A stretch of 64,000 bases of DNA from a virus (IMGVR_UViG_3300025133_000022:1-64000), one strand, 5' to 3'; positions 1 to 64,000 are shown, counted from the first letter of the stretch. Notes: generated from the letters alone by a model not told the origin. Numbers and translations are program-made.

Positions 1-850
1 GATAAATAATATTAGCGTTACGCCCACGCATGGTACCACCACCAGAACCATCGGCTTTGGTGGCAACACCAGAGACGAAGCCGTTAATTACAGCTCCATT
101 ATCCATATCCATATGAAAGTACGGGGTCTTAACATAATAAGACCCACCTGACGCGGTCTTGATTCGTTTACTCAATTCGTAAGCTTCTTTACGCTTAAGT
201 AGTTTCTCCATCTCGTCAAAAATATTAAGCAGCTGAGACTGAAATGGAGTAACAACCATAATCTCTGGACCGGTCATAATCTTCTCGCCAGTCTTTTTAT
301 CGGTGCCGCGCTGTACCTCTCGATTGTACGCCAGGTACAGTAGCTTCAATGCAATAATAAAAGTTTTACCACTACGACGACCTTCCCTGATGACTAATTT
401 TTCACTAGTACACCGAAGCTGTTCTTTCTGATATGAACGCAAATTCCATGTAGGGTCCGCATCGTCAAAACCGAACATCAAGGTCGCCCAAGCAACTGGG
501 TCTATGGTACTTTTAAGCAGCAACTGGGCCCGTTCTGGGTCCATGTTGTTTTCTACAATCATTTTTCGCAGAGTGCCAGCACTGCCAGGAGGTAGGCTTT
601 TTGCAATACCTTTGCAGGGCACTTTGAATTCGTTGATAATGTTACCATCATCATCTCGTCTTCCTGCGTACTTTATCATTTGTCTTGCTTGGCAGTTGAT
701 GCAAGACCTGTGGACATCTGTACGAATTCCATACTTATTAGATAGCCAGTCTATGTCTTGGATATCTAATCGAGCGTCAGGATTTTGATATTCAATCCCA
801 TACTCATTTTTAACATAAAGTTTCTTCTTGATTTCAGTTAGATTCGGCAT
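1..850 (-). CDS. terL: Terminase large subunit, N-terminal part (3' end beyond window)
   Basis: Reading the minus strand from ATG at 850 gives an open frame of about 283 residues that runs off the left edge. An adenine-binding Q-type motif (LRSYQKEQ, about residues 137-144) precedes a Walker A loop GRRSGKT at 157-163, followed by a beta-strand EIMVVTP; the frame is cut at NANIIY, where Walker B should follow. This is the ATPase of the phage DNA-packaging motor; the nuclease half lies outside the window. Residues 47-79 hold HRSCINC and a further VPC, a possible N-terminal zinc site not usual for TerL. The start overlaps the preceding gene by 17 bases, so translation is probably coupled. Confidence 0.9.
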   Translation of the reverse strand, partial: MPNLTEIKKKLYVKNEYGIEYQNPDARLDIQDIDWLSNKYGIRTDVHRSCINCQARQMIKYAGRRDDDGNIINEFKVPCKGIAKSLPPGSAGTLRKMIVENNMDPERAQLLLKSTIDPVAWATLMFGFDDADPTWNLRSYQKEQLRCTSEKLVIREGRRSGKTFIIALKLLYLAYNREVQRGTDKKTGEKIMTGPEIMVVTPFQSQLLNIFDEMEKLLKRKEAYELSKRIKTASGGSYYVKTPYFHMDMDNGAVINGFVSGVATKADGSGGGTMRGRNANIIY

Positions 851-1244
851 CCTGTGCGTTCCCCAAATAGACCACTGTGCAATTGCCTAGCTTCAAGAAC
901 GGGCGCACATGTGTCTTCCAAGCTTTAGCATTCACACCATGGGCGTCTTCGACAAGGTAAGCCTTTGAAGGAACTCTGTTTTTCGACCCACTTACTACAT
1001 GCAAGTTTTGTCCAGTTTCTAAATTAACACACTGCAAAGAGCCACCATTTTCAAACGAAACACGAACAAGTGGATTCGTTTGGGAAACTGAGACCTTGTC
1101 AAGATGATACGCGAGCTCCCTGACTAAAGCTCTGTCTAGCGCATCGAACCAAACACCAGAGCCAAACAAAATTAAATCTTGTTTCTCTTTGGCAGCTTCG
1201 TTGAGAAGCTGTGTTGCAAGCCTAAGTCTGCTCTCGTATAGCAT
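834..1244 (-). CDS. Hypothetical protein upstream of terL
   Basis: A 136-residue protein ending inside the terL start. I prefer ATG 1244 over GTG 1250 because TTTTGAGGTGG lies at proper distance before it. No family recognised. The second half has strand-like hydrophobic runs (KAYLVEDAHGV, CTVVYLGN). Its place directly before terL is where small terminase subunits are often found, but no DNA-binding motif is visible, so that role is only a possibility. Confidence 0.75.
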   Translation of the reverse strand: MLYESRLRLATQLLNEAAKEKQDLILFGSGVWFDALDRALVRELAYHLDKVSVSQTNPLVRVSFENGGSLQCVNLETGQNLHVVSGSKNRVPSKAYLVEDAHGVNAKAWKTHVRPFLKLGNCTVVYLGNAQDAESN

Positions 1245-1251
1245 AGCCACC

Positions 1252-1575
1252 TCAAAACATACTAAAAATCAATCCTGCAATCCCGCTGGCGATAAGAGAC
1301 GCAACAGCTGAAGCAATTCCAATGTAAATTTTGGTACTCTGTTGCAGACTTATCATCTGTTTATCAAGATCGGCAGTACGAACTTCCAGAGCCTCACGTT
1401 TTCTTCTCTCAGCTTCCAGAGCATTTTCAAAATCTTGACGCATAACAGTCTCCCCCCTGAGATGAGATATCTCAAGACGAATATCATTCATGCTGTCTTT
1501 GACTTCGCTAAGCTCTGTTTGTAATAACAATTTGATCTCCGCAATAAGCTGGGCAGGTTGAATTTGATTACTCAT
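1252..1575 (-). CDS. Coiled-coil protein with C-terminal membrane segment
   Basis: ATG 1575 is preceded by AAGGAGGTGG, a strong ribosome binding site, giving 107 residues. Residues about 10-85 are charged heptad-like coiled coil; residues about 87-106 form one hydrophobic membrane span with small residues (AVASLIASGIAGLIF). The layout (long soluble helix, single C-terminal anchor) resembles phage membrane-associated spanin, holin-regulator or virion-tail accessory proteins, but no family is certain. Confidence 0.8.
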   Translation of the reverse strand: MSNQIQPAQLIAEIKLLLQTELSEVKDSMNDIRLEISHLRGETVMRQDFENALEAERRKREALEVRTADLDKQMISLQQSTKIYIGIASAVASLIASGIAGLIFSMF

Positions 1576-1756
1576 CTTCCACCTCCTTTTCACAAACCGT
1601 ATGACAAGTGTACTCTATCATTATATTTTTCACAGCTCCGTTTTTAATAGAGTTTGTTTTGGGTTCTTGTATTACAAGAAGCTGAGAGGGTTTTTGCTCT
1701 GTGACCAACTCGTTAAGTTGGTCAAGAAGGAAGATCAACCTGCCTAATCTATTCAT
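1568..1756 (-). CDS. Small hypothetical protein
   Basis: 62 residues, unrecognised. Its stop overlaps the next gene's ribosome binding site and start, and its ATG overlaps the stop of the upstream gene in an ATGA arrangement, which argues for a real, translationally coupled gene. The N-terminal half is leucine-rich and the C-terminal end acidic. Confidence 0.6.
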   Translation of the reverse strand: MNRLGRLIFLLDQLNELVTEQKPSQLLVIQEPKTNSIKNGAVKNIMIEYTCHTVCEKEVEDE

Positions 1757-2655
1757 CTGTACCTACTGTGATAATTTTTACTGGGCATGTGCATAAAACC
1801 TGCCTCTTGCCCTAAGGCACTTCGTGCGTTTAAGTGTGATTTGTGCATTGCTTGCACAGCTCTGGAGCGCATAGTCATCGCATTCTGAGTCATAAAAGCT
1901 GCCATGCTACCACTGGTGTCAATACCACGCTGTCGTTGGCGATGCTGATACCCTTGTCGAAGAATGGCTGTGCTGCCTTTAACAACGGCAGCACTAGCAG
2001 CTGCCGTGACTCCAACAGCAGCCATGCCACCTGCAATTAGCGGATTGGTAGCTGCAAAACGCAAAGGCGCAGCTCCAATAAAACCACCAATAAAAGCACC
2101 AGGAGTACCTAAAGCTGCTTGACCAATGGAAGCTCCAATGCCAGCTCCAGCGAACCTAGCCATGCCGCCAATTATGCCTGCCCCACCACCAAATGCAATC
2201 CTAGCACCAGCAGTTTTTACTCCAGTTTGAGCAATCCTAGACATAAATCCAATGTTTGCGCTAGGACCACTTGTGCCTAACGCCCCATATGCAAACCGTG
2301 CTACAGCACTAGCTGTTGCCACTTCCCAAACCGCTGCATCCTTGGCACCAGTCCATCCACCTTCCTGACCGGCCGAGTAAACATTATAAAAACTAAAAGC
2401 CCCACCTGCTGCGCTTCCAAGCATGCGTCTTCCCACGCCTTTAGGAAACATCCTTCGGGCAATATCTGGCATAACTGTTGTAGGAGAAGCATCCAGAAGT
2501 GCATTGTACCCGTGCCACCTAACACCATTAGGTAAACCCTTTACAGGCTCAAAACCTCCAGCAAGCATACCTCCTGCCTGAGCGTAATTCCGAAACCCAC
2601 TTGCGTATGGATTGTTCCAGGTCTTTCCGATAGTATTTTTAAGTCCTTCCCACAT
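1753..2655 (-). CDS. Gly/Ala-rich putative virion protein
   Basis: 300 residues from ATG 2655 (AGGATGTGAGA before it; a GTG at 2661 is possible). The middle third is dominated by small residues with several glycine-zipper-like hydrophobic stretches (GGAGIIGGMARFAGAGIGAS, residues about 170-225), flanked by basic, Arg/His/Gln-rich ends. Such composition is typical of phage internal or ejection proteins and tape-measure fragments that insert into membranes. It follows the double-nuclease gene directly, so both may be packaged and delivered together (inference). No named family recognised. Confidence 0.75.
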   Translation of the reverse strand: MWEGLKNTIGKTWNNPYASGFRNYAQAGGMLAGGFEPVKGLPNGVRWHGYNALLDASPTTVMPDIARRMFPKGVGRRMLGSAAGGAFSFYNVYSAGQEGGWTGAKDAAVWEVATASAVARFAYGALGTSGPSANIGFMSRIAQTGVKTAGARIAFGGGAGIIGGMARFAGAGIGASIGQAALGTPGAFIGGFIGAAPLRFAATNPLIAGGMAAVGVTAAASAAVVKGSTAILRQGYQHRQRQRGIDTSGSMAAFMTQNAMTMRSRAVQAMHKSHLNARSALGQEAGFMHMPSKNYHSRYR

Positions 2656-2657
2656 TC

Positions 2658-5609
2658 TCACATCCTATGGTGGCCAATTGGGCTACTGCTACTTAGAGCC
2701 TGTAATGTTTTTCTTTGGTGAAGGGCCATCCGGGCCTTTCTTGCCCTAGAAAGAGCCTTTCCCGAACCATACTGTTTAAAAGCAGCTGATCGACGTTTGC
2801 TGTGAATCTGGTTGCTGGTACCAACAGTGTCAAGAGCCATAACGGCATCAAGACGACCGTATCCGTTTCTATGGCTAAGTTTATTACTGTTTTCATTACG
2901 TCCTTTTGTTCTGATGAAGCCAGCAAGATCTTGAAGCTGTTCCTGCATATAACTTGTGCTCGGGGTACTTGCAGCCGACATAATTTGTGGGCCAACATGG
3001 TCTGCCCCCACATTGTAACGACTACCTAGATCCGCAGCAAGTGCAGCCGAAGCTGGTGTAAACTGCCCTGATGTTTGGGCAGCATTCATTGCGCTTACCA
3101 TCATCATTGTTCCGGCGTTCTTCACAACAGATTCAGGATTGGCCAACTGGTTAAATGTCACTCTGTTTCCAGAAGCAGCTGTATGCTCATAAAAACTACG
3201 AGCCCATGGCTGGCTCCACATACCCCTGTTAGTCTGATAGGCTCTTGTTTCAGCTTCTTTTAGCGCAGCATAATTAATACTTGCGTATTGTGCCTTTCCA
3301 AAAGGCAAATGGCTAGCTATTCCTCTTTTCACAAGTTCGTAGTTAAGGTTTCGCCCATCAGCGTAAACAGCACCCAGTGCACGACCATATGTTATTTCGT
3401 TTGGGTTGAAGATTAAATCAATATCACTGGCGCCAGCAAGCATAGCTTGGAAAGCCTGCGTTGCTTGATTGGCAAATGGTTGTGCCGGTCTATCTCCGTG
3501 TGCAACTTCCGGAGAGTCAAGGCCAGCCAGTCGGAAACTATAAGACTTATTTAAACCAAAGAAATCTTGCAATGCACCTGTGAGCCCACCTCTGCGAATT
3601 GTTACAGTATCAGCATCGTCTGCCGTAAGTTTCCAGTTCCCATCTTTAATATTGATCTTTTTCAGATCTCCTCTCATGCCGTAATCAGCACCCGCAACTG
3701 TTTGTCCACTTTTTACAAAATCATAGCCACCACCAATAAATGGACTCCAGGTAGGCAGCGAAGGCACCTTGTTTTGATAGTGTTGTGCTCCGTACTGGAC
3801 ACGCAACCACTTCTCTCGCTCGCGGAGCATTTCTTGGTCGATGAAAACTTGCTGAACCCCAACAGGTCCACGGTATGGTGAACCAAAGTCAGTCATGCTA
3901 TGGCGTTGCTGTTTCGCAACGGCTCCCTCGGACATTCCCTCGATTTGCTGCCTGCTAACCCATTCGTCATAACCATAATGCAGAATGGATTCTGGGCGTG
4001 CAGGCTGTTGTTGAAACACGCTTGCCGTCGCTCCAATAGCTGACAATGCAGCAGCAGCGCCTGCAAATACGCCTGCACGCCCTCGTGCGGCCCTAACACC
4101 CATCTCCATAAGCTCAAGGCCAACACCAGCCTTCGGTCGCTGCAGGACCTTGCTTAAGCGTGCACTTGCACCGCCAACTTGAATTTGAGAATACTGGTTG
4201 CGCAACTGAGAAAGACGATCGTGTACATATCGATTAAGACCTTGCTCGTCCTGAGAGTGCTGACTCATGCGTTGCCAAAGCGCATCTAAATCAACCTGGT
4301 CGTAACGTCCCTCTGCACGCACGTGCCCAAGGACCTGATCCATTGTACTGTAATTTGTACGCGTACTTCTTGTGCGCCAAACCTGAGTAAACTGCCCTTT
4401 GGGTGTAAGTTGGCTTTGAGCGAAAGGCAAACCGCCTTGTCGCTGCTGAGTAAACCCTTGTTTTAAGATATCCTGCTGAGCGCGTTGCAGTCGTTTCAGA
4501 GCCTGCTCTTCCTGCAGGATCGGTGAGTGTTCTTCCAGAGCCTGGAAATACATACTGACTTGCCCTAAGACACCATCGCTACCTTCTTTCAAATATCTCT
4601 TACCTAGCTCAGTACCCTCTGCTACGTGTTGAAGAGCACTAGTAAGCTTTACCCCTCTTTCGAGAACATAGCTTTCATGAATAGCTACATCTTCTGCTGC
4701 ACGGTGAACTTCCCTCATTCCGATACGCTCGGTATTGCCCTCTGCAAGAGCGTGGAGCCTGTGAGAGATATCTACACCTGTACCAAGGTAGTTTAAGTCC
4801 TTCTCTGTGAAGCCAAGTTTCTTTCCGTACGAATGGAGTGCGCGCGTCACATCCTGAATATCACGAACTGCCGTCTCCCCCGCCTTGGGTTGGTTTTGCA
4901 GGTAAGCTTTCCAAACACCAGTCCAGTCTCCATTTGCTTGAGCACGAGTACGCGCACGAGTAACTTCTGAACCAGTTACGTAGAACGGGTCGGGGCTTTG
5001 CGGATTCCATGTCTCTAATCCGGACTTGAACTGCTCAGCAGCTTCGGGACCCAGCGCCCCAAGCTGTGCGCCAACTTGCTTGCTTTCAAAAACAGCATTG
5101 GCAATCCAAACGGTCTTGCCACTCATTACCTGCTTGAGAGTTCCAAGAGCATCTTCAACACCAACCTGTTTCCCCAGGTTGGCTTTTATGCCAAGTTTTT
5201 CAAACCTGGTAGTACGAGCAGCGTTTTGAGCATTTATCTCGGCTGATGACGCTCCTAGTAAGTGCGGGTAGTGCTGAATCATACTTGCAAGCCATGGCTG
5301 CTGCTCACGCAATAGCGCCATTGTCTGTCCACGAGGAACTGGTGCTCCTGCTTGCCTCTCGACTTGAGCATGAAGTGCGTGCATCCAGTTACTGTACTTG
5401 TGTGCAGTGTATTGGTCAGCCGATGTACTTGCCAGCTTGGTATGCTCTTGTGGCATAGTCTGGATGGTTACTGCATTTGGGTTCAGTACAAAACTTTGCA
5501 AGTTGCGCGACTGCACATCCATAAAAGCCAGCTCATGCATGCCGGCACCACGTTCGAGACCAAGGGTCTCAGTGTCAAGAATAATTGCACGACGAAGTAA
5601 TTCAGACAC
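2658..5609 (-). CDS. DnaQ-like exonuclease / staphylococcal-nuclease fusion, putative virion protein
   Basis: 983 residues from GTG 5609 (AGGAGTACAG before it). N-terminal domain, residues about 7-315, carries the DEDDh exonuclease motifs: IILDTETLGLE (D12, E14), IANAVFESKQ (N171; the usual Asp after Phe is Glu 175) and HRAAEDVAIH (H302, D307). A long middle part has coiled-coil character and one hydrophobic Ala-rich segment near 513-530. Residues about 665-800 match the staphylococcal nuclease fold: SFRLAGLDSPE (R693, E701), YGRALGAVYADGR (R743) and a final GMWSQ, so all three catalytic residues are kept. The C-terminus is basic. DnaQ domains remove 3' ends of DNA; SNase domains cleave DNA and RNA with Ca2+. 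The setting among packaging/virion genes suggests an ejected enzyme that attacks host nucleic acid or processes phage DNA (inference). I know no standard phage family with this pairing. Confidence 0.85.
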   Translation of the reverse strand: MSELLRRAIILDTETLGLERGAGMHELAFMDVQSRNLQSFVLNPNAVTIQTMPQEHTKLASTSADQYTAHKYSNWMHALHAQVERQAGAPVPRGQTMALLREQQPWLASMIQHYPHLLGASSAEINAQNAARTTRFEKLGIKANLGKQVGVEDALGTLKQVMSGKTVWIANAVFESKQVGAQLGALGPEAAEQFKSGLETWNPQSPDPFYVTGSEVTRARTRAQANGDWTGVWKAYLQNQPKAGETAVRDIQDVTRALHSYGKKLGFTEKDLNYLGTGVDISHRLHALAEGNTERIGMREVHRAAEDVAIHESYVLERGVKLTSALQHVAEGTELGKRYLKEGSDGVLGQVSMYFQALEEHSPILQEEQALKRLQRAQQDILKQGFTQQRQGGLPFAQSQLTPKGQFTQVWRTRSTRTNYSTMDQVLGHVRAEGRYDQVDLDALWQRMSQHSQDEQGLNRYVHDRLSQLRNQYSQIQVGGASARLSKVLQRPKAGVGLELMEMGVRAARGRAGVFAGAAAALSAIGATASVFQQQPARPESILHYGYDEWVSRQQIEGMSEGAVAKQQRHSMTDFGSPYRGPVGVQQVFIDQEMLREREKWLRVQYGAQHYQNKVPSLPTWSPFIGGGYDFVKSGQTVAGADYGMRGDLKKINIKDGNWKLTADDADTVTIRRGGLTGALQDFFGLNKSYSFRLAGLDSPEVAHGDRPAQPFANQATQAFQAMLAGASDIDLIFNPNEITYGRALGAVYADGRNLNYELVKRGIASHLPFGKAQYASINYAALKEAETRAYQTNRGMWSQPWARSFYEHTAASGNRVTFNQLANPESVVKNAGTMMMVSAMNAAQTSGQFTPASAALAADLGSRYNVGADHVGPQIMSAASTPSTSYMQEQLQDLAGFIRTKGRNENSNKLSHRNGYGRLDAVMALDTVGTSNQIHSKRRSAAFKQYGSGKALSRARKARMALHQRKTLQALSSSSPIGHHRM

Positions 5610-5640
5610 CTGTACTCCTAGTCAAATCCCATATACAAAG

Positions 5641-5662
5641 AAAGGAGCCATACGGCTCCTCG
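5641..5662 (-). terminator. Terminator of the 5.7-7.4 kb minus-strand group
   Basis: On the minus strand AGGAGCC, a four-base loop and GGCTCCT are followed by TTCTTT. It lies in the short gap between two minus-strand genes. Confidence 0.65.
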
Positions 5663-5680
5663 TGAACAGTAAGCAACCTG

Positions 5681-6448
5681 TTAGTCGTCTAACATAATAG
5701 CCCGATCTTCATCAGGAACACCAGTTAGGCTAGACCGAGCCGCTTCTTCAAGATATTTACGGACAGCTAAAATCTCTTTTAGGACGTTGCTGTCTTCGCG
5801 CTGTCCACCAGTCTGAAATTCGTGTTTGGCTTTAGCAGCACGTGTTTCCATAAGGCGCTCAAGAAGTCGTTCGCGCCTGCGCTCAAGTCTATCAAGCACT
5901 TCAAAAACAGGGTGAAGTTGTGTGCTGAACACCTCGTATGTAGCGTCCCCAGCTTCCTTGACGTCTTTATCTTGACGAAGAAAGTCACGCCCTTCGCCAT
6001 CACGGTCACCTTCGCTAGTTATCATAAGTGCTCTGTTTTTATACATGTCGATGATAGCCAATTCGTTAACTAAGGCTAATTCAACAGGGTTGGCAGGATC
6101 AACTTCTAGGTGTTGGCAATACTCTATAATTTTTTGTCGCTGGTACATGGTCTCAAGCACACAAGGCATCATCATGGGGTAATTGCTGTCGGGACCATAG
6201 TCTCGTTTTTGTTTCTGTTTTACATCCGGAATAGGGCAGTGGTTTACAAACGGACAGCGCGAAGGCCCCTGGCACGTGAGTGGAGCAACTGTGTGCAGGC
6301 CATGGCGCATACGATTGAGAGAGTTGGTAATGCGCTGACGTTTTTCCGGAGCCATACGCTGCAGGAAATCCATATAGGCGCTTTCCTCTTCCTGAAGCCC
6401 CTGAAGTAATGCTTGCTGCTTCTCCTGTATTTCCTGCTTCTTGCTCAT
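5681..6448 (-). CDS. Cysteine-cluster protein of the packaging block
   Basis: 255 residues. Residues about 58-95 hold CQGPSRCPFVNHCP and a later Cys, spaced C-x5-C-x5-C, suggesting bound zinc or an iron-sulfur cluster. The rest is helical and strongly charged (ERRRERLLERLMETRAAKAK), with an acidic C-terminus. The ATG overlaps the upstream stop (ATGA), so it is coupled. Family not recognised; small terminase or portal-adaptor roles would fit the location but are unproven. Confidence 0.8.
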   Translation of the reverse strand: MSKKQEIQEKQQALLQGLQEEESAYMDFLQRMAPEKRQRITNSLNRMRHGLHTVAPLTCQGPSRCPFVNHCPIPDVKQKQKRDYGPDSNYPMMMPCVLETMYQRQKIIEYCQHLEVDPANPVELALVNELAIIDMYKNRALMITSEGDRDGEGRDFLRQDKDVKEAGDATYEVFSTQLHPVFEVLDRLERRRERLLERLMETRAAKAKHEFQTGGQREDSNVLKEILAVRKYLEEAARSSLTGVPDEDRAIMLDD

Positions 6449-6777
6449 CTTAGGCTCAACTCCACAGTAGGTGCCTCAATTCCAAAATCGGAAACATCAC
6501 CAGCCTTTAGGTGAGAGCTGGCGTCAAACAGTTCCTGAGTCTGCAGAGCCTGCTGGAGTGCATCGCCTAGCTGGGCACGATGGCGTAAATCCATCTGTTC
6601 GCTCTGAAGGACAAGTACGCGCTCTAGCAGCGCGTCTGCTGCCTGGGCATCAGTAGCTGGCCAAATAGTATCTTCAGTCTCCCAGAACCAGCCTTTATTG
6701 TAACTAAGTGTAGGGTTGACTGGTTGGCCTTGTGCCTCAAATTCAAGGGCTTGGATTTCAGTTGCTGGAATTTTCAT
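6445..6777 (-). CDS. Hypothetical protein
   Basis: 110 residues if ATG 6777 is used; it begins MKIPATEIQALEFEAQ inside the end of the preceding frame. The longer upstream extension lacks a ribosome binding site and overlaps the neighbour fully. Helical, with Gln/Leu/Ala-rich C-terminal half. Unrecognised. Confidence 0.65.
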   Translation of the reverse strand: MKIPATEIQALEFEAQGQPVNPTLSYNKGWFWETEDTIWPATDAQAADALLERVLVLQSEQMDLRHRAQLGDALQQALQTQELFDASSHLKAGDVSDFGIEAPTVELSLR

Positions 6778-7003
6778 CAAGTAGGTCCTCTGCTTCATAG
6801 GGATTGAAGTCTTGTAGTAGTGTGCTGCGGGCGCTGCATACGATCTCGCACTGTACGCCAACTACACTGAGAAGTGCTTCGCACTCGCCGTCTGTAGTGG
6901 CCATGAAGTTAATCATCTGTACGCCCAGAATGGGCTCGCCGGTACTGGCGTTGATGACCTTGGTGCCATCGGCAGTCCCATCGCTAATGATTTTAAGTTT
7001 CAT
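6758..7003 (-). CDS. Hypothetical protein
   Basis: 81 residues, acidic C-terminus, unrecognised. Overlaps its neighbours by about 10-20 bases on both sides, the normal packing in this operon. Confidence 0.65.
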   Translation of the reverse strand: MKLKIISDGTADGTKVINASTGEPILGVQMINFMATTDGECEALLSVVGVQCEIVCSARSTLLQDFNPYEAEDLLDENSSN

Positions 7004-7376
7004 TGAGTAATTTTAAAATTTGGGAAAGTTTGGGTGGAACGGGCTCAAGAGTCTTGAGAAATTTAAGTAATTCCTGTTGCTCGTTATCTACGTAGTATAA
7101 CTTAATACAGGCTTTACCGTATCGGCAGTGACGCCCTCGGGGGCTACTGTCAACGAAAAACTTATACCTATAACTGTGGAAACTCATGAAAACATCATGG
7201 CCGTAGCGGCGGTGAAGTCCATGAAGTAGATTGGATAATTCGTACATACGGTCATGCTGCATACTGGTAGTATAAACGCCTACGTGTACAGGGCAACCAA
7301 ATGAAATGAAAATTTCAAACACAGGAAAAGAATTGAGTGAAATGAAAATTTCGGGAACAGAAGAGTAAAAACACAT
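6993..7376 (-). CDS. Hypothetical protein, first gene of the minus-strand block
   Basis: Up to 127 residues. No ribosome binding site is clear; the ATG at about 7260 (MQHDRMYELSN) is a shorter alternative. The extra N-terminal part contains a 15-base direct repeat in frame (peptide EIFIS twice), so it may be untranslated leader instead. Basic, His/Tyr-rich; unrecognised. Confidence 0.5.
   Translation of the reverse strand: MCFYSSVPEIFISLNSFPVFEIFISFGCPVHVGVYTTSMQHDRMYELSNLLHGLHRRYGHDVFMSFHSYRYKFFVDSSPRGRHCRYGKACIKLYYVDNEQQELLKFLKTLEPVPPKLSQILKLLNET
7302..7352. repeat. 15-base direct repeat, period 36
   Basis: TGAAATGAAAATTTC occurs at 7302-7316 and 7338-7352. The sites lie at the upstream end of the minus-strand gene block and could be protein-binding sites or in-frame coding repeats. 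Confidence 0.7.
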
Positions 7377-7570
7377 ACAGGACTGCAGTACCTGGTTTAT
7401 TTAAGGCAGTGTAGGTAGGGTCCCTTTGTGTTCGGAGCCCACCCCGGTCTAAGTATGAGACCATTTCCTTCTTTTTTACGCACGTGGGCAATGTTGCCCA
7501 TGTGTACATACCGGAGGGACACATGTGTGATCCAGAGCGGGGAGATATATTCGACATGTAAGTCGGGTAT

Positions 7571-7617
7571 GGGAGAGCGCAAGCTCTCCCCTCCTTTTTA
7601 TGGCGTGCTGAAGCCAT
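7571..7617 (+). terminator. Terminator + second hairpin cassette, copy 1
   Basis: GGGAGAGC gcaa GCTCTCCC followed by CTCCTTTTT, then ATGGC (7600-7604) pairing with GCCAT (7613-7617). Confidence 0.75.
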
Positions 7618-7831
7618 GTGTACTGTGAGTACATGTGGTGAGCGTCGGCTGAGAAGCCTTAAGTCCTGATTACTGTGTGGTGTGTAGGCAACCAGCAGTA
7701 AGCTCTCTCCCTACACAACAATGACCCGGTATGGGGATACTCACAAAGGGCACAACCGCAAGATGTAAGACATCTGCATGTGCCTGGCAATACATACCTG
7801 CTTATGCTCCTGCAAGGAAGGAGTTAGTGAG

Positions 7832-7928
7832 CCCGCCACTAGGATGCGGGAGGTGACAGTACCACCGATGTACGTTAGTCAGCCTGCGACTAGGATGCAG
7901 GATAGTGTAGCCCCTACTAGGACAGGGG
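7832..7928 (+). ncRNA. Three tandem hairpins with shared ACTAGGA loop
   Basis: Stems CCCGC/GCGGG (7832-7850), CCTGC/GCAGG (7883-7901) and CCCCT/AGGGG (7911-7928) enclose loops containing ACTAGGA. The stem bases change together while the loop is constant, so the shape is selected as RNA. GTTAGT(G/C)AGCC precedes the first two. Probably protein-binding sites on a leader transcript or an RNA module. Confidence 0.65.
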
Positions 7929-8017
7929 ATGTATGAGGGAAGGTGGGGACTGCCCACGGATACCTCTGGTGTGTTGCTCACCCAGGACTGGAGCTGTACG
8001 TATGCCTAGTGCATGCG

Positions 8018-8052
8018 TATAGTGGCCGGATGCAACTGCTTAGGCCACTATA
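8018..8052 (+). ncRNA. Perfect 10-bp hairpin in control region
   Basis: TATAGTGGCC and GGCCACTATA enclose a 15-base loop; the hairpin directly abuts another (ACGTATGC/GCATGCGT, 7998-8018). No T-tract follows, so it is not a simple terminator. Confidence 0.5.
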
Positions 8053-8300
8053 AGGAAGTGGTAGGTAATCTGCACCTGAAAGCAGGGACGATAGCGCTCG
8101 TACAAGCGCTAGTACACAGGTACGACCTAGTAGGACATGGGCTCAGGTAGGTAGGCATGCCTACACTGAGATGGCACTGCTACTAGGTAACATGCAAGGA
8201 TAACAGTACGTCCTATACGTGCTCGCTGTGGGGTGAGATGCCCACATGTACACACTGTACAACCCGTGCACTTAAGCACATAGATGTCCTGGAGGACACC

Positions 8301-8873
8301 ATGACCAGCAACACAATCATCGAGATCGTCAGTACATTCACCACATACCTGAACACAGGTATCGCATTCATGCTAGCTACCCTAGTAGCGCTTGTGTGTG
8401 CAGGCATCGCAGAGAAGATCATGCACGCACAGAAGACGGCACAGTACAAGGCCCCCTCTGAGGAAGAGGTCTGTGAGGAAGAGGTCATCGCCTGCATAGG
8501 CCTGGAGAGCATCAGCGCTGAGGAGTACATGGACATGGAAGATGCCTCGGTGGTGGTAGTAGAGACCGCCTATCTGACCCTGGTGGATGAGCCCGTGTAC
8601 TCTGATGAGGAGTACATGGCTGAGGAAGACGCTCAGGTAGAAGAGCAGGAGATCACGCTCGAGCAGAACATGGACATGGTAGTGTGGACAGTGAGTCGGA
8701 AGATCCTGTCTGCGGTCAAGTTCGTCAAGGCTCTGGTAGAAGCACCTGCTCGTATAGCCAAGCTGGAGCAGGAGATCGCCGAGCTGAAGCAGAACAACTT
8801 CGACTTTGACTTTGACTTCTATGCTGACGTGAGTGAAGATGAGGGCGTCGAGCAGTACAGGCGCCAAGCGTAA
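8301..8873 (+). CDS. Acidic membrane-anchored protein
   Basis: 190 residues from ATG 8301, preceded by GGAGGACACC, the ribosome binding site reused in this block. One membrane span near the N-terminus (about 18-40), then a very acidic region and a C-terminal coiled coil ending in FDFDFDF. First gene after the control region, so probably expressed very early. Function unknown. Confidence 0.8.
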   Translation: MTSNTIIEIVSTFTTYLNTGIAFMLATLVALVCAGIAEKIMHAQKTAQYKAPSEEEVCEEEVIACIGLESISAEEYMDMEDASVVVVETAYLTLVDEPVYSDEEYMAEEDAQVEEQEITLEQNMDMVVWTVSRKILSAVKFVKALVEAPARIAKLEQEIAELKQNNFDFDFDFYADVSEDEGVEQYRRQA

Positions 8874-8881
8874 GGGCATTT

Positions 8882-8954
8882 GAAAGGCAGCCCACTGGAG
8901 GCTACCTTTCTTTTATGGCCTCACAAGGATATGCATTTCGCATGTTCGGGCCAT
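8882..8954 (+). terminator. Terminator + second hairpin cassette, copy 2
   Basis: GAAAGGCAGCC/GGCTACCTTTC plus CTTTT, then ATGGCC (8915-8920) pairing with GGCCAT (8949-8954). Confidence 0.75.
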
Positions 8955-8969
8955 ACCAAAGGAAGCACA

Positions 8970-9653
8970 ATGCGCACCATCACCATGACCGACGCCGTTC
9001 TCGCCCTCATCACCGACGATGCAGACAGGGAGTTGATGTCTAGCATGAAGGACAGCGAAGCCCCTGAGGACATCATCAAGGATATGCTGACTGAGGGGTC
9101 CTACAGCCGCCTGTTCGCAGGCAACAACCATGCAGTCGCAGAGCTGCATATCACTGACAACAACAACGCTCAGGAGAGCACCATGATCGAGACCAAGACC
9201 ACCAAGACCGCCACCCTGTCCTACATGGGCATAAGCTTCGAGATCACTACCAAGATGGACAAGGCATTCGCTGACAAGACAATCACGGCTGAGGACTTCC
9301 CAAACCTGTCCAAGGGCATGCTGCTACAGATCGCTACCTGGCAGAACGAGCACGTCAACGCTCAGGACGTGGAGACCCCTGTGGCGGAGACCCTCACCCC
9401 TCGGCAGATGTTGAGCAAAGCTTACAACGCCCAGCTCTCGGCCAAGCAGAAGACCTGGCTGCGTGCCAACAACCGCTACAAGGGCATCCACTTCGAAGAC
9501 ATGGGAAAGGGTCGCTTCAAGATCCGGTTCGCCAACTTCAGCACCAAGAGCAAGAAAACCCTGGAAGGCGTGTTCCAGAAGGCTGCTGATGCCAACAACT
9601 GGTACTGCAAGGTGCAGGCATCGCACGTGTACATCAACATGCACCTCGGCTAG
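8970..9653 (+). CDS. Hypothetical protein
   Basis: 227 residues from ATG 8970 (GGAAG before it). The C-terminal half is basic and aromatic (WLRANNRYKGIHFEDMG, KGRFKIRF), suggestive of nucleic-acid contact. Higher G+C and flat codon use like its neighbours in this block. Unrecognised. Confidence 0.75.
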   Translation: MRTITMTDAVLALITDDADRELMSSMKDSEAPEDIIKDMLTEGSYSRLFAGNNHAVAELHITDNNNAQESTMIETKTTKTATLSYMGISFEITTKMDKAFADKTITAEDFPNLSKGMLLQIATWQNEHVNAQDVETPVAETLTPRQMLSKAYNAQLSAKQKTWLRANNRYKGIHFEDMGKGRFKIRFANFSTKSKKTLEGVFQKAADANNWYCKVQASHVYINMHLG

Positions 9654-9667
9654 TAGCTGAACATTGA

Positions 9668-9715
9668 AAGGGCACCCACAGGAGGTGCCCTTTTTCTATG
9701 GACACTCAAGTCCAT
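9668..9715 (+). terminator. Terminator + second hairpin cassette, copy 3
   Basis: AAGGGCACC/GGTGCCCTT plus T-run, then ATGGAC (9698-9703) pairing with GTCCAT (9710-9715), a compensated version of the ATGGC/GCCAT stem of other copies. Confidence 0.8.
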
Positions 9716-9730
9716 GCCTTGGAGGGCATT

Positions 9731-10057
9731 ATGACAACCAACAACACACTGCCTTGGCGCACAGCCGGATCTCTTCGGAACAACACAGTCAAGATCGTAG
9801 ACAGGCGTGCAGCCTACGACTCAAACTGCGAGCGTGCCTGCGGCGAATGCGCGGAGTGCAATCGGGCCTGGAACAAGGCTGAAGTCTTCAAGCAAGATCG
9901 TGCTGACCTGCACATCCGCATGTGGCGTGAGCGTGGTGGGCTTATTCCCAACGCGATCGTAGGCTTTGTGCCCTTTGGGCAGAAGAGCTGTGGGTGCATA
10001 AGACATTTAGAAGATTGCATGTGTAGGATGGTGATAGAAGGTGACATTACGTTCTAA
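9731..10057 (+). CDS. Cysteine-rich small protein
   Basis: 108 residues from ATG 9731 after GGAGGGCATT. Two Cys clusters, CERACGECAEC and CGCIRHLEDCMC, suggest zinc binding. Family unknown; a host-takeover peptide is plausible from the location only. Confidence 0.75.
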   Translation: MTTNNTLPWRTAGSLRNNTVKIVDRRAAYDSNCERACGECAECNRAWNKAEVFKQDRADLHIRMWRERGGLIPNAIVGFVPFGQKSCGCIRHLEDCMCRMVIEGDITF

Positions 10058-10062
10058 GCCTT

Positions 10063-10113
10063 GAGAAGGTAGCCCGCTGGAGGCTACCTTCTCTTTTATG
10101 GCACTTACGCCAT
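10063..10113 (+). terminator. Terminator + second hairpin cassette, copy 4
   Basis: GAGAAGGTAGCC/GGCTACCTTCTC plus TTTT, then ATGGC (10098-10102)/GCCAT (10109-10113). Confidence 0.8.
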
Positions 10114-10129
10114 GATCAAGGAGATCAAC

Positions 10130-10423
10130 ATGACAAAGAACATTACCCTCGCCCTAGCCCTCACTGGTTGCGGCGATGCAACCTATGGCAAATATGAAGA
10201 CTCGTTTAAGGAAGTCGACGAATCCAGAGTCCAGGTCGAAGTGCTAAGCACTCAGTGTGATTTGATAGACTTAAGCTACGATAGCACGCTAATCATAAGT
10301 GCTACCCACTGGACCAGCAACGGACTTCGAGAGCCGATAGGAGGCTGGTGGGAGGGTGAGAACGGAAACGTTCTGCTTCAAGGCTGCGAAGCCAACGTGG
10401 AGATCGTTTGGCTTGAACGGTAG
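10130..10423 (+). CDS. Small protein with lipobox-like N-terminus
   Basis: 97 residues from ATG 10130 (AAGGAGATCAAC). The first 14 residues, MTKNITLALALTGC, look like a very short lipoprotein signal with an LTGC lipobox; the rest is polar and acidic. If exported it would act in the envelope. Unrecognised. Confidence 0.7.
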   Translation: MTKNITLALALTGCGDATYGKYEDSFKEVDESRVQVEVLSTQCDLIDLSYDSTLIISATHWTSNGLREPIGGWWEGENGNVLLQGCEANVEIVWLER

Positions 10424-10429
10424 GCAGTT

Positions 10430-10475
10430 GAAGGGTGGTGCAAGCCACCCTTCTCTTTTATGGCAATCAAGCCAT
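10430..10475 (+). terminator. Terminator + second hairpin cassette, copy 5
   Basis: GAAGGGTGG/CCACCCTTC plus CTTTT, then ATGGC (10460-10464)/GCCAT (10471-10475). Confidence 0.8.
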
Positions 10476-10490
10476 GTCCTGGAGGACATT

Positions 10491-10625
10491 ATGACCAAGA
10501 CCGATATCGCTACAACCCTCGCTGTTGGGGCATTCTTCTTCCTGTTCGTCGGGATTCCCACTGATGACGGCCTGTACTTCGGCTACTTCTGGAAGCTCGC
10601 CCTCTGGCTCAGTGAGGTGATGTAG
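10491..10625 (+). CDS. Small membrane protein
   Basis: 44 residues from ATG 10491, preceded by GGAGGACATT. Two hydrophobic stretches. Its stop touches the GTG of the next membrane-protein gene, so the pair is coupled. Confidence 0.7.
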   Translation: MTKTDIATTLAVGAFFFLFVGIPTDDGLYFGYFWKLALWLSEVM

Positions 10626-11005
10626 TGAGGAACAGCAGGTCTGTCCTGTGGTTTGCCGCAGGGTGTCTGCTGTTCATGCCTGCATTCACCCCTATGATGG
10701 TCGACGTTCAGTTGACTGTCTGGATGTTCGTGGTGGACATGATCAAGCCCAACCCAGCACTGCTCTTCGGCTCCCTGTTCTACTGGCCTGTGCTCATCGC
10801 ACTTACAGGCTGGTACTGGGTGTGGAGGGCAGTACGATGGGTCTTCGGCGATGAAGGACCTCTCCCCAGGTTCTTCAAGCTGTTGGGGATAATGTGGGCT
10901 CCTGTCTATGTTATCCCCGGCATCGTCATCATCAGTCTCCTGGGTTGGCTCATATGCTTCTACAAGGCATATGAGATCCACCTGGGGGACAAGAAGGATT
11001 CGTGA
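10625..11005 (+). CDS. Multi-span membrane protein
   Basis: 126 residues from GTG 10625, overlapping the previous stop. Three to four membrane spans rich in Trp and Phe. It may form a complex with the 44-residue membrane protein before it. Superinfection exclusion or envelope modification would fit, but there is no family match. Confidence 0.7.
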   Translation: MRNSRSVLWFAAGCLLFMPAFTPMMVDVQLTVWMFVVDMIKPNPALLFGSLFYWPVLIALTGWYWVWRAVRWVFGDEGPLPRFFKLLGIMWAPVYVIPGIVIISLLGWLICFYKAYEIHLGDKKDS

Positions 11006-11307
11006 GTACAAGACATGTCCGCGAGTACTGTTCGCACTGCAGGTGTGAGCAGTGGTGCACACTTAAGGGATGGGGCCTCTACTGTGATGCGAAGGATCAC
11101 TTCGTTCGTAGTAAGAGGGCCGCCAAGAGGAAGGCTCCTACATCCACAAGTATGTACAAGGATGTGCGCGGACACATTAACGATACATTCAATGGGCGTG
11201 GGACCTACACCTGGGATGAGCTGATCATCTGGTGTACTCGCACACACTTCAATGACCTCAAAGGCTTCTGCGAGGACATGAGGGAGGTAGAATGTTCTAC
11301 GTCGTGA
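11002..11307 (+). CDS. Small zinc-finger-like protein
   Basis: 101 residues from GTG 11002, overlapping the previous stop by four bases. CSHCRCEQWC and a later Cys near the N-terminus look like a zinc site; the middle is basic. Unrecognised. Confidence 0.65.
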   Translation: MSTRHVREYCSHCRCEQWCTLKGWGLYCDAKDHFVRSKRAAKRKAPTSTSMYKDVRGHINDTFNGRGTYTWDELIIWCTRTHFNDLKGFCEDMREVECSTS

Positions 11308-11426
11308 ATCAGTACGACGAAGAGACTGACCTGAAAGCTACGAGCTGGAAGGAAGCTTACAAAGAGGTTCGGGAGATGTTCCCGCACTTCTACGGAAAGC
11401 TGAACTCAATCATCTTCAAGAGATAG
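11292..11426 (+). CDS. Very small hypothetical protein
   Basis: 44 residues beginning MFYVVNQYDEETDL; ATG 11292 follows AGGGAGGTAG. Overlaps the previous gene's end by 16 bases and stops just before the cassette hairpin. Aromatic and charged, resembling many short phage proteins. Confidence 0.65.
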   Translation: MFYVVNQYDEETDLKATSWKEAYKEVREMFPHFYGKLNSIIFKR

Positions 11427-11431
11427 CATTG

Positions 11432-11478
11432 GAAGGGCACTAGAAGGTGCCCTTCTCTTTTATGGCAATTCCTGCCAT
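11432..11478 (+). terminator. Terminator + second hairpin cassette, copy 6
   Basis: GAAGGGCAC/GTGCCCTTC plus TCTTTT, then ATGGCA (11462-11467)/TGCCAT (11473-11478). Confidence 0.8.
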
Positions 11479-11493
11479 GTCCTGGAGGACATT

Positions 11494-11769
11494 ATGCGTA
11501 ACAGTACAACAGATCGCCTCGGTGCAGAGATCACCAATCAGTGGCGTGCGTTCAAGGGCACAAAGGCAGAGTTCATGGCTCAGCTGGAAGGCGTCACTTT
11601 GGACCAGCAAGTCATTACGTACGTCAATCCGCTGATGAAGCACATCAAGCAGCAGTTCATGCCATGGGCAGCTGGGATGGAGATCAGCTTCTACTGCACC
11701 ATCGTCCGTGGCCGCAGCTTGATCAGCGTATACAGCTATGGCGACAGTGACTGGCATTGCAAGTACTGA
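11494..11769 (+). CDS. Hypothetical protein
   Basis: 91 residues from ATG 11494 (GGAGGACATT before it). Mixed alpha/beta composition; unrecognised. Last small gene before the polymerase-like gene. Confidence 0.75.
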   Translation: MRNSTTDRLGAEITNQWRAFKGTKAEFMAQLEGVTLDQQVITYVNPLMKHIKQQFMPWAAGMEISFYCTIVRGRSLISVYSYGDSDWHCKY

Positions 11770-11782
11770 GATAACATTGAGC

Positions 11783-11885
11783 GGGGGCCTTCGGGCTCCC
11801 CTCTCTTTTATGGTACTCCGCTTTGGACCTGATGGTCCGGGACTCCGCTGTCCGAGATGACTAGAGGACCAACCATCAGGAGGGG
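11783..11885 (+). promoter_or_regulatory. Terminator and structured leader of the polymerase-like gene
   Basis: A GGGGGCC/GGGCTCCC hairpin with CTCTTTT is followed by GGACC/GGTCC and a long-range pairing CCTGATGG (about 11830)/CCATCAGG (about 11874). This is the longest leader in the block and precedes the largest gene, so it may control it. Confidence 0.5.
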
Positions 11886-11956
11886 CGTGGCTCGCGCAGC
11901 TCGCCTTCTTCAAGGATTTCGCGCACTAACGTCCAACATGCTGGAGGGCATAATTC

Positions 11957-14900
11957 ATGGACAGACCAACCAACGAAGAGCGCTATAACGCGTTCGCCAA
12001 GAACAACATCATCAGCAACCACATGGACCTCGTATGGGGCATCATGGTTGGCTTCGACCTGGCACCAAGTGTCAGGACATACTGCGCAGCGCTAGGAGAG
12101 GACTTTGAAGTAGAGGCTCTCGAGCATGACCCCATGGGTAAGCTCATCCTTAATCACGTAAGCGATCTGTGGGAGCAGCGGAAGGCCGAGAAGCTGGAGA
12201 AGAGGTGGGCCAAGGAGGTGCGGCGTGTTGCACGTCGCGCCGCATACGCTGACGCTTCGGAGATCAAGGCGAGTAGTCGTCGTGATGGCACCGTGCGATT
12301 CTCCTTCGATACTGCCATGGCCTGCATGGGCCTCATGGCAGAAATCCTCAACTACGAGGGTGTCTCTCAAGAAGAGCCTGTGGTTCTGAATTTACTTAAT
12401 CGCCTCCCCTTCGTCAAGAACGAGAAGGGTAAAGAAACTACCAGACAGCATGATGTTCCTATTAGTGAAGCTGAGAACTTCGGCACCTGTGGTTACGAGC
12501 TATACCAGCTCAAGACCCTATGGAACTCGAAGATCACCGAACTGTGGGACATCTTCGAACGTTGCCTTCCTACCGCAATTGATCGAAGCAGCTATCATCG
12601 TCGGATGCGTGCTCCACTCATCCCCGGCGGCTTCTTGGCTGCGCAGCGCGTCCGCGTCGGCGAACTGCATGTGCGTGGCAAGTCCATGCAGGCTGATGGT
12701 AGTGGGTGGTATGATCCTCACCACGAGGACATGGCTGACCTCATGGCAGAGTACGGTCCTGTCGGACTGCAGTACACTGCCGTCAACCCCATCACCGGTC
12801 ACTTCTTCAAGGGTATCATATACCCAATGGAGAGTATGAATGACTGCGGTGAAGACACTGCGGCCATCCAATTCGACCATCTGCAGGTCAAGGGCGCCAA
12901 GAAGGCTGCCCACAAGACGCTTGCCAAACTTGATCCTCGCGGACTGCTGGCCGGCGCATTCATGCTTGACGGTGTTCACATCGGCATCATGAAGGCCAAG
13001 ACCACGATCGGTAAAGTCTCGGGCTGCTTCGAGACCTTGGAGAACATTGGCCCTAACCCTGCTCACTATGAGAAGGGAAAGGGCAGTGCCAAGTACATCC
13101 GCGATAAGCTTCGTGTGGCTAAACTCATCGCAAGTCTGACTGCTGAGTCAGTCAATGCCATTGGTGAGCTTGGCCCACAAGGCCTGCTCGGTCGTGCCAC
13201 CCGTGACGATCCTCACCTGCGTCGTTTGGCAGAGTTCATCGCTCTGGCAAACGGCAAGGGAGCGGGCATCAACCCGCTCGGCATTCCGCTGCTGGCTTCT
13301 AAGCTGCGGGAGAGCTTGAGTCGTCGCATGTGGGGTCCTGCCAATGGTGCAGGTATCGATGGCAAGTACCCGATGGTCGTGATTGACGCAACCCTGAAGC
13401 CAGGGACCTGCGTCATCGCTGGCTACAAGACCGGCACCAAGCTCGCATGCTGGCGTTTCCCCACCGTTCTCGCCCAGTCCTTGCTGGTTCTCGAGGTCGT
13501 TGGTGGCAAGCGTCATCACCGCGTGGATGATAAGGTTGTTCGCAACCTCATATACATGAACCCGCATGACATCACGACATGTCAGCAGGGTGACGACGAC
13601 GGAGATGAAGTAGGTATCTCCGATGACCCACGAGTCATCGAGTTGTTCAATCATAAGATCGACAACGGTGTCTACCACATCGAGCCCACGTCTGAGAAGC
13701 TCGTTCACCTAGCCAGGGAGCCAAAGGGCAAGGAATATTTACGAAAGAACCCAATGGGGCCAGTTGGTCGCATCACTATCTGGCGTGCAGCTCTGCTCGC
13801 CGTTGGCGATTATCAACTGGCACGTGCCTTCAGTGTCCTCATCCAAGAGGCCATTGACATGCAGAAGAACATCGTCCGCATGACACACCCCCTAAAGGCC
13901 TCCAACCTTAACAACTGGTACAAGAATCGTAATGGTGAGTATCACATCCACTACAAGTGCAACGGCAGTGCAAACTGTCTCTGCACCGAGCGAGTGGATG
14001 GGAAGTGTCCCAATAAGGATAGCGGCTACCTGACGGACAACTGGCTCCAGGAAGAGCCAGGTTTCGACATGGACGTAGTTGAGGATGTCTACAAGAACGC
14101 CCTCATTAGTGCGGGTTGCAGCAGAGTCGTAAAGACCAAGGGTGGCGGGACGAAAGTCATCGCCGGCTGGCCTCTTGGCTGGCGTAACCAGGCTCGCATC
14201 ATCGAGCTCGGAGACGGCAAGAAGGGTGAAAACCCTATCCGAAAGGCAGTGGCTCTAGACAACTGGAAGTCCTGGCGCGAGAAACAGGATGGTGAGTTCA
14301 GTAACTGGGTCCACGTGGCCCACGACCTGGCCATGATTCGCTGGCGCCAATGGCACGACAGCTTCAAAGTGTCAGAGGAAGTACCTACCAAGGACGTCCT
14401 CCACAAGATTCTAACTGCCCTGGGCTCCCCGCTCAAGCCACTACCAATCACGTGGCAGCAATACGCAGAGAAGTCGCACAGGAGTAATCCTGACCCCCTC
14501 CGGGTCCGTGCTGGCATCATTGCCTATGGCGCTGATATGAAGCGGATTCGTACCGAGGGAACCAAGGATGAGGGAAACCTCACTGGTCCAGTCGACGAAT
14601 CAGCGAGAATGGCTAGGATTGACAACATCAGGGCTCACCTGGAGCTAGCGCTCAGCAACCTTAGTCCCCAAGAGCTTCTCACCGTATGGGAGAAGGAACT
14701 GACGGACTGCTGGTACTACGGTAGGCAGGGTAAGCCTAAGTGTTACACAACAGACAAGAAGTCCATTCCAGAAGGAGTGAAGTTCTACACAGCAAACAAG
14801 CCCAACTACGCCTTCATGGCCCTGTGTTCCAGACACTCGGCAATCATGAAGGTCTTGGGCATGGAAGCTTCAGAAGCCTGCAGCTGGACCAACGAGAAGC

Positions 14901-15229
14901 GTTTAGTGTCGTACGTGAAGTGGTGCCGCGCCCAACCTGACAGCTACAAGGCTCTCTCAACGATTATCCGAGGCAACAAGGGTCATCTGAGGGATGTCCA
15001 CGATGAGAACGGCAAGCATCTGCATCTCACTGAGTGCAAAGAATGCACATCTCGGCTCGAAACCGCGCTGGTTCGCTCTATCCGGAGTGACCGCACGGCA
15101 GACGAACAGGAGAAGACAAAGACTCTCATCAGCGCAATGAATAAGCTTCCACACGAAACTGTGGAAGGCACCCAGCAAGAAGAGCCTGCGTACGTAGAAG
15201 TGTACATAGATGACAATCCATACGGTTAG
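11957..15229 (+). CDS. Single-chain double-psi beta-barrel RNA polymerase-like protein
   Basis: 1090 residues; ATG 11957 follows GGAGGGCATAATTC. Residues 546-550 read DDDGD inside QQGDDDGDEVGI, the DxDGD metal-binding motif of the catalytic double-psi barrel in cellular RNA polymerase beta' chains, YonO-type phage polymerases and eukaryotic RNA-dependent polymerases. About 55 residues before it, WRFPTV matches the conserved R-x-P-T strand that precedes the motif in beta'. A Lys-rich stretch near residue 310 (HLQVKGAKKAAHK) could belong to the first barrel. CNGSANCLC...C near residue 670 may bind zinc. Length is like the single-chain YonO polymerase and unlike split phiKZ-type subunits. Expected role: phage transcription from the repeated intergenic signals. 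The family assignment rests on motif and order, not on an alignment. Confidence 0.75.
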   Translation: MDRPTNEERYNAFAKNNIISNHMDLVWGIMVGFDLAPSVRTYCAALGEDFEVEALEHDPMGKLILNHVSDLWEQRKAEKLEKRWAKEVRRVARRAAYADASEIKASSRRDGTVRFSFDTAMACMGLMAEILNYEGVSQEEPVVLNLLNRLPFVKNEKGKETTRQHDVPISEAENFGTCGYELYQLKTLWNSKITELWDIFERCLPTAIDRSSYHRRMRAPLIPGGFLAAQRVRVGELHVRGKSMQADGSGWYDPHHEDMADLMAEYGPVGLQYTAVNPITGHFFKGIIYPMESMNDCGEDTAAIQFDHLQVKGAKKAAHKTLAKLDPRGLLAGAFMLDGVHIGIMKAKTTIGKVSGCFETLENIGPNPAHYEKGKGSAKYIRDKLRVAKLIASLTAESVNAIGELGPQGLLGRATRDDPHLRRLAEFIALANGKGAGINPLGIPLLASKLRESLSRRMWGPANGAGIDGKYPMVVIDATLKPGTCVIAGYKTGTKLACWRFPTVLAQSLLVLEVVGGKRHHRVDDKVVRNLIYMNPHDITTCQQGDDDGDEVGISDDPRVIELFNHKIDNGVYHIEPTSEKLVHLAREPKGKEYLRKNPMGPVGRITIWRAALLAVGDYQLARAFSVLIQEAIDMQKNIVRMTHPLKASNLNNWYKNRNGEYHIHYKCNGSANCLCTERVDGKCPNKDSGYLTDNWLQEEPGFDMDVVEDVYKNALISAGCSRVVKTKGGGTKVIAGWPLGWRNQARIIELGDGKKGENPIRKAVALDNWKSWREKQDGEFSNWVHVAHDLAMIRWRQWHDSFKVSEEVPTKDVLHKILTALGSPLKPLPITWQQYAEKSHRSNPDPLRVRAGIIAYGADMKRIRTEGTKDEGNLTGPVDESARMARIDNIRAHLELALSNLSPQELLTVWEKELTDCWYYGRQGKPKCYTTDKKSIPEGVKFYTANKPNYAFMALCSRHSAIMKVLGMEASEACSWTNEKRLVSYVKWCRAQPDSYKALSTIIRGNKGHLRDVHDENGKHLHLTECKECTSRLETALVRSIRSDRTADEQEKTKTLISAMNKLPHETVEGTQQEEPAYVEVYIDDNPYG

Positions 15230-15262
15230 GCGTGCGTAGCACGCCGTATTGGGCGAGTGGGT
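15229..15262 (+). repeat. Hairpin-GGGCGAG repeat element, diverged copy
   Basis: GGCGTGCGTAGCACGCC followed by GTATTGGGCGAGTGGGT resembles the hairpin plus TGTGGGGCGAG element at 26.86, 27.07 and 61.13-61.22 kb. Confidence 0.45.
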
Positions 15263-15289
15263 CGTGCCGCTCGTCCTCCAGCCTGAGTG

Positions 15290-15312
15290 TGGGCCCAAAC
15301 GGGCCCCCTCTT
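15290..15312 (+). terminator. Terminator after polymerase-like gene
   Basis: GGGCCC aaac GGGCCC followed by CCTCTTTATTT. Confidence 0.75.
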
Positions 15313-15334
15313 TATTTACAACCAATGAGAACCA

Positions 15335-15778
15335 ATGAGAGCAACCTACGAGAAGACGTTCAACGTCATCGTAGTAGAACTCTCTGCAGAAGAGGCCGAG
15401 AAGTACTGCGCAGCAGAAATAAGTGAAAGACATATGGACCTTGAGAAGCAGGGAAACACCTACTATTACACAATTCCATGCGGGAACAGATTCTACCAAA
15501 TGACTCAGCGTCAAAAGGGTGGTATTCAACCATGGGGGCCTGACTACCTTCGTCAGGCTATAAGAGCAGCCGTGGCAAACAGGTTCGTAGCCTGGGAAAG
15601 CCAAACGGGCCAAGAACAATTCAAGAAATACAAGTCCGAGTGGAATAAAGTGTTCCAAAGTCTACTCCGGAACGTACGCTTGAAATTCCCAACGGGTCGG
15701 CACCCACGTGGCCGACTCAACAAGAGTGAGTACAAGTTTCGCGAGCAATGGCGAGATAAATACGTTTGTAGCCGATAG
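15335..15778 (+). CDS. Basic hypothetical protein
   Basis: 147 residues, strongly basic C-terminus (PTGRHPRGRLNKSEYKFREQ), possibly nucleic-acid binding. An in-frame ATG-AGA-ACC repeat (15324 and 15335) leaves the exact start uncertain. Confidence 0.75.
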   Translation: MRATYEKTFNVIVVELSAEEAEKYCAAEISERHMDLEKQGNTYYYTIPCGNRFYQMTQRQKGGIQPWGPDYLRQAIRAAVANRFVAWESQTGQEQFKKYKSEWNKVFQSLLRNVRLKFPTGRHPRGRLNKSEYKFREQWRDKYVCSR

Positions 15779-15790
15779 CTACAAGAATAT

Positions 15791-15813
15791 GGGGTCCGTA
15801 GGACCCCTTATTT
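15791..15813 (+). terminator. Terminator cassette
   Basis: GGGGTCC gta GGACCCC followed by TTATTTTATGAC. Confidence 0.75.
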
Positions 15814-15836
15814 TATGACTCAGTCCAGGAGGGAAA

Positions 15837-16040
15837 ATGCCCATCAAAGTCGCGCACAACCTGCACTCACCATACTCAATGACTAACTTCAAAGTCATTG
15901 AGCTTTCACCAGAAACCCTTGCTAAGCTTCTCGGCAACTTGGCAGCGAAGCACGGCTTGTATGGTCAGGCACCAAACGAAGATGTAACCATTATGGGTTA
16001 CATCTTCAACAACGGCATCGCAGTTAACGTGCAGCACTGA
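15837..16040 (+). CDS. Small hypothetical protein
   Basis: 67 residues; ATG follows CCAGGAGGGAAA, one of the strongest ribosome binding sites here. Unrecognised. Confidence 0.7.
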   Translation: MPIKVAHNLHSPYSMTNFKVIELSPETLAKLLGNLAAKHGLYGQAPNEDVTIMGYIFNNGIAVNVQH

Positions 16041-16069
16041 GCCCCACTCTGCAACGTTTCGGAGAATAC

Positions 16070-16126
16070 ATGAAACTCATCGCCACACTCCTTTGTATGG
16101 CTCCCGCAGGGAGCCCTCTTATTTGA
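16070..16126 (+). CDS. 18-codon ORF running through a terminator
   Basis: ATG 16070 after TTTCGGAGAATAC opens an 18-residue frame (MKLIATLLCMAPAGSPLI) that ends at TGA 16124-16126, so its last codons form the hairpin GGCTCCC/GGGAGCC (16099-16115). This geometry is that of a leader peptide whose translation can open the terminator; a chance frame is possible. Confidence 0.35.
   Translation: MKLIATLLCMAPAGSPLI
16099..16122 (+). terminator. Terminator cassette
   Basis: GGCTCCC gca GGGAGCC followed by CTCTTATTTGAG. Confidence 0.75.
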
Positions 16127-16157
16127 GACATTTCGTCCCTCACAACCGGAGCCCACC

Positions 16158-16463
16158 ATGTCAGACCCTGCAGACAGCAACCGCCTTGCATTCGCCATTG
16201 CCAGCTTTATCTTTGGCGGAGGTATGATAGCTACCGTCGTAGCATTCACCGTCGTTCCCTTGTCGGAATTGATGACTTGGACGATAACTATCCTCCTGCC
16301 GGTCAGCGCAATCCTCATCGGAACAGGCCTCGTCACCAAGAGCACCTGGGACATGCTGTCTCAGGGAGTGAAGAAAGGCAAGCTCGACGAGCAAATCAAG
16401 CACTGGACAAGCGTGCTGGAGAAGAACCCAGAGGCGACAGTCGACAACACAATGTACAGCTAG
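16158..16463 (+). CDS. Two-span membrane protein
   Basis: 101 residues from ATG 16158 (CCGGAGCCCACC). Two membrane spans (about 10-32 and 40-60) and a charged C-terminal helix. Unrecognised. Confidence 0.75.
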   Translation: MSDPADSNRLAFAIASFIFGGGMIATVVAFTVVPLSELMTWTITILLPVSAILIGTGLVTKSTWDMLSQGVKKGKLDEQIKHWTSVLEKNPEATVDNTMYS

Positions 16464-16468
16464 TCTGA

Positions 16469-16493
16469 GGGCCCCGTAAGGGCCCTTTTTTTA
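16469..16493 (+). terminator. Terminator cassette
   Basis: GGGCCC cgtaa GGGCCC followed by an uninterrupted run of seven T. Confidence 0.85.
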
Positions 16494-16535
16494 TGAGACC
16501 CGTTCCTGGGTTTTACAACTACTTGGAGAGCTATC

Positions 16536-17183
16536 ATGCCAGTCATCACCCCCACCGAGAAGAGCTTCACAGTCGGCGAAGAAACCTTCGAAGCAATCTT
16601 AGAGCGCGTCAGGGACTCTCTCCACGAGAGCCTGCAGTGCGACATCCGCATCATCCGGAACGAAGCCAACGGCAACTATCAGTTGTCGTTCGACAACAGC
16701 CTCTTCGTCGGGGTGAATCGCAACCTTCCTCGTGAAGAGAACGATCGTCGTCGCAGCCAGGCCGTCGGGAAGCGCTTCGCACTCCTGGGTGCCCTGACCA
16801 ACGAGTTCGCCAAGCTCGGCCTGGAGTTCGGCAAGCACCTCGCGCCGCGCGATACCCGTCAGTCTACGGATGCCGATGGGAACCGACGATGGACCGCAAC
16901 GACGCAGTTGTGGATTAACATCCCGAACGCACAGAGTGCCGGAACAGCAGCTCCAGCCGCTACAGATGAAGACCTGATGGCCAATGCTTTGGCCATCAAC
17001 TCTGACAAGGCCGATGCCATCTTGGAGAAGGAGTCCAGCATCAATGCCGATGGCAAGCTCACGACCCTTGCCAGGGCTCGTCTGCGGGCACTCATCGCCA
17101 GCTCGATGACCAAGGACGTCCCTGCACCTACACCTACACCTACAACCGAGACTGCAGAGTCCAACAACATGCCGACCGACTAA
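16536..17183 (+). CDS. Hypothetical protein with disordered tail
   Basis: 215 residues from ATG 16536 (TTGGAGAGCTATC). The N-terminal half is mixed alpha/beta; the C-terminus ends in a Pro/Thr repeat (PAPTPTPTTETAE). Possibly a DNA-binding or virion-associated protein; no family recognised. Confidence 0.75.
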   Translation: MPVITPTEKSFTVGEETFEAILERVRDSLHESLQCDIRIIRNEANGNYQLSFDNSLFVGVNRNLPREENDRRRSQAVGKRFALLGALTNEFAKLGLEFGKHLAPRDTRQSTDADGNRRWTATTQLWINIPNAQSAGTAAPAATDEDLMANALAINSDKADAILEKESSINADGKLTTLARARLRALIASSMTKDVPAPTPTPTTETAESNNMPTD

Positions 17184-17189
17184 GCATGT

Positions 17190-17213
17190 CCCTCCCTCGG
17201 GAGGGTTTTTATT
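17190..17213 (+). terminator. Terminator
   Basis: CCCTCCC ct GGGAGGG followed by TTTTTATTT. Confidence 0.8.
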
Positions 17214-17349
17214 TACCTAGGCAAGCAAAGCTTGCCCTGTGTATAGAGCCAGCCCCCCAACGGGGGGCGAACCCCCGATAGGGGGTGAGCGGAGTCCACT
17301 CCACTCTTTTTAGCTTATCTGAGCATGACTCGAACGCAGTGAGAGACTT
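17214..17349. other. Gene-free spacer with tandem short hairpins
   Basis: GCAAGC/GCTTGC, CCCCCC/GGGGGG, CCCCC/GGGGG and GGAGT/ACTCC follow each other between the terminator and the opposite-strand HNH gene. No coding frame seen. Confidence 0.5.
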
Positions 17350-17835
17350 CTAAACCCTCGATGCAATCTTCTTAACCTTATCCAAAAAGAACTCCCTAGA
17401 ATGGTTGTTCTTGGCCACGTTACAGAAACAACAGCAACTTACCAGGTTGTCGACTTGGTAACCCACATTATTGTCCACACGATCAAGACCCACGGTTTCC
17501 ACTATATCTCCACAGTATGCACAAGGTTTTTGCCAGAAACTTTTGAACTCTTCCAAGGCAAGACTCCAATCCTTACCCCTATCTAAAGCACTTTGCTTAC
17601 ACTTCTTATATCTCCCCACTGCGGATTTCCTATAGGTATAGTTGTACTCTCGTCTCTTCTCAGGAGGAAAGTACTTGGCCCGAGAAACCTTGGCGCAAGG
17701 TCTACATTTTCCCATCAAGCCATCTTTAGCTGCGCTATTCCGACCATATTCCCCCACAGGCTTAAACCTCTTGCAATCATAACATTGCTTGAGTGCTACT
17801 CCGTCTATCGTCTTGTGTCTTGTACTAGTCTTCAT
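17350..17835 (-). CDS. HNH homing-type endonuclease, inserted on opposite strand
   Basis: 161 residues. C-terminal HNH domain: CAYCGD, then GLDRVDNNVGYQVDNLVSCC and CFCNVAK supply the zinc ligands and catalytic core. An N-terminal Cys cluster (CYDCKRFKPVGEY...CRPC) resembles that of the endonuclease VII-like protein at 44.65 kb. It is the only minus-strand gene for many kilobases, lies between terminators, and is lower in G+C than its left neighbours, all typical of a mobile gene. Confidence 0.8.
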   Translation of the reverse strand: MKTSTRHKTIDGVALKQCYDCKRFKPVGEYGRNSAAKDGLMGKCRPCAKVSRAKYFPPEKRREYNYTYRKSAVGRYKKCKQSALDRGKDWSLALEEFKSFWQKPCAYCGDIVETVGLDRVDNNVGYQVDNLVSCCCFCNVAKNNHSREFFLDKVKKIASRV

Positions 17836-18215
17836 AAGCTCACCGTAAACGAATTAAAGACATAAGTCAACTTTCAAGATGCTGGAAATCTCATATTAAA
17901 CAAAACTTGTCGAAATAGACACGAAATGAGTCTCCCTGGGAGACTCTTGTTCTAAACTGCACGAAAGTGTTAGAAACCGGTCTCTTTTGCTTAGAAGTGA
18001 TACAAGTAGGAGAAGTTTGAAATAGGGCTTAGCACCACGAACCATCATAAACCATCACAAACTGTTTTTCACCTAATTCCACGAACATACAAGCACTCCT
18101 TCCGCTCCCTCCAACGTTCCTGACGCTAAGTACTTGTACTTACTGCGTTTCCACACAGGGCCTAGAACCTCGCTTTCAACAAGTAAGGAACTGCACCTAC
18201 CACCATGGCGACAAA
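17836..18215. other. Gene-free spacer
   Basis: About 380 bases without a supported frame. Contains the hairpin GAGTCTC cctgg GAGACTC (17928-17946) followed by TTGTTCT, and short direct repeats of AACCATCA near 18045. Probably the 5' region of the downstream operon. Confidence 0.45.
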
Positions 18216-18515
18216 ATGTCCACAAGCATCGAAATCTACGGCTGGCCGCCCCAGCACAGCCGGGGACACTGGTACAGGCAAGTACGTACACAAGTACCTG
18301 CCTCCAGGCTCTCCAGAGCTCGAGTTCGTGATGAACTCGACATCCAATACCCAAGTGGAACTACAATCCGAGTACGAGTCTTTGCTATCCGGAGAAATCT
18401 CTCTACTGGTAATCAGACTCTACAAGTAGAAGCTAGTCCTTATGGACGTAAACTACATAAGCCTGTGGAGGGGATAAAGGTGCCCGCGAACTACAAACAC
18501 GCGAGGAAACGATGA
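18216..18515 (+). CDS. Hypothetical basic protein
   Basis: 99 residues, coupled to the next gene by ATGA. The strand-rich middle (TTIRVRVFAI) and basic tail look protein-like; a competing frame (18205-18429) lacks coupling. Start uncertain. Confidence 0.55.
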   Translation: MSTSIEIYGWPPQHSRGHWYRQVRTQVPASRLSRARVRDELDIQYPSGTTIRVRVFAIRRNLSTGNQTLQVEASPYGRKLHKPVEGIKVPANYKHARKR

Positions 18516-18970
18516 ACTTCCAAGAAATGCTTGCTGAAGCAACTCGACTTGAGGTCGAGGCTGCAAAACTCCGGACGAAAGCCAAACCACTCATTGGCAA
18601 AGCATTCGTCGACCTTCTTCAAAAGGGCTGCTGGAAGATCCGGAACGAAACTCTCTGCCCTGCCGACTCGGCTACTCGCAAAACAGCATACACCCTAGCG
18701 CAGGCCACTGGTGTCACCTGGTATCACGAGGCATTCAGCTTCTACTACGAAGAACTGCAGATCGAAGGCAAAACCGACGATGGAACTGTAACCTTCGATA
18801 TCTACAAACTTGCCAAATTAACCAACCTGCGAATCATCAACAGCAACAAGTGGATTCGCGCTGAGATTACTGAAATCAACAGACAAGCAGACGACCTACA
18901 AACCAGCCTTGTGAAACTTCTCTCTGAGCGAGACAAATTCATATCCATGCTCACTAAGGAAAAACGATGA
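18512..18970 (+). CDS. Coiled-coil hypothetical protein
   Basis: 152 residues, ATG overlaps the previous stop. Helical ends with a central domain; unrecognised. Ends in an ATGA overlap with the next gene. Confidence 0.75.
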   Translation: MNFQEMLAEATRLEVEAAKLRTKAKPLIGKAFVDLLQKGCWKIRNETLCPADSATRKTAYTLAQATGVTWYHEAFSFYYEELQIEGKTDDGTVTFDIYKLAKLTNLRIINSNKWIRAEITEINRQADDLQTSLVKLLSERDKFISMLTKEKR

Positions 18971-19155
18971 GAAACTTCACCACCATCGAACGAGGAACTG
19001 TCAATGACATGCCGTATTACGTGGCACGTCGACACTCAGACGGATGGACAAGATGCTGGATCAAACGAGGCGATCGCAACATCCGTCGATCCATGAATTG
19101 GCTTCGCAAGCAGAAAAAGCTCAACACCGTTACAACCCACTGGAAAAAACAATGA
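18967..19155 (+). CDS. Small basic protein
   Basis: 62 residues, Arg/Lys/Trp-rich, coupled on both sides by four-base overlaps. Possibly binds nucleic acid; unrecognised. Confidence 0.65.
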   Translation: MRNFTTIERGTVNDMPYYVARRHSDGWTRCWIKRGDRNIRRSMNWLRKQKKLNTVTTHWKKQ

Positions 19156-19355
19156 CCAAAATTCAAAAGGTCAAGGAACTACGACGTCGTACCGGATGCT
19201 CACTCTCTGAAAGCATGATGGCTCTACGACTTCATCACTACAACCTACAGGCTGCTACTACCCAGCTGCAAACAGGTAGTAGGAACTTTACTGCAATCCT
19301 AATCGACAAAATCCTGGCCTTAGAAGCCAGGATACAAGAACTAGAGGAACAATGA
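19152..19355 (+). CDS. UBA/TS-N-like small protein (EF-Ts N-terminal domain-like)
   Basis: 67 residues. Residues 3-40 (KVKELRRRTGCSLSESMMAL onward to TQLQTG) follow the three-helix UBA-like pattern of the EF-Ts N-terminus, VKxLRxxTGxxxxxxKxAL, the part that docks on EF-Tu; a short coiled coil follows. There is no EF-Ts core, so it cannot be an exchange factor by itself. Interesting because this phage encodes an EF-Tu; a similar protein is at 21057-21380. Assignment is by motif only. Confidence 0.55.
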   Translation: MTKIQKVKELRRRTGCSLSESMMALRLHHYNLQAATTQLQTGSRNFTAILIDKILALEARIQELEEQ

Positions 19356-19501
19356 AACTCAAGAAACAAACTCCTCGACGTATCAGGCGTCGAGGATACG
19401 CTCTCTGCTGTAGGTGCGGGTGCGTTCTTCCGTCCACTAGCACCTGTTGCTATGCTTGTACTATCCAAACAACAGCAGGACCACCTCATGCCTCTACTTA
19501 G
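19352..19501 (+). CDS. Small Cys-rich protein
   Basis: 49 residues, ATG overlapping the previous stop. Very basic N-terminus, then CCRCGCVLP and CCYAC, a zinc-ribbon pattern. Unrecognised. Confidence 0.6.
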   Translation: MKLKKQTPRRIRRRGYALCCRCGCVLPSTSTCCYACTIQTTAGPPHAST

Positions 19502-19640
19502 AGCAATTGCAGTAGCAGGAACAACAATTCTTGGTTTCGCCTTGCTCGCAGCTCTCAATGGCCACGAAATCTCTTTCATAATCTACATTCTCACTCCCCT
19601 GCTGACTGGTGGTGTCAGCACCATCCCAGAAGAACTATGA
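19488..19640 (+). CDS. Small membrane protein
   Basis: 50 residues from ATG 19488 (AGGACCACCTC before it), overlapping the end of the Cys-rich gene. Two hydrophobic spans. Stop overlaps the next ATG. Confidence 0.6.
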   Translation: MPLLRAIAVAGTTILGFALLAALNGHEISFIIYILTPLLTGGVSTIPEEL

Positions 19641-19918
19641 GCAACTATGAAAGGGCTTGGAACAACTACATCATGTGGTGGCCCCTCAACCAAGAATGCA
19701 CAAAGTGCATTCACAAACAGAATATCGAACTCAAGGACATGCAAGCCCTCGGTATGTTCACCAGCGTGCAAGTACTGGATGACAAAGTCACCGGCTACGA
19801 AGCTAACGAAACCTCCCTGCTCTATCATGCAAGCAAATGCAAACTAAACAGGTTCCTGTCTCCTGGCTCCAACTGTTCTGGAAAGCAGAATAAAACACAA
19901 ACCTCAACGAGAACCTAA
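19637..19918 (+). CDS. Hypothetical protein
   Basis: 93 residues, ATG overlaps previous stop. Contains CTKCIHKQ and a later Cys pair; possible metal site. Unrecognised. Confidence 0.65.
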   Translation: MSNYERAWNNYIMWWPLNQECTKCIHKQNIELKDMQALGMFTSVQVLDDKVTGYEANETSLLYHASKCKLNRFLSPGSNCSGKQNKTQTSTRT

Positions 19919-20145
19919 TGCATATACCAAACTACTGTGGCATGGCTATCCATAGCTACAATTGTATCAAGCATGGAAGCAACCCAAGTTCCTACCCAGC
20001 CAGTGGCACAGTCATGCTTCATGACAGCATGACATTTACCTTCATAGATCCGTCTGGCAAAATTCACATATGTCCAATAGCTGGCGCTATTCTTATGAAT
20101 GTAAAAGAAGTGGAAAACAGAGCTACAAGATATTCTCCCGCGTAA
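19918..20145 (+). CDS. Hypothetical protein
   Basis: 75 residues, beginning at the A of the previous stop. Strand-rich; unrecognised. Confidence 0.6.
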   Translation: MHIPNYCGMAIHSYNCIKHGSNPSSYPASGTVMLHDSMTFTFIDPSGKIHICPIAGAILMNVKEVENRATRYSPA

Positions 20146-20151
20146 ATCCAT

Positions 20152-20175
20152 GGCACCCGTAGGGTGCCTTCTCTT
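20152..20175 (+). terminator. Terminator cassette
   Basis: GGCACCC gta GGGTGCC, then TTCTCTTGTGAG, whose TGAG can pair with CTCA ten bases on. Confidence 0.75.
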
Positions 20176-20201
20176 GTGAGATTCAGACTCAGGAGAGAAC
20201 A

Positions 20202-20483
20202 ATGAATCCATTCGATAACCTAATTGCTGTTGCAACCTACAGCAACTACTCAACCTGTTTTATCAAAGAGCAAGCTGACAAGCACAATAAGCTACAGAAA
20301 GAAAGCATGTGGATGTGTGGTGCGCGCGACGGTAAAGATATCTTAAACCTCAGCCGTGTCAACGACGTTGTTTACCTGTTCACTCGTACTGGCACTGAAA
20401 ACACAGTCCAGCGTCTTCCTGGCGAACACAGTGCAGGCAAGCGGGAGCTCATCAAGCGCTTATTTCGCGCCAAATACAATTGA
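20202..20483 (+). CDS. Hypothetical protein
   Basis: 93 residues; ATG follows CTCAGGAGAGAACA. Basic C-terminus. Unrecognised. Confidence 0.7.
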   Translation: MNPFDNLIAVATYSNYSTCFIKEQADKHNKLQKESMWMCGARDGKDILNLSRVNDVVYLFTRTGTENTVQRLPGEHSAGKRELIKRLFRAKYN

Positions 20484-20488
20484 AAACA

Positions 20489-20515
20489 GGAGGCCACAGG
20501 CCTCCTTCTTCTTTG
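20489..20515 (+). terminator. Terminator cassette
   Basis: GGAGGCC aca GGCCTCC followed by TTCTTCTTTGAG. Confidence 0.8.
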
Positions 20516-20539
20516 AGCACTAACAGTTCTGGAGAATCA

Positions 20540-20827
20540 ATGAAAGAACTTACAAAACAGCTGCTGCTCGAAGCCGCTGAAGCCCTCGCGCAATGGAATC
20601 ACGGACAGGGCGTTAGCTGCGACAAAGATCTTATCCACAAGCTAAGAGAACACACCAACCCTCCCAAGCCCGTCTGGACAATCCTTAGTGGCTGCATTGT
20701 CCTTGGTGACACAGTACTTGGTTGGCACTGCCCAAACTACCGAGGCGAAGGTCCACCGATTTGCAACTACGAACTACATGGCGAAGACCAGTGTTCGTAC
20801 TGCGGTGAACCAGACGAGCGCAAGTAA
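20540..20827 (+). CDS. Zinc-ribbon-like small protein
   Basis: 95 residues from ATG 20540 (CTGGAGAATCA). N-terminal helix, C-terminal Cys/His cluster WHCPNY...ICNYELHGEDQCSYC. Unrecognised. Confidence 0.7.
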   Translation: MKELTKQLLLEAAEALAQWNHGQGVSCDKDLIHKLREHTNPPKPVWTILSGCIVLGDTVLGWHCPNYRGEGPPICNYELHGEDQCSYCGEPDERK

Positions 20828-20857
20828 CCTGCTCTCTACATACGCAGTTTGTAATTA

Positions 20858-20885
20858 AGGCACCCCACTGGGTGCCTGTTCTTTA
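20858..20885 (+). terminator. Terminator cassette
   Basis: AGGCACCC cact GGGTGCCT followed by GTTCTTTATGAG. Confidence 0.75.
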
Positions 20886-20910
20886 TGAGCAAACTAATCT
20901 TGGGACTACC

Positions 20911-21060
20911 ATGAACCTAATCGAACTAAATACCATCTCAACAACACGCTACCCATCGGGCATTGAGCTGACATACTCTAATGGCAATACGCTGTACTTG
21001 CCATACTTCAGTTTTGTGACAGTTGGAGTAGCTGCTGACAACTGGCTGGAGAACTCATGA
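20911..21060 (+). CDS. Small beta-rich protein
   Basis: 49 residues, MNLIELNTISTTRYPSG start; ATG follows TTGGGACTACC. Coupled to the next gene by ATGA. Unrecognised. Confidence 0.6.
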   Translation: MNLIELNTISTTRYPSGIELTYSNGNTLYLPYFSFVTVGVAADNWLENS

Positions 21061-21380
21061 ACAAAGAAGAAAAGATTCAATATCTTATGTTCCTGACGAA
21101 TGAGCGAGAAGCTCTTTGTTGGGCAGCTTTGGAAAGAAACTACCTAGACACAGAAGCAGCCTATAAGGACATCACCGGAAGAAGCCCAGTAGGGAAAATA
21201 GCAAAGATAAGATACTTGTGCCGCAACGTAGACATAAGTCTAAGAGAAGCAAAAGTTTCTCTAGAAAAAAACAACGACGACATAGAACTCACGTACACTC
21301 AGTTAAAGCCGTCAAATCTCAGAGAGAGAGTTGCAATCTTAGAAGCTCAAGTAAAAGCACTTCTTGCTGAACGCCAATAA
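21057..21380 (+). CDS. UBA/TS-N-like protein with coiled coil
   Basis: 107 residues. Residues about 47-83 (AKIRYLCRNVDISLREAKVS and following) follow the same UBA/TS-N pattern as the protein at 19152, ending in a similar coiled coil (ERVAILEAQVKALL). The N-terminal 45 residues may be a second, more diverged copy of the same fold. The two proteins look paralogous. A link to phage EF-Tu is inference. Confidence 0.55.
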   Translation: MNKEEKIQYLMFLTNEREALCWAALERNYLDTEAAYKDITGRSPVGKIAKIRYLCRNVDISLREAKVSLEKNNDDIELTYTQLKPSNLRERVAILEAQVKALLAERQ

Positions 21381-21405
21381 GAACCCTTGAAAGGGTTCTT
21401 TTCTA
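21381..21405 (+). terminator. Terminator cassette
   Basis: GAACCCTT ga AAGGGTTC followed by TTTTCTATGAGT; ATGAGT can pair with ACTCAT at about 21419. Confidence 0.75.
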
Positions 21406-21434
21406 TGAGTACGACTGCAACTCATGGAGCAACT

Positions 21435-21821
21435 ATGGAACTAACCCCACAAGAACTAACTCTCTTTGCAGCCAGCGCTAGTGCAGCTGGCTACTTTCTC
21501 AAAAGCTATTTGCTCTACAGAAAGAATAAAGCCATACCTCCTAATGGGCTTCAAGGAGAAATCTATCCACAAGAACACTACCTGTTTGAAAACAGATATG
21601 TCACTATCCAAGATGTCCATCAAGACTATCTTGACATACACCTTTATGAAAAAACTCCTAGATATGACCAGCATACCATTGAAGTTTATCAAAACTCTTT
21701 CAGAAAATCAGCAATACGAGTAACTGCAGACCAAATAGCACAAGAAGTAAATATGCAAGCAATACTTGCTGCTAAACATACCAATGACATGCTAGCTGCA
21801 TATGCTGAGCTAGATAACTAG
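21435..21821 (+). CDS. Membrane-anchored hypothetical protein
   Basis: 128 residues from ATG 21435 (CATGGAGCAACT). A weak N-terminal hydrophobic helix (about 10-30), then a soluble domain. Unrecognised. Confidence 0.7.
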   Translation: MELTPQELTLFAASASAAGYFLKSYLLYRKNKAIPPNGLQGEIYPQEHYLFENRYVTIQDVHQDYLDIHLYEKTPRYDQHTIEVYQNSFRKSAIRVTADQIAQEVNMQAILAAKHTNDMLAAYAELDN

Positions 21822-21840
21822 GGAGGCAAAGCCTCCCTTG
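21820..21840 (+). terminator. Terminator cassette
   Basis: AGGGAGGC aaa GCCTCCCT followed by TG; weak T-tract, overlapping the previous stop. Confidence 0.6.
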
Positions 21841-21856
21841 TGGAACAGGAGATATT

Positions 21857-22444
21857 ATGACCACAATAGCAATCATTGGTAGTGCCGGCAGAAAAGACGA
21901 CGCGCAACACATGAGTCCAGAACTCTACAGACGTATGTACGCTGCAACTCGACTGCGTATGTACCAGTGGAAACCCACTCGACTTATTAGCGGTGGGGCA
22001 GCGTGGGCTGACCATCTAGCCGTTCAGCTATACCTACAAAGACACGCACAAGCACTCAAACTCGTGCTGCCTGCCTACTTCAAAGACTGCAAGTACCTAA
22101 GTACAGGATATCGTAGTCCAGGAGGAATCAGCAATTATTACCACAAACTCATGAGCGACGTGGTCGGGTACAACACCCTCTCTGACATCCAAGCTGCCAT
22201 TGACCAAGGTGCAGAAATTGAAGTCATTCCTGGATTTAAAGCCAGAAACACACCAGTAGCACATGATGCAGACTATATGCTGGCCATGACCTTTGGCACC
22301 AGCAGTGGCTACTACACACAAGGTACACCTGGGTATGTACAGCCTGCAACAGCTGGGTTGAAACTCGGAGGCACAGCCGATACGTGGTTCAAATGCAGAA
22401 ATGCCCGCGCAAAATATCACAAGAACCTACACGAGCTATTGTAA
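21857..22444 (+). CDS. SLOG/DprA-like Rossmann-fold protein
   Basis: 195 residues; ATG follows ACAGGAGATATT. IAIIGSAGRKDD near the start and RLISGGAAWADHLAVQLYL at residues about 42-60 match the nucleotide-binding pattern of the SLOG superfamily (DprA, LOG, YspA). SLOG proteins bind or produce nucleotide derivatives and occur in anti-phage signalling, so this may handle a signal nucleotide. Substrate unknown; complete fold by length. Confidence 0.65.
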   Translation: MTTIAIIGSAGRKDDAQHMSPELYRRMYAATRLRMYQWKPTRLISGGAAWADHLAVQLYLQRHAQALKLVLPAYFKDCKYLSTGYRSPGGISNYYHKLMSDVVGYNTLSDIQAAIDQGAEIEVIPGFKARNTPVAHDADYMLAMTFGTSSGYYTQGTPGYVQPATAGLKLGGTADTWFKCRNARAKYHKNLHELL

Positions 22445-22446
22445 CT

Positions 22447-22490
22447 AAGGCCCCCGTAAGGGGCCTTCTTCTATGAGTACTTACACTCAT
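22447..22490 (+). terminator. Terminator + second hairpin cassette
   Basis: AAGGCCCC cgtaa GGGGCCTT plus TCTTCT, then ATGAGT (22473-22478)/ACTCAT (22485-22490). Confidence 0.8.
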
Positions 22491-22507
22491 TCGCCACGGA
22501 ACCACCA

Positions 22508-22702
22508 ATGCCAAACCCCGTACCTACTTGGATCTCCAGAGATCCATATCCACCACAAATCCTTAAAAGCCGAGCTGGCTACTACATTGGCACCAAGACC
22601 CCCGAAGGCATGCCTTACGCCCGATGGACCAGCTACACCTCTAAAGAACAGTGCCGAGCATGGATCGATAGCGGCAACATCCCATACAGGTTGCACCCTT
22701 GA
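22508..22702 (+). CDS. Small hypothetical protein
   Basis: 64 residues, Pro/Tyr/Trp-rich, unrecognised. Its TGA overlaps a TTG that may start the next frame. Confidence 0.6.
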   Translation: MPNPVPTWISRDPYPPQILKSRAGYYIGTKTPEGMPYARWTSYTSKEQCRAWIDSGNIPYRLHP

Positions 22703-22881
22703 ACGTCCAACAAATGGTATGCCTCGCCATGGACAATAACTGGCCTGCTGAAAGTCCAGAAGCATGGGAAGCAGCATGGACAGTAGGTGGCATTCAACAC
22801 ACCATACAAGCCCTGGGTGATGCACCATCAAGTACGAATATGTCATCCAACATGAAGATGACAAGTTCGCCCTGACTCTTA
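22699..22881 (+). CDS. Small hypothetical protein, TTG start
   Basis: About 60 residues if TTG 22699 is used, or from ATG 22714; includes NNWPAESPEAWEAAWTVGG. After it, a second protein-like frame (IKYEYVIQHEDDKF..., 22829-22941, stop TAG) has no ATG/GTG/TTG start and overlaps; either a frameshift joins them or an unusual start is used. Confidence 0.45.
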
Positions 22882-22958
22882 AAGGCAGTGAATACTGGCT
22901 AGCAAACTTCTCTGAAGGCTTCAACGACAGAAACACCAAGTAGCAATCAAACTAACCC

Positions 22959-22985
22959 AGCCCCCATCAGGGGGCTTACTTATTG
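22959..22985 (+). terminator. Terminator + second hairpin cassette
   Basis: AGCCCCC atca GGGGGCT plus TACTTATTGAGT; GAGT pairs with ACTC at about 22996. Confidence 0.75.
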
Positions 22986-23017
22986 AGTATTTCCACTCTA
23001 TTCTCACAAGAGTCACC

Positions 23018-23689
23018 ATGAAACTTCAAGTCAATGACAGCATCGTTACTCTACCCACCAGCTGTGCTTGCGGTGGTAATACTGCCTATTTTCTTAAGCG
23101 CGCCAATGGTACTAAAATCAGCATCGGCTGCACTTGCTGCACTGCCATCAGCATCAACATTAAGCAGCAGTCAACACATCGCGCCTATGGCAAAATCCTC
23201 ATTGCAGGTACATGGCATTGCAGCCCCACATACAAGGGGAATGTCTACCATTGTGGACAAATGATCGCAACATGGTTTAGTACCAAAGGTCAAGAAGTAG
23301 ACAGCCCCTGGGCTGTCTACTACAAGCCTATCATCGGTGGCTCCTACAAACTGCTATGTGAACAACACAATGGAGCTGCACTCCTACACAAGCACAGTTT
23401 CGAACAAATCTCTAGTGAAATACAAGACCTGCTAAACAAACTCTCTGACCTAGAGTACATCAAAAGCCAATGCCAGAAGTTGAATCAACATGGTATGGCC
23501 ATATGGGCAACACTTCCAAAACTCGATCCACCTTTCCAGCTGGTTCGAGACGCTGCCACTATGGGGCTTCTTAACGTAAAAGGCGGCAAGATGTTTCTCA
23601 CGGAAACAGGCCTTGCTTATGCTGACACCAGCACTGAAGGCTTCAACAGCAGAAAAGCATGGCACGGCTGGACGTGCAACAAATACTGA
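23018..23689 (+). CDS. Cys-rich hypothetical protein
   Basis: 223 residues from ATG 23018. SCACGG and GCTCCT near the N-terminus suggest a four-Cys zinc knuckle; the C-terminal part has an MGLLNVKGGKMFLTETGLAY winged-helix-like segment. Overlaps the HNH gene start. Confidence 0.7.
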   Translation: MKLQVNDSIVTLPTSCACGGNTAYFLKRANGTKISIGCTCCTAISINIKQQSTHRAYGKILIAGTWHCSPTYKGNVYHCGQMIATWFSTKGQEVDSPWAVYYKPIIGGSYKLLCEQHNGAALLHKHSFEQISSEIQDLLNKLSDLEYIKSQCQKLNQHGMAIWATLPKLDPPFQLVRDAATMGLLNVKGGKMFLTETGLAYADTSTEGFNSRKAWHGWTCNKY

Positions 23690-24075
23690 TGAGCAACAGA
23701 AGAAGAACAGAACGCATTCAAGCTCGCGATGGTTCACGATGTTGCTGGTGTGGGTACCTGCTTTGCAATCGCACAGAATATACTCCTGACCAGCAACATC
23801 GCATTGCTACCCTTGAACACGTAATACCACTTAGCAAGGGTGGCAAAAACAGTGATGGCAACTATCGCGTTGCATGTCATGACTGCAACACCGTTCGTCA
23901 AACAGGATGGAAACCTGATGAAATAGTATACTATAAAAAGTGTCCACTAATTCATTTCTTAAAACGTATAAAACACCCTGTACGTAAAAAGTTTTGGTTG
24001 CCAACACGAAGCCGACCAAAAACACCTATCCTGCACCTGGTTAACACATGGCAACATACTCTCTCTACCTCCTAG
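23689..24075 (+). CDS. HNH endonuclease
   Basis: 128 residues, ATG overlapping the previous stop. CCWCGYLLC, EHVIPLSKGGKNSDGNYRVA and CHDCN form a complete HNH domain with four zinc cysteines. Same strand and coupled to neighbours, unlike the inserted HNH gene at 17.35 kb, so it may be a resident DNA-processing or restriction-like nuclease. Confidence 0.85.
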   Translation: MSNRRRTERIQARDGSRCCWCGYLLCNRTEYTPDQQHRIATLEHVIPLSKGGKNSDGNYRVACHDCNTVRQTGWKPDEIVYYKKCPLIHFLKRIKHPVRKKFWLPTRSRPKTPILHLVNTWQHTLSTS

Positions 24076-24287
24076 AAGCCGATGAAATAAAGCTTATTAA
24101 GAGCTCTGTGGATCCAGTGGAAATACGTAGAATTTCCAGAAGCAAAAAACTGCAAAAACGCGCTTCACGCCAAGGGAACAAACTTTGGTGTGAGCGTGAC
24201 AATCGGGTTCTCAGACTCGACCGCCTTGATAAAATCTGCTATCAACTCTGGCTTCAGCACCCAACACACCATACGCCCTGGACCTAA
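24048..24287 (+). CDS. Small basic protein
   Basis: 79 residues, overlapping the HNH gene end by 28 bases. Basic middle (RRISRSKKLQKRASRQGNK). Unrecognised. Confidence 0.6.
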   Translation: MATYSLYLLEADEIKLIKSSVDPVEIRRISRSKKLQKRASRQGNKLWCERDNRVLRLDRLDKICYQLWLQHPTHHTPWT

Positions 24288-24289
24288 TC

Positions 24290-24547
24290 ATGACAAATGT
24301 CCGTTTCGGCATCATCTCAGTAGCCTTGATAGCACTCCTGGCTGCTGCCAGTATCGATGGCTATAGCTTTAAGCTTATCAATGACAATTTAGAAGAAATC
24401 AAAGGACACATCATGCTTCATGATAGTGAAGCCTGCGTCATTCAAAGCGAAACGCTTGCTAACGAAGAGCTGGCTATCCAGCTTGTCCGTGCATGTGTCA
24501 AAACCCACCAAGAGCGCACCAATGCCAAAATATCAGAGCTACGCTGA
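24290..24547 (+). CDS. Exported or membrane-anchored small protein
   Basis: 85 residues. Residues 6-25 (FGIISVALIALLAAASIDGY) form a signal anchor or signal peptide; the rest is a soluble helix with two Cys. Position among cytosolic genes gives no clear role. Confidence 0.65.
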   Translation: MTNVRFGIISVALIALLAAASIDGYSFKLINDNLEEIKGHIMLHDSEACVIQSETLANEELAIQLVRACVKTHQERTNAKISELR

Positions 24548-24731
24548 GCGAAATCGACATGGCTGCTGCGCAGTTACACGCTGCGAAAATCCACTTGACC
24601 CAGAAAATACTTGGATCAACAGCCTTAATGGCAATGAATATTGTGAATCATGCAAAAACTGGTTCTACAACAATCACGATCGCCATGCAAAAGGCCTTGT
24701 TAGAGCCTGGAGTAAGAAGCAAACCAATTGA
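24522..24731 (+). CDS. Small zinc-binding protein
   Basis: 69 residues from ATG 24522. HGCCAVTRCENP and EYCESCKNW give a four-Cys zinc pattern. Unrecognised. Confidence 0.6.
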   Translation: MPKYQSYAERNRHGCCAVTRCENPLDPENTWINSLNGNEYCESCKNWFYNNHDRHAKGLVRAWSKKQTN

Positions 24732-24737
24732 AGCTAG

Positions 24738-24766
24738 AGCGGGCGTAGCCCGCTTTTTATTGTGAG
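24738..24766 (+). terminator. Terminator cassette
   Basis: AGCGGGC gta GCCCGCT followed by TTTTATTGTGAG. Confidence 0.85.
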
Positions 24767-24855
24767 TATTTGTGGTGGTCCATACATGCTTTTAGAGAAG
24801 CCCTATCCCAGGGGCTTCTCTTTGAGGACTTTGCGCCTCCCAACAAAGGACCACC

Positions 24856-25287
24856 ATGATACCACTCACAACAAAACTCCTAGGAAAGAATTTTACAACT
24901 GCAACCCTAGGAAAAGTTTTAGGATCGCACATTCATGTCAGCGACATAGGGGCAATTCAAGAAGACGGTAGAAGAACCGCTGATCAAGCAGCATATACCG
25001 ACTCTACGGAAACTATGGCTATGCATGTCAGCCAAACAAGAAGAGACATTGCACTGCGCTCACATATGTACGAACGCGCTGCTCTTAGGGCAGTAGATGC
25101 CAGCCTGGCCGAACCAATTAGACGCAGTGCAGCACAACGAGCAAAACAAATAAAGCAAAAACAAAAAAGAGAGCTTGAAGAAGCTCTCGGCTCCCTGGTT
25201 ACAGAAGCTAGATGTAAAATAGCAAGAAGAGACATTCCATGGATCTTAGCTTACAGCCAAATGCTAAAAGGCGATGAAGGTGCCTAA
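24856..25287 (+). CDS. Helical basic protein
   Basis: 143 residues; ATG follows AAAGGACCACC. Long charged helix (RSAAQRAKQIKQKQKREL). Unrecognised. Confidence 0.7.
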   Translation: MIPLTTKLLGKNFTTATLGKVLGSHIHVSDIGAIQEDGRRTADQAAYTDSTETMAMHVSQTRRDIALRSHMYERAALRAVDASLAEPIRRSAAQRAKQIKQKQKRELEEALGSLVTEARCKIARRDIPWILAYSQMLKGDEGA

Positions 25288-25371
25288 AGTGCGTAAGTTT
25301 CTCCGTCAATTTCTAGAGAATTTGAACAGATTGCAACACATGAACTTGCCATAAAGTTCCAAGGAGACATC

Positions 25372-25608
25372 TTGTATGCACTAAGATTAAAAAGCGTCAC
25401 CAAGCCAGGTGCTTGGGCCTATATTAGCTTATGGACAGGAACCAGACTGTATCGTTCCGCCTACAGCAAACTAGAACTTGCGACCCTTGAAGAAGCAACT
25501 TCCCTGATCCAAGAGATTAAAGACGCTTGGGAGTCAGGTCGAATCACTTCCTCAAGACTTACAAGTGAACGAATTAACTCAATTGAAATCTACAAGCTCC
25601 CATATTAA
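25372..25608 (+). CDS. Hypothetical protein
   Basis: 78 residues, start approximate (TTG or ATG near AAGGAGACATC). The 85 bases before it hold no clear gene. Unrecognised. Confidence 0.55.
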   Translation: MYALRLKSVTKPGAWAYISLWTGTRLYRSAYSKLELATLEEATSLIQEIKDAWESGRITSSRLTSERINSIEIYKLPY

Positions 25609-25621
25609 AAGGAGCTAAGGG

Positions 25622-25773
25622 TGATCTGTAGTTTAGAGACCTTTAAAGTTAGTAGCGTTTCGGCAACCTACTCATGGAGATAACCTTCCAGCAAGTCTCA
25701 CTTGGGGAATCATGGATAAAACACAGGAAAAACTATCTGGATTTGGGGTTCAAATCCCCTTCAGATCACCCAC
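25622..25773 (+). ncRNA. tRNA-like RNA with expanded interior
   Basis: TGATCTG pairs with CAGATCA, which is followed by C and CCA, and a T-arm-like GGGG TTCAAAT CCCC precedes the 3' strand. About 100 bases lie where a normal tRNA has D and anticodon arms, with an internal hairpin AGTAG/CTACT and no standard D-loop. It cannot act as a normal tRNA without processing. It may be a tRNA mimic (Y-RNA-like), an interrupted tRNA or a relic. Confidence 0.45.
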
Positions 25774-25797
25774 TCTTAACAAACAATCAGGACGACT

Positions 25798-26082
25798 ATG
25801 GTAACCATTGCTACCACAATTGGAATCTTACTTTTTATCTTTGGATTGGCGGTACTATTCCTTACAGCCCGCCTGCCCAGTAGCAATACTGGAAGTGGAG
25901 TCGGAGCTATGGCGATGCTAGCCACAATAACTCTCTACTTCATTAGTGCTGGCATTATGGTCGCCAGCACCATACCGTTTGGCATAGCACTATATGCAGC
26001 CGGATACACCTTTCCTGCTATCCTTATAGGAGGTTTCGGATTTCTAACGATCGCTGCAAGTTTGTACTTTTGGTTTAGATAG
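25798..26082 (+). CDS. Three-span membrane protein
   Basis: 94 residues, almost entirely hydrophobic, three spans. Unrecognised; holin-like size but no supporting neighbour. Confidence 0.7.
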   Translation: MVTIATTIGILLFIFGLAVLFLTARLPSSNTGSGVGAMAMLATITLYFISAGIMVASTIPFGIALYAAGYTFPAILIGGFGFLTIAASLYFWFR

Positions 26083-26202
26083 TGCACAGTCCAGATCACC
26101 CTCTGCATTCAGTATATTGCTTTTTCCAAATACTTTGCGTAGTGATGATCTTAGCAAGTGTTTTTACTCAATGCTAAATCACCCTAACCAACAGGAAAAA
26201 GA

Positions 26203-26646
26203 ATGAATCTCAAAGCATTCGCACCATACACCCTGGATCCAAGGACCTGGGGGTCCTGGGTCCCATCAAATCTCTTGCAAAAACATGCTTATGGTAACGA
26301 AAATCCAATTGCCATTGGACACGCTCCTGGAACTGGTTGGTTTATACTAACTAAAGATCCAGAAGAACGAATGCTCTTTTGCGAACACGAAATAGAGCCA
26401 ACAATCAACAACCCAGCTGAAATCAACTGGGGAGTCTGTGGTTTCCCAAGCCTGGAAGGCTCATGTTTAAATGCAATGGCATTGATAACCATTCTGAAAT
26501 TCACTCCTGCAGCAATGAAACAAGTGCTTGGCATGAGTGTCGGAAAAATCAGAAACATTAAAATTCACAATCGAGTGTTTTCATTAAGTAGGATCCACTC
26601 TGATATTTATCGAATTATCAATATCTTAAAAACACCAAAAATCTAA
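26203..26646 (+). CDS. Hypothetical protein
   Basis: 147 residues; ATG follows AACAGGAAAAAGA. Mixed fold, unrecognised. Last gene before the 1.6 kb structured RNA region. The 120 bases before it hold no gene. Confidence 0.7.
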   Translation: MNLKAFAPYTLDPRTWGSWVPSNLLQKHAYGNENPIAIGHAPGTGWFILTKDPEERMLFCEHEIEPTINNPAEINWGVCGFPSLEGSCLNAMALITILKFTPAAMKQVLGMSVGKIRNIKIHNRVFSLSRIHSDIYRIINILKTPKI

Positions 26647-26658
26647 TCGGCTCAAATA

Positions 26659-26800
26659 AGTCCCGGCAAAAGTACACAGCAGGGCCTAAATAGACGACTA
26701 GGGGAGATGAGTTTTCTATCTCCAGTAACAAACAGTAGTTCAAGGTCTGAACTGCTCTTGAATAAGAGAACAAAGACCTAATTCGACAAATGCCGGGATT
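26659..26800 (+). ncRNA. Structured RNA closed by a 10-bp helix
   Basis: AGTCCCGGCA (26659-26668) pairs with TGCCGGGATT (26791-26800). Inside are GGAGAT/ATCTCC, AGTAGTTC/GAACTGCT and CTCTT/AAGAG hairpins, making a multi-branched fold with no coding frame, followed by a strong terminator. A discrete small RNA is likely. Confidence 0.6.
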
Positions 26801-26811
26801 GAAAGATTCCT

Positions 26812-26843
26812 AAGACCCTCCGAAAGGAGGGTCTTAAATTGAG
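26812..26843 (+). terminator. Terminator of the small structured RNA
   Basis: AAGACCCTCC gaaa GGAGGGTCTT followed by AAATTGAG, the tail seen after many terminators here. Confidence 0.8.
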
Positions 26844-26859
26844 AGAACACACCATCTTA

Positions 26860-26895
26860 GCAGCGCGTAGCGCTGCTTGTGGGGTGACAAGGTGT
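26860..26895 (+). repeat. Hairpin-GTGGGG repeat element, copy A
   Basis: GCAGCGC gta GCGCTGC followed by TTGTGGGGTGACAAGGTGT. Related to the elements at 27071, 61127 and 61175. Confidence 0.65.
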
Positions 26896-27070
26896 AGCCG
26901 TAGGCGAGAATCACCGAGTCCGTTCAACCAAACAAGACCGACGGTTAAAATGGCCGGTGGACCCGTCTTACCCTCCTTGTAGAGGTACATTTATACAACA
27001 TGCATTTAAAAGCAACTTCCGTACGAAATTGGTACCAGTTTCGACCAGTTGCGCTAATGCAAACGTATAC

Positions 27071-27112
27071 TCATGGGTGGCGCGCAGCGCCACCTGTGGG
27101 GCGAGAGTAGGT
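27071..27112 (+). repeat. Hairpin-GTGGGGCGAG repeat element, copy B
   Basis: A 42-base sequence identical to 61175-61216: hairpin GGTGGCGC/GCGCCACC then TGTGGGGCGAGAGTAGGT. Confidence 0.9.
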
Positions 27113-27196
27113 GGTTACCTACTCAAGCTTGACTTCATGTCCAAAGGTACTGCAACTCCTAGAGTCCAGAAGCCTGACCACATGAGCAAAGTACAT

Positions 27197-28223
27197 TGAT
27201 CTGAAACTTAGACACTGTTCTCCAAAAAGGAGTCTAGGACGAGGCTCTACAGATCATACCCAAGCCAGGTGTCTGGTCCTTCGGGACAGGGCCCTGGGGC
27301 GGCTTAGCGTCCATTAGGATAATCTGCGGTAACGCAGGAAAGGGAGAACAGACAAACTCCCGCCAATTAGTGCTTGCACTAAGGTCCAGCTAAGCAATCT
27401 CAGACTTCAGGTTAAAACCTGGACTATCACTTCAGTGGTGGGATAGTCGGTAAGTTGTAGGATGGAGAGATAAGCGATGTCTAACCCGGAGCAGTAGCAA
27501 TACTATTCGTAAGGAAGCACGTGAAGAGGTCCTGGGAAGGATTACCTCCATCCAAATCCATGCAACGAACGAGGAAAGTCAAGAGAAGTTGCGTTCATAA
27601 GGAGCAAAGCCAGCTCCCAAATAGTCCAATTGGGTAGAACCATAGGGCACGCAGCAGTACGGAGGATGAAAGGTCACAAACCTGGAATCCAATGACACCG
27701 GTAAAGGCGGCTACGCCGAATGCCACGAGAGAGTGTGGGACTTTGCAAACCAAAAGTTTGCGAACCTACTCGTCAAAGCACTCTCTCAGTCTGGGCTCAC
27801 GCTCGGAGTAAATCGAGCACTCCAAATTAAACAACGGAATCAAAACGCAAAAGTCTTTGACGACTATGAAGTGAAAGCAGCCTAAGACCAAGCCTCAAGA
27901 GGTCCTTGGTGTATGGAGTCCCGCAAGGACAAAATACTTGGTAGCTAGAAAGCATATGTGGACCCGCAATTCCACAAATGCAAGAAAGCGCCGATCAGCT
28001 CATAGTAAGGGAGACTGGAACCCTCAAAAGACCAGTGGCTGTGGCATGTACCTGTGGCAACACAGGTGGACACGTTCTTAGCTATTAGGCCTCGCAGCCT
28101 AATCGGTACGGGAATTAAAGAATGACCACAAGAAGACTTAATCTCAGTCTTCTCTTCCTTCTCTTTTGTAATCTTGATTTGCAAAAGAGAAATCAGATTA
28201 TGAGGGTGGGTAAAACCACCCTC
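27197..28223 (+). ncRNA. Large dense structured noncoding RNA region
   Basis: About 1 kb with no supported gene and hairpins throughout: TGATCTG/CAGATCA (27197-27256), a GTCC ttcg GGAC tetraloop hairpin inside CCAGG/CCTGG, CTGCG gtaa CGCAG, TTAGTGC/GCACTAA, CAGGTT/AACCTG, GACTATC/GATAGTC, GAGAGAGTG pairing with CACTCTCTC about 70 bases away, GCAAAC/GTTTGC, CCTGTG gcaa CACAGG, TTAGGC/GCCTAA and AGAAGACT/AGTCTTCT, ending in a terminator at 28202-28223. Large ornate RNAs of the GOLLD and ROOL classes occur in phages next to tRNA genes; this resembles them in size, density of structure and setting, but I cannot match their consensus by eye. May be one RNA or several. Confidence 0.55.
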
Positions 28224-28232
28224 TAATTTTCT
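28202..28232 (+). terminator. Terminator ending the structured RNA region
   Basis: GAGGGTGG gtaaaa CCACCCTC followed by TAATTTTCT. Confidence 0.8.
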
Positions 28233-28247
28233 ATATCAGGACAAACC

Positions 28248-28424
28248 ATGTTTATTTCAGCCTGCCTTGCCATCTTGGTATATGCTGCTCTAAATAAAGT
28301 TTGCGACTGGCTAGAAAGAACAGGTTGCTTGTTCGCAATCTTGCTTATTTTCGCACTATCAATGTTAGCTTTTAAATGCATTGTAGCTGTTGAGCAAGAA
28401 TTCTGGAGCATTCTAAACCTCTGA
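28248..28424 (+). CDS. Small two-span membrane protein
   Basis: 58 residues starting MFISACLAILVYAALN; ATG follows TCAGGACAAACC. Two membrane spans and an acidic tail. Unrecognised. Confidence 0.65.
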   Translation: MFISACLAILVYAALNKVCDWLERTGCLFAILLIFALSMLAFKCIVAVEQEFWSILNL

Positions 28425-28438
28425 GCGATGCATCGCTC
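28423..28438 (+). other. 16-base perfect palindrome
   Basis: GAGCGATGCATCGCTC covers the stop codon region of the small membrane gene. Could be a protein-binding site or weak terminator. Confidence 0.5.
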
Positions 28439-28558
28439 ATGTCGCTACGGTACACCACTGAACCGTACAGGCTTGGTAACGTCAGAAGAGCTCGAGCAAT
28501 CTTCTTGAAGTCAGCCCGACGAACTACTCACCCTCCAACGCCACCCCTGGAGATCCTC

Positions 28559-28966
28559 ATGGACATTTTCTCAGCAGGCTTTGCGCTAGCTTTCAGTGTC
28601 GTAATCAGTCTGATTGCAACCGTTCACAAACTGCCACCCTGGATGAAGGCGTGGCTTATCCGCCACCGACTCATCACAGACGTCATTGTATTCCTCGGAA
28701 TCACTGCCTTCTTGACCTTCATCAGCAAGAGTGTCATCAGTCTCATTGGTAGCACGCTTGCTACCCTGGCTGTCAGCCTTGGTCTCGAAGGTCTCGTCTG
28801 GTGGGAAAAGAGGCGACTCGAAAACGGCTTGGCTCCAATGTTTGGAAAAGCAAATCCAATTGTTGATCCCGAATCAAACTTAAAGAAAGATTCCAAACTC
28901 AGAAAACCAGCAACAATAATAAAGGCCATTTGGTATGCTTTTACAAAGCCATTGCCAAATCCTTGA
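28559..28966 (+). CDS. Membrane protein
   Basis: 135 residues from ATG 28559 (CCTGGAGATCCTC). Two or three spans, then a basic cytosolic tail. Unrecognised. Confidence 0.7.
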   Translation: MDIFSAGFALAFSVVISLIATVHKLPPWMKAWLIRHRLITDVIVFLGITAFLTFISKSVISLIGSTLATLAVSLGLEGLVWWEKRRLENGLAPMFGKANPIVDPESNLKKDSKLRKPATIIKAIWYAFTKPLPNP

Positions 28967-28972
28967 TGCCAG

Positions 28973-29003
28973 AGCCCGCTAAAAGCGGGCTTTTAAATTG
29001 AGT
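28973..29003 (+). terminator. Terminator cassette
   Basis: AGCCCGCT aaa AGCGGGCT followed by TTTAAATTGAG. Confidence 0.85.
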
Positions 29004-29028
29004 ATTCACACCGCAACACGAGTAATTC

Positions 29029-29328
29029 ATGAATATGGAACAACGAGTCACAAACCTGGTCTGCGCAACCTTGAGTGAAGAAGATGCTGTCGAATACAAA
29101 AACTTGATGGCAAAACCCCCCGACTCCCTCTCTCAAGAAGAAATCAACTTTTTGAGAGAAAAAGAAGAAACCGCCCTCACCAAGAGCCTTCAAAAAAAGG
29201 CTCTCTTTGAAGAACCACCTACCTGTACCTGCAATGCCGGTTGGTCAAGCCACCGACAGTATTGTGAGCTCTACGGCAAACCCAGTCTAGCGCAACAATT
29301 CACAAACATTTTAAATGTGCCCAAGTAA
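29029..29328 (+). CDS. Acidic protein with Cys motif
   Basis: 99 residues. Helical charged N-terminal two thirds, then CTCNAGWSSHRQYC, a possible zinc site. Unrecognised. Confidence 0.7.
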   Translation: MNMEQRVTNLVCATLSEEDAVEYKNLMAKPPDSLSQEEINFLREKEETALTKSLQKKALFEEPPTCTCNAGWSSHRQYCELYGKPSLAQQFTNILNVPK

Positions 29329-29334
29329 GCACTG

Positions 29335-29364
29335 AGTCCGGCTTAGCCGGACTTTTATATTGAG
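29335..29364 (+). terminator. Terminator cassette
   Basis: AGTCCGGC tta GCCGGACT followed by TTTATATTGAG. Confidence 0.85.
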
Positions 29365-29803
29365 TGGCTTAGTCACCCCAATTCCTCTGCAAGTAATTGC
29401 CTTGACGTGGCGCAGAGGCTTTAAACTAAAATTACAGTTCTTGGCGTGTCCCCTAATCTCACGCGTCTGCCGAATTCTAGCAAATTGCCCACCAAGGGAG
29501 TATAGCAAGCTTCCAGAAGCTAGAAGCAGGAACATAAGGGGTTCGCTGGTTGAAAAGCCACGAAGTACGAAAGTACGTAGGGTAAGTCAAGGAAATAATC
29601 AAGCATCCTTGTACCTGAAGAATTTTAGCCAAAACGGCAATCGAATGGTATTCGAAGCTGATATACAAGTAGATGTAAGCCATAGTTAGGTACTTCTATA
29701 CCGGTCAATGCCCTAAGGTAGACTGCAAGAATACAGTCCTATGTTTTCTGCTGGCAACGAGTGCATGCACGGAAAGTTCAGAATTAGAACTGCACTCACC
29801 CTT
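29365..29803 (+). ncRNA. Structured gene-free stretch before tRNA-Leu
   Basis: About 440 bases without a credible frame. Hairpins include CCTCTG/CAGAGG, AGCTT/AAGCT, GTAC gaaa GTAC, GACTG/CAGTC and the palindrome GTGCATGCAC. Could be one RNA or a long leader of the tRNA. Confidence 0.4.
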
Positions 29804-29915
29804 ACCTCTGTGGCCTAATCGGCATAGGCACACGATTCAAAACCGTGCACCCACAACAAGTACACTTAAGTGGAAAGTGAGGGGGATATGAGTTCGAAAC
29901 TCATCAGGGGTTCCA
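29804..29915 (+). tRNA. tRNA-Leu(CAA) with oversized variable arm
   Basis: Acceptor ACCTCTG/CAGGGGT, discriminator T and encoded CCA; class II D-arm TGGCCTAATCGGCATAGGC; anticodon loop TTCAAAA; T-arm ATGAG TTCGAAA CTCAT. The variable region is about 39 bases against the usual 11-20 and contains CACTTAAGTG. An alternative helix AAGTGGAA/TTCCACTT overlaps the 3' part. Confidence 0.65.
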
Positions 29916-29938
29916 CTTCTAAAAACATACAGGAAACC

Positions 29939-30208
29939 ATGTCAATTCCAAACGAACCACACTGGGCAATTATCACCACTGTAAGCACGCACATTCCTGG
30001 TGACGAACGTAGTCGAACCAACCCAGGTCACGGCTACCCCGCTCATACAGTCGAAAGCATCAACTACAAGGTGTTTACCGACCGGCAGAAATGGGAACGT
30101 GCAATTGCAGACCTGATGAAACCCAAATACGGTAATCCACGGCCATTCACAGCCATTAAGGCGATTCCTGCAAGAATTACAACCTCAGTACAAATTCAAG
30201 TTTCTTAG
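29939..30208 (+). CDS. Hypothetical protein
   Basis: 89 residues from ATG 29939 (CAGGAAACC). Mixed fold, unrecognised. Confidence 0.7.
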   Translation: MSIPNEPHWAIITTVSTHIPGDERSRTNPGHGYPAHTVESINYKVFTDRQKWERAIADLMKPKYGNPRPFTAIKAIPARITTSVQIQVS

Positions 30209-30266
30209 CCACTTGCGTGGCTCCCCTTGATCGGGTCGCTATTCAAAGCACCCGCTAAGGAGTACA

Positions 30267-30701
30267 ATGAACTTACAACAAGCACTAGCAGAAAGAAAAG
30301 CTAGAGAAATATGGCCTCACAGAAAATACTACTGGCCATTTGAAGAAGGCGTCAGCAATATGCTGCGCCATCACTATCATTCCGAGCTGCCATTACCTGA
30401 ACAAGGCGACGGTCGAAAACTCTTTCTCAAAAGCGGACTTCAACTCTCCAATGGCTATAATGGAATAATCATAGGAGATTATGGAGCCTATGTGGAGATA
30501 ACACCCGAACAAATCATCCACAGTGCCATTAAGGACAAGTTTGGAAAGAGAGGGACGCCTCGACGTCCAATCAAATACTGGTGGATGATCCCAACAGACG
30601 GCAGCAATGCCAAAATCTATGAGCAAGTACAAACAGTTTCCTACGCGGACTATCTGCCCGGAATGTTCTACATCTCTCCAGATGAACTCAAGACGCGCTA
30701 G
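30267..30701 (+). CDS. Hypothetical protein
   Basis: 144 residues; ATG follows TAAGGAGTACA. Aromatic and basic; unrecognised. Confidence 0.7.
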   Translation: MNLQQALAERKAREIWPHRKYYWPFEEGVSNMLRHHYHSELPLPEQGDGRKLFLKSGLQLSNGYNGIIIGDYGAYVEITPEQIIHSAIKDKFGKRGTPRRPIKYWWMIPTDGSNAKIYEQVQTVSYADYLPGMFYISPDELKTR

Positions 30702-30932
30702 TTTATCTCTAGCTAGTCAGGACTGTAGTCCCTGACGAAGAAAAGGAGTGATATCCTTATGAAGCAATACCAGTAAGCCAAAACTGCAGTGATCACCAGC
30801 AGTCAAGCGAAACACTATTGTGGAAAAACTATACAGCTCTGTAAAAGCCGGCTGCAGGAGCCGTAAGATAGATAGCCGTAGAGCCCCTGGGGTCCTTGGG
30901 CTCGTAGATCGTGAATCTATCACCTGACACTA
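30702..30932 (+). ncRNA. Structured gene-free stretch before class II tRNA
   Basis: Contains GTCAGG/CCTGAC with inner AC/GT, AAGGA/TCCTT and GAGCCC/GGGCTC hairpins in 230 bases; only a five-codon frame after AAGGAGTGATATCC is seen. Confidence 0.4.
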
Positions 30933-31019
30933 GGGACGGTTGCCGAGTGGTTGAAGGCACCAGACTTTTAATCTGACACAGATAATGCTGCACCATGGGT
31001 TCGAATCCCATCCGTCCCA
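30933..31019 (+). tRNA. Class II tRNA body with UUU (Lys) anticodon
   Basis: Acceptor GGGACGG/CCGTCCC with A73, no CCA. D-arm GCC GAGTGGTTGAA GGC and an 18-base variable region are of Leu/Ser type, but the anticodon arm CAGA CTTTTAA TCTG is that of tRNA-Lys(UUU). Real tRNA-Lys has a five-base variable loop. LeuRS and SerRS do not read the anticodon, so charging is uncertain. Confidence 0.75.
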
Positions 31020-31039
31020 CTGTTTTTCAAGAGGAACCA

Positions 31040-31324
31040 ATGACACAAAACTCTATGAACACCAAGCAGTCCGCAAATTCAAAGATAGCAATTCCTAGCA
31101 ATTGTATGGACTGTCCTGCGCATCGCGTAGTACACGATCCAGATCCAACTGATAGCTTTTGCAGAGATGACAAGGCGGTTTTGTGCGCCCACACAGCCAA
31201 CACAACCGATTCCAAAAGCTGGGCAAGCCAAACTCTGTTCCCTCACCGACCTATTACCACTAGCTGCAGGCCTTACAACAAGCGCAAAGAATGCTCTACG
31301 CCTGCCTGGTGCCCTCTTCTTTAA
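31040..31324 (+). CDS. Cys-rich phage protein
   Basis: 94 residues from ATG 31040 (AAGAGGAACCA). Nine or so Cys and His, including NCMDCPAHR, FCRDD, and a final CRPYNKRKECSTPAWCPL, a C-terminal pattern common in small phage zinc proteins. Immediately upstream of the EF-Tu gene. Confidence 0.7.
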   Translation: MTQNSMNTKQSANSKIAIPSNCMDCPAHRVVHDPDPTDSFCRDDKAVLCAHTANTTDSKSWASQTLFPHRPITTSCRPYNKRKECSTPAWCPLL

Positions 31325-31365
31325 CCAAAACTCACAACACTTAAAAAGACAGAGAAAAAATAACA

Positions 31366-32568
31366 ATGCAAACCGAAACCACCATCAATAAGCCCCACTT
31401 CAACATCGGCACCATCGGTCACGTCGACCATGGCAAGACCACGCTGACTGCGGCGATCAGCGCAACCCTGGCCAGCCAGAACGGCGCCAAAGCTGTTGAC
31501 TTCGATCAGATCGACAACGCCCCTGAAGAGAAGGCTCGCGGTATCACCATCAACACCGCACACATCCAGTACGAGACCAGCACGCGTGAGTACGCCCACA
31601 TGGACTGTCCAGGTCACGCCGATTACATCAAGAACATGATCACCGGTGCAGCCCAGATGGACGGCGCTATCCTGCTCGTCGATGGCTCTCAGGGTCCTGA
31701 ACCCCAGACCATCGAGCACATCCTGCTCGCGCGTCAAGTCGGCGTAAAGCACATGGTTGTGTTTGTCAACAAGTGTGACATGCAAGAAGACCCTGAAATC
31801 CTCGAGCTTGTTCAGATGGAAGCCGAAGAGATCCTAGAGAGCAACGACTTCGAAAACGTCACCTTCGTCTTCGGCTCTGCTCTCAAGGCCCTGGAAGCCA
31901 TCCAAGGTGGCGCAGACCACACGGATCCAGCATGCGCATGCATCCTGGACTTGATGCATGCAATCGATCTCATCAAACAGCCCGAGCGAGACCTAAACAG
32001 CCCATTTCGCATGAGCATCGAAGACGTCTTCTCCATCAAAGGCAGAGGAACCGTCGTCACTGGATGTGTCGATCGCGGCAGTGTCAAAGTCGGAGACAAA
32101 GTCGAAATCATCGGCTTTGGAGAAGAACGTGAAGTCGTGGTAACGGGCACGCAGGCATTCCGTAAGGACATCCCTGCTGCCGAAGCCGGCATGAATGTCG
32201 GTCTACTTCTCCGTGGCGTCGCCAAGGACGAAATCAGTACTGGTCAAGTCATGGCGTTCCCCGGCTCCATCAAAAGCTATAAGAATTTCACTTGTGACTT
32301 CTTGACACTAACAGCAGAAGAAGGTGGACGAGTTCATCCGTTCAAACCCGGCTACAAGCCCCAGTTCTTCTTCGGCACAACAAATGTCACCGGCACCATC
32401 CAGACCATCGACAAAGATGGTGTTGAACAGCCGATCTGCACCCCAGGTGACCGCATCACCTGCAACGTAGAGCTGATGAAAGATGCAGGCATGGACGTAG
32501 GTACTCGTTTTGCAGTTCGAGAAGGCAGCCGTACCATCGGTGCAGGTATGATCACCGCTGTCAAGTAA
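31366..32568 (+). CDS. tuf: Elongation factor Tu, phage-encoded
   Basis: 400 residues, full length. GTPase motifs at the same positions as bacterial EF-Tu: GHVDHGKT 18-25, RGITINT with Thr 61, DCPGH 80-84 (catalytic H84), NKCD 135-138, SALK 171-174; domains 2 and 3 follow, ending SRTIGAG. The switch after DCPGH reads [13 protein letters not shown], losing the Arg of the usual QTREH. The Lit cleavage context RGITI and the Thr targeted by Doc are unchanged, so it is not an obvious escape variant. It would deliver aminoacyl-tRNA to ribosomes, or serve a polymerase complex as host EF-Tu does for Qbeta. Higher G+C than its downstream neighbours. Confidence 0.95.
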
Positions 32569-32584
32569 ACTCCTTTGGAGTTAG

Positions 32585-32612
32585 AGCCCCGCTTAGCGGG
32601 GCTTCTTTTGTG
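32585..32612 (+). terminator. Terminator after EF-Tu gene
   Basis: AGCCCCGC tta GCGGGGCT followed by TCTTTTGTGAG. Confidence 0.85.
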
Positions 32613-32792
32613 AGCGGCATAACGCCGACAACCTAACATTTTCAGGCACAACCGAAAAAGCAGGTGTTGTGGCGACACCTGCCCTGGTGGTGAAACTAGT
32701 CCGGAGTAACTCAAACAGAAGCTGCCACGCTTCAGCTCGAGCCAAATGGACCGGTGGATCCACCTAGGTACTCCCTTTGCCCAGAGTACACT
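32613..32792. other. Structured spacer
   Basis: Contains GCAGGTGT tgtggcg ACACCTGC and GAAGC/GCTTC hairpins; no gene seen. Leader of the next operon. Confidence 0.45.
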
Positions 32793-33515
32793 ATGAACCT
32801 CTCTCTCATCTGCAACGACAAGACTCTCCAAACAGTCACTCACCGCAGAACCACCTTCTTCGTCGTTGAAGAACACATGCGTGGAAAGCCCTTCGTGGCT
32901 CGTGTCACCAACAAACATAATGGCCGCGTTGCCTTTTTTATGTCTATGGACGGTGTCTGTGTTCAGACCGGCAACACAGACTGGACTAACTACCGCCAAG
33001 ACTGTCGAGCCTACCTACTGGATCAACATCGCAGCCAAGATGTCAAAGGCATCCGCACCAGCCAACACACCGAAGGCGAATTCGTCTTCACTGAAGAAGC
33101 ACGCAGTTACGCAACTGCAATTGGAAGCAGCACCAACGCCAAAGGCAGTATTGGACTCATCAGCTGGAGCGAATACGTTGTTCCGAACAAGCCTTCATAC
33201 CTGACTCCACGTACCCGCATGAGTCAAGGGCTTGAAAGCATGGGCGGAGGGCTTGAAAGCATGGGCGGAAGGTTCGAATCTCTTCGCAGCACCGAAAAGG
33301 GTGTCGGTGTTGGCATGGGACGCGACGTGCAAAGCAACGTCCGCACTGCCGAATTCGAATGGGGTCACATGCTGAATCAAACAACCTACCGATACGCAAC
33401 TCGCGCTCAGCTGATAAGTTGGGGGATTCTATATCCCGAGATTCCTGCCGTCGATGCATTCCCCAAACCTGCTCAATACGCAGCTCGAGTGAATACAAAC
33501 CCCTACGAAGAGTAG
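32793..33515 (+). CDS. Hypothetical protein with 7-residue tandem repeat
   Basis: 240 residues from ATG 32793. The N-terminal domain is strand-rich; residues about 146-159 hold GLESMGG twice from an exact 21-base tandem DNA repeat (33228-33248, 33249-33269), a recent slippage duplication. First gene of the operon that leads into the Ter genes. Unrecognised. Confidence 0.7.
   Translation: MNLSLICNDKTLQTVTHRRTTFFVVEEHMRGKPFVARVTNKHNGRVAFFMSMDGVCVQTGNTDWTNYRQDCRAYLLDQHRSQDVKGIRTSQHTEGEFVFTEEARSYATAIGSSTNAKGSIGLISWSEYVVPNKPSYLTPRTRMSQGLESMGGGLESMGGRFESLRSTEKGVGVGMGRDVQSNVRTAEFEWGHMLNQTTYRYATRAQLISWGILYPEIPAVDAFPKPAQYAARVNTNPYEE
33228..33269 (+). repeat. 21-base exact tandem duplication
   Basis: Two perfect copies of a 21-base unit in frame within the preceding gene; a third, imperfect copy follows. 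Confidence 0.9.
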
Positions 33516-33529
33516 ATTCTGCAAAACTA

Positions 33530-33556
33530 GGCGTGCGTAGCACGCCTTCTTAGTTG
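33530..33556 (+). terminator. Terminator cassette
   Basis: GGCGTGC gta GCACGCC followed by TTCTTAGTTGAG. Confidence 0.8.
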
Positions 33557-33578
33557 AGAGCTGCAACAGGAGCTCCCA

Positions 33579-33971
33579 ATGATAACAATTTTCCACTGGA
33601 AAGCCATTGGATATGATCCAACAAATCGATTCCCCAACGGCTTCCACATTTTGTTCGATTACGACGCACCCAAGTACATCGTAATTCTAACGCTTCAACA
33701 CCTTCTGGGATACATGCCCTACATAACGGATGCATTTCCGTTTAGTGATCTTCTTCCAGAAGCGACTCTTGACCAAGAAAGTCTAACTTGGAAACTGAAC
33801 AAATCATTATTTGTTCAATCTAAGCAAATGCAATCAAAAGTCATCCCAGCAGGAACCGTAGTAAAGCATCAACTTTGCCACGAATTGCTATTCTCCCCAA
33901 CAGAAAGAGAAAAATGGAACTCACAGCAAAAGGCGCCAGCGCCAACATCCCTCCCAACGTCGCCAGTCTGA
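33579..33971 (+). CDS. Hypothetical protein upstream of TerD-like gene
   Basis: 130 residues; ATG follows ACAGGAGCTCCCA. Aromatic-rich, unrecognised. Overlaps the TerD-like gene by 58 bases in another frame. Confidence 0.6.
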   Translation: MITIFHWKAIGYDPTNRFPNGFHILFDYDAPKYIVILTLQHLLGYMPYITDAFPFSDLLPEATLDQESLTWKLNKSLFVQSKQMQSKVIPAGTVVKHQLCHELLFSPTEREKWNSQQKAPAPTSLPTSPV

Positions 33972-34465
33972 ACATCTTCCTGAGTTGGCAGAAGCCAGTC
34001 GATTTCGACCTGCTGATCATCGGCCAGAGATCCGATGGCTCCCACCACGCCTTCTACTTCGGCAACAAAACCGGTACGGGTATTCAGCTCGGCGAAGATG
34101 CTGGTGTGGGTGACTCCGGAGACAGCAACAACGAAGAAGCCACCATCGATGCCAGCTTCTGGGACACCTACGAAAAAGCACTGGTCGGAATCATCGACTA
34201 TCCAAACGTCAGCGCCGGACAGAACGGACGGTTCGACACCGACACCCCGACAGTCATGGTCATGGGCATGGATGCTGGTGGCTCTCAGGTGGTTGACCAC
34301 CTGGCACGCCCAGATGGTGGAACACTCGATGGCAATGCCTATGCGGTGGCCAAGCTCACCCGCAGTGGCCCTGTCACCCGCTTCGAGGTCGTAAGCGAAG
34401 AAACCCTTCTGAAGGGTTTCGACGGTACAGCCATCGAAAACTGGGCCAGAGGCATTCTCGCCTAA
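33914..34465 (+). CDS. TerD-family Ca2+-binding stress protein
   Basis: 183 residues from ATG 33914 (AGAAAGAGAAAA before it). The TerD pattern is clear: LSWQKPVDFDLLIIGQ, HHAFYFGNK, the acidic loop QLGEDAGVGDSGDSNNEE, ASFWDTYEKALVGIIDY and a second metal loop with GNAYAVAKLTR. TerD-family proteins bind calcium and act in the bacterial tellurite/phage-inhibition/stress Ter complexes. It is followed by TerB-like and TerF-like genes, as in cellular Ter loci. Confidence 0.85.
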   Translation: MELTAKGASANIPPNVASLNIFLSWQKPVDFDLLIIGQRSDGSHHAFYFGNKTGTGIQLGEDAGVGDSGDSNNEEATIDASFWDTYEKALVGIIDYPNVSAGQNGRFDTDTPTVMVMGMDAGGSQVVDHLARPDGGTLDGNAYAVAKLTRSGPVTRFEVVSEETLLKGFDGTAIENWARGILA

Positions 34466-34503
34466 AGCTACTAGTTTCAGTCGAAACACATAGCTCACAA
34501 ACC

Positions 34504-34527
34504 GGGGTGCGTAGCACCCCCTTTTCT
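34504..34527 (+). terminator. Terminator
   Basis: GGGGTGC gta GCACCCC followed by CTTTTCTT; then GGCTT/AAGCC hairpin. Confidence 0.8.
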
Positions 34528-34592
34528 TCGGGCTTGATTAAAGCCATTCGAATTAAATCTCCTACAACTTCCTCCAACAGTTGAGACTCACA

Positions 34593-35003
34593 ATGACAAT
34601 CGTGACCCTTCTCTCCCTCGTAAGTGCAACCTTGACCGCCTTGAGTGCCTCTGTCAAGGCCGATGGTGTCGTCGACGCCGACGAAGTCAACTCCCTCGAA
34701 AGCGAAATCTACGCCGACGGGTCTGTCGATGCTGAAGAAGTCGCTGTCCTCTTCGACATCGCCGACAACTGCACCTATGACTCCAACTTCGAGAACCTCG
34801 TCAGTCGCGCCGTGCGCGACTGGGCCTACGCCGATGGCTCTGTCGATGCCAGCGAAGCCACCCACCTCCGCTCCTTCATCGAAGCCGACGGTGAGTACTC
34901 GGATCTCGAGATCCGCATCCTCAACGAGATCTTGAACTCCGGAGCCAGCATGCCCGACGACTTCAAGAGCTGGGCCAGCGGCATCGTGAACCATCCTGAT
35001 TGA
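34593..35003 (+). CDS. TerB-like protein
   Basis: 136 residues from ATG 34593. Acidic helical protein with three similar repeats around DGVVDADEV, DGSVDAEEVAVL and DGSVDASEATHL, then EADGEYSDLEI, the TerB/DjlA metal-binding arrangement with regularly placed Asp/Glu. TerB bridges membrane and cytosolic Ter parts in bacteria. Lies between TerD-like and TerF-like genes. Confidence 0.75.
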   Translation: MTIVTLLSLVSATLTALSASVKADGVVDADEVNSLESEIYADGSVDAEEVAVLFDIADNCTYDSNFENLVSRAVRDWAYADGSVDASEATHLRSFIEADGEYSDLEIRILNEILNSGASMPDDFKSWASGIVNHPD

Positions 35004-35024
35004 TTTGTATCAAATCAAACCTGA

Positions 35025-35054
35025 AGCCCCTGCCACGGCAGGGGCTTCTTGTTG
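35025..35054 (+). terminator. Terminator cassette
   Basis: AGCCCCTGCC ac GGCAGGGGCT followed by TCTTGTTGTGA. Confidence 0.85.
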
Positions 35055-35088
35055 TGAATTCTTTCCAGCTTCAACCCCAAGGACCACT

Positions 35089-35871
35089 ATGAAACTTACA
35101 TCAAAGACAGCAAAAGATAAAAACATGAACCGCATGGTTCTACAAGCCAAAACCACTGCAGCCAAAAAAGGCTTATTCAATCGCAAAGCCCAAGTTTATC
35201 TTAGCATTGATACCAGTGGTAGCATGCGCGACCACTATCGTAGTGGACGCGTACAAGAAATCGTCGAGCGCATGCTGGCCATCGCCCTAAACTTTGATGA
35301 TGACAAAGAAATTCGTATCTTTGCCTTTGGTACACAGCCTGTTGACTGTGGCGTAGTCACCATGAAGAACTACCACGAGTGCGTGGTCTACAACCCCAGT
35401 CGTAGCGTCACCATCAACGGCACCAATATCCGTCTTACCGGCACCAACTACGCTCCAGTATTCGAAGCTGTACTTCAAGACGCCTTCGGCATCAACTGGG
35501 AAACACTCAACAACCCCAAAGGGCTTTTTGGCTTCGGCAAAACCAAGAGCAGTCGCCCTAGTGTCAAGAACCCCTTGGACAACCCGGTCTTTCACTTGTT
35601 CGTCACCGACGGCGAGTGCGCAGACCGAAACGCCTCTCTAGCCATTGTAGACAAGAGCAGTAAGCTGCCGATGTTCACTCAGTTTGCAGGCTTCGGAAGG
35701 GATTTCCACACCCTAAGTCAAATTGACAACATGCAAGGTCGCTATGTCGACAATGCTGGAGTCTTCACGGCCTCCAGCCTGAATATCACTGATCAACAAC
35801 TGTTTGACGGCATGTTAAACGAATTTCCCGACTGGCTTCGGGCTACCTCAAACAAAGGCTGGTACAAATGA
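35089..35871 (+). CDS. TerF-type von Willebrand factor A protein
   Basis: 260 residues from ATG 35089 (CAAGGACCACT). VWA fold with MIDAS DTSGSM near residue 43, conserved TGTNYAPV and FVTDGEC. The TerF-like details (FATGTQ-like FAFGTQPV, GGFG-like FAGFGRDF) match VWA proteins of Ter operons. Probably binds metal and docks other Ter proteins. Confidence 0.8.
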   Translation: MKLTSKTAKDKNMNRMVLQAKTTAAKKGLFNRKAQVYLSIDTSGSMRDHYRSGRVQEIVERMLAIALNFDDDKEIRIFAFGTQPVDCGVVTMKNYHECVVYNPSRSVTINGTNIRLTGTNYAPVFEAVLQDAFGINWETLNNPKGLFGFGKTKSSRPSVKNPLDNPVFHLFVTDGECADRNASLAIVDKSSKLPMFTQFAGFGRDFHTLSQIDNMQGRYVDNAGVFTASSLNITDQQLFDGMLNEFPDWLRATSNKGWYK

Positions 35872-36164
35872 ATACAGAAACCACAGAAGCTAAAGCTACT
35901 GTGGAGAAGGTGCCCGAGAAGAAAGCCGTCAAGAAGATACAATTCACCTTCGAAGATGGCACAGTCACCAGGCTGTGCTTTGATTACCAAGAGTGGTGGG
36001 TTGAAGATGGCGAAGGCGTCATCCTGGAGCCAGATGGTAAAAACGAGTTCTATAAGAACTCAGCCAACATCACAGGCTACTTAACTGAAATGGCTGGCTG
36101 GGGATACCTCATCCAGCCAATGTTCGGTCCTAAATTCATGCTAACGCCACCTGAAGCTCAGTAG
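35868..36164 (+). CDS. Hypothetical protein coupled to TerF-like gene
   Basis: 98 residues, ATGA overlap. Charged N-terminus (KVPEKKAVKK), strand-rich remainder. Unrecognised; co-transcribed with the Ter module. Confidence 0.65.
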   Translation: MNTETTEAKATVEKVPEKKAVKKIQFTFEDGTVTRLCFDYQEWWVEDGEGVILEPDGKNEFYKNSANITGYLTEMAGWGYLIQPMFGPKFMLTPPEAQ

Positions 36165-36167
36165 TTC

Positions 36168-36196
36168 AAGCCCGCCTAAGGCGGGCTTCTTAATTG
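36168..36196 (+). terminator. Terminator cassette
   Basis: AAGCCCGCC taa GGCGGGCTT followed by CTTAATTGAG. Confidence 0.85.
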
Positions 36197-36314
36197 AGTC
36201 AGAAGAGAGCCCTAAGGTCCTATGGGCTATATCTCTAAGCTGCTGTAGTAGACATGTAATCACATGTCAGACACGATAAATAGCTGGCGTAGGCGCGATC
36301 CAGCCTGACTCATC
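36195..36314 (+). promoter_or_regulatory. Structured leader of the CaCA exchanger gene
   Basis: TGAGTCAG (about 36195) pairs perfectly with CTGACTCA (about 36307). Inside lie AGCCC/GGGCT and ACATGT aatc ACATGT hairpins. The fold is closed, about 115 bases, and sits between terminator and exchanger start, the position of a riboswitch or protein-controlled leader. Confidence 0.55.
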
Positions 36315-36345
36315 TTTTTTAAAACTTCCTTCTACTGAGGTTCAC

Positions 36346-37428
36346 TTGGAAGCACTCTATCCTCTATTTATGATTCTTATCGCTTGTGTCGGCATCATGT
36401 ATGCCTGCAACCTGTTCGAGCAAGCCTCTGACTACCTTGGCCGAAATATGGCCCCTGGTGTTAAAGGCGCGACCATAAATGCCATTGGCAGCTCTCTTCC
36501 AGAGCTGTTCACTACACTCATTCTGCTCTTCTTTTACAAAGACATGGATGGGTTTACTGGTGGAGTCGCGACAACTGCAGGCTCAGCAGTCTTTAACGCT
36601 GTTCTCATACCTGCAAGTGTAATTCTAGCCGTCACAGTCTGGAAAGCAACTACCAGCGATATCAAGATTAGTCGACCGGTCCTCCTGCGAGACGGCTTCT
36701 TCGTCATCGTAGCCGAGCTTGCCCTGATCTTCTTCCTGGGTGCAGCTGAACTAACTACCTGGATGGGTTTGGTCCTCATGAGCATCTACGGTGCGTACTT
36801 CACGTACTTGATGATACAAAACCTACACCACGAAGAAGAAAATGAGAAAGAAGACGAACACCTAGTAGCCCTGGGATTCTGGCAAGACCTTTGGACCGGC
36901 ACCACCGGCAAGGATGACATTGGCTTTGACAAAGGCCCCGATAGCAGTGCATTGCACGGGGACTTGCGTGCATGGATCTTCTTAAGCCTGGCTACCAGCG
37001 CAGTTGGTGCATTCTGTCACCTGCTGGCTCACGCCACCGTTAGTCTAGCTACTATCTGGGAAGTGCCGTTGTTTATCACAACAGTCGTCTTCGCAGCAGC
37101 AGCAACCAGCGTTCCAGACACAATCATCAGCATCAAGGATGCACTCAAGGGCGAGTACGAAGATGCTGTTGCCAATGCCATTGGCAGCAATATCTTTGAT
37201 GTCTGCTTTTCCCTAGGGTTGCCCCTGGCACTTTACACAATTGTCTACGGTCCTGTACACCTTCAAGGCGGAGCGGAAATACAAGTTCTCCGCTGGGTAA
37301 TGCTTGGTTTCACCCTGGTCGTCCTTGCCGTATTTCTCAAAGGTAAAGTTGGTAAAAAAGCTGGCTACACAATGCTTGGCATGTACTTCAGCTGGTTAAG
37401 CTATATCGCATACATTGCTTTTAGCTAA
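36346..37428 (+). CDS. CaCA-family Na+/Ca2+ (cation) exchanger
   Basis: 360 residues from TTG 36346 (TGAGGTTCAC before it). Two alpha-repeats in opposite membrane halves: GATINAIGSSLPELFTTL with later TTAGSAVFN, and ATSVPDTIISIKDA with NAIGSNIFDV. About ten membrane spans with an acidic cytosolic loop (HHEEENEKEDEH, about residue 165). Exchangers of this family move Ca2+ against Na+ or H+. Being next to Ca2+-binding TerD and VWA genes, it takes the place that TerC-type membrane proteins hold in cellular Ter loci. Full length; phage copies are unusual. Confidence 0.9.
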   Translation: MEALYPLFMILIACVGIMYACNLFEQASDYLGRNMAPGVKGATINAIGSSLPELFTTLILLFFYKDMDGFTGGVATTAGSAVFNAVLIPASVILAVTVWKATTSDIKISRPVLLRDGFFVIVAELALIFFLGAAELTTWMGLVLMSIYGAYFTYLMIQNLHHEEENEKEDEHLVALGFWQDLWTGTTGKDDIGFDKGPDSSALHGDLRAWIFLSLATSAVGAFCHLLAHATVSLATIWEVPLFITTVVFAAAATSVPDTIISIKDALKGEYEDAVANAIGSNIFDVCFSLGLPLALYTIVYGPVHLQGGAEIQVLRWVMLGFTLVVLAVFLKGKVGKKAGYTMLGMYFSWLSYIAYIAFS

Positions 37429-37434
37429 TATTAA

Positions 37435-37465
37435 AGTGGGACAATGCGTCCCACTTCTTAATTGA
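37435..37465 (+). terminator. Terminator cassette
   Basis: AGTGGGAC aatgc GTCCCACT followed by TCTTAATTGA. Confidence 0.85.
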
Positions 37466-37486
37466 AACACAAACAGAAGAGAATTA

Positions 37487-37789
37487 ATGACTCCAGGAAC
37501 TATTATCCAGGCAAAGACTTTATACTTTTTAGTACTTTACCCTATTAAAAACAATATTAAAATACCATGCGTTGCATTGTCTACCGAACCTTATGATAGT
37601 GGTGTCATTGATATTGTCCTTTCTAATAAAGGGCAATATTATCTACTGCCAGCGGTTGCAATGATTAAAAAGACGACCCTAGAAGAAATGAAAACAATAG
37701 CAAATGCCGACCAAGATCAACTAAAAGCTATTGCACACTCTCCTTCGGTAGTTAGTCAAATACAATACATAATGAAACAAAATCAATAA
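37487..37789 (+). CDS. Hypothetical protein
   Basis: 100 residues; ATG follows AGAAGAGAATTA. AT-rich, a clear drop in G+C from the exchanger gene. Strand-rich first half (SH3-like appearance). Unrecognised. Confidence 0.7.
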   Translation: MTPGTIIQAKTLYFLVLYPIKNNIKIPCVALSTEPYDSGVIDIVLSNKGQYYLLPAVAMIKKTTLEEMKTIANADQDQLKAIAHSPSVVSQIQYIMKQNQ

Positions 37790-37795
37790 GGAAAC

Positions 37796-38170
37796 ATGCT
37801 TTCTATTCTAGCCAAAATATTACTGCTCCCATTTGAAATACTATACTATTTCAAACCAGAACTAAGAAAAAGATTCGCACCAAAACCACATGAACTTATG
37901 GATGTAGACAACTCCCCCAATATGCATCCAAAAATTCAAGACGCATGCAAAACACTAGCCCTCGGTCTAATTTCTGGACCTGTTTCAAACCATGTAACAT
38001 TCCACCTGCTGCATGACGAAGGTCGTGATGTAGTAGTAGATGTTTATTTTGTAGACGGACTAAGTCCATCTCAAAAAATTGCACGTCTCGAAGCCCTGCT
38101 AGAAGAAGCTGGGGTGGAAAATCCTTTCCACTTTAGTAAAACAAGACTGGACAAACCTAACATGAGGTAA
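37796..38170 (+). CDS. Hypothetical protein
   Basis: 124 residues with an amphipathic hydrophobic N-terminus (LSILAKILLLPFEILYYF) and a soluble domain. AT-rich. Unrecognised. Confidence 0.7.
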   Translation: MLSILAKILLLPFEILYYFKPELRKRFAPKPHELMDVDNSPNMHPKIQDACKTLALGLISGPVSNHVTFHLLHDEGRDVVVDVYFVDGLSPSQKIARLEALLEEAGVENPFHFSKTRLDKPNMR

Positions 38171-38173
38171 TGC

Positions 38174-38311
38174 ATGAAATTCTATTTTGGATATATTGTA
38201 GGTTGGGCAACAGCAATCTGTCTTTTCAGTCCTGGAGACTGGCCAAGTATTCTCGGTGCCATTCTTGGCTGCGGGGCTGGCAGTGCGATTTACCATAAGC
38301 TCAATCGCTAA
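38174..38311 (+). CDS. Small membrane protein
   Basis: 45 residues starting MKFYFGYIVGWATAICLF; ATG follows GAGGTAATGC. Two glycine-rich spans, coupled to the previous gene. Confidence 0.65.
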   Translation: MKFYFGYIVGWATAICLFSPGDWPSILGAILGCGAGSAIYHKLNR

Positions 38312-38323
38312 GAACCACGCCAT

Positions 38324-38354
38324 GGGGCGACGTAGTCGCCCCTGCGGCAAAGAG
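38324..38354 (+). repeat. Hairpin repeat element, diverged copy
   Basis: GGGGCGAC gta GTCGCCCC followed by TGCGGCAAAGAGT; the hairpin and trailing block resemble the GTGGGGCGAG elements. Confidence 0.4.
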
Positions 38355-38404
38355 TTTAGTTACAGAGCGAATAGCTCACCCACCGCACACCCCCTAGATA
38401 CACA

Positions 38405-38755
38405 ATGAAACTTACATACGAAGGCGAAACCGTCACATTCGAAGACTGGACTCCAGAAGAGTCTCAGCTCGGAAAGATTCGTCTCATGCTAGAAGCAGGA
38501 GATATGGCAGAAGGCATCTGGGTTTGGATTCATCCTGACTACAGAGCCAAATACGACAATAACGACTCTTGCGGTGAACTCATTGTCTGCGCGTTAGCAA
38601 ACCAAAGCCTCCTAGGTATTCCCTGGGGGGCCTACGTGCTAGCTCGTACCAATGGGGAAAGCAGACCAGAGTGTTACGCAATGAGTCACGACGGCCTAGA
38701 AAGCCCTAGAGACTTTACTCTTTGCCCAAATCTGAAATACAAAGGCGAAAGATGA
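38405..38755 (+). CDS. Hypothetical protein
   Basis: 116 residues, acidic, unrecognised. Confidence 0.65.
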   Translation: MKLTYEGETVTFEDWTPEESQLGKIRLMLEAGDMAEGIWVWIHPDYRAKYDNNDSCGELIVCALANQSLLGIPWGAYVLARTNGESRPECYAMSHDGLESPRDFTLCPNLKYKGER

Positions 38756-38789
38756 ACATACTCATCTGATGGCCTCACTGTAAACCTAT

Positions 38790-38873
38790 GCGAGTATGGC
38801 GGAATGGTATACGCATCCGGTTTAAAACCGGTAGGGGCTTGTCCTCGTGAGGGTTCGACTCCCTCTACTCGTA
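38790..38873 (+). tRNA. tRNA-Leu(UAA)
   Basis: Acceptor GCGAGTA/TACTCGT, A73; anticodon arm CCGG TTTAAAA CCGG; class II variable arm GGGGCTTGTCCTC; T-arm AGGG TTCGACT CCCT. CCA not encoded. Confidence 0.9.
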
Positions 38874-38878
38874 CTTTG

Positions 38879-39565
38879 TTAAAACCAAAGCTTATCTGTC
38901 CCTAAGACCAGAACACTATTACTAACAGGACTCATGCTGTGGTTTTCAGGATCGTCCATTGCAACAACCATACCTAGAACGCACCCCCTACTATCAAAAA
39001 CAGGGCCACCACTATTTCCAGGTAAGACTCTTGCGTCTATGTATATGAATCCATCAATATCATTAGTAATAGCTCCACAAGTAACTTCACCTATTCGTCC
39101 AAGTGGCGCACCAACAACACAAACAGAATCACCAACAACGGTATTGCTAGCAATTCTGCTTGGCCTAAGTCCCACAGGCAGCGCATCTACCTGCCAATAC
39201 GCCCAGTCGTGCCTAAGGCTCTCTCCAACAATTGGCCCAACTGCATTAAATCGATCTAAGGCAATGCAATTGTGCTCACTAGAGCACACTTCAAGTACTC
39301 CAGGTAAAGTCATCGTACCCAAAGCAACGTGCTGCGCAGTCACAATCTTGTAATGCCAACCATCCTTGACAACCCAAGCAGATCCAATTACTTGAGAAGG
39401 AAAAGCCAAATCTGGAAGCACACTAACGTCAGGTGTAAACTGAATATAGCCTGTTTGACTTACCAGTGCTGACACATGATCAACACGTCTTCCTGCTTGA
39501 GCATGACATGCTGCCAAAGCAAGAAACACCACACTTGCTATCACATTTGTAATTTTACTCCACAC
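38879..39565 (-). CDS. Exported trypsin-like serine protease
   Basis: 228 residues from GTG 39565, preceded by GAGGAGGTGTTTT. Signal sequence (NVIASVVFLALAACHAQA) with an LAAC lipobox and an AQA cleavage alternative. Trypsin-fold triad: His in IVTAQHVAL, Asp in RHDWAYW, Ser in LPGNSGGPVFDS. Acts outside the cytoplasm, perhaps on host envelope proteins or as a lysogen/host-fitness factor. It stands alone on the minus strand between tRNA genes, as moron genes often do. Confidence 0.85.
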   Translation of the reverse strand: MWSKITNVIASVVFLALAACHAQAGRRVDHVSALVSQTGYIQFTPDVSVLPDLAFPSQVIGSAWVVKDGWHYKIVTAQHVALGTMTLPGVLEVCSSEHNCIALDRFNAVGPIVGESLRHDWAYWQVDALPVGLRPSRIASNTVVGDSVCVVGAPLGRIGEVTCGAITNDIDGFIYIDARVLPGNSGGPVFDSRGCVLGMVVAMDDPENHSMSPVSNSVLVLGTDKLWF

Positions 39566-39597
39566 AAAACACCTCCTCAAATAGTGTAGCACAACAA

Positions 39598-39675
39598 TGC
39601 AACGTAGCTCAGCGGTAGAGCAGCTCGCGCACAACGCCTGGTTTGTCGGTGGTTCAAATCCACCCGTTGCAACCA
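39598..39675 (+). tRNA. tRNA-like gene with aberrant anticodon arm
   Basis: Acceptor TGCAACG/CGTTGCA, A73 and encoded CCA; D-arm GCTC AGCGGTA GAGC and T-arm GGTGG TTCAAAT CCACC are canonical. The 25 bases between cannot form a 5-bp stem with 7-base loop, and no T33-anticodon is evident; only ACAA/TTGT pairs. Either non-decoding or a tRNA mimic. Confidence 0.55.
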
Positions 39676-39686
39676 CAGGAAAAGCA

Positions 39687-40370
39687 ATGCAAATCACTGG
39701 AAAATTAAAATTAGATCCACAGGTACTTGCCACCGGCAAAACCCGCATACGGATCATCAGACGCCATAGCCAGCAACTAGCTATCTGTGCTCGTGCATAT
39801 GTTCCTCACCTCGAAAACAGTACACGAAGAAAAGCAAATCAACTAGACCAATTACTGGTTGATGACCCAAATTACTGGATTCGCCGCAAAGGAAAAATCA
39901 GTGAAGCTCACAAACTAGAAAGCCTCTTAGAGCATGCTCGTGAGATTGCACAAACTCAAAACAACTATCCAGAAATTAAGAAAATCTTGCAAGACACTAT
40001 CAAACAGATAGACAGTAGTCTTGTCCTTACCAGACAAGATAAAGGATGGGCAATTCTTAATGTATCCAAAAGCACTATCCTTCCATATCTTAAAAGCATC
40101 AGAAACACTGGTGTTCGTATAAACACCAGTGTTTGGGGTCCACACATTTCCGTAATTCGCGGAGAGCTTAGCCATTGGGAAGCTTCTCAAATGCATATGC
40201 TAGACGGAATGAAATTTGAAGTTGAGATAGGCGACACTATTCGCAAAAACCGTTCAGGTTACCACTGGCTAACAGTAAAATCCCGCAGATTAGAAAATTT
40301 GCGCTCAGAGCTAGATCTGCCACCTAGACCAAGCCCACCATTTCATCTAACTATCGGCAAAGGATGCTAA
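39687..40370 (+). CDS. 2H phosphoesterase (LigT-like) domain protein
   Basis: 227 residues from ATG 39687 (ACAGGAAAAGCA). C-terminal half shows the two signature motifs, GPHISVIRGE near residue 153 and PPFHLTIGK near the end. 2H enzymes hydrolyse 2',3'-cyclic phosphates or 2'-5' bonds, as in tRNA-splicing products, cyclic nucleotides and 2-5A. The N-terminal 120 residues are helical and unassigned. Sits in the tRNA/RNA-enzyme region with the RNA ligase at 43.2 kb. Confidence 0.75.
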   Translation: MQITGKLKLDPQVLATGKTRIRIIRRHSQQLAICARAYVPHLENSTRRKANQLDQLLVDDPNYWIRRKGKISEAHKLESLLEHAREIAQTQNNYPEIKKILQDTIKQIDSSLVLTRQDKGWAILNVSKSTILPYLKSIRNTGVRINTSVWGPHISVIRGELSHWEASQMHMLDGMKFEVEIGDTIRKNRSGYHWLTVKSRRLENLRSELDLPPRPSPPFHLTIGKGC

Positions 40371-40546
40371 ACAGCAAGTTGTTTTTACCAGGACTTGCAG
40401 GAACCCTAACAATGGCCACGATCAAGTGGCAAGTTCAAGGAACTATCCTGGAGTGTCCTGTACCTCTTCATTATGGCATCTACTTATGTCTGTTTGCTCT
40501 GCTTCTACCTGTCGCAGAGTGGATACTACAACAGGTACAAAAATGA
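40364..40546 (+). CDS. Small membrane protein
   Basis: 60 residues, overlapping its neighbours on both sides. One N-terminal and one C-terminal hydrophobic stretch. Unrecognised. Confidence 0.5.
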   Translation: MLNSKLFLPGLAGTLTMATIKWQVQGTILECPVPLHYGIYLCLFALLLPVAEWILQQVQK

Positions 40547-41097
40547 GCACATACTTCACAAGCGACACCCACTTCGGCCACAGAGGTATCATGCGCTGGG
40601 CAAAGAGACCTTTTGCCAGCGTAGAAGAAATGGACAAAGAAATGATTCGTCGGTGGAATGAAACAGTAGGCACTAACGACACTGTTTATCACCTAGGCGA
40701 CTTTGGGTTCCACAGTACAGCTGAACAACTGGATCCAATCCTAGCACAATTAAATGGCAAAATTCATTTGATTCTCGGCAACCATGATCAAAATCCAAAC
40801 ATTGAAACATTTGCTCACTGGCGAATCACTAGCTTTAAAGAACTACTCAAAATAAGAGTAGGTGGACAAGACATTGTGCTTTGCCACTACCCATTACAAG
40901 AATGGGATGGAGCATTCAGAGGAACATGGCATCTCCATGGTCACTCCCATAATCAATGGCCAATAAGTTCCTGGAAGCAAATTGATGTTGGCACTGACGG
41001 TCACGCATTTCACCCATGGTCAATGCAAGAACTTCATATCGAAATGTCAAAACGCAAAATCATGACTTCAGAAATCTATCAATCTCAGCCAAGTTAG
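40543..41097 (+). CDS. Calcineurin-like metallophosphoesterase
   Basis: 184 residues from ATG 40543. Full motif set: SDTHFGH, GDFGFH, GNHD, CHYP and HGHSH, which coordinate two metal ions. Small phage proteins of this kind act on nucleic acids or nucleotides. The last codons form the 5' acceptor strand of the following tRNA-Thr, an 11-base overlap. Confidence 0.85.
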   Translation: MSTYFTSDTHFGHRGIMRWAKRPFASVEEMDKEMIRRWNETVGTNDTVYHLGDFGFHSTAEQLDPILAQLNGKIHLILGNHDQNPNIETFAHWRITSFKELLKIRVGGQDIVLCHYPLQEWDGAFRGTWHLHGHSHNQWPISSWKQIDVGTDGHAFHPWSMQELHIEMSKRKIMTSEIYQSQPS

Positions 41098-41165
41098 TTC
41101 AGTCTGGCCAGAGCACCTGGTTTGTAAGCAGGATGTCGTCGGTTCGAATCCGACACTTGGCTCCA
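41087..41165 (+). tRNA. tRNA-Thr(UGU)
   Basis: Acceptor AGCCAAG/CTTGGCT; anticodon loop TTTGTAA (G31-G39 mismatch); T-arm GTCGG TTCGAAT CCGAC. CCA directly follows the acceptor strand, so the discriminator base is unclear. Overlaps the end of the phosphoesterase gene. Confidence 0.8.
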
Positions 41166-41279
41166 TTCTATTTGACCGTCGGTCAAAAACACCAGCAAAC
41201 TCAAGCAAATCTTGATAAGCTCTAAATGTTCTAGCATTAACACAGTAGATAGCGCAATAAAAATCCCTAAAGGAAAACT

Positions 41280-41588
41280 ATGTTTCACGTTACCCTTCAA
41301 GTTTCACCAAGAAAAAAAGATTCATATGGCTATTTTAGCAGTATAGAAGTAGCCACACATGTGGCCGAGAGCCTTACAGGCTATTCAAAAGACAACGATC
41401 CAGTTTGTGGCGTCGTGACTGAAGTGCCAATTGACACAAGCGCTTCAATCGCAGAATACAAAGAAAAGTCAACCAAAGCTGCAGAACTAACTGAACGCAA
41501 GCAGTGGGCGAATTTCTATGAGCAAATGACCAGTCAGCAAAAAGACCTCATGTCCAAATTTGCTCCAGCGTCCCTTCAAGATACCTAA
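41280..41588 (+). CDS. Hypothetical protein
   Basis: 102 residues; helical charged C-terminal half. ATG follows AAAGGAAAACT. Unrecognised. Confidence 0.7.
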   Translation: MFHVTLQVSPRKKDSYGYFSSIEVATHVAESLTGYSKDNDPVCGVVTEVPIDTSASIAEYKEKSTKAAELTERKQWANFYEQMTSQQKDLMSKFAPASLQDT

Positions 41589-41620
41589 ACTGAATATGCT
41601 GCTAACAGCAGCATGCTTAC

Positions 41621-41694
41621 GCTCCGGTAGCTCAGTTGGATAGAGCATCGGCCTTCTAAGCCGGCGGCCCTAGGTTCAAGTCCTAGTCGGAGCA
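41621..41694 (+). tRNA. tRNA-Arg(UCU)
   Basis: Acceptor GCTCCGG/TCGGAGC, A73; D-arm GCTC AGTTGGATA GAGC; anticodon arm CGGC CTTCTAA GCCG; T-arm CTAGG TTCAAGT CCTAG. No CCA. Confidence 0.93.
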
Positions 41695-41721
41695 CTACTC
41701 TCACAAAAAAAAGAGAAACTT

Positions 41722-42147
41722 ATGCCAATACTACTTGAGCGACCAAAACTAGTCATAGATGAAAACGGAAGGCCAATTTCAGAAAACGAAATGAAAAAAC
41801 GACAATGGAAAACCACAGTTGTTTGCGGCCAGCACAGCCTTGGCTGTGGTGCCAAATCAGAAATCGTTTTCAACGACATCTTCAAAAAAGTAATTCAAAA
41901 CCCTTCAATGACTCAAATCGGATATCATGCAAAATGCATGCATTGTCACCAAGATTTGGTAATTCCTCATAATGACACTCCTTGGCATTACGATGAAATT
42001 CCCGTGAAAACCAAATGGTTAAAAACCTATATGACGAGTCTAGTCGATACACTGCATGCAGAGTCCAACGACCGCCAACGCCTTAAAATAGATCTAATGA
42101 AAGACAATATCGATATTAAATATCTTAGAGAATACGACTGGTCATAA
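41722..42147 (+). CDS. Zinc-binding hypothetical protein
   Basis: 141 residues. VCGQHSLGCG and KCMHCHQD give paired metal ligands. Unrecognised. Confidence 0.7.
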   Translation: MPILLERPKLVIDENGRPISENEMKKRQWKTTVVCGQHSLGCGAKSEIVFNDIFKKVIQNPSMTQIGYHAKCMHCHQDLVIPHNDTPWHYDEIPVKTKWLKTYMTSLVDTLHAESNDRQRLKIDLMKDNIDIKYLREYDWS

Positions 42148-42150
42148 TTC

Positions 42151-42203
42151 CTTGACGCCAAATTCATAGCAGGGTTACCATCTTGCTAATGGGCGAGGTG
42201 TCA
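42151..42203 (+). promoter_or_regulatory. Hairpin covering a ribosome binding site
   Basis: TTGACGCC pairs with GGTGTCAA, the latter containing the GAGGTG-type site before ATG 42206; an inner AGCAGG/CTTGCT hairpin stabilises it. Could block translation until bound or melted. Confidence 0.45.
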
Positions 42204-42205
42204 AA

Positions 42206-42694
42206 ATGACAAGTGAAAACACTCATAGAGATTTATGTAAATTAGCAACAGGTTGGTTAGTTAAGCAATCTTGGTGCGATATCGCGTGTTACGAACTTAA
42301 GGTAGGAAGAGGATTTGCTGATGCTATTGGACTCAGCAAACCCAGAGCACGTGTACATCGTATTACTATTATCGAATGCAAAAGAACTCGTTCAGATCTT
42401 TTGCAAGATCTGCGTGCCGGCAAATACCGCAAATATGAACAAAAATCTACCCACTGCTATCTAGCTGCTACTGCTGAAGCCTATGGTAATAAAACAAATA
42501 GTCAAATATTAGTAGATATGAAAAACAGAGGTGTTCCAGATCACTGGGGGCTTCTAAGGTTTGGACCAAGAAGTGAGATTATTTGCATTCGCTCAACAAA
42601 AGCACACAGACGCACTACAGCAACACAAGTCCGTGGACTTGTACGAAAAGTTGCCAGATCTCTATGTTATAGAGCAATTCAAGGAAAACTATGA
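42206..42694 (+). CDS. PD-(D/E)XK nuclease, MmcB-like
   Basis: 162 residues. GRGFADAIGL and TIIECKRTRSDLLQDLRAGKY match the D...ExK core and following helix of the MmcB/YraN-like nuclease group, known for DNA repair roles. Its start is covered by an RNA hairpin. Coupled to the next gene by ATGA. Confidence 0.7.
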   Translation: MTSENTHRDLCKLATGWLVKQSWCDIACYELKVGRGFADAIGLSKPRARVHRITIIECKRTRSDLLQDLRAGKYRKYEQKSTHCYLAATAEAYGNKTNSQILVDMKNRGVPDHWGLLRFGPRSEIICIRSTKAHRRTTATQVRGLVRKVARSLCYRAIQGKL

Positions 42695-43041
42695 GCCTAC
42701 AAGAAACAACAGCAGCATGGACTAAACTCCAAGAACTTAAGATAAAGCATCTTCGAATATGGCAGCCTAAGAAAGATTCTATAAACATGACAGACATGAC
42801 TTCCATTCACAGTATGGCAAAAGCCTTAAACATACAAATGTCAAACGCCATGGATGTAGAAGAAATTCACGAAGCTGCCTATGCGCTCGCTACCAAAGTA
42901 GCCGCACTGCCCTTTAGTGAATTCACTACATGGAATCAAGGACAAGCAGAACGCTCTATGAGTACCGGCCAACTTATGAGTGAAATCAGCAGTTCCAAGC
43001 TAATGGCTATGGCAGGCATTTCAACTTCTGAGCATTTCTAA
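42691..43041 (+). CDS. Hypothetical protein
   Basis: 116 residues, helical, ATG overlaps the nuclease stop. Unrecognised. Confidence 0.7.
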   Translation: MSLQETTAAWTKLQELKIKHLRIWQPKKDSINMTDMTSIHSMAKALNIQMSNAMDVEEIHEAAYALATKVAALPFSEFTTWNQGQAERSMSTGQLMSEISSSKLMAMAGISTSEHF

Positions 43042-43236
43042 TTGGACAATAAAGAAAGATACATCTTACAATTCGAAAGCCTTGGAATCTCTTGTCAATG
43101 TGGTTGGACTGGTAAAATAAAACATTTAAATCAAAAAATGTGGAGCTGGCTGTGTCCTAGCTGCAGTCTCATTCTTCTCGGTCAACATCATTACAAACCA
43201 CCAAAATCTTACTACAAAACTACGAAACTTCTATAA
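43042..43236 (+). CDS. Small zinc-ribbon protein
   Basis: 64 residues from TTG 43042, directly after the previous stop. CQCGW and CPSC form a zinc ribbon. Unrecognised. Confidence 0.6.
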   Translation: MDNKERYILQFESLGISCQCGWTGKIKHLNQKMWSWLCPSCSLILLGQHHYKPPKSYYKTTKLL

Positions 43237-43248
43237 AAGGATTTCCAA

Positions 43249-44610
43249 ATGAGCTACCAAGGCATCATAACCACAGTCAAGCTGAAACCACATCCTAGTG
43301 CAGACAAATTACTTCTTGCAGAAGTGGCAGGACACCAGCTAGTCTGCGCCAAGAATGCATACGAAGACGGTGACATCGTCATTTTCTTCCCCGAAGGTGG
43401 CCAACTCAGCCACCCGCTCTGCTGGTACAATGACCTCTACCGAGAAAACAAAGGTGAAAACCGCACACCTAATGTCTATGGATACTTTAGTGAAAATCGT
43501 CGAGTACGCAGCATTAAATTACGTGGTGAAATCTCAGAAGGCTTCATGCTTCCACTCGAAGGCTTGGCTTTCGTTGGCTCAGCCAAACCCCCGAGCGAAC
43601 TCCTTCGTCCCGGCATGCTTATCAACGAACTGCTAGGCAACGAAATCTGCAGAAAATACGAAACCCGTGCAACGAAACAAGCCCGACAAAAAGCAAGTGG
43701 TAAAGCTCGTAAAGACATTAACAACTTTGCCAAGGTTGGACAAACCAGTAAATTCCGCTACGTGATGAACAGCATCCCTAAAGATGCCATCATAACCATA
43801 TCTGAAAAGATTCATGGTACCAGTGGCAGAACCGGTCTTGTTAAAATCAAAGAACGTGTTGACCTACCATACCCCTGGTGGAAGCGTGCTTTGTACTGGA
43901 CTCGAGGACTGTTGCCCAACTGGACTTACGATCCAAAATACGTACCCCACACCCATACGCGAGAATTCAAACACCTCAGTGGCAGTCGCCGTATGATTGT
44001 GGCTCAAGACGAACAAATCTGCAAAACTCGTCCAGATGGTACTCCAATTCCACTTGGTTACCGCAAAAAGATTCACAACGCACTAATCAGCTGCCTCCGC
44101 CCAGGAGAAAGCCTATATTACGAAATCGTAGTGTGTAACGATCAAGGTGTATCCGACTTCCGACAAAAAATCGGCAACAACAAAAGCGACACAGTTCTCA
44201 AAAGTCTTCGAAAGAAATACGATGAACAAATGAACTATAGTTATGGGGTTGCTCCAGGCAGTTACAACATCTGGATATATCGCATCACCATGCAAAACGA
44301 ACGAGGTGATGCGATTCGCCTAGGATGGAATCAAATGACCAAGCGTGCCGCAGAGCTTGGAATTAGTACCGTTCCAGTGCTTGATCAATTCATCTACGAT
44401 GGTGACGCAGAGGCTCTTAACAAACGTCTTGCTCTCATCAGTGATGGACCTAGCACTTTAGACAGCACACACATTCGAGAAGGTGTGTGTGTGCATATCG
44501 ACAGTCCTAAAATGCAAAACGTATTTAAGCGAAAGGGTTTTGCATTTTGTCACTTGGAAGGAATAGCCAAGAACGACGATGAGTACGTTGATCCAGAAGA
44601 CATTGCGTGA
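43249..44610 (+). CDS. RNA ligase, Rnl5/DraRnl-like
   Basis: 453 residues. Ligase motif I EKIHGTSGR with Lys 187 as the AMP-accepting residue; later YYEIVV (motif III-like), REGVCVHI (motif IV) and FKRKGFAF (motif V). The N-terminal 120 residues form a domain (KLKPHPSADKLLLAEVAG...) like the OB-type N-terminal module of the Deinococcus RNA ligase group. A long insertion lies between motifs I and III. Such ligases reseal 3'-OH/5'-P breaks in structured RNA. With the 2H enzyme, CCA-adding enzyme and tRNAs this suggests tRNA repair. Confidence 0.8.
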   Translation: MSYQGIITTVKLKPHPSADKLLLAEVAGHQLVCAKNAYEDGDIVIFFPEGGQLSHPLCWYNDLYRENKGENRTPNVYGYFSENRRVRSIKLRGEISEGFMLPLEGLAFVGSAKPPSELLRPGMLINELLGNEICRKYETRATKQARQKASGKARKDINNFAKVGQTSKFRYVMNSIPKDAIITISEKIHGTSGRTGLVKIKERVDLPYPWWKRALYWTRGLLPNWTYDPKYVPHTHTREFKHLSGSRRMIVAQDEQICKTRPDGTPIPLGYRKKIHNALISCLRPGESLYYEIVVCNDQGVSDFRQKIGNNKSDTVLKSLRKKYDEQMNYSYGVAPGSYNIWIYRITMQNERGDAIRLGWNQMTKRAAELGISTVPVLDQFIYDGDAEALNKRLALISDGPSTLDSTHIREGVCVHIDSPKMQNVFKRKGFAFCHLEGIAKNDDEYVDPEDIA

Positions 44611-44652
44611 TACTATACCCCTATAGCGACTTTTGTCATATAGAGGGCATTA

Positions 44653-45213
44653 ATGCACACCGGAACAATAACTATTAGAGGAGTTGAATACTCCTCTATT
44701 ACCGAGGCTACCAAGGCCCACGGTATTAACAACCGCACGTACCACACAAGAATCAAGAGAGGGTGGTCACCAGAACAAGCACTTCAACTAGTGGCCCCAC
44801 CCAAGAAGTACTTCAGCGCATATAATCACTGGCTAGCACTTCAAGACGAACCCGTTAGAATCTGCAACGCCTGTGCTGAAGAGAAGCCTCTAGAAGACTT
44901 CTACAAGAAAAGCTCAAAGATCGGCTATGGTGCTCGATGTCGACCATGTGTAAGCAAACAAGTCCTCAGAAATTTACGAAAACGTGTCTACGGTTTAGAT
45001 CCAGACCAATGGAAAGCACTCTTTGAATCTCAAGACAGATGCTGTGCTATCTGCAAGACCAAGCACCCAGGCAAAGGAACTTGGCATACCGACCATTGCC
45101 ACAGCACAAATACAGTAAGAGGCATCCTGTGCAGAAATTGCAATGTAGGACTAGGCTTCTTTAAAGACAAGACCGAGCTGCTACAAGCAGCCATAGGATA
45201 TCTAGATGAATGA
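44653..45213 (+). CDS. Endonuclease VII-like homing endonuclease
   Basis: 186 residues. N-terminal NUMOD-like helix-turn-helix (KAHGINNRTYHTRIKRGW), a four-Cys segment CNACAEEKP...CRPC, then the endonuclease VII core CAICKT, WHTDHCHSTNTVRGILC and CNVGLGFFKD. The DNA-contacting N-terminus marks it as mobile rather than a packaging resolvase. Shares the Cys segment with the HNH gene at 17.35 kb. Confidence 0.85.
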   Translation: MHTGTITIRGVEYSSITEATKAHGINNRTYHTRIKRGWSPEQALQLVAPPKKYFSAYNHWLALQDEPVRICNACAEEKPLEDFYKKSSKIGYGARCRPCVSKQVLRNLRKRVYGLDPDQWKALFESQDRCCAICKTKHPGKGTWHTDHCHSTNTVRGILCRNCNVGLGFFKDKTELLQAAIGYLDE

Positions 45214-45448
45214 GAAAGACATTGCAGCTTTACTTTCCGGTGGAATTCCTATTCTGTTGCTCATTCTTGCAGGACTCTTTGGAGGCGTGTTTATAACAGC
45301 TTTCAATTACTACATAGTTGGCTTAATCATAATAGCAGGCATCGCAATGCAAGTCTTGTACATATTGGAAAGCCCCTTAAGAATGGCTCTCATTTACAGT
45401 GCCTTTTATGGCATCTACTGGTTGCTTACCATTCCTGGCACAGCATAA
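45206..45448 (+). CDS. Three-span membrane protein
   Basis: 80 residues, almost all hydrophobic, overlapping the previous gene's end. Unrecognised. Confidence 0.7.
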   Translation: MNEKDIAALLSGGIPILLLILAGLFGGVFITAFNYYIVGLIIIAGIAMQVLYILESPLRMALIYSAFYGIYWLLTIPGTA

Positions 45449-45519
45449 ATAATAGAAACACAAATACAACTTAAAATATACTTGGTGGATGCCAAGCAAA
45501 CCCAATAAAGGATCCAACT

Positions 45520-45747
45520 ATGACACATGGCAAAGCAACAACGCTTTCGCAGTTAATAGATCAAAAGCGAAGAGAGTACGGATTAGACTGGGACGCCCAC
45601 AAGCAAGTATGCCGAAAAGCATGCATTAACTGGTCGATAGCAAACCAAAAGGCCATCCTGCACACTCCAGACATGGGTCGTGTAACCCTTGAGGGTTATA
45701 TTAAAGCTTATCATCAGCTTTATGTGAACCCAGAGGAAATATCATGA
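45520..45747 (+). CDS. Hypothetical protein
   Basis: 75 residues; ATG follows AAAGGATCCAACT. Helical. Coupled to the next gene by ATGA. Confidence 0.65.
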   Translation: MTHGKATTLSQLIDQKRREYGLDWDAHKQVCRKACINWSIANQKAILHTPDMGRVTLEGYIKAYHQLYVNPEEIS

Positions 45748-45839
45748 ATAAGCAAATTGCAGCAACAGTCATTGGTGCGATTTCAGGTGCTATGTATTTT
45801 GCATTTGCAGTTCACATGCTGACAAATACCCTGTTGTGA
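45744..45839 (+). CDS. 31-residue membrane peptide
   Basis: MNKQIAATVIGAISGAMYFA then one short hydrophobic tail: a single span. Coupled upstream by ATGA and downstream to a GTG start at 45836. Confidence 0.5.
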   Translation: MNKQIAATVIGAISGAMYFAFAVHMLTNTLL

Positions 45840-46009
45840 AATATCCAGAACAAGTACAACGACTGATAGACCAATGTGTCGCCGCTCCTAAACAGAGCGA
45901 GCGACAGCAAGCTGTTGAAGCACTTATTGAGCTTCTTACAAAACCAAAAAATGACTTCTCGTGCATTTGTACCAAAAACGACCCTTGGTGTATTTGCTGG
46001 AGTAGATGA
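45836..46009 (+). CDS. Small Cys-rich protein
   Basis: 57 residues from GTG 45836, overlapping the previous stop. Helical, ending CICTKNDPWCICW, a probable metal site. Stop lies in the terminator stem. Confidence 0.55.
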   Translation: MKYPEQVQRLIDQCVAAPKQSERQQAVEALIELLTKPKNDFSCICTKNDPWCICWSR

Positions 46010-46031
46010 GCGGGGCGTAGCCCCGCTTTAG
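46009..46031 (+). terminator. Terminator
   Basis: AGCGGGGC gta GCCCCGCT followed by TTA; weak T-tract. Confidence 0.65.
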
Positions 46032-46061
46032 GTAAGAAAACTTAATAAGGAGCACAAGCCT

Positions 46062-46367
46062 ATGAATACTGTTCAACTTTACAGAACAATGCACGCAGCC
46101 CTACATAATAGTGAAGCAAAAACAGTACAAGTAGAAGAAAACACATATCAGGTTGAAACCACAAACAAAAGTATTCGTTACATACGATATAAAAATATCG
46201 TATTCGCACAACAAGATACAACTCAAATGGGTTACCTAGCCCATTTAGCAAAAAGTCAACCAATTTCTAGAATTATTCGCACAGGACAAAAGTGGGGTTG
46301 GATTTCAAACAAAGAAATCGCTGACCCACTCCTCGTGAGCAATGATGGCCAGGTGGCGCAACGGTGA
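46062..46367 (+). CDS. Hypothetical protein overlapping tRNA-Leu
   Basis: 101 residues; ATG follows AAGGAGCACAAGCCT. Unrecognised. Its last seven codons lie inside the tRNA that follows. Confidence 0.65.
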   Translation: MNTVQLYRTMHAALHNSEAKTVQVEENTYQVETTNKSIRYIRYKNIVFAQQDTTQMGYLAHLAKSQPISRIIRTGQKWGWISNKEIADPLLVSNDGQVAQR

Positions 46368-46427
46368 CGCAGCAGGTTTAGGCCCTGTGATCTAATGATC
46401 TTGCGGGTTCGAATCCCGTCCTGGCCA
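46347..46427 (+). tRNA. tRNA-Leu(UAG)
   Basis: Acceptor GGCCAGG/CCTGGCC, A73; anticodon arm CAGG TTTAGGC CCTG; class II variable arm; T-arm CGGG TTCGAAT CCCG. Overlaps the preceding coding region by 21 bases. Confidence 0.9.
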
Positions 46428-46463
46428 CTATTTTTATTCTACAATCTTAATCCAAAGAAAAAA

Positions 46464-46793
46464 ATGAGCACACCTCCAATAGAAGAACTACTCCCAAAAA
46501 CCGAGTTTGAAAAGCCACGCGCTCCACTCGGTATGAGAAAGTTCACAATATATCGTCCTTCAGATGAAACCGGTGTCAGTGGAATAGGAATTGTCGCTCA
46601 AGGCATCTTGTTTGCTGATGGTACTGCCAGTGTGCAGTGGGTCTGCCCACCTGCTGCTGGAGATGTACAAACCAAAAAATGGGAAAGTTTCTTAGACGTA
46701 CATGTACGTCAACACCCAAAGAACCAAACCATCATTACTTGGGAAGACGGCAAGCAAGACATATACGAACCTGTTGCAGAATCTACAGAATAA
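46464..46793 (+). CDS. Hypothetical protein
   Basis: 109 residues from ATG 46464. Strand-rich second half (GTASVQW, TIITWEDG). Unrecognised. Confidence 0.7.
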   Translation: MSTPPIEELLPKTEFEKPRAPLGMRKFTIYRPSDETGVSGIGIVAQGILFADGTASVQWVCPPAAGDVQTKKWESFLDVHVRQHPKNQTIITWEDGKQDIYEPVAESTE

Positions 46794-46861
46794 CAAATAC
46801 CCCGACTGTAGGTACAACAAGATTCAATTACAAACACAAATCTTAAACCAAAGACCCAACC

Positions 46862-47767
46862 ATGAACCTTACTGAAAAAACGGCACCACCACGCACGCTG
46901 AACCCAAACGGCTGGTACATTCAAATGCACAACTATATTGGATGGGACTACAGCAAAAGAAACTTTTGTCCATTCTTTTGGAAAACTGCACTTGGATGCG
47001 CTCTCATCGGCTTCATCTTCGTCTGGCGTCTTAGCATTGCCATGCTTAAGATCGCAGCTCATGGCATCGGCTGGTGCTTAGGCGGCGTCCACAAGGCCGT
47101 TTGTTGGCTAATTCCACACAAACTTCTAAATTTCCTAGCACGCACTCTGACCAACACCATTAGCAAGCTGATAGATATTTATGAAATACAAGAGCTAAAA
47201 AGACTTGAACGTCTTTACGGCCATTACGATCAATTTGCTATGCTCATTGCATATCGTTTAGAAAACGCCAAAGATATCTCGCCCAATACACGATCAGCAT
47301 ATTACAAAACAATTACTGATCGTATCAAAATCACCAATGACGAAAACCAGACACACTGGACGCGATACCAGACAATTCCTGGAGGAAAATTACGAGTCAA
47401 ACCTGCATTAAAAATGACTGATGTCTGTTTATACAAAAATGACTACAAGCCCATTTCAGATGCAATAGCTACTCATAATGCCAAACATCAAGCAATTTTT
47501 GGTAGCATCTTGCTGTTCTCTATAGCCTGCGTGCTCTTGACTGTAATTTATGCTGTCATCGGGACTGGTGGAATGCTATCTGGCCTACTCTTTGTCAGTA
47601 AGTGGTTGCTAATAGTTGGTGGCGTTATCGCCACCATCGTTGCTACTGTTGCTGGAGCTCCTCTTGTATGGGGCTACTGGAAAGATGTAGTCATGCAAAA
47701 ATACTGCCCATCAATCATATGGGAAGAAGAAACTCAAGATAACAATTTACCAACAAAAGAGAAATAA
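46862..47767 (+). CDS. Multi-span membrane protein
   Basis: 301 residues with spans at about 40-65, 68-90, 217-240 and 245-275 around a soluble helical loop. Unrecognised; coupled to another membrane gene. Confidence 0.75.
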   Translation: MNLTEKTAPPRTLNPNGWYIQMHNYIGWDYSKRNFCPFFWKTALGCALIGFIFVWRLSIAMLKIAAHGIGWCLGGVHKAVCWLIPHKLLNFLARTLTNTISKLIDIYEIQELKRLERLYGHYDQFAMLIAYRLENAKDISPNTRSAYYKTITDRIKITNDENQTHWTRYQTIPGGKLRVKPALKMTDVCLYKNDYKPISDAIATHNAKHQAIFGSILLFSIACVLLTVIYAVIGTGGMLSGLLFVSKWLLIVGGVIATIVATVAGAPLVWGYWKDVVMQKYCPSIIWEEETQDNNLPTKEK

Positions 47768-47770
47768 ATA

Positions 47771-47956
47771 ATGAGCAACTCAAAAAATAAAGTCATTGTC
47801 AGTTCAGGCATTAGCACCGGAACCCTTGTAGCTGCAATAGCTAGCTACTTGCTTGGAAACAGCTTTGGCTGGATCATCTGGCACGGAATTATGGGATGGG
47901 CTTATGTCCTGTACCTGATAGCCGGGTGCGGTGGCGGCCTACCTGCACTTCCTTAA
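47771..47956 (+). CDS. Small membrane protein
   Basis: 61 residues, one or two spans, four bases after the preceding membrane-protein gene. Confidence 0.6.
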   Translation: MSNSKNKVIVSSGISTGTLVAAIASYLLGNSFGWIIWHGIMGWAYVLYLIAGCGGGLPALP

Positions 47957-47957
47957 A

Positions 47958-48350
47958 TCAAGGACATGCCAACAACAATCGCGCTTCGTTCAGAGTAAGG
48001 GGTTCGCGCCCCTGCTCCTCGTCGCACGATGCTACAAGTAGCGCTTCACCTGTAAGTCCATTCCAATCCACAAGAGCATCCCAGCAAACTCCATCATCTG
48101 AAGTAATTTCAATAATTACTCCATCAGTTTGAATTAATAGATTTTCATCTAAACAATATTCAGACAACACAACCCCATCTTCAAAAAGCATTTCTACCAT
48201 TCCGTCATCTCTAAAACGTCCACAAACACCTTCGTATGATTGAATAACAGCTGGAGCTTCTTCAACCTCCAGCCAGAGATTTATAAAATCATATTTGCCT
48301 GTAGAGTTCTCAGGGGTTACAATACATGCTACTAGTAGCCAAATCAACAT
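47958..48350 (-). CDS. Exported lipoprotein-like protein
   Basis: 130 residues from ATG 48350 (CAGGAGAAACTA). Very short hydrophobic leader MLIWLLVAC with a possible LVAC lipobox, then an acidic strand-rich domain. Opposite strand to its surroundings, like the exported protease at 38.9 kb. Unrecognised. Confidence 0.65.
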   Translation of the reverse strand: MLIWLLVACIVTPENSTGKYDFINLWLEVEEAPAVIQSYEGVCGRFRDDGMVEMLFEDGVVLSEYCLDENLLIQTDGVIIEITSDDGVCWDALVDWNGLTGEALLVASCDEEQGREPLTLNEARLLLACP

Positions 48351-48379
48351 TAGTTTCTCCTGTATCTTTGAAAACATAT

Positions 48380-48456
48380 GGCTGGATAGCTCAGTCTGGT
48401 AGAGCACGGGATTGAAAATCTCGGTGTCAGCGGTTCAAATCCGCTTCCGGTCGCCA
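48380..48456 (+). tRNA. tRNA-Phe(GAA)
   Basis: Acceptor GGCTGGA/TCCGGTC, G73 (A is usual for Phe), encoded CCA; anticodon arm GGGA TTGAAAA TCTC; T-arm AGCGG TTCAAAT CCGCT. Confidence 0.88.
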
Positions 48457-48459
48457 TAG

Positions 48460-48780
48460 AATGTTAGTAGGTAGGATTAATAGTATCCAGGGTTTTGTAC
48501 CCGTTTGCAACTCAAAGAGCTGCGGCTGGTGAAACACCCAGCTAGACTGTAGCATCTAAAGCTCTTGCAGACCCTTTCAAGAGTGGAACAAAGGTATTGA
48601 ACACGGAAATGTGGGAAAGGACCATTGTGTCCAGAACCATAATTCTTGCGCAAAAGAAGAAGTCTCACACTGGTTAAAAGACCAGCTAAACAAACTCCGC
48701 CGAGCTACAAGAGACAACTTTGCAGGCCGTGTAGATATACTGGGCCTTTGGTGTAACAACACGCTAATATTCTTCCTCCC
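48460..48780 (+). other. Inter-tRNA stretch with possible decayed frame
   Basis: About 320 bases. A protein-like open frame (about 48545-48790, including EEVSHWLKDQLNKLRRATRD) has no good start or ribosome binding site and ends inside the next tRNA. Possible gene remnant. Confidence 0.3.
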
Positions 48781-48852
48781 GGCCGGTTAGCTCAGTGGGA
48801 GAGCGTCCCCTTTACACGGGGAGGGTCACAGGTTCGATCCCTGTACCGGCCA
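48781..48852 (+). tRNA. tRNA-Val(UAC)
   Basis: Acceptor GGCCGGT/ACCGGCC, A73; anticodon arm CCCC TTTACAC GGGG; T-arm ACAGG TTCGATC CCTGT. No CCA. Confidence 0.93.
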
Positions 48853-48866
48853 CCACAAGGAACATC

Positions 48867-49100
48867 ATGAAACGAAAACACTTGCTAACTCGAAAAGGGA
48901 TTTACTGCGGGGAAAAGGAAACTCCAGGCAACTGGACTACAAACACCTCCCTCGATCTCAATCAGCCAATTGTCGTTACCTGTTCTGAGTGCAGACTTCA
49001 CCTTCGGCAACGGCACAAAGACAAGGAAAACATGAAGAAAACCTTCACCTCCACCCTCATTGCCGTATTGTCATTCCTTTCAGGAACGTACATTAGTTAA
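48867..49100 (+). CDS. Small protein with Cys pair and C-terminal span
   Basis: 77 residues from ATG 48867 (CAAGGAACATC). CSEC motif, then basic helix. An in-frame ATG at 49032 with AAGGAAAAC would make a 22-residue hydrophobic peptide (MKKTFTSTLIAVLSFLSG), so two products are possible. Confidence 0.6.
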   Translation: MKRKHLLTRKGIYCGEKETPGNWTTNTSLDLNQPIVVTCSECRLHLRQRHKDKENMKKTFTSTLIAVLSFLSGTYIS

Positions 49101-49102
49101 AC

Positions 49103-49219
49103 GAGAGTGGCGAAATTGGCAAACGCGACGATCGAGGAAAACCTAATGGTTTAGAGAACAACTTTCCAAACTCGCCTGAAGACTAACCATCCGATTATAG
49201 GTTCGAGTCCTGCCTCTCA
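49103..49219 (+). ncRNA. tRNA-Leu-like RNA with expanded anticodon loop
   Basis: D-arm TGGCGAAATTGGCAAACGC is that of tRNA-Leu and AGG TTCGAGT CCT is a T-arm; GAGAG/CTCTC pairs but the outer two acceptor pairs are lost. GATCG (5') can pair with CGATT (3') as anticodon stem, leaving a 57-base loop with ATGGTT/AACCAT inside. Interrupted tRNA, tRNA mimic or relic. Confidence 0.45.
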
Positions 49220-49237
49220 CATACACAAAGGAAAACA

Positions 49238-49684
49238 ATGACTAAATTGCATTATTTCAACTTTAGTTGGGGGCATGTTGAAAGCAGTAGGATTGCTATG
49301 CTGCCAAGCTGGTACCACGCTGTGGGTTTCGACACCGTAGAGGCAGCTGCCGAAAGTTTTGCTCGCTGCTTGATGACACAGGTACCGCCAACTAAAATGT
49401 GCCCAATTCATGGCAAGCACAATAGCCACTTCTGCCCCGACTGTGGCACAGCGACCACTGTCGGACAATTAAGTGAAGATTGGCAATTCGCTTACGAATT
49501 CTTCAACAACCTATACGTCACAACAGCCAACGACTCACCCAGCAGTGACACTAACGACTGGGACAGAAACTGGTACGCTGAATGGGAAGTCATTGAAACT
49601 GCAGGCATGAAGCCAATTGTAGTAGAATGTTTCGACCGATACCTGGAGACAGGCGACCCAGAAGAACTAATTTGCGATGAATAG
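49238..49684 (+). CDS. Zinc-binding hypothetical protein
   Basis: 148 residues. CPIHGKHNSHFCPDCG is a clear metal site in the middle. Unrecognised. Confidence 0.7.
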   Translation: MTKLHYFNFSWGHVESSRIAMLPSWYHAVGFDTVEAAAESFARCLMTQVPPTKMCPIHGKHNSHFCPDCGTATTVGQLSEDWQFAYEFFNNLYVTTANDSPSSDTNDWDRNWYAEWEVIETAGMKPIVVECFDRYLETGDPEELICDE

Positions 49685-49688
49685 AAAT

Positions 49689-49765
49689 GGGGTGTTGGTC
49701 TAGTCTGGTTAAGACGCCGGCCTGTCTCGCTGGTAACACGGGTTCAAATCCCGTACACCCCGCCA
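49689..49765 (+). tRNA. tRNA-Asp(GUC)
   Basis: Acceptor GGGGTGT/ACACCCC, G73, encoded CCA; anticodon arm CCGGC CTGTCTC GCTGG; T-arm ACGGG TTCAAAT CCCGT. Confidence 0.93.
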
Positions 49766-49826
49766 CCCAAGGAGTCAAAAAAAATGGAAGAGCACTTTCG
49801 CTGAGCTACTTATAAAGGAGCCAGCA

Positions 49827-50045
49827 ATGCACACTAACCATAGACATACGCGGTTAAAGCGCAAAAAGCGCAACAAATATAAATACGATATGCGCAGCCT
49901 AAAACCACCCAAAGATTGGGCATATTTTAGAGCCGCAGAGCAAGAGTGCTTCAACCGAATCCTTCAGGAAGAAGATCCAGATGATATAATCTGGCCTACT
50001 AAGTTAAAGCATATTCCAATCTACAATCCACGTTCATATGATTAA
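49827..50045 (+). CDS. Small basic protein
   Basis: 72 residues; ATG follows AAAGGAGCCAGCA. Very basic N-terminus (RHTRLKRKKRNKYK). Unrecognised. Confidence 0.65.
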   Translation: MHTNHRHTRLKRKKRNKYKYDMRSLKPPKDWAYFRAAEQECFNRILQEEDPDDIIWPTKLKHIPIYNPRSYD

Positions 50046-50048
50046 TCT

Positions 50049-50076
50049 AGGCCGCTATAAGCGGCCTTTGCTTTAC
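50049..50076 (+). terminator. Terminator
   Basis: AGGCCGC tataa GCGGCCT followed by TTGCTTTA. Confidence 0.65.
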
Positions 50077-50085
50077 GAGAAACCA

Positions 50086-50295
50086 ATGCAATGGAAAACC
50101 AAAAGAAAACTTAAATTAGGTGACACTAGACGACGCCATGTTTTTGCATGGCTTCCTACAGAACTTAATGACGGTACAAGCGTATGGCTAGAAAACTATA
50201 TGCTTGTAGAAGTCTGGTTTCTACACGAAACAGCACATGAAGCATTAGACTATGAGTTCTGGTCTGTAGCAAACAGACTACCAATAGACAACTAA
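50086..50295 (+). CDS. Small hypothetical protein
   Basis: 69 residues, Trp-rich, unrecognised. Confidence 0.6.
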   Translation: MQWKTKRKLKLGDTRRRHVFAWLPTELNDGTSVWLENYMLVEVWFLHETAHEALDYEFWSVANRLPIDN

Positions 50296-50297
50296 CT

Positions 50298-51314
50298 ATG
50301 TTCGAGAAAACCTCAATGAATTCTAAACCAGCGTTACACTACTGGGAGCACGTCAAGATAGCTATAAGTCTTGACACAAACGTATTTAAACTCATTTTTA
50401 CTAAAAAAGATGCAGTTGCAGAAGCAGTGCTTTACCGCTATGGTTCTTTTGCCAAACGAACGGTAATCTGCACCAGTACCCAAAGCGGCTGTCCTATGGG
50501 TTGCCGATTCTGCGGAGCCGGTGAATACTTCAACCGAAGCCTGACGGCCGAAGAAATCTTCGAACAAACCACAGTTGCCATGCAGCTTGTAAAACTGTTA
50601 GAAAATATCAACAGTACTAACATCGACAGCATGCAAATCATGTTCATGTCCATGGGCGAACCTACACTCAACCAGAAAAACCTAGCCACTGCAATCAGGA
50701 AGCTACACTCTTGGTACCCTGAATCAGCACTGCTTATCAGCACCAGTGCACCCCGTGTTAGCTACGATGAAATTTTCAAAGTCTCAGCCGAGATTAATAA
50801 AGTTGGACTGCAATTCAGTGTACATGAAAGCACTGACGAAGCTCGCAACAAACTCATCCCTATCAAAGGCAAGCTGACTCTTCGAGAGATCAGCCACCTT
50901 GGCAACGCCTGGGCAATGACCACTGGCAGAACTCCGTTTTTCAACTACTGTGTTCATCCAACAAACAACAGTATCGAGGACGCTGAGCGACTCTGGAACC
51001 TCTTCAGTCCCATGGTCTGGCAGGCAACCATCTCTGTCATTTGCGAACGCACAGAAAGCGTCGCAGCAGCCAACATCCGGCAGCGCAAACTCGCAACGAA
51101 CTTCGAGAAACACTTAATGGAACGAGGCTTTAGTACTCGTACTTTCGACCCTGCAGGACAAGATGACATTGGTGGAGGTTGTGGACAGCTTTGGTTTGTC
51201 CAAAAATGGCTACGAGAACATCCAGAACATGCCAAAAAGACTTGTGGAACTGGCCTACCTCAAGTGCACACTCCCACAGTGAACCCAATTAACGAAAAAA
51301 CCACATTAGAATAA
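50298..51314 (+). CDS. RlmN/Cfr-like radical SAM RNA methyltransferase
   Basis: 338 residues. Iron-sulfur motif C65-x3-C69-x2-C72 in SGCPMGCRFC; the methyl-carrying and base-resolving cysteines of RlmN have counterparts at C295 (GGGCGQL) and C58 (VICTSTQ). MFMSMGEPTLN and LLISTSAPRV are further family signatures. RlmN methylates A2503 of 23S rRNA and A37 of some tRNAs at C2; Cfr methylates C8. This one lacks the N-terminal helical domain, so tRNA may be the target (inference). Next to the CCA-adding enzyme gene. Confidence 0.88.
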   Translation: MFEKTSMNSKPALHYWEHVKIAISLDTNVFKLIFTKKDAVAEAVLYRYGSFAKRTVICTSTQSGCPMGCRFCGAGEYFNRSLTAEEIFEQTTVAMQLVKLLENINSTNIDSMQIMFMSMGEPTLNQKNLATAIRKLHSWYPESALLISTSAPRVSYDEIFKVSAEINKVGLQFSVHESTDEARNKLIPIKGKLTLREISHLGNAWAMTTGRTPFFNYCVHPTNNSIEDAERLWNLFSPMVWQATISVICERTESVAAANIRQRKLATNFEKHLMERGFSTRTFDPAGQDDIGGGCGQLWFVQKWLREHPEHAKKTCGTGLPQVHTPTVNPINEKTTLE

Positions 51315-51328
51315 AACCCATGATTCAG

Positions 51329-51356
51329 AGCCCGGCATAGCCGGGCTTTTTAATTG
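51329..51356 (+). terminator. Terminator cassette
   Basis: AGCCCGGC ata GCCGGGCT followed by TTTTAATTGA. Confidence 0.85.
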
Positions 51357-51391
51357 AAACTTTATTAAAGCTTCTAAAAACGAGGTACTTT

Positions 51392-52096
51392 ATGTCAAAC
51401 CCAACTCAATGGGACGTAGGAGGCTACGTCCGCGATGAACTCCTAGGTATTCCTAGCAAAGATCGCGACATTATGGTTGACCTGCCAAGCTACGAAAAAC
51501 TAGAAGCATGGGCAGAACAACATCTAACAAAAATCTATGAACGACGTCCTGAAATGCTTATCTTGCGAGGACACGGCCCCCTGGGGCCAGTCGATTACAA
51601 CCTCCCGCGCAACGAATCAGCCTACAGTGACAGCAGAACTCCAAACTCAGTAACGGTAGGCACTTTCGAGCAAGATATGGCTCGCAGAGATTTTACTTGT
51701 AATGCTATTGCCAAAAACATTGCAACCGGTGAAATCATAGACCTCCATGGAGGAATGTTAGACATCAATATGCGACGACTACGAATGGTAGGAAGCGCTT
51801 ACGCACGCCTTGATGAAGACCACCTACGAATTGTTCGTGCAATTCGATTCTGCATCACCAAAGGTTTCACACCATATGGAGAATTAGAGAAAATTCTACT
51901 ACATGGTGAATATGCAGATAAACTAGAATCCCTACCTGTTGAACGCATTGCAAATGAAATGTGTAAAGCATTTCATTTCAATACTGCATCAACACTGCAC
52001 TTTCTTGCGTCAATTCATCCAAAATATACAGAAGCCATCTTCTCAAAAAGACTCTGGCTACTACCAACCTTAAAAAATCGCAAATCTGCGGGATAA
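51392..52096 (+). CDS. cca: CCA-adding enzyme / tRNA nucleotidyltransferase
   Basis: 234 residues. Class II head: DVGGYVRDELLG and KDRDIMV carry the metal-binding Asp pair; RRDFTCNAIA, DLHGGMLDINMRRLRMVG and EDHLRIVRAIRF follow in the expected order. The long C-terminal tail domains of cellular enzymes are cut short. Most tRNAs in this window lack encoded CCA, so the enzyme would finish or repair them. Confidence 0.9.
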   Translation: MSNPTQWDVGGYVRDELLGIPSKDRDIMVDLPSYEKLEAWAEQHLTKIYERRPEMLILRGHGPLGPVDYNLPRNESAYSDSRTPNSVTVGTFEQDMARRDFTCNAIAKNIATGEIIDLHGGMLDINMRRLRMVGSAYARLDEDHLRIVRAIRFCITKGFTPYGELEKILLHGEYADKLESLPVERIANEMCKAFHFNTASTLHFLASIHPKYTEAIFSKRLWLLPTLKNRKSAG

Positions 52097-52100
52097 CCAT

Positions 52101-52691
52101 ATGGTATTTGACATAAAGAAACGCCTCAGAGCATTTCTACGAGATCCACCCGACACCACTCGTGAAGAACTTCCAGAATCAGAAACAGAATGGTATTCCG
52201 TCCTATCAGAAGAACAAAAAGAAGAAGAAAGAGAAACATGGACATTAAAAGAAATGTCCGTTCAGCTCATTGAAGAAGCTCGAGCAACTGTTTCTCTAAT
52301 GAGTAAATGGGTGCCTGACGAAAAAACACTTTCTGAAGTCGCAAAACTTCTTCCAGAAGACAAAAAAGAATTAATCAACTCTCCCGAATTGTCTGAATTA
52401 ATTACAGAAATTCAAGACAAATACGTTTCTCAACCATTCTTAACCAAATACTTTGAACGCTTGCACAGCTTTCAAGAAGATGTTGCTAATCTTGAAAAAG
52501 ATGACCACATTATGCACTACTTAGAAGTAAGCACAATGGCTAGTCAACTAGCTCAAATCATGGTGATTTCAACTCAAGCCCTAATTGCTAAAGCGTATGC
52601 TTTTAGACTTAAGGAACTTGAAAAAACTAAAGAACCAGCCGCAGAGCAACCCAATTGGACAACTTGGGGTGGAGTTACCGGTGAAGGATAA
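52101..52691 (+). CDS. Helical acidic protein
   Basis: 196 residues, coiled-coil rich, unrecognised. Overlaps the next gene's start. Confidence 0.7.
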   Translation: MVFDIKKRLRAFLRDPPDTTREELPESETEWYSVLSEEQKEEERETWTLKEMSVQLIEEARATVSLMSKWVPDEKTLSEVAKLLPEDKKELINSPELSELITEIQDKYVSQPFLTKYFERLHSFQEDVANLEKDDHIMHYLEVSTMASQLAQIMVISTQALIAKAYAFRLKELEKTKEPAAEQPNWTTWGGVTGEG

Positions 52692-52938
52692 ATTCTTACT
52701 CTGGCTAGAGCAATACATCCTAAATTCAGATTGGCTGTACTTCACTTCCGCATTCTACTGGGCGAGAAACAGAGAGCGAATTCGCCAAAAACAAGAATAT
52801 GAAGTACGCAAAGCTAAAGACAAAACCAAACTAGACAGCTCTGTCAAAACAATTCTCGATCACTACAACGAAACTGGCAAATCACCAAAAGTCATTATGG
52901 ACTATGGTACCAGACTAGAAGCATTCTACGAGGAATAA
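52681..52938 (+). CDS. Hypothetical protein
   Basis: 85 residues from GTG 52681, after GGAGTTACCG. Aromatic N-terminus and basic helix. Unrecognised. Confidence 0.65.
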   Translation: MKDKFLLWLEQYILNSDWLYFTSAFYWARNRERIRQKQEYEVRKAKDKTKLDSSVKTILDHYNETGKSPKVIMDYGTRLEAFYEE

Positions 52939-52941
52939 GCA

Positions 52942-53760
52942 ATGAGCAGAACAATCTTCATCGGAGACGTACATGGATGTTTAAAAGAACTTCAAGAACT
53001 TATTTGTAAGATACACTTACATCAAAACGACCATCTTGTTTTCGTTGGAGATCTGATTCATAAAGGACCCGACAGTACAGGAGTTCTTGAATATGTTCTC
53101 AACTTAACGAAAACATATAAAGTTGATATCATTTGTGGAAATCATGAAGAAAAACATCTTCGCTGGCTAAAAACAGAAGCATCTTGTCTTAAAACAAACA
53201 CTAAGAACACAATGCTACACGTAGAAGAATACCCATCGGTCAACGTCTCAAGCGAAGTCAAAGAACTTCTAGAAAACACCTACATTGCAAAAAAATACAA
53301 TAACACTGTAGCTGTACATGCTGGCATCCCTAGCAATTTGCTAGAACTCAAATGCATAACACATGCCGAGTGGTCTGCAACTAGCGGCAAACAGAAACGC
53401 GCTCTTGCTCAAGTTATGAGAGTTCGATTCCTTGCTGGACCCAACAGAACTAGCACAAATAGCAAAGGCAAAACAAAGAAAGTACAAATGGGCAAAATGA
53501 TTGCCCTTGGTCAAGAAAAACCAGAAGACAACTACTGGGCTAACGTTTATGATGGACGCTTCGGAACAGTAGTTTTTGGACACAACCCATTTATGGAAAA
53601 CAAGCCAAGAATCTTTCCCTATGCCTTTGGGGTTGACCTAGGATGCGTGCACGGAGGCTACCTCTGTGCACTAATCAAGAAAAATAAAACCACTACACAC
53701 GTTGTAGTCAAAGCAAAACAAACCTATCAAAAAAGTCCATCTTGGATTTACAAAAACTAA
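52942..53760 (+). CDS. PPP-family metallophosphatase
   Basis: 272 residues. GDVHG, GDLIHKGPDS, GNHEEK, VHAGIP and FGHNPFME are the PPP signatures of lambda-phosphatase/ApaH-type enzymes. These remove phosphate from Ser/Thr or split dinucleoside polyphosphates. It could reverse host kinase-based defence signalling (inference). Longer than lambda phosphatase by about 50 residues. Confidence 0.9.
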   Translation: MSRTIFIGDVHGCLKELQELICKIHLHQNDHLVFVGDLIHKGPDSTGVLEYVLNLTKTYKVDIICGNHEEKHLRWLKTEASCLKTNTKNTMLHVEEYPSVNVSSEVKELLENTYIAKKYNNTVAVHAGIPSNLLELKCITHAEWSATSGKQKRALAQVMRVRFLAGPNRTSTNSKGKTKKVQMGKMIALGQEKPEDNYWANVYDGRFGTVVFGHNPFMENKPRIFPYAFGVDLGCVHGGYLCALIKKNKTTTHVVVKAKQTYQKSPSWIYKN

Positions 53761-53770
53761 AGGAACCAAA

Positions 53771-54127
53771 ATGTTATTTTGTCATGCACTCGTTGCTTAC
53801 ATGTATAAAAATGACCCCACTGAACGCACAACCCGATGTACATTTGCGGTCCGGCAAGACGAAAACCAAACATACTCATATGCAACCGCGTGGGCCTCTC
53901 CGTCAGACAACTTCGCTAAGAGGATTGGCCGACAGATCGCCCACGCTCGCCTAATCAACAACTCCCCCGTTCATGTCAATAAAGTAACTACTGGCGCTGA
54001 AAATTATCGTGACATCCTGAAAACAGTCATGGCCGACGCTATGGACAAAGGGCCATCTCGATGGACTGTCACAGATATCACATTCTTCAAAACTACCAGT
54101 GATGCAATTCTCGCACAGACTCAATAA
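53771..54127 (+). CDS. Hypothetical protein
   Basis: 118 residues; ATG follows AAAGGAACCAAA. Mixed fold; unrecognised. Confidence 0.7.
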   Translation: MLFCHALVAYMYKNDPTERTTRCTFAVRQDENQTYSYATAWASPSDNFAKRIGRQIAHARLINNSPVHVNKVTTGAENYRDILKTVMADAMDKGPSRWTVTDITFFKTTSDAILAQTQ

Positions 54128-54147
54128 ATCAAATTCTAGAGACACAC

Positions 54148-54176
54148 AAGCCGCCTTTAAGGCGGCTTCTTATTTG
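54148..54176 (+). terminator. Terminator cassette
   Basis: AAGCCGCC tttaa GGCGGCTT followed by CTTATTTGA. Confidence 0.8.
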
Positions 54177-54188
54177 AAGGAGTGACTT

Positions 54189-54638
54189 ATGCCAACAGAA
54201 CACCATCAAGGCGACTTGCTTGCCAGCAACTGCACAGTCATAGCACATGGTTGCAATTGCTTTAACACAATGGGAGGAGGAATAGCACGTGTTATCAAAG
54301 CACGCTATCCCAAAGCCTACCAAGCCGATTGCGAAACCACAAGAGGTGACGCGAACAAGCTTGGCACCTACACTATGTGTTCGTACCCTGATCGCAGAAT
54401 CTTCAACCTGTATACACAATACAGGTTTGGAACAAACAAAATGCATCTTGATTATGAAGCACTTGTTAAGGCTCTCTTGCAATTGCGTTCGGCCTTAGAT
54501 AAACACGACCCCCACCATAATGAAATCGTAGGCTTCCCACGCATTGGTTGCGGATTAGCCGGTGGGAATTGGAAATACGTTGAAGAGCTTATCGAAACAG
54601 TATTCCCTAACAGAACGATACACATCTACACACTTTAG
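54189..54638 (+). CDS. Macro domain protein
   Basis: 149 residues, a single macro domain: QGDLLAS, VIAHGCNCFNTMGGGIARVI, then FPRIGCGLAGGNWKYV forming the two ADP-ribose-binding loops. Nearest in style to Poa1/DarG-type domains that hydrolyse ADP-ribose-1''-phosphate or remove ADP-ribose from nucleic acid or protein. May counter ADP-ribosylating defences or finish a tRNA-repair by-product. Confidence 0.88.
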   Translation: MPTEHHQGDLLASNCTVIAHGCNCFNTMGGGIARVIKARYPKAYQADCETTRGDANKLGTYTMCSYPDRRIFNLYTQYRFGTNKMHLDYEALVKALLQLRSALDKHDPHHNEIVGFPRIGCGLAGGNWKYVEELIETVFPNRTIHIYTL

Positions 54639-54645
54639 CGGACAC

Positions 54646-54861
54646 ATGGACAACGAAAAACCAAGACGCTCAAAAAAAGCCCAAAACCGCCGACGCGGTG
54701 GATCTAACCCAATCGCAATAGCTCATGGTAAACGCGGTGGGGCAGGAGGAGGTGCGCACCGCAACAAAGCAAAAAGCGCACAACGCAGTGAGCGTCACCA
54801 GAAACACAAAAGGTCTTGGTACGATGAATACCAAGACCTTGAAGATTACTCAGAAGAATAA
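54646..54861 (+). CDS. Small very basic protein
   Basis: 71 residues from ATG 54646. Arg/Lys/Gly-rich disordered N-terminus (RRSKKAQNRRRGGSN), acidic tail. Likely RNA or DNA binding; unrecognised. Confidence 0.65.
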   Translation: MDNEKPRRSKKAQNRRRGGSNPIAIAHGKRGGAGGGAHRNKAKSAQRSERHQKHKRSWYDEYQDLEDYSEE

Positions 54862-54864
54862 ATC

Positions 54865-55302
54865 TTATGCAAACGTCACAGCAATATAACCTGGGAAACC
54901 AGGAACATTGAGTGGACGAACCATAAGGTGAAATGTATCAGTTGATGTTTGTAAATCTTCTATATCAATAACTGCAACTCCAGAAGAGTTAGTAGTTACA
55001 ATTAAACGTGGCTGAGCAGTTGTACTAACCTCAACACCAGTGGTTGCTGCTAAGTGAGCGTTAGTCACTAAAGCATCAACACCAGTATCTGTTAAAAGAA
55101 CACATTCAAGAGTAATAGCTTCGTCAGCAGTTACATAATCATTAAGAGCCTCTTGAAAAGTAGTCATAGTGATTGTAACAGCAATCTTTTCAGATGCTTC
55201 TGAAGCAGCAACAAGCTGCGGAATATATCTACGCTGACGCAGAAAACGTTCTTGAACCCATCCATTGGCTGCACTTGCTGCAACAATCGAAGAACTAGGC
55301 AT
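54865..55302 (-). CDS. Beta-rich putative virion or surface protein, opposite strand
   Basis: 145 residues from ATG 55302 (ATAGGAGGTCAAT). Thr/Val/Ala-rich strands (VTITMTTFQEAL, TNSSGVAVIDIEDLQT) like phage decoration or Ig-like surface domains. No signal peptide. Isolated on the minus strand; perhaps expressed with the late genes. Confidence 0.65.
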   Translation of the reverse strand: MPSSSIVAASAANGWVQERFLRQRRYIPQLVAASEASEKIAVTITMTTFQEALNDYVTADEAITLECVLLTDTGVDALVTNAHLAATTGVEVSTTAQPRLIVTTNSSGVAVIDIEDLQTSTDTFHLMVRPLNVPGFPGYIAVTFA

Positions 55303-55316
55303 ATTGACCTCCTATA

Positions 55317-55384
55317 GCTTACTAAGCTATCTAGTCTCTCATCAACCAATAGATGGACACCCATATGTGTCGGACTAGCCAACA
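55317..55384 (+). ncRNA. Hairpin cluster upstream of Ro60 gene
   Basis: TAGCTT/AAGCTA, then CTAGTC closing to GACTAG around GACAC ccatat GTGTC. About 70 bases between the divergent gene and the Ro60 gene; a leader or a small Ro-associated RNA. Confidence 0.35.
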
Positions 55385-55440
55385 CCAGCATATCTAAACA
55401 ACAACAACACGTCAAGTGCAATCACAAAGGAAATGAAAAC

Positions 55441-57024
55441 ATGCCAAACCCAAACTTATTCCACACCAAAACATCCCAGCCACTAGCCACCAGCCACAAC
55501 AACGCAGGTGGTCGTGCTTACAAAACTTCCGATATGCATGCGCTTGCACAGCTAGCATGCACTGGTGTATTTAACAACACCTACTACACCAAAGCTGAAA
55601 ACCAACTCAAGCAAGCTCGCGCGCTCTGCAAAAAGGTAAGCCCAGCAACAGTTGCACGTATCGCTGTATACTCACGTCAACAAGGCATGATGAAAGACAT
55701 GCCTGTGCTCTTGCTTACCTACTTGTTTTCCATCGAAGACAAGAAATACTTCAATGCCGCATTCCCGTATGTCGTAAACAACATCGGACAGCTACGCAGC
55801 TTTGTGCAAATGGTTCGTAGTGGTGTTTGTGGTCGTCGCTCTCTTGGCTCTGCAGGCAAGCGCGCAATCGCAAACATGCTCAACACCATGACTCCTCGTC
55901 GAATCTTCTGGCAAGCCACTGGCAAAGGTATGAGTTTTGCAGATGTTCTCAAGCTTGCTCATGTAAGACCACAAAGTGCAGCACACGACAGCTTCTTTGC
56001 CTACATGTTAGGTAAAAGTGTTTCTGAAGACTTTGAGAAACTACCAGAAAACATCCAGCACTTCGAATTGTTCAAACGCAAAGAGTACAGCGAAGTACCA
56101 GATGTACCATTTCAACGCCTGACCAATCTAGATCTTAGTGTAATCCAGTGGGGTGAAGTCACGCGCAAAATGACTTGGAACCAGCTTCGTTTCAACCTAA
56201 ACAACCTCACTCGCAAAGGTGTGTTCAAGGACACTCAGCTGGTTCTCGAAGTAGCAACCAAACTTCGCAATCCCAAAGCAGTGCTTGGCAGCAAGGTTTT
56301 GCCATTCAGTCTATACAACACTGTCAAACATCTAGATGACAGTGTTCCACAAGCTCTAAAGAACGCTATGGTCGATGCACTGGAAATCAGCGGACAAAAC
56401 GCCCCTGTGCTTCAAGGCAACACCCTCGTTCTCGTCGACTCTAGTGGCTCTATGAACTCGCCAACAACTGGCTACCGTGCTGGCGCAACCACCACCATGC
56501 GTTGCGTCGAAGCAGCTGGATACTTTGCAGTCAGCATACTCAAAGCCAACCCAGACAGCACCACCATCCTGCCATTTGACGGCCGAGTTCATCCAGTGAA
56601 CTTAAATCCACGTGATAGCATGGCAACCTTAATCAAAAAACTCCCAACTGCAGGCGGAAGCACCAATATTGCTTGCGGTATTGAATGGGCACTACACACA
56701 AGTACAAAATTCAACCAAATCATCATTGTTTCTGACAATGAGAGCTGGGTGAACTCTGATCAATACATGTGGTACAGTCACAAAATCACTGCAACCAAGC
56801 AAGCTTTTGAAAGATACCGTCGTCACAAGAGCCCTGGCTGTAAAATGATTTGTATCAATATTCAGCCAAGCACTACAACAACGCAGGCACCCGATGACAA
56901 AAATACACTAAACGTAGGAGGACTCAGCGACGCAGTCTTCCGTGTTGCTAGCCAATTCCTCACCAGTCGTGGTAACGCGCACTGGGAAGATGTACTTAAC
57001 AAGATTCTTCCGAATCTCAAATAA
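55441..57024 (+). CDS. rsr: Ro60/TROVE RNA-binding protein
   Basis: 527 residues, full length. N-terminal TROVE helical-repeat ring (about 1-320: RAYKTSDMHALAQLACTG, AVYSRQQGMMKDMPVLLL, LGSAGKRAIANML) and C-terminal VWA domain with MIDAS DSSGSM at 333-338, GGSTNI and VSDNESW. Ro60 binds Y RNAs on its outer face and misfolded RNA ends in its hole; bacterial Rsr works with PNPase in rRNA decay and stress. Ro is known from some phages, for example in the Bxz1 group of mycobacteriophages. The window has several tRNA-like RNAs that could be its Y-RNA partners. Confidence 0.92.
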   Translation: MPNPNLFHTKTSQPLATSHNNAGGRAYKTSDMHALAQLACTGVFNNTYYTKAENQLKQARALCKKVSPATVARIAVYSRQQGMMKDMPVLLLTYLFSIEDKKYFNAAFPYVVNNIGQLRSFVQMVRSGVCGRRSLGSAGKRAIANMLNTMTPRRIFWQATGKGMSFADVLKLAHVRPQSAAHDSFFAYMLGKSVSEDFEKLPENIQHFELFKRKEYSEVPDVPFQRLTNLDLSVIQWGEVTRKMTWNQLRFNLNNLTRKGVFKDTQLVLEVATKLRNPKAVLGSKVLPFSLYNTVKHLDDSVPQALKNAMVDALEISGQNAPVLQGNTLVLVDSSGSMNSPTTGYRAGATTTMRCVEAAGYFAVSILKANPDSTTILPFDGRVHPVNLNPRDSMATLIKKLPTAGGSTNIACGIEWALHTSTKFNQIIIVSDNESWVNSDQYMWYSHKITATKQAFERYRRHKSPGCKMICINIQPSTTTTQAPDDKNTLNVGGLSDAVFRVASQFLTSRGNAHWEDVLNKILPNLK

Positions 57025-57027
57025 CAA

Positions 57028-57056
57028 AGAGCCCACTCGTTGAGTGGGCTCTAATA
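57028..57056 (+). terminator. Terminator after Ro60 gene
   Basis: AGAGCCCACTC gtt GAGTGGGCTCT followed by AATATT. Confidence 0.7.
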
Positions 57057-57070
57057 TTCAAACCACAAAA

Positions 57071-57637
57071 ATGAAAGTATACTTATTTTTATCAAATTCA
57101 CTGAAAGACGCACTTGCTGCACACGGAATTAGTCAAGAAGATTATCGCCCGGCATATGGCGGGGAAAGCGTTGGTTTAGACCTATATAATGCAGGAGACA
57201 GAATTATAATTCCACCTGTTGAAAAGCTACGCTACTTTGCACAACTAGAACTCAATCAGGAAATGGCAAAACCTGATACTTGGTCTGATATGCCAGAAAG
57301 CGCACGAAAAGCAATTTTCAAACGACTTGTTCCTACTGGGATAAGATCAGTAATTCCTACAGGTTATGCCGGTATCATCATGGAGCGTAGTTCTATAGTA
57401 AAGACACCCCTGAAGGTGCGAGCCGGAGTTATAGATCCTGGATATACTGGAGAAATCTTTATCAATATGATAAATGTTTCAAGTATACCGTTTGTACTTG
57501 AGCCAGGAGAAAAAACTCCATTTCAGCTTATTGTGCAAAAAGTAACAACCAATTACAACGTCGTAAGCGCACAAGAGTATTCAGAACTCATAAGCAAAAA
57601 CACTCGACAAGAAAAACGTATTGGTAGCTCCGACTAA
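57071..57637 (+). CDS. dut: dUTPase (trimeric type)
   Basis: 188 residues from ATG 57071; no clear ribosome binding site. Motifs in order: ESVGLDLY, MERSSIV, RAGVIDPGYTGE, FQLIVQKV and a degenerate fifth motif ending KRIGSSD. Removes dUTP and supplies dUMP. An insertion of about 40 residues follows motif 1. Beside the ribonucleotide reductase gene in a nucleotide operon. Confidence 0.88.
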   Translation: MKVYLFLSNSLKDALAAHGISQEDYRPAYGGESVGLDLYNAGDRIIIPPVEKLRYFAQLELNQEMAKPDTWSDMPESARKAIFKRLVPTGIRSVIPTGYAGIIMERSSIVKTPLKVRAGVIDPGYTGEIFINMINVSSIPFVLEPGEKTPFQLIVQKVTTNYNVVSAQEYSELISKNTRQEKRIGSSD

Positions 57638-57644
57638 GGATAAT

Positions 57645-57966
57645 ATGAAAACTAGAAGTACAAGAGCATTTCGATTAAGCGAAAAATTTATCGAACCATA
57701 TAAAAACAAAAACGTACCATGGGGACCAATAGGATACGTCACGTATAAGCGTACATATCCACGTCGTCTTGACGACAACAACCCAAATGCAGGTACAGAA
57801 GAATGGCATCAAACATGCAGACGAGTGATCGAAGGCATGTTCACCATGCAAAAACGCCACTGCGTTCAAGCAGGTCTTCCTTGGAGCAATGCGAAAGCTC
57901 AACGCACAGCACAAATCGCATATGACAGATTGTTCAATCTAAAGTGGACACCTCCAGGTCGTGGGT
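57645..57966 (+). CDS. nrdJ: Class II ribonucleotide reductase, exon 1
   Basis: Codes residues 1-107 and the first base of codon 108 (ATG 57645 after TAAGGATAAT). Contains VPWGPIGYVTYKRTYPR and ending WTPPGRG(L), the N-terminus of the monomeric adenosylcobalamin-dependent reductase. Joining T57966 to T58990 restores L-W-M-M-G-T-D and gives 747 residues, close to the Lactobacillus leichmannii enzyme. Confidence 0.9.
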
Positions 57967-58989
57967 TAACTCCATAGCCCACGCTAAAGAATGTAAATTG
58001 CTGGAAACTCCTTAGAGCCTCGGACACCACACGACTGCAAGTCGAAAGGTTTGACAAGAACGAGGATTGGACAATCAGCAGCCAAGGGAATTTAATGATC
58101 AACAACCAACTACTAAGGGAAATAGAAGAAGGAGTGATTTCTAGCAGACGCCAGCTCTACAAACGAGTAGGTAGAAGTAAGAAATTATTACAGTGGCTTA
58201 ATGACAACAACATCTTAGTCCCACAAAAATGGGATGCTGGTAGAGTTAAAGCTGAACTTCTACAACTTAAGAACAAGTTGGGCAGGCTACCAAAAGCTTG
58301 TGATAATGAAGCTCTAACGGCAAGAGCACAGAAATATTATGGCACATGGAATAATGCCCTAAGAGAAATCTTTGGAGTAGTGAATCAACGATGGCACAAT
58401 CACCTGTCAAACGATCAGCTCATTGAGCTGGTTAAACAACATGTAATCACTAACCAAAGACTACCACTTAGAGAAGAGTTTGATGGCAAATCACCGGCCT
58501 ATCCATATTTTGAAGTCTATCTAAATAGATTTAACATCAAAATATGGTCAGAAATCTACACTATAGTAGATCTCACAGGAATCAAATACTTTCCACACAA
58601 GAAACATGGCACAGGATACATTTACATGCATCAAGGCGTTGTTTACTTGTCGAAGCAAGAATACCTAATAGGCAAATATTTAGTAAAAAATAACATCAAA
58701 TTTAAGAAAGAAGTACCATATGGTAATTGTAAATATATCTTTGACTTCTATCTTCCAGAACTAGACTTGTACATTGAGTACTACGGGCTAGCAACTGAAG
58801 AATATAAAAAGAAAATAGAAAACAAAAGACTACATTATGGTGTAAGAAGCGTGCTTGAGATTTTCAAGCACGAGAACACGATCAAGAAATTAAATTCCAA
58901 GGTTCAGAGACTATAATCATTCCTCGTTGGTTTAATCACGAGAAGGTATAGTCCAGCGCATGGTGAAAGCTATGCGAAAGTCCCATCTG
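57967..58989 (+). other. Group I intron in nrdJ, with endonuclease ORF
   Basis: 1023 bases. P1 is CGTGGGT (exon)/GCCCACG with a T-G pair at the 5' splice site; the intron ends in G 58989. AATTGCTGGAAACTCCTTAG and CAATCAGCAGCCAAG are typical group I core strands. The encoded nuclease sits in the peripheral loop near the 3' side of the core. The reading frame restored by splicing confirms the borders. Confidence 0.88.
58095..58916 (+). CDS. Intron-encoded PD-(D/E)XK homing endonuclease
   Basis: 273 residues. C-terminal YIFDFYLPELDLYIEYYG has the Vsr/EDxHD-like D...ExY nuclease core; the first 130 residues hold repeated helix modules (GRLPKACDNEAL, QRLPLREEFDG) like DNA-recognition repeats of phage homing enzymes. 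AT-rich relative to the exons. It would cut intron-less nrdJ alleles. Confidence 0.8.
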   Translation: MINNQLLREIEEGVISSRRQLYKRVGRSKKLLQWLNDNNILVPQKWDAGRVKAELLQLKNKLGRLPKACDNEALTARAQKYYGTWNNALREIFGVVNQRWHNHLSNDQLIELVKQHVITNQRLPLREEFDGKSPAYPYFEVYLNRFNIKIWSEIYTIVDLTGIKYFPHKKHGTGYIYMHQGVVYLSKQEYLIGKYLVKNNIKFKKEVPYGNCKYIFDFYLPELDLYIEYYGLATEEYKKKIENKRLHYGVRSVLEIFKHENTIKKLNSKVQRL

Positions 58990-60911
58990 TATGGATGATG
59001 GGCACAGACTTCGTTCAAGAACGCACCGCAGCTGGTTTGTTTAACTGCGCGTTCAGGTCTACTAAGGACCTGGCTGCCAAAGGCGGCTATCTCTTCCAGT
59101 GGATGATGGATGCCCTCATGGTGGGTATTGGAGTAGGTTTCGACACCCTCGGTGTCGGCACCCTCAAAATCAAAGCTCCTGGTAGCAAGTTCCCTACCCC
59201 AGAGCAAGTTCCTGAGATGGAAAACACCTACCATCGCATCAATGGTGAGTGGACTTGTATCATTGCTGACAGCAGGGAAGGTTGGGTTGAAAGTGTGCGC
59301 GTTCTCCTGAACGCATTCTACTTTGGCTACGAGCTACCCAACTTCTGCTACGATAGTATTCGTCCAGCAGGTAGCCTCATCAAAGGCTTTGGCGGTGTTG
59401 CCAGTGGCTCTGGGCCCCTGGCTGACCTACATCAGTCACTCATTGCTATGTACTCTGAAGCCGTTGGTAAGTTGATTACTACCGAGAACATTGTAGATAC
59501 TCAGAACCTTATTGGTAGGTGTGTGGTTGCCGGCAACGTCAGGCGCTCCGCAGCTCTAGCAATGGGACAAGCAGGTGACAAGCACTTCCTGGTACTCAAG
59601 GACCCAACCCAGGTCCACGAGTGGGAAGCTGAGCTAGCTGTATCTCTTGAGCAATACCCTCCTCCCGTACCACTCGACACATCAGTTCTTGCTGGTGCAT
59701 TGGGAGCCGAGTACGCAGAGCAGACAGCTGAAGAAGCAACAAAGATCGCGCAGCTCCTGGCAGAATTCCAAGTAGCTTGGGATCGTCAAGCTGAACTCAA
59801 GGAACTCATCACTAACCACCCTCTACGTCATCACCGTTGGGGTAGTAACAACAGCGTTGATGTCAGTGGCGTCACAGACTTTACAGAATACGCTGAGCTC
59901 ACCGTAAAGAACGGAGAGCCTGGATATATCTTCTTGGAGAACGCACGCAGACACGGGCGTCTCAAGGACCCTGAGAGAGATGACGACCTACTCGTCATGG
60001 GATTCAACCCCTGCGTAGAACAGCAACTAGAAGATGCAGAGCTTTGCTGCCTGGTGGAAACCTATCCATGGTTGCACGAGAGCTACGAAGACTACCTCAT
60101 CACCCTCAAGATCGCTTACCTATACGCTAAAACAGTTACACTGGCTAAAACCCAGTGGCCTGAGACTAACGCTATCATGCTTAAGAATCGACGTATCGGA
60201 CTAAGTATGAGTGGGTTTGTCCAAGCTGCTTACCAGCGTAGCTTCACAGAGATGTATGAGTGGTGCGACAATGCCTACGACTATGTTCAAAAGCTAGACG
60301 GCACTTACAGTGACTGGTTGTGTGTTCCGCGTAGCAAGCGGACCACCTCTATTAAACCTTCCGGTACTGTTAGCAAGCTAAATGGTAGTTGGCCCGGCAT
60401 TCATCACCCTGAATCAGAACATTACATTCAACGAATCAGGTTCTCTGAAGACAACGACATGCTACCTGCTCTCATTGCCAATGGCTATCATGTAGAGGAC
60501 TGTGTTTACAGTCCTGGCACCAAGGTGGTTAGCTTCCCTGTTAAAGAAGAACACTTTGTTCGCGGCAAAAAGGAAGTAAGCATGTGGGAGCAGTTAGAAA
60601 TCGCTGCCCAAATGCAATACTACTGGGCAGACAACAGCGTCAGCGTAACGGTAACCTTTCAAGATCACGAAGCAGCAAGCATTCCTCATGCATTACAGCT
60701 ATACAGCAAGCGTCTAAAAGCAGTAAGTTTCCTCAAATACAAAGAAACAGGCTATGTGCAAGCTCCTTATGAGCCTATAAGTGAAGACACTTATAAACAG
60801 ATGATAGCCAAAGTGACTCCACTTCAACGCGTTAACGCATCCACTCAGGGCGTTGGTGAGCGTTTTTGCACTACGGATAGCTGTGAAATCGACTTTAGCA
60901 AACCTAACTAA
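58990..60911 (+). CDS. nrdJ: Class II ribonucleotide reductase, exon 2
   Basis: Codes the rest of codon 108 to the stop. Active-site set in spliced numbering: C127 (GLFNCAF), C449 in NPCVEQ as the thiyl-radical Cys, C460/C461 as redox partner, and C-terminal CTTDSC as shuttle pair. Residues about 205-245 and 260-290 hold an extra insertion. Reduces NTPs to dNTPs with vitamin B12, independent of oxygen, feeding phage DNA synthesis; the host must supply cobalamin. Confidence 0.9.
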
Positions 60912-60920
60912 GGAAAAACA

Positions 60921-61130
60921 ATGACAAGATTTAAAATCGGAGACACAGCAACAAGAACTATTGAGAACTCAGTCGGACATCCAATTGATGTACCTGTCGG
61001 AATTTACATACAAGACAATACTCTTGACACTCACCCAATCCTAGTCATGATGGATCCAATGACTATAACTGACGTACGCAAGTACACAGAAGAACTAGTC
61101 AAAACACTTAACGCAGCTGTACATAAGTGA
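60921..61130 (+). CDS. Small hypothetical protein
   Basis: 69 residues; ATG follows TAAGGAAAAACA. Beta then helix; unrecognised. Its stop lies in the hairpin of the repeat element that follows. Confidence 0.65.
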   Translation: MTRFKIGDTATRTIENSVGHPIDVPVGIYIQDNTLDTHPILVMMDPMTITDVRKYTEELVKTLNAAVHK

Positions 61131-61162
61131 GGCGTAGCCTCACTTGTGGGGCGAGAACAGGT
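61127..61162 (+). repeat. Hairpin-GTGGGGCGAG repeat element, copy C
   Basis: GTGAGGC gta GCCTCAC followed by TTGTGGGGCGAGAACAGGT. Confidence 0.75.
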
Positions 61163-61174
61163 CCTCTTTCACTT

Positions 61175-61216
61175 TCATGGGTGGCGCGCAGCGCCACCTG
61201 TGGGGCGAGAGTAGGT
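61175..61216 (+). repeat. Hairpin-GTGGGGCGAG repeat element, copy D
   Basis: Identical over 42 bases to 27071-27112. Copies C and D are 13 bases apart. Confidence 0.9.
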
Positions 61217-61229
61217 TATAAGCTTGGTC

Positions 61230-61635
61230 TTGCTACTAGACGACCAACAAGTTGCAAATCTAGAGCTCCAAGCACTCTAAAATATAAATTTTCCATCATT
61301 CTAAGAATAGTGGAAGTAAAACTTTGAAAACAAATGTTTAAAAAGAAACAAAACTTTCAATTGTCTCTAGAAGACGTTATTGATTGAAAGTTCTATCTAT
61401 AACAATGTTTGTTGGAAAAATGCGGATACTGTAACTTAGAATGTCGTTTAGCTTCGGTGCGTTTAACACTAATTCAAAATCCCTAGGGACACTGAACGTG
61501 AAAGTCAAACCAATTGCTAAGAACTTTTTAAGCACAATAGCCTGACAACTTGAAAAGCAAGTTGACAGTCTGGAATAGACAGACGCTTATTTATAAGCAG
61601 CAGACGGGGCCCAGTAGGGCCCCGTCATATTTACA
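61230..61635 (+). ncRNA. Structured noncoding RNA with terminator
   Basis: No gene in about 400 bases. ACTTTCAAT/ATTGAAAGT, CAACTTG aaaag CAAGTTG, GTCTG/CAGAC and GCTTAT tt ATAAGC hairpins precede a strong 10-bp terminator. Lies between the Ro60/nrd genes and a tRNA-like RNA. Confidence 0.55.
61603..61633 (+). terminator. Strong terminator
   Basis: GACGGGGCCC agta GGGCCCCGTC followed by ATATTT. Confidence 0.85.
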
Positions 61636-61660
61636 AAAATACAAATTACAATCAAATTAT

Positions 61661-61770
61661 GTAGTCTTGTCTTGGAAGACCGAACAGCAGACATCGAATG
61701 TTGGTTCAACTCCAACAATATACTTAGTATGTCCCCAGATGGGAAGAGAGTTCGATTCTCTCGGACTACA
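61661..61770 (+). ncRNA. tRNA-like RNA with expanded interior
   Basis: Acceptor GTAGTCT/GGACTAC with A73 and T-arm GAGAG TTCGATT CTCTC. The first arm is GTCTT gg AAGAC rather than a D-arm, and the central GTTGG TTCAACT CCAAC could be an anticodon arm (CAA) or a second T-arm; ATAC/GTAT and TCCC/GGGA hairpins follow. 110 bases in all. Contains GACCGAAC and ATCGAATG, near the GNCGAA-type Ro-binding signature. Confidence 0.5.
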
Positions 61771-61863
61771 TTAAAAAATTCCACGCGCGCGGAAACGAAA
61801 ATGTTCTTAATTCAATTCCGCGATATTGCAAAAGCTAATTCCAAAAAAACATAGGTACCAAAT

Positions 61864-62466
61864 ATGAAATACGAATGCTCATGCGGAGCTAACGGCTGTA
61901 AACTCTGGCGACTGTACAACATCTTCATGAGTAGTCAAAAACTATTCTGTGCGAGCTGTGCATTGGCAAACCAAAAGAAAAAAGGCCATATTGATCCCAG
62001 CGGAAAATATCAAAGCAAATATGGTCTTGTTGACCAAATTGGCAGTCTTATTCCAGCCGTCCCTATTGACCTTACCAAGCTTCAAGACATTCAGAGTTTC
62101 TGGGGGTACACCAGTGTACCTAGTAGTGGATGTGAGTGGTGGTCTTCCTTACCCTCCTATTTTCAAGAAGACACCGTATCCAAGGGTCAGTATGCTATTG
62201 TTCACAACTCTACTGGCAGTCGCTCTATTGCCTACAAGAACGCAGCTGGCAAAACCATAGTAACCATGAGGATCTGTTCAGAAGAGCAAATCAACAGCAT
62301 GTCTCATGGTAGCTTCAAAGGCTACCGTAGCAGAATCTTTGATTGGAGTGAAGCTGTGCATTCTTGCGGAACTCCAGAAGCAATTCGTACTATCGACTTT
62401 CTAATGAATGCATGCAAACGTTCAAAAACCTTACGTAGCAGAAACAACAACCCACCTCTATGTTGA
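61864..62466 (+). CDS. Hypothetical protein with zinc N-terminus
   Basis: 200 residues. CSCGANGCKLW and FCASCAL form an N-terminal four-Cys site; the rest is unassigned. Confidence 0.7.
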   Translation: MKYECSCGANGCKLWRLYNIFMSSQKLFCASCALANQKKKGHIDPSGKYQSKYGLVDQIGSLIPAVPIDLTKLQDIQSFWGYTSVPSSGCEWWSSLPSYFQEDTVSKGQYAIVHNSTGSRSIAYKNAAGKTIVTMRICSEEQINSMSHGSFKGYRSRIFDWSEAVHSCGTPEAIRTIDFLMNACKRSKTLRSRNNNPPLC

Positions 62467-62479
62467 GTTAAAAACAAAA

Positions 62480-62788
62480 ATGAAACCTACTGTTAGCAAA
62501 GTCAAAAGAGAAAATCATATTCACCATGTTTCTCGCCAATGGTTAAACAATCCAAGTCACCATACTGTTGCTGCAGTACTCTTCTCTGCCACGTATTGGA
62601 TCAGGAGAGCTGGTCGGCCAGTTTTAGAGAATTTAGATCTTACAATTGCTGATTGCAGCAGAAAGATTACTTTAGAACTAAACCACGACACAGAAGAGGA
62701 AAGAACAAATAGCATACAGAAACTAAAGGTTTTGATAGCACATGCAGAACTTGCATTAACCTATCTTGAAACTGAAATCGAACCATAA
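62480..62788 (+). CDS. Helical hypothetical protein
   Basis: 102 residues from ATG 62480, unrecognised. Confidence 0.65.
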   Translation: MKPTVSKVKRENHIHHVSRQWLNNPSHHTVAAVLFSATYWIRRAGRPVLENLDLTIADCSRKITLELNHDTEEERTNSIQKLKVLIAHAELALTYLETEIEP

Positions 62789-62798
62789 AATCAGTTTT

Positions 62799-62888
62799 GG
62801 AGACGTGACCGAGTGGCCGAAGGTGCTTGATTGCTAATCAAGTGTGGGGTAAAACGCTCCACCGAGGGTTCGAATCCCTCCGTCTCCG
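62799..62888 (+). tRNA. tRNA-Ser(GCU)
   Basis: Acceptor GGAGACG/CGTCTCC, G73; class II D-arm; anticodon arm CTTGA TTGCTAA TCAAG; variable arm TGGGGTAAAACGCTCCA; T-arm GAGGG TTCGAAT CCCTC. Confidence 0.95.
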
Positions 62889-62902
62889 CCAAAAAGGAAG
62901 CT

Positions 62903-63595
62903 ATGAAAACATTCTTTAAAAAAAGATTCCGTAACCGCAACGACTGCAGATACGAACAGCTCGACCAAAATAGTTTACCTAAACATTTAAATGACGCAAA
63001 GCCAACAATCATTGCACATAGAAAAACATACTATGATTATTGGACCTACAATCGACTTGATCGTATTTCAACGTCAGAAAATATTAAAAAACTAATACAA
63101 CGCAGACGAGAATTACTAGCCGAAAATCATGCAGATACACATTGGGTAGAATTTTATGACAAAGTCATTGCACATGGGTGCAATGTAACTGGCAAAACTA
63201 TTAATCCATATAATGGAACTGTACAAATATCCACGGTATCTCCAAGCCAAAAACGAGACGGGTCTATTCTTTTCAGTAAGAACGACAAGCTTCCTGTAGT
63301 TGTAGATGACAAATGCATGACAGTCTGGTCAAGAGGGCAACGACATATGCTCTTTCGTAAAAGAATCATAAATATGATTGAAGAACTGCTAACAATAGCA
63401 GGCAAAGACAGACTGCCTCCATTACCACAAGAAACCAAACTCCCTATAGAAAAAATGGGAAGAGTCAATCTATGCGGCTTGACAATTCTATATACTGTTG
63501 ACAACCGCTTTGTCACAACCAGCAACTGCTATATCCACTGGTGGAAATTGTACTACATCAGTGAAACTAACGATATCGAATATGTCGAAATCTAA
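62903..63595 (+). CDS. Hypothetical protein
   Basis: 230 residues from ATG 62903 (AAAAAGGAAGCT). Basic N-terminus, strand-rich C-terminal half. Unrecognised. Confidence 0.7.
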   Translation: MKTFFKKRFRNRNDCRYEQLDQNSLPKHLNDAKPTIIAHRKTYYDYWTYNRLDRISTSENIKKLIQRRRELLAENHADTHWVEFYDKVIAHGCNVTGKTINPYNGTVQISTVSPSQKRDGSILFSKNDKLPVVVDDKCMTVWSRGQRHMLFRKRIINMIEELLTIAGKDRLPPLPQETKLPIEKMGRVNLCGLTILYTVDNRFVTTSNCYIHWWKLYYISETNDIEYVEI

Positions 63596-63670
63596 AAAAC
63601 AATTATAACTGAGTGGAAAATTGTTCTAAACTCAGTTACATACACTAGTGCTCAAAAGCACTAGATCGAT

Positions 63671-63741
63671 GGGGATTAGCTCAATTGGCAGAGCATCGGT
63701 TTTTGATACCGTTGGTTCTGGGTTCGAGTCCCAGGTCCCCA
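63671..63741 (+). tRNA. tRNA-Gln(UUG)
   Basis: Acceptor GGGGATT/GGTCCCC, A73; anticodon arm CGGT TTTTGAT ACCG; T-arm CTGGG TTCGAGT CCCAG. No CCA. Confidence 0.93.
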
Positions 63742-63760
63742 ATTTATTTAAGGATATCAT

Positions 63761-63991
63761 ATGCTTTATAGACAATTCGTACTGCAAGACAGCAACACCA
63801 GCACAACTTGCTGGTTGCCAGAAAAGAAAAAAGGTATCGTCCTAGAGCCAGGTGTGCGCATCACCTTAGAGGACGACAAGGAAAGCCGATGGTGGACCGT
63901 CCAGTCTGTAGGCTCAATTACCAAAACCAAAGCTGAAGTAAAAAACAAAGAAAAGCTTCAGCGCAAATACAAATCCACAACTGATATCTAA
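63761..63991 (+). CDS. Small SH3-like phage protein
   Basis: 76 residues; ATG follows TTAAGGATATCAT. DSNTSTTCWLPE, GVRITLEDD and WWTVQSVG are strand-rich and recall a common small phage protein of unknown role. Confidence 0.7.
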   Translation: MLYRQFVLQDSNTSTTCWLPEKKKGIVLEPGVRITLEDDKESRWWTVQSVGSITKTKAEVKNKEKLQRKYKSTTDI

Positions 63992-64000
63992 CCAACTAAT

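What the first reader, a model, noticed from the sequence alone, without database searches (positions are those of the whole stretch)
11957..15229. Single-chain RNA polymerase-like protein in a phage with its own intergenic signals
Seen: DDDGD inside QQGDDDGDEVGI at residues 546-550 and an R-x-P-T strand about 55 residues earlier. Known: DxDGD marks the catalytic double-psi barrel of cellular beta', YonO-type and RNA-dependent polymerases. Inferred: a 1090-residue one-piece polymerase, possibly a new branch, dedicated to phage promoters.
Basis: partly seen in the sequence, partly recalled or inferred. Interest (0 to 1): 0.85.

Follow-up and report, generated by a model that had tools for sequence, protein, structure and literature searches.

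The report
One-piece RNA polymerase of uncultured phages
This large phage and its uncultured relatives carry a previously unnamed one-protein RNA polymerase, a distant cousin of the RNA-copying enzymes of fungi and plants and of a few known phage polymerases, which most likely lets the virus transcribe some of its own genes.

Summary
Observation confirmed: the window encodes an uninterrupted 1090-aa protein with DDDGD at 546-550 and an R-x-P strand 46 residues earlier. Sequence libraries find nothing (Pfam, PHROGs, PDB sequences, 50,697 phage records). Relatives reached through the phage's terminase gave 12 compact full-length homologues (952-1445 aa, 18-33% identity) sharing invariant DG, K285-G, K312, R500-x-P, D546/D548/D550 and Q-x-x-x-D-x-x-K. 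An AlphaFold2 model of the core (pLDDT 86, pTM 0.86) matches only two-barrel RNA polymerases in the PDB at E<1e-3: QDE-1 (TM 0.49-0.58), plant RDR2, phage P23-45 gp64, P74-26 gp62, crAss-phage RNAP and Pol IV. Profile comparison links it to YonO. It is a single-chain two-barrel RNA polymerase, in a new sequence family of the RDRP/YonO clade, most likely a phage transcription enzyme. Sister phages carry a giant form (1843-2175 aa) at the same locus; in 17 of 17 records the gene is divergent from terminase, mostly 9-14 kb away. A conserved intergenic element (hairpin, pyrimidine tract, AATGG, second hairpin) is strongly enriched on the polymerase strand, also in two held-out contigs. It may combine terminator and promoter; that is not shown. 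Activity, template and promoter are untested.

The parts
11957..15229 (+). Single-chain two-barrel RNA polymerase gene, 1090 aa
   Evidence: Open frame; 12 full-length homologues; model matches solved two-barrel RNAPs
12632..12997 (+). DPBB-B (beta-like barrel), residues about 226-347, with invariant D247-G248, K285-G286, K312 and near-invariant K316
   Evidence: Alignment and model; barrel boundaries inferred from predicted strands
13346..13624 (+). DPBB-A (beta'-like barrel), residues about 464-556
   Evidence: Alignment, model, short superpositions on RPB1-type subunits (77 residues at 2.8-2.9 A rmsd)
13454..13462 (+). R500-x-P502 strand motif
   Evidence: Invariant in 13 of 13
13592..13606 (+). 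Catalytic D546-D-D548-G-D550 motif (metal-binding triad, inferred)
   Evidence: Invariant D546, D548, G549, D550; aligns with QDE-1 GGDYDGDMAWVCWDPDIVENF
13757..13867 (+). G601-P-x-G604 and IQEAIDMQK (Q630, D634, K637), probable bridge-helix/trigger-loop region
   Evidence: Invariant Q630, D634, K637; same motif in P23-45 gp64 (IQVAVDRQKRDIQWPD) and D-x-x-K in YonO. The structural role is inferred
14879..15046 (+). C975 and C1027-x-x-C1030, invariant C-terminal cysteines, possible zinc site
   Evidence: Invariant in 13 of 13; metal binding inferred
11783..11814 (+). Intergenic element before the RNAP gene: hairpin + CTCTCTTTTATGG
10063..10116 (+). Same element: hairpin, TTTTATGGC, second small hairpin ATGGC-ACTTAC-GCCAT
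10430..10476 (+). Same element with second hairpin ATGGC-AATCAA-GCCAT
11431..11480 (+). Same element with second hairpin ATGGCA-ATTCC-TGCCAT

Best explanation
The protein is a complete RNA polymerase in one chain. Two double-psi beta-barrels, DPBB-B (residues about 226-347, contributing K285 and K312/K316) and DPBB-A (about 464-556, contributing D546, D548 and D550), are joined by a long helical connector and form one active site that extends RNA by the two-metal mechanism of cellular and RDRP-type enzymes. It belongs to the RDRP/YonO side of the two-barrel superfamily as a new sequence family. Because the gene is the first long one in the non-structural arm, transcribed away from the virion genes, it is most likely made after infection and works as a DNA-dependent, non-virion RNAP for phage genes. 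Shown here: fold match, invariant active-site residues, family, conserved locus. Inferred: catalysis, DNA template, timing, promoter use.
For: (1) Invariant residues in the order DG-KG-K-R.P-D.DGD-Q...D..K over 13 full-length members, 18-33% identical to this one. (2) Core model pLDDT 86.0, pTM 0.86; all 27 PDB matches at E<1e-3 are two-barrel RNAP chains: QDE-1 3e-11 (TMq 0.49-0.58), RDR2 2.5e-9, P23-45 gp64 2.5e-8, P74-26 gp62 3e-8, phi14:2 RNAP 4e-4. The whole-chain model gives RDR2 6e-10, QDE-1 1e-9, phi14:2 3e-5. (3) hhalign to five YonO-family proteins: 95%, E 4e-8 (core 1.8e-8), aligned from DGSG to IDxxK; to the giant sister-phage proteins 98.7%, E 4e-16; negative control against TerL 0.1%, E 0.61. 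(4) Five of ten weak profile hits in PDB sequences are two-barrel RNAPs aligned at the D.DGD or IQ.A.D..K motif. (5) RNAP gene divergent from TerL in 17 of 17 records, 8.7-14.2 kb apart with one at 20.4 kb. (6) No sigma region 4, no RNAP beta subunit and no second copy in this record; a DnaG-type primase/helicase is present separately.
Against: No biochemical or expression data. Models are predictions from 11-13 sequences; TM-scores are moderate (about 0.55 on the core, 0.32-0.41 on the whole chain), and roughly the first 100 and last 45 residues are poorly predicted. hhalign E-values refer to single comparisons, not to a database. With one crAss RNAP sequence hhalign found nothing (E 0.16). 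The fold does not tell a DNA- from an RNA-templated enzyme; QDE-1 has been solved with both templates.
Confidence: 0.86

Rival explanations
1. It is a virion RNAP, packaged and injected to transcribe the earliest genes, like crAss phi14:2 gp66 or P23-45 gp96, rather than a post-infection enzyme.
For: No second phage RNAP was found in the record, and the gene itself is preceded by the candidate signal, so a packaged enzyme would solve the bootstrapping problem. The giant forms resemble crAss RNAP in size.
Against: The gene lies in the non-structural arm, divergent from terminase, in all 17 records, whereas the phi14:2 enzyme sits among structural genes and P23-45 gp96 is fused to the tape measure (PMC10770324).
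Confidence: 0.18
2. It is an RNA-templated polymerase in function, making double-stranded RNA as eukaryotic RDRPs do.
For: The best structural matches are QDE-1 and RDR2.
Against: YonO, which has the same motif order, is a DNA-dependent RNAP (PMC5467207); QDE-1 structures with DNA templates exist; no RNA-silencing context was seen.
Confidence: 0.08
3. It makes primers or otherwise serves replication rather than transcription.
For: Two-barrel folds include replicative PolD, and jumbo-phage RNAPs have been suggested for priming (PMC7824862).
Against: The genome has a DnaG-type primase/helicase and a DNA polymerase III alpha gene; the nearest relatives are RNAPs.
Confidence: 0.04
4. On the element only: the intergenic element is not a promoter of this enzyme but an intrinsic terminator followed by an mRNA 5' hairpin, used by the host RNAP.
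For: The first hairpin plus T tract is a textbook terminator. The element is concentrated near the RNAP gene and was absent from the distal stretches tested.
Against: The pyrimidine tract + AATGG is conserved beyond the U tract and is sometimes separated from it (L130 near 6117, L128 near 7071, L151-L153); no sigma-70-like enrichment.
Confidence: 0.5

Closest known systems
YonO (Bacillus phage SPbeta) and YonO-like phage RNAPs
   Same: Single chain; same order DG, KG, K, R-x-P, D-x-DGD, G, D-x-x-K; hhalign 95%, E 4e-8
   Different: No pairwise similarity (tblastn of phage records found nothing at E<=1); about 250 aa longer, with conserved C-terminal cysteines; a different phage lineage and genome plan
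Thermus phage P23-45 gp64 / P74-26 gp62 non-virion RNAPs (8F72, 8F5M)
   Same: Structural match E 2.5e-8; shared IQ-x-A-[IV]-D-x-x-K motif and R-x-P...D-x-DGD alignment
   Different: About 616 aa; hhalign alone not convincing (14%, E 0.002)
[quoted passage not shown]
   Same: Two-barrel single-chain fold; Foldseek 2.7e-5 whole chain, 4e-4 core
   Different: 2180 aa, virion protein inside the structural gene block; no sequence-profile similarity found (E 0.16)
QDE-1 and plant RDR2 (eukaryotic RDRPs)
   Same: Best structural matches; the DxDGD stretch aligns
   Different: Cellular RNA-silencing enzymes; the Pfam RdRP model PF05183 does not match this genome

Membership tests
Two-barrel RNA polymerases (superfamily) | Asp triad D-x-D-x-D in DPBB-A | tested here: met
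   D546, D548, D550 invariant in 13 of 13; aligned with QDE-1
Two-barrel RNA polymerases (superfamily) | Conserved basic residues from DPBB-B | tested here: met
   K285 and K312 invariant, K316 at least 90%; position in the active site inferred, not measured
Two-barrel RNA polymerases (superfamily) | Two double-psi barrels in the fold | tested here: met
   Predicted core model matches only two-barrel RNAPs at E<1e-3; the barrels were not inspected strand by strand because coordinates are not exposed
RDRP/YonO clade (single-chain) | Both barrels in one chain, DPBB-B before DPBB-A | tested here: met
   Motif order and one open frame
RDRP/YonO clade (single-chain) | No SBHM (flap) insert in DPBB-B (criterion from PMC7824862) | tested here: inconclusive
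   Only about 120 residues span the barrel and 27 lie between K285 and K312, which leaves little room; judged by length only, no explicit SBHM search
RDRP/YonO clade (single-chain) | RNA synthesis in vitro | not testable with these tools
   No biochemistry
YonO sequence family proper | Detectable pairwise sequence similarity to YonO | tested here: not met
   tblastn against phage records that include SPbeta and relatives: no match at E<=1; profile-level homology only
Multi-subunit beta/beta' RNAP (phiKZ/AR9 type) | Separate beta and beta' chains | tested here: not met
   Single frame; PF00562 absent from the record, with working controls in cellular genomes
T7/N4-type single-subunit RNAP | PF00940 palm-type polymerase | tested here: not met
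   No Pfam match to the protein; the genome search was empty but without a positive control
crAss-like virion RNAP | Encoded in the structural block, virion protein | tested here: inconclusive
   Gene is in the non-structural arm; virion content not testable

The most novel reading that the evidence does not exclude
A deep, previously undescribed branch of one-chain two-barrel RNA polymerases is fixed at one locus in a lineage of large uncultured phages, in compact and giant forms, and works with its own composite intergenic signal (terminator hairpin, pyrimidine tract with AATGG start site, 5' hairpin) that ends one transcript and starts the next.
Probability: 0.3. Interest if true: 0.75.

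Novelty: new variant of a known kind. Interest (0 to 1): 0.58.

Why it matters
Only a handful of phage single-chain two-barrel RNAPs have been studied (YonO, crAss gp66, P23-45 gp64/gp96). This adds a family that current libraries do not see, gives over a dozen diverse sequences for tracing the RDRP/YonO side of the superfamily, and shows a roughly two-fold size change of what looks like an orthologous polymerase at a fixed locus. The conserved intergenic element is a concrete, testable promoter candidate; for YonO the promoter sequence was left open by its discoverers (PMC5467207). The annotation matters practically too: these phages would otherwise be read as fully dependent on host transcription.

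Tried and rejected
Direct searches with the single protein (Pfam, PHROGs, PDB sequences, INPHARED tblastn, IMG/VR, GTDB contigs) found only the phage itself or nothing; relatives had to be reached through TerL. The other two D-x-DGD ORFs of the genome (one of 1707 aa in the tail region) were considered as a second, virion RNAP and rejected: no family signal. Plain k-mer enrichment for promoters returned mostly tRNA arm sequences. The intergenic motif was not found in distal parts of two relatives, so it is not a genome-wide promoter there. The PDB profile hits 5ey5 (LBCATS-a), polycystin and glycoproteins were judged chance. A 2025 lineage of large aquatic phages (PMC12619734, 'moraphages') was checked as a possible match and set aside: it reports family B DNA polymerase and no RNAP, while this phage has a DNA polymerase III alpha.

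Full report
WHAT WAS CHECKED. The ORF 11957-15229 is uninterrupted, 1090 aa, ATG start. D-x-DGD by itself is not rare: three ORFs of the whole 192.5-kb record hold it. The protein has no match in Pfam, PHROGs, PDB sequences or 50,697 annotated phage records.

THE PHAGE. The window is part of a 192,537-base virus record whose ends overlap by 535 bases with 5 mismatches, so it is probably a circular or circularly permuted genome of about 192.0 kb. It encodes TerL, portal, maturation protease, tail sheath (myovirus-like), primase-helicase, DNA polymerase III alpha, RecA and RIIA. Structural genes run on the minus strand; the non-structural arm runs on the plus strand from about 8 kb. The RNAP gene is the first long gene of that arm.

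FINDING RELATIVES. TerL finds relatives at 48-70% identity, and an alignment of these finds 80 loci. Searching those records with the RNAP found homologues in 12 records, and the profile added four records with ORFs of about 2,140-2,175 aa. Two more homologues lie on contigs binned as bacterial MAGs, one titled TaraRedSea. Records that seemed to lack the gene mostly end before the expected position. One that covers it (G025) holds an 1843-aa ORF with GDNDGD there, matched by the profile at E 1.7e-6. In 17 of 17 records the RNAP gene is divergent from TerL, 8.7-14.2 kb away (20.4 kb in one). One of these distances (G026) assumes that the record is circular, and G022/G023 are near-identical.

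ANATOMY. Over 13 full-length proteins (this one and 12 others, 18-33% identical to it) the invariant residues include Y213, D247-G248, Q272, G281, K285-G286, K312, G464, G466, D477, G493, R500, P502, D546, D548, G549, D550, E576, G601, G604, Q630, D634, K637, W654, W742, A952, C975, C1027 and C1030. D547 is nearly invariant but varies (DNDGD in one member and in most giants), as expected if only the first, third and fifth positions bind metal. YonO and four phage relatives show the same series: D249-G250, K271-G272, K316, R492-x-P494, D535/D537/D539, G593, D625-x-x-K628.

FOLD. A template-free AlphaFold2 model of the whole chain has pLDDT 73.7, pTM 0.68; Foldseek against the PDB gives RDR2 6e-10, QDE-1 1e-9 and the crAss phi14:2 RNAP 2.7e-5 as the only hits below 1e-3. 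The core alone (residues 180-668) reaches pLDDT 86.0, pTM 0.86; all 27 hits below 1e-3 are two-barrel RNAP chains, with QDE-1 at TM 0.49-0.58 and the P23-45/P74-26 phage RNAPs at 2.5e-8 to 8e-8. 8F72 and 8F5M are P23-45 gp64 and P74-26 gp62 (PMC10770324). RPB1-type subunits of poxviruses superpose over about 77 residues at 2.8-2.9 A, as expected for one barrel (DPBB-A, inferred).

PROFILE COMPARISON. Against YonO: 95.0%, E 4e-8, core 95.4%, 1.8e-8. Against the giant forms: 96.9%, 2e-10, core 98.7%, 4e-16 over 409 columns. Against P23-45 gp64: 14%, 0.0019. Against crAss phi14:2: 0.4%, 0.16. Control TerL: 0.1%, 0.61. These are single-comparison E-values.

FUNCTION. YonO, with the same motif series, is a DNA-dependent RNAP for phage late genes and loses activity when its three aspartates are changed (PMC5467207). 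By analogy and by genome position (non-structural arm, away from virion genes) the best reading is a non-virion phage RNAP. This record has no sigma region-4 domain and no RNAP beta subunit by searches with working controls, and no T7-type RNAP by a search without a positive control. DNA template, timing and partners are not shown.

INTERGENIC ELEMENT. Strong hairpins followed by a T-rich tail are enriched in the early arm (47 against 19.2 +/- 4.6). Beyond the tail lies a conserved pyrimidine tract + A[TC]G[GA] (in this phage CTCTTTTATGG at 10091, 10453, 11455, 11803). The pattern TTT[AT]{0,2}A[CT]G[GA] after a hairpin was defined on loci L125-L134 and then counted: 35 hairpins on the RNAP strand of those ten loci against about 1.9 in shuffled tails, and none on the opposite strand; in this phage 10 against 0.75, and 1 against 1.57 on the other strand. 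Because the pattern was chosen after looking, two contigs not used for it were tested: L154 8 of 16 and L155 6 of 19 hairpins on the RNAP strand (0.37 expected each), 1 of 7 and 0 of 5 on the other. In 29 of 62 elements a second stem of at least 4 Watson-Crick pairs starts inside the A[CT]G[GA] (shuffled 6.7 +/- 2.5, maximum 16 in 500 shuffles), with 23 different 5' arms. By the strict pattern it lies 12-160 bases upstream of the RNAP start in seven of the 13 compact members, this one included, and 91-100 upstream in three giant ones. It was not found in distal 40-kb stretches of two relatives. A terminator followed at once by a start site and a 5' hairpin is a natural reading; whether the phage or the host enzyme uses it is open.

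NOVELTY. The kind (single-chain two-barrel phage RNAP) is known; the sequence family, its giant sister form at the same locus, and the associated intergenic element were not found in the libraries or the papers searched. Most subscription papers are not held, so this is not proof of absence. BFVD holds predicted structures of other uncultured phage proteins with significant matches, some already named RNA-dependent RNA polymerase, so further distant relatives surely exist. It is rated a new variant of a known kind.

Noticed in passing
window 27726-28150 (+): GOLLD RNA (Rfam RF02032, 156 bits), the giant ornate RNA whose cryo-EM structure was reported in 2025 (PMC12286853), here just before the tRNA-rich region.
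   Followed up: partly
window 31366-32568 (+): Full-length phage-encoded EF-Tu (all three domains, Pfam E 6e-58). Elongation factors G, Tu and Ts were reported before in huge phages (PMC7162821).
   Followed up: partly
window 55441-57024 (+): Ro60/TROVE-like protein with vWA domain (Pfam E 2e-18); the phage also has an RNA-ligase-like gene at 43249-44610 and a tRNA nucleotidyltransferase at 51392-52096.
   Followed up: no
L004:4188-4260 (record 67188-67260) and around: About 25 tRNA genes between about 30 and 76 kb, including one with anticodon CUA (called tRNA-Pyl by ARAGORN), a possible amber suppressor; TAG recoding was not tested.
   Followed up: no
record 99271-105907 (L005/L006), intron at L006:3257-3493: DNA polymerase III alpha gene split over three ORFs with at least one group I intron (Rfam 62.9 bits) and an intervening small ORF that may be a homing endonuclease.
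   Followed up: partly
L150:3415-9831, L151:4135-10662, L152:5038-11562, L153:2975-9502, L164:11536-17067: Giant forms (1843-2175 aa) of the polymerase at the same locus in sister phages; the one in L152 carries a helix-hairpin-helix insert (Pfam HHH_3 E 9e-9).
   Followed up: yes
window 8284, 10473, 11477: Repeated start-codon context TGTCCTGGAGGACA-N2-ATG, a small hairpin that contains the ribosome-binding site.
   Followed up: no
L154 (PBPC01000056.1) and L155 (PBNR01000029.1): Contigs filed as Gemmatimonadetes and Gammaproteobacteria MAGs carry this phage polymerase and its intergenic element; they look like phage contigs binned with bacteria.
   Followed up: partly
window 2658-5609 (-): 983-aa protein with a staphylococcal-nuclease domain (Pfam E 1e-16) and a weak N-terminal exonuclease-like match, on the virion-gene strand.
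   Followed up: no
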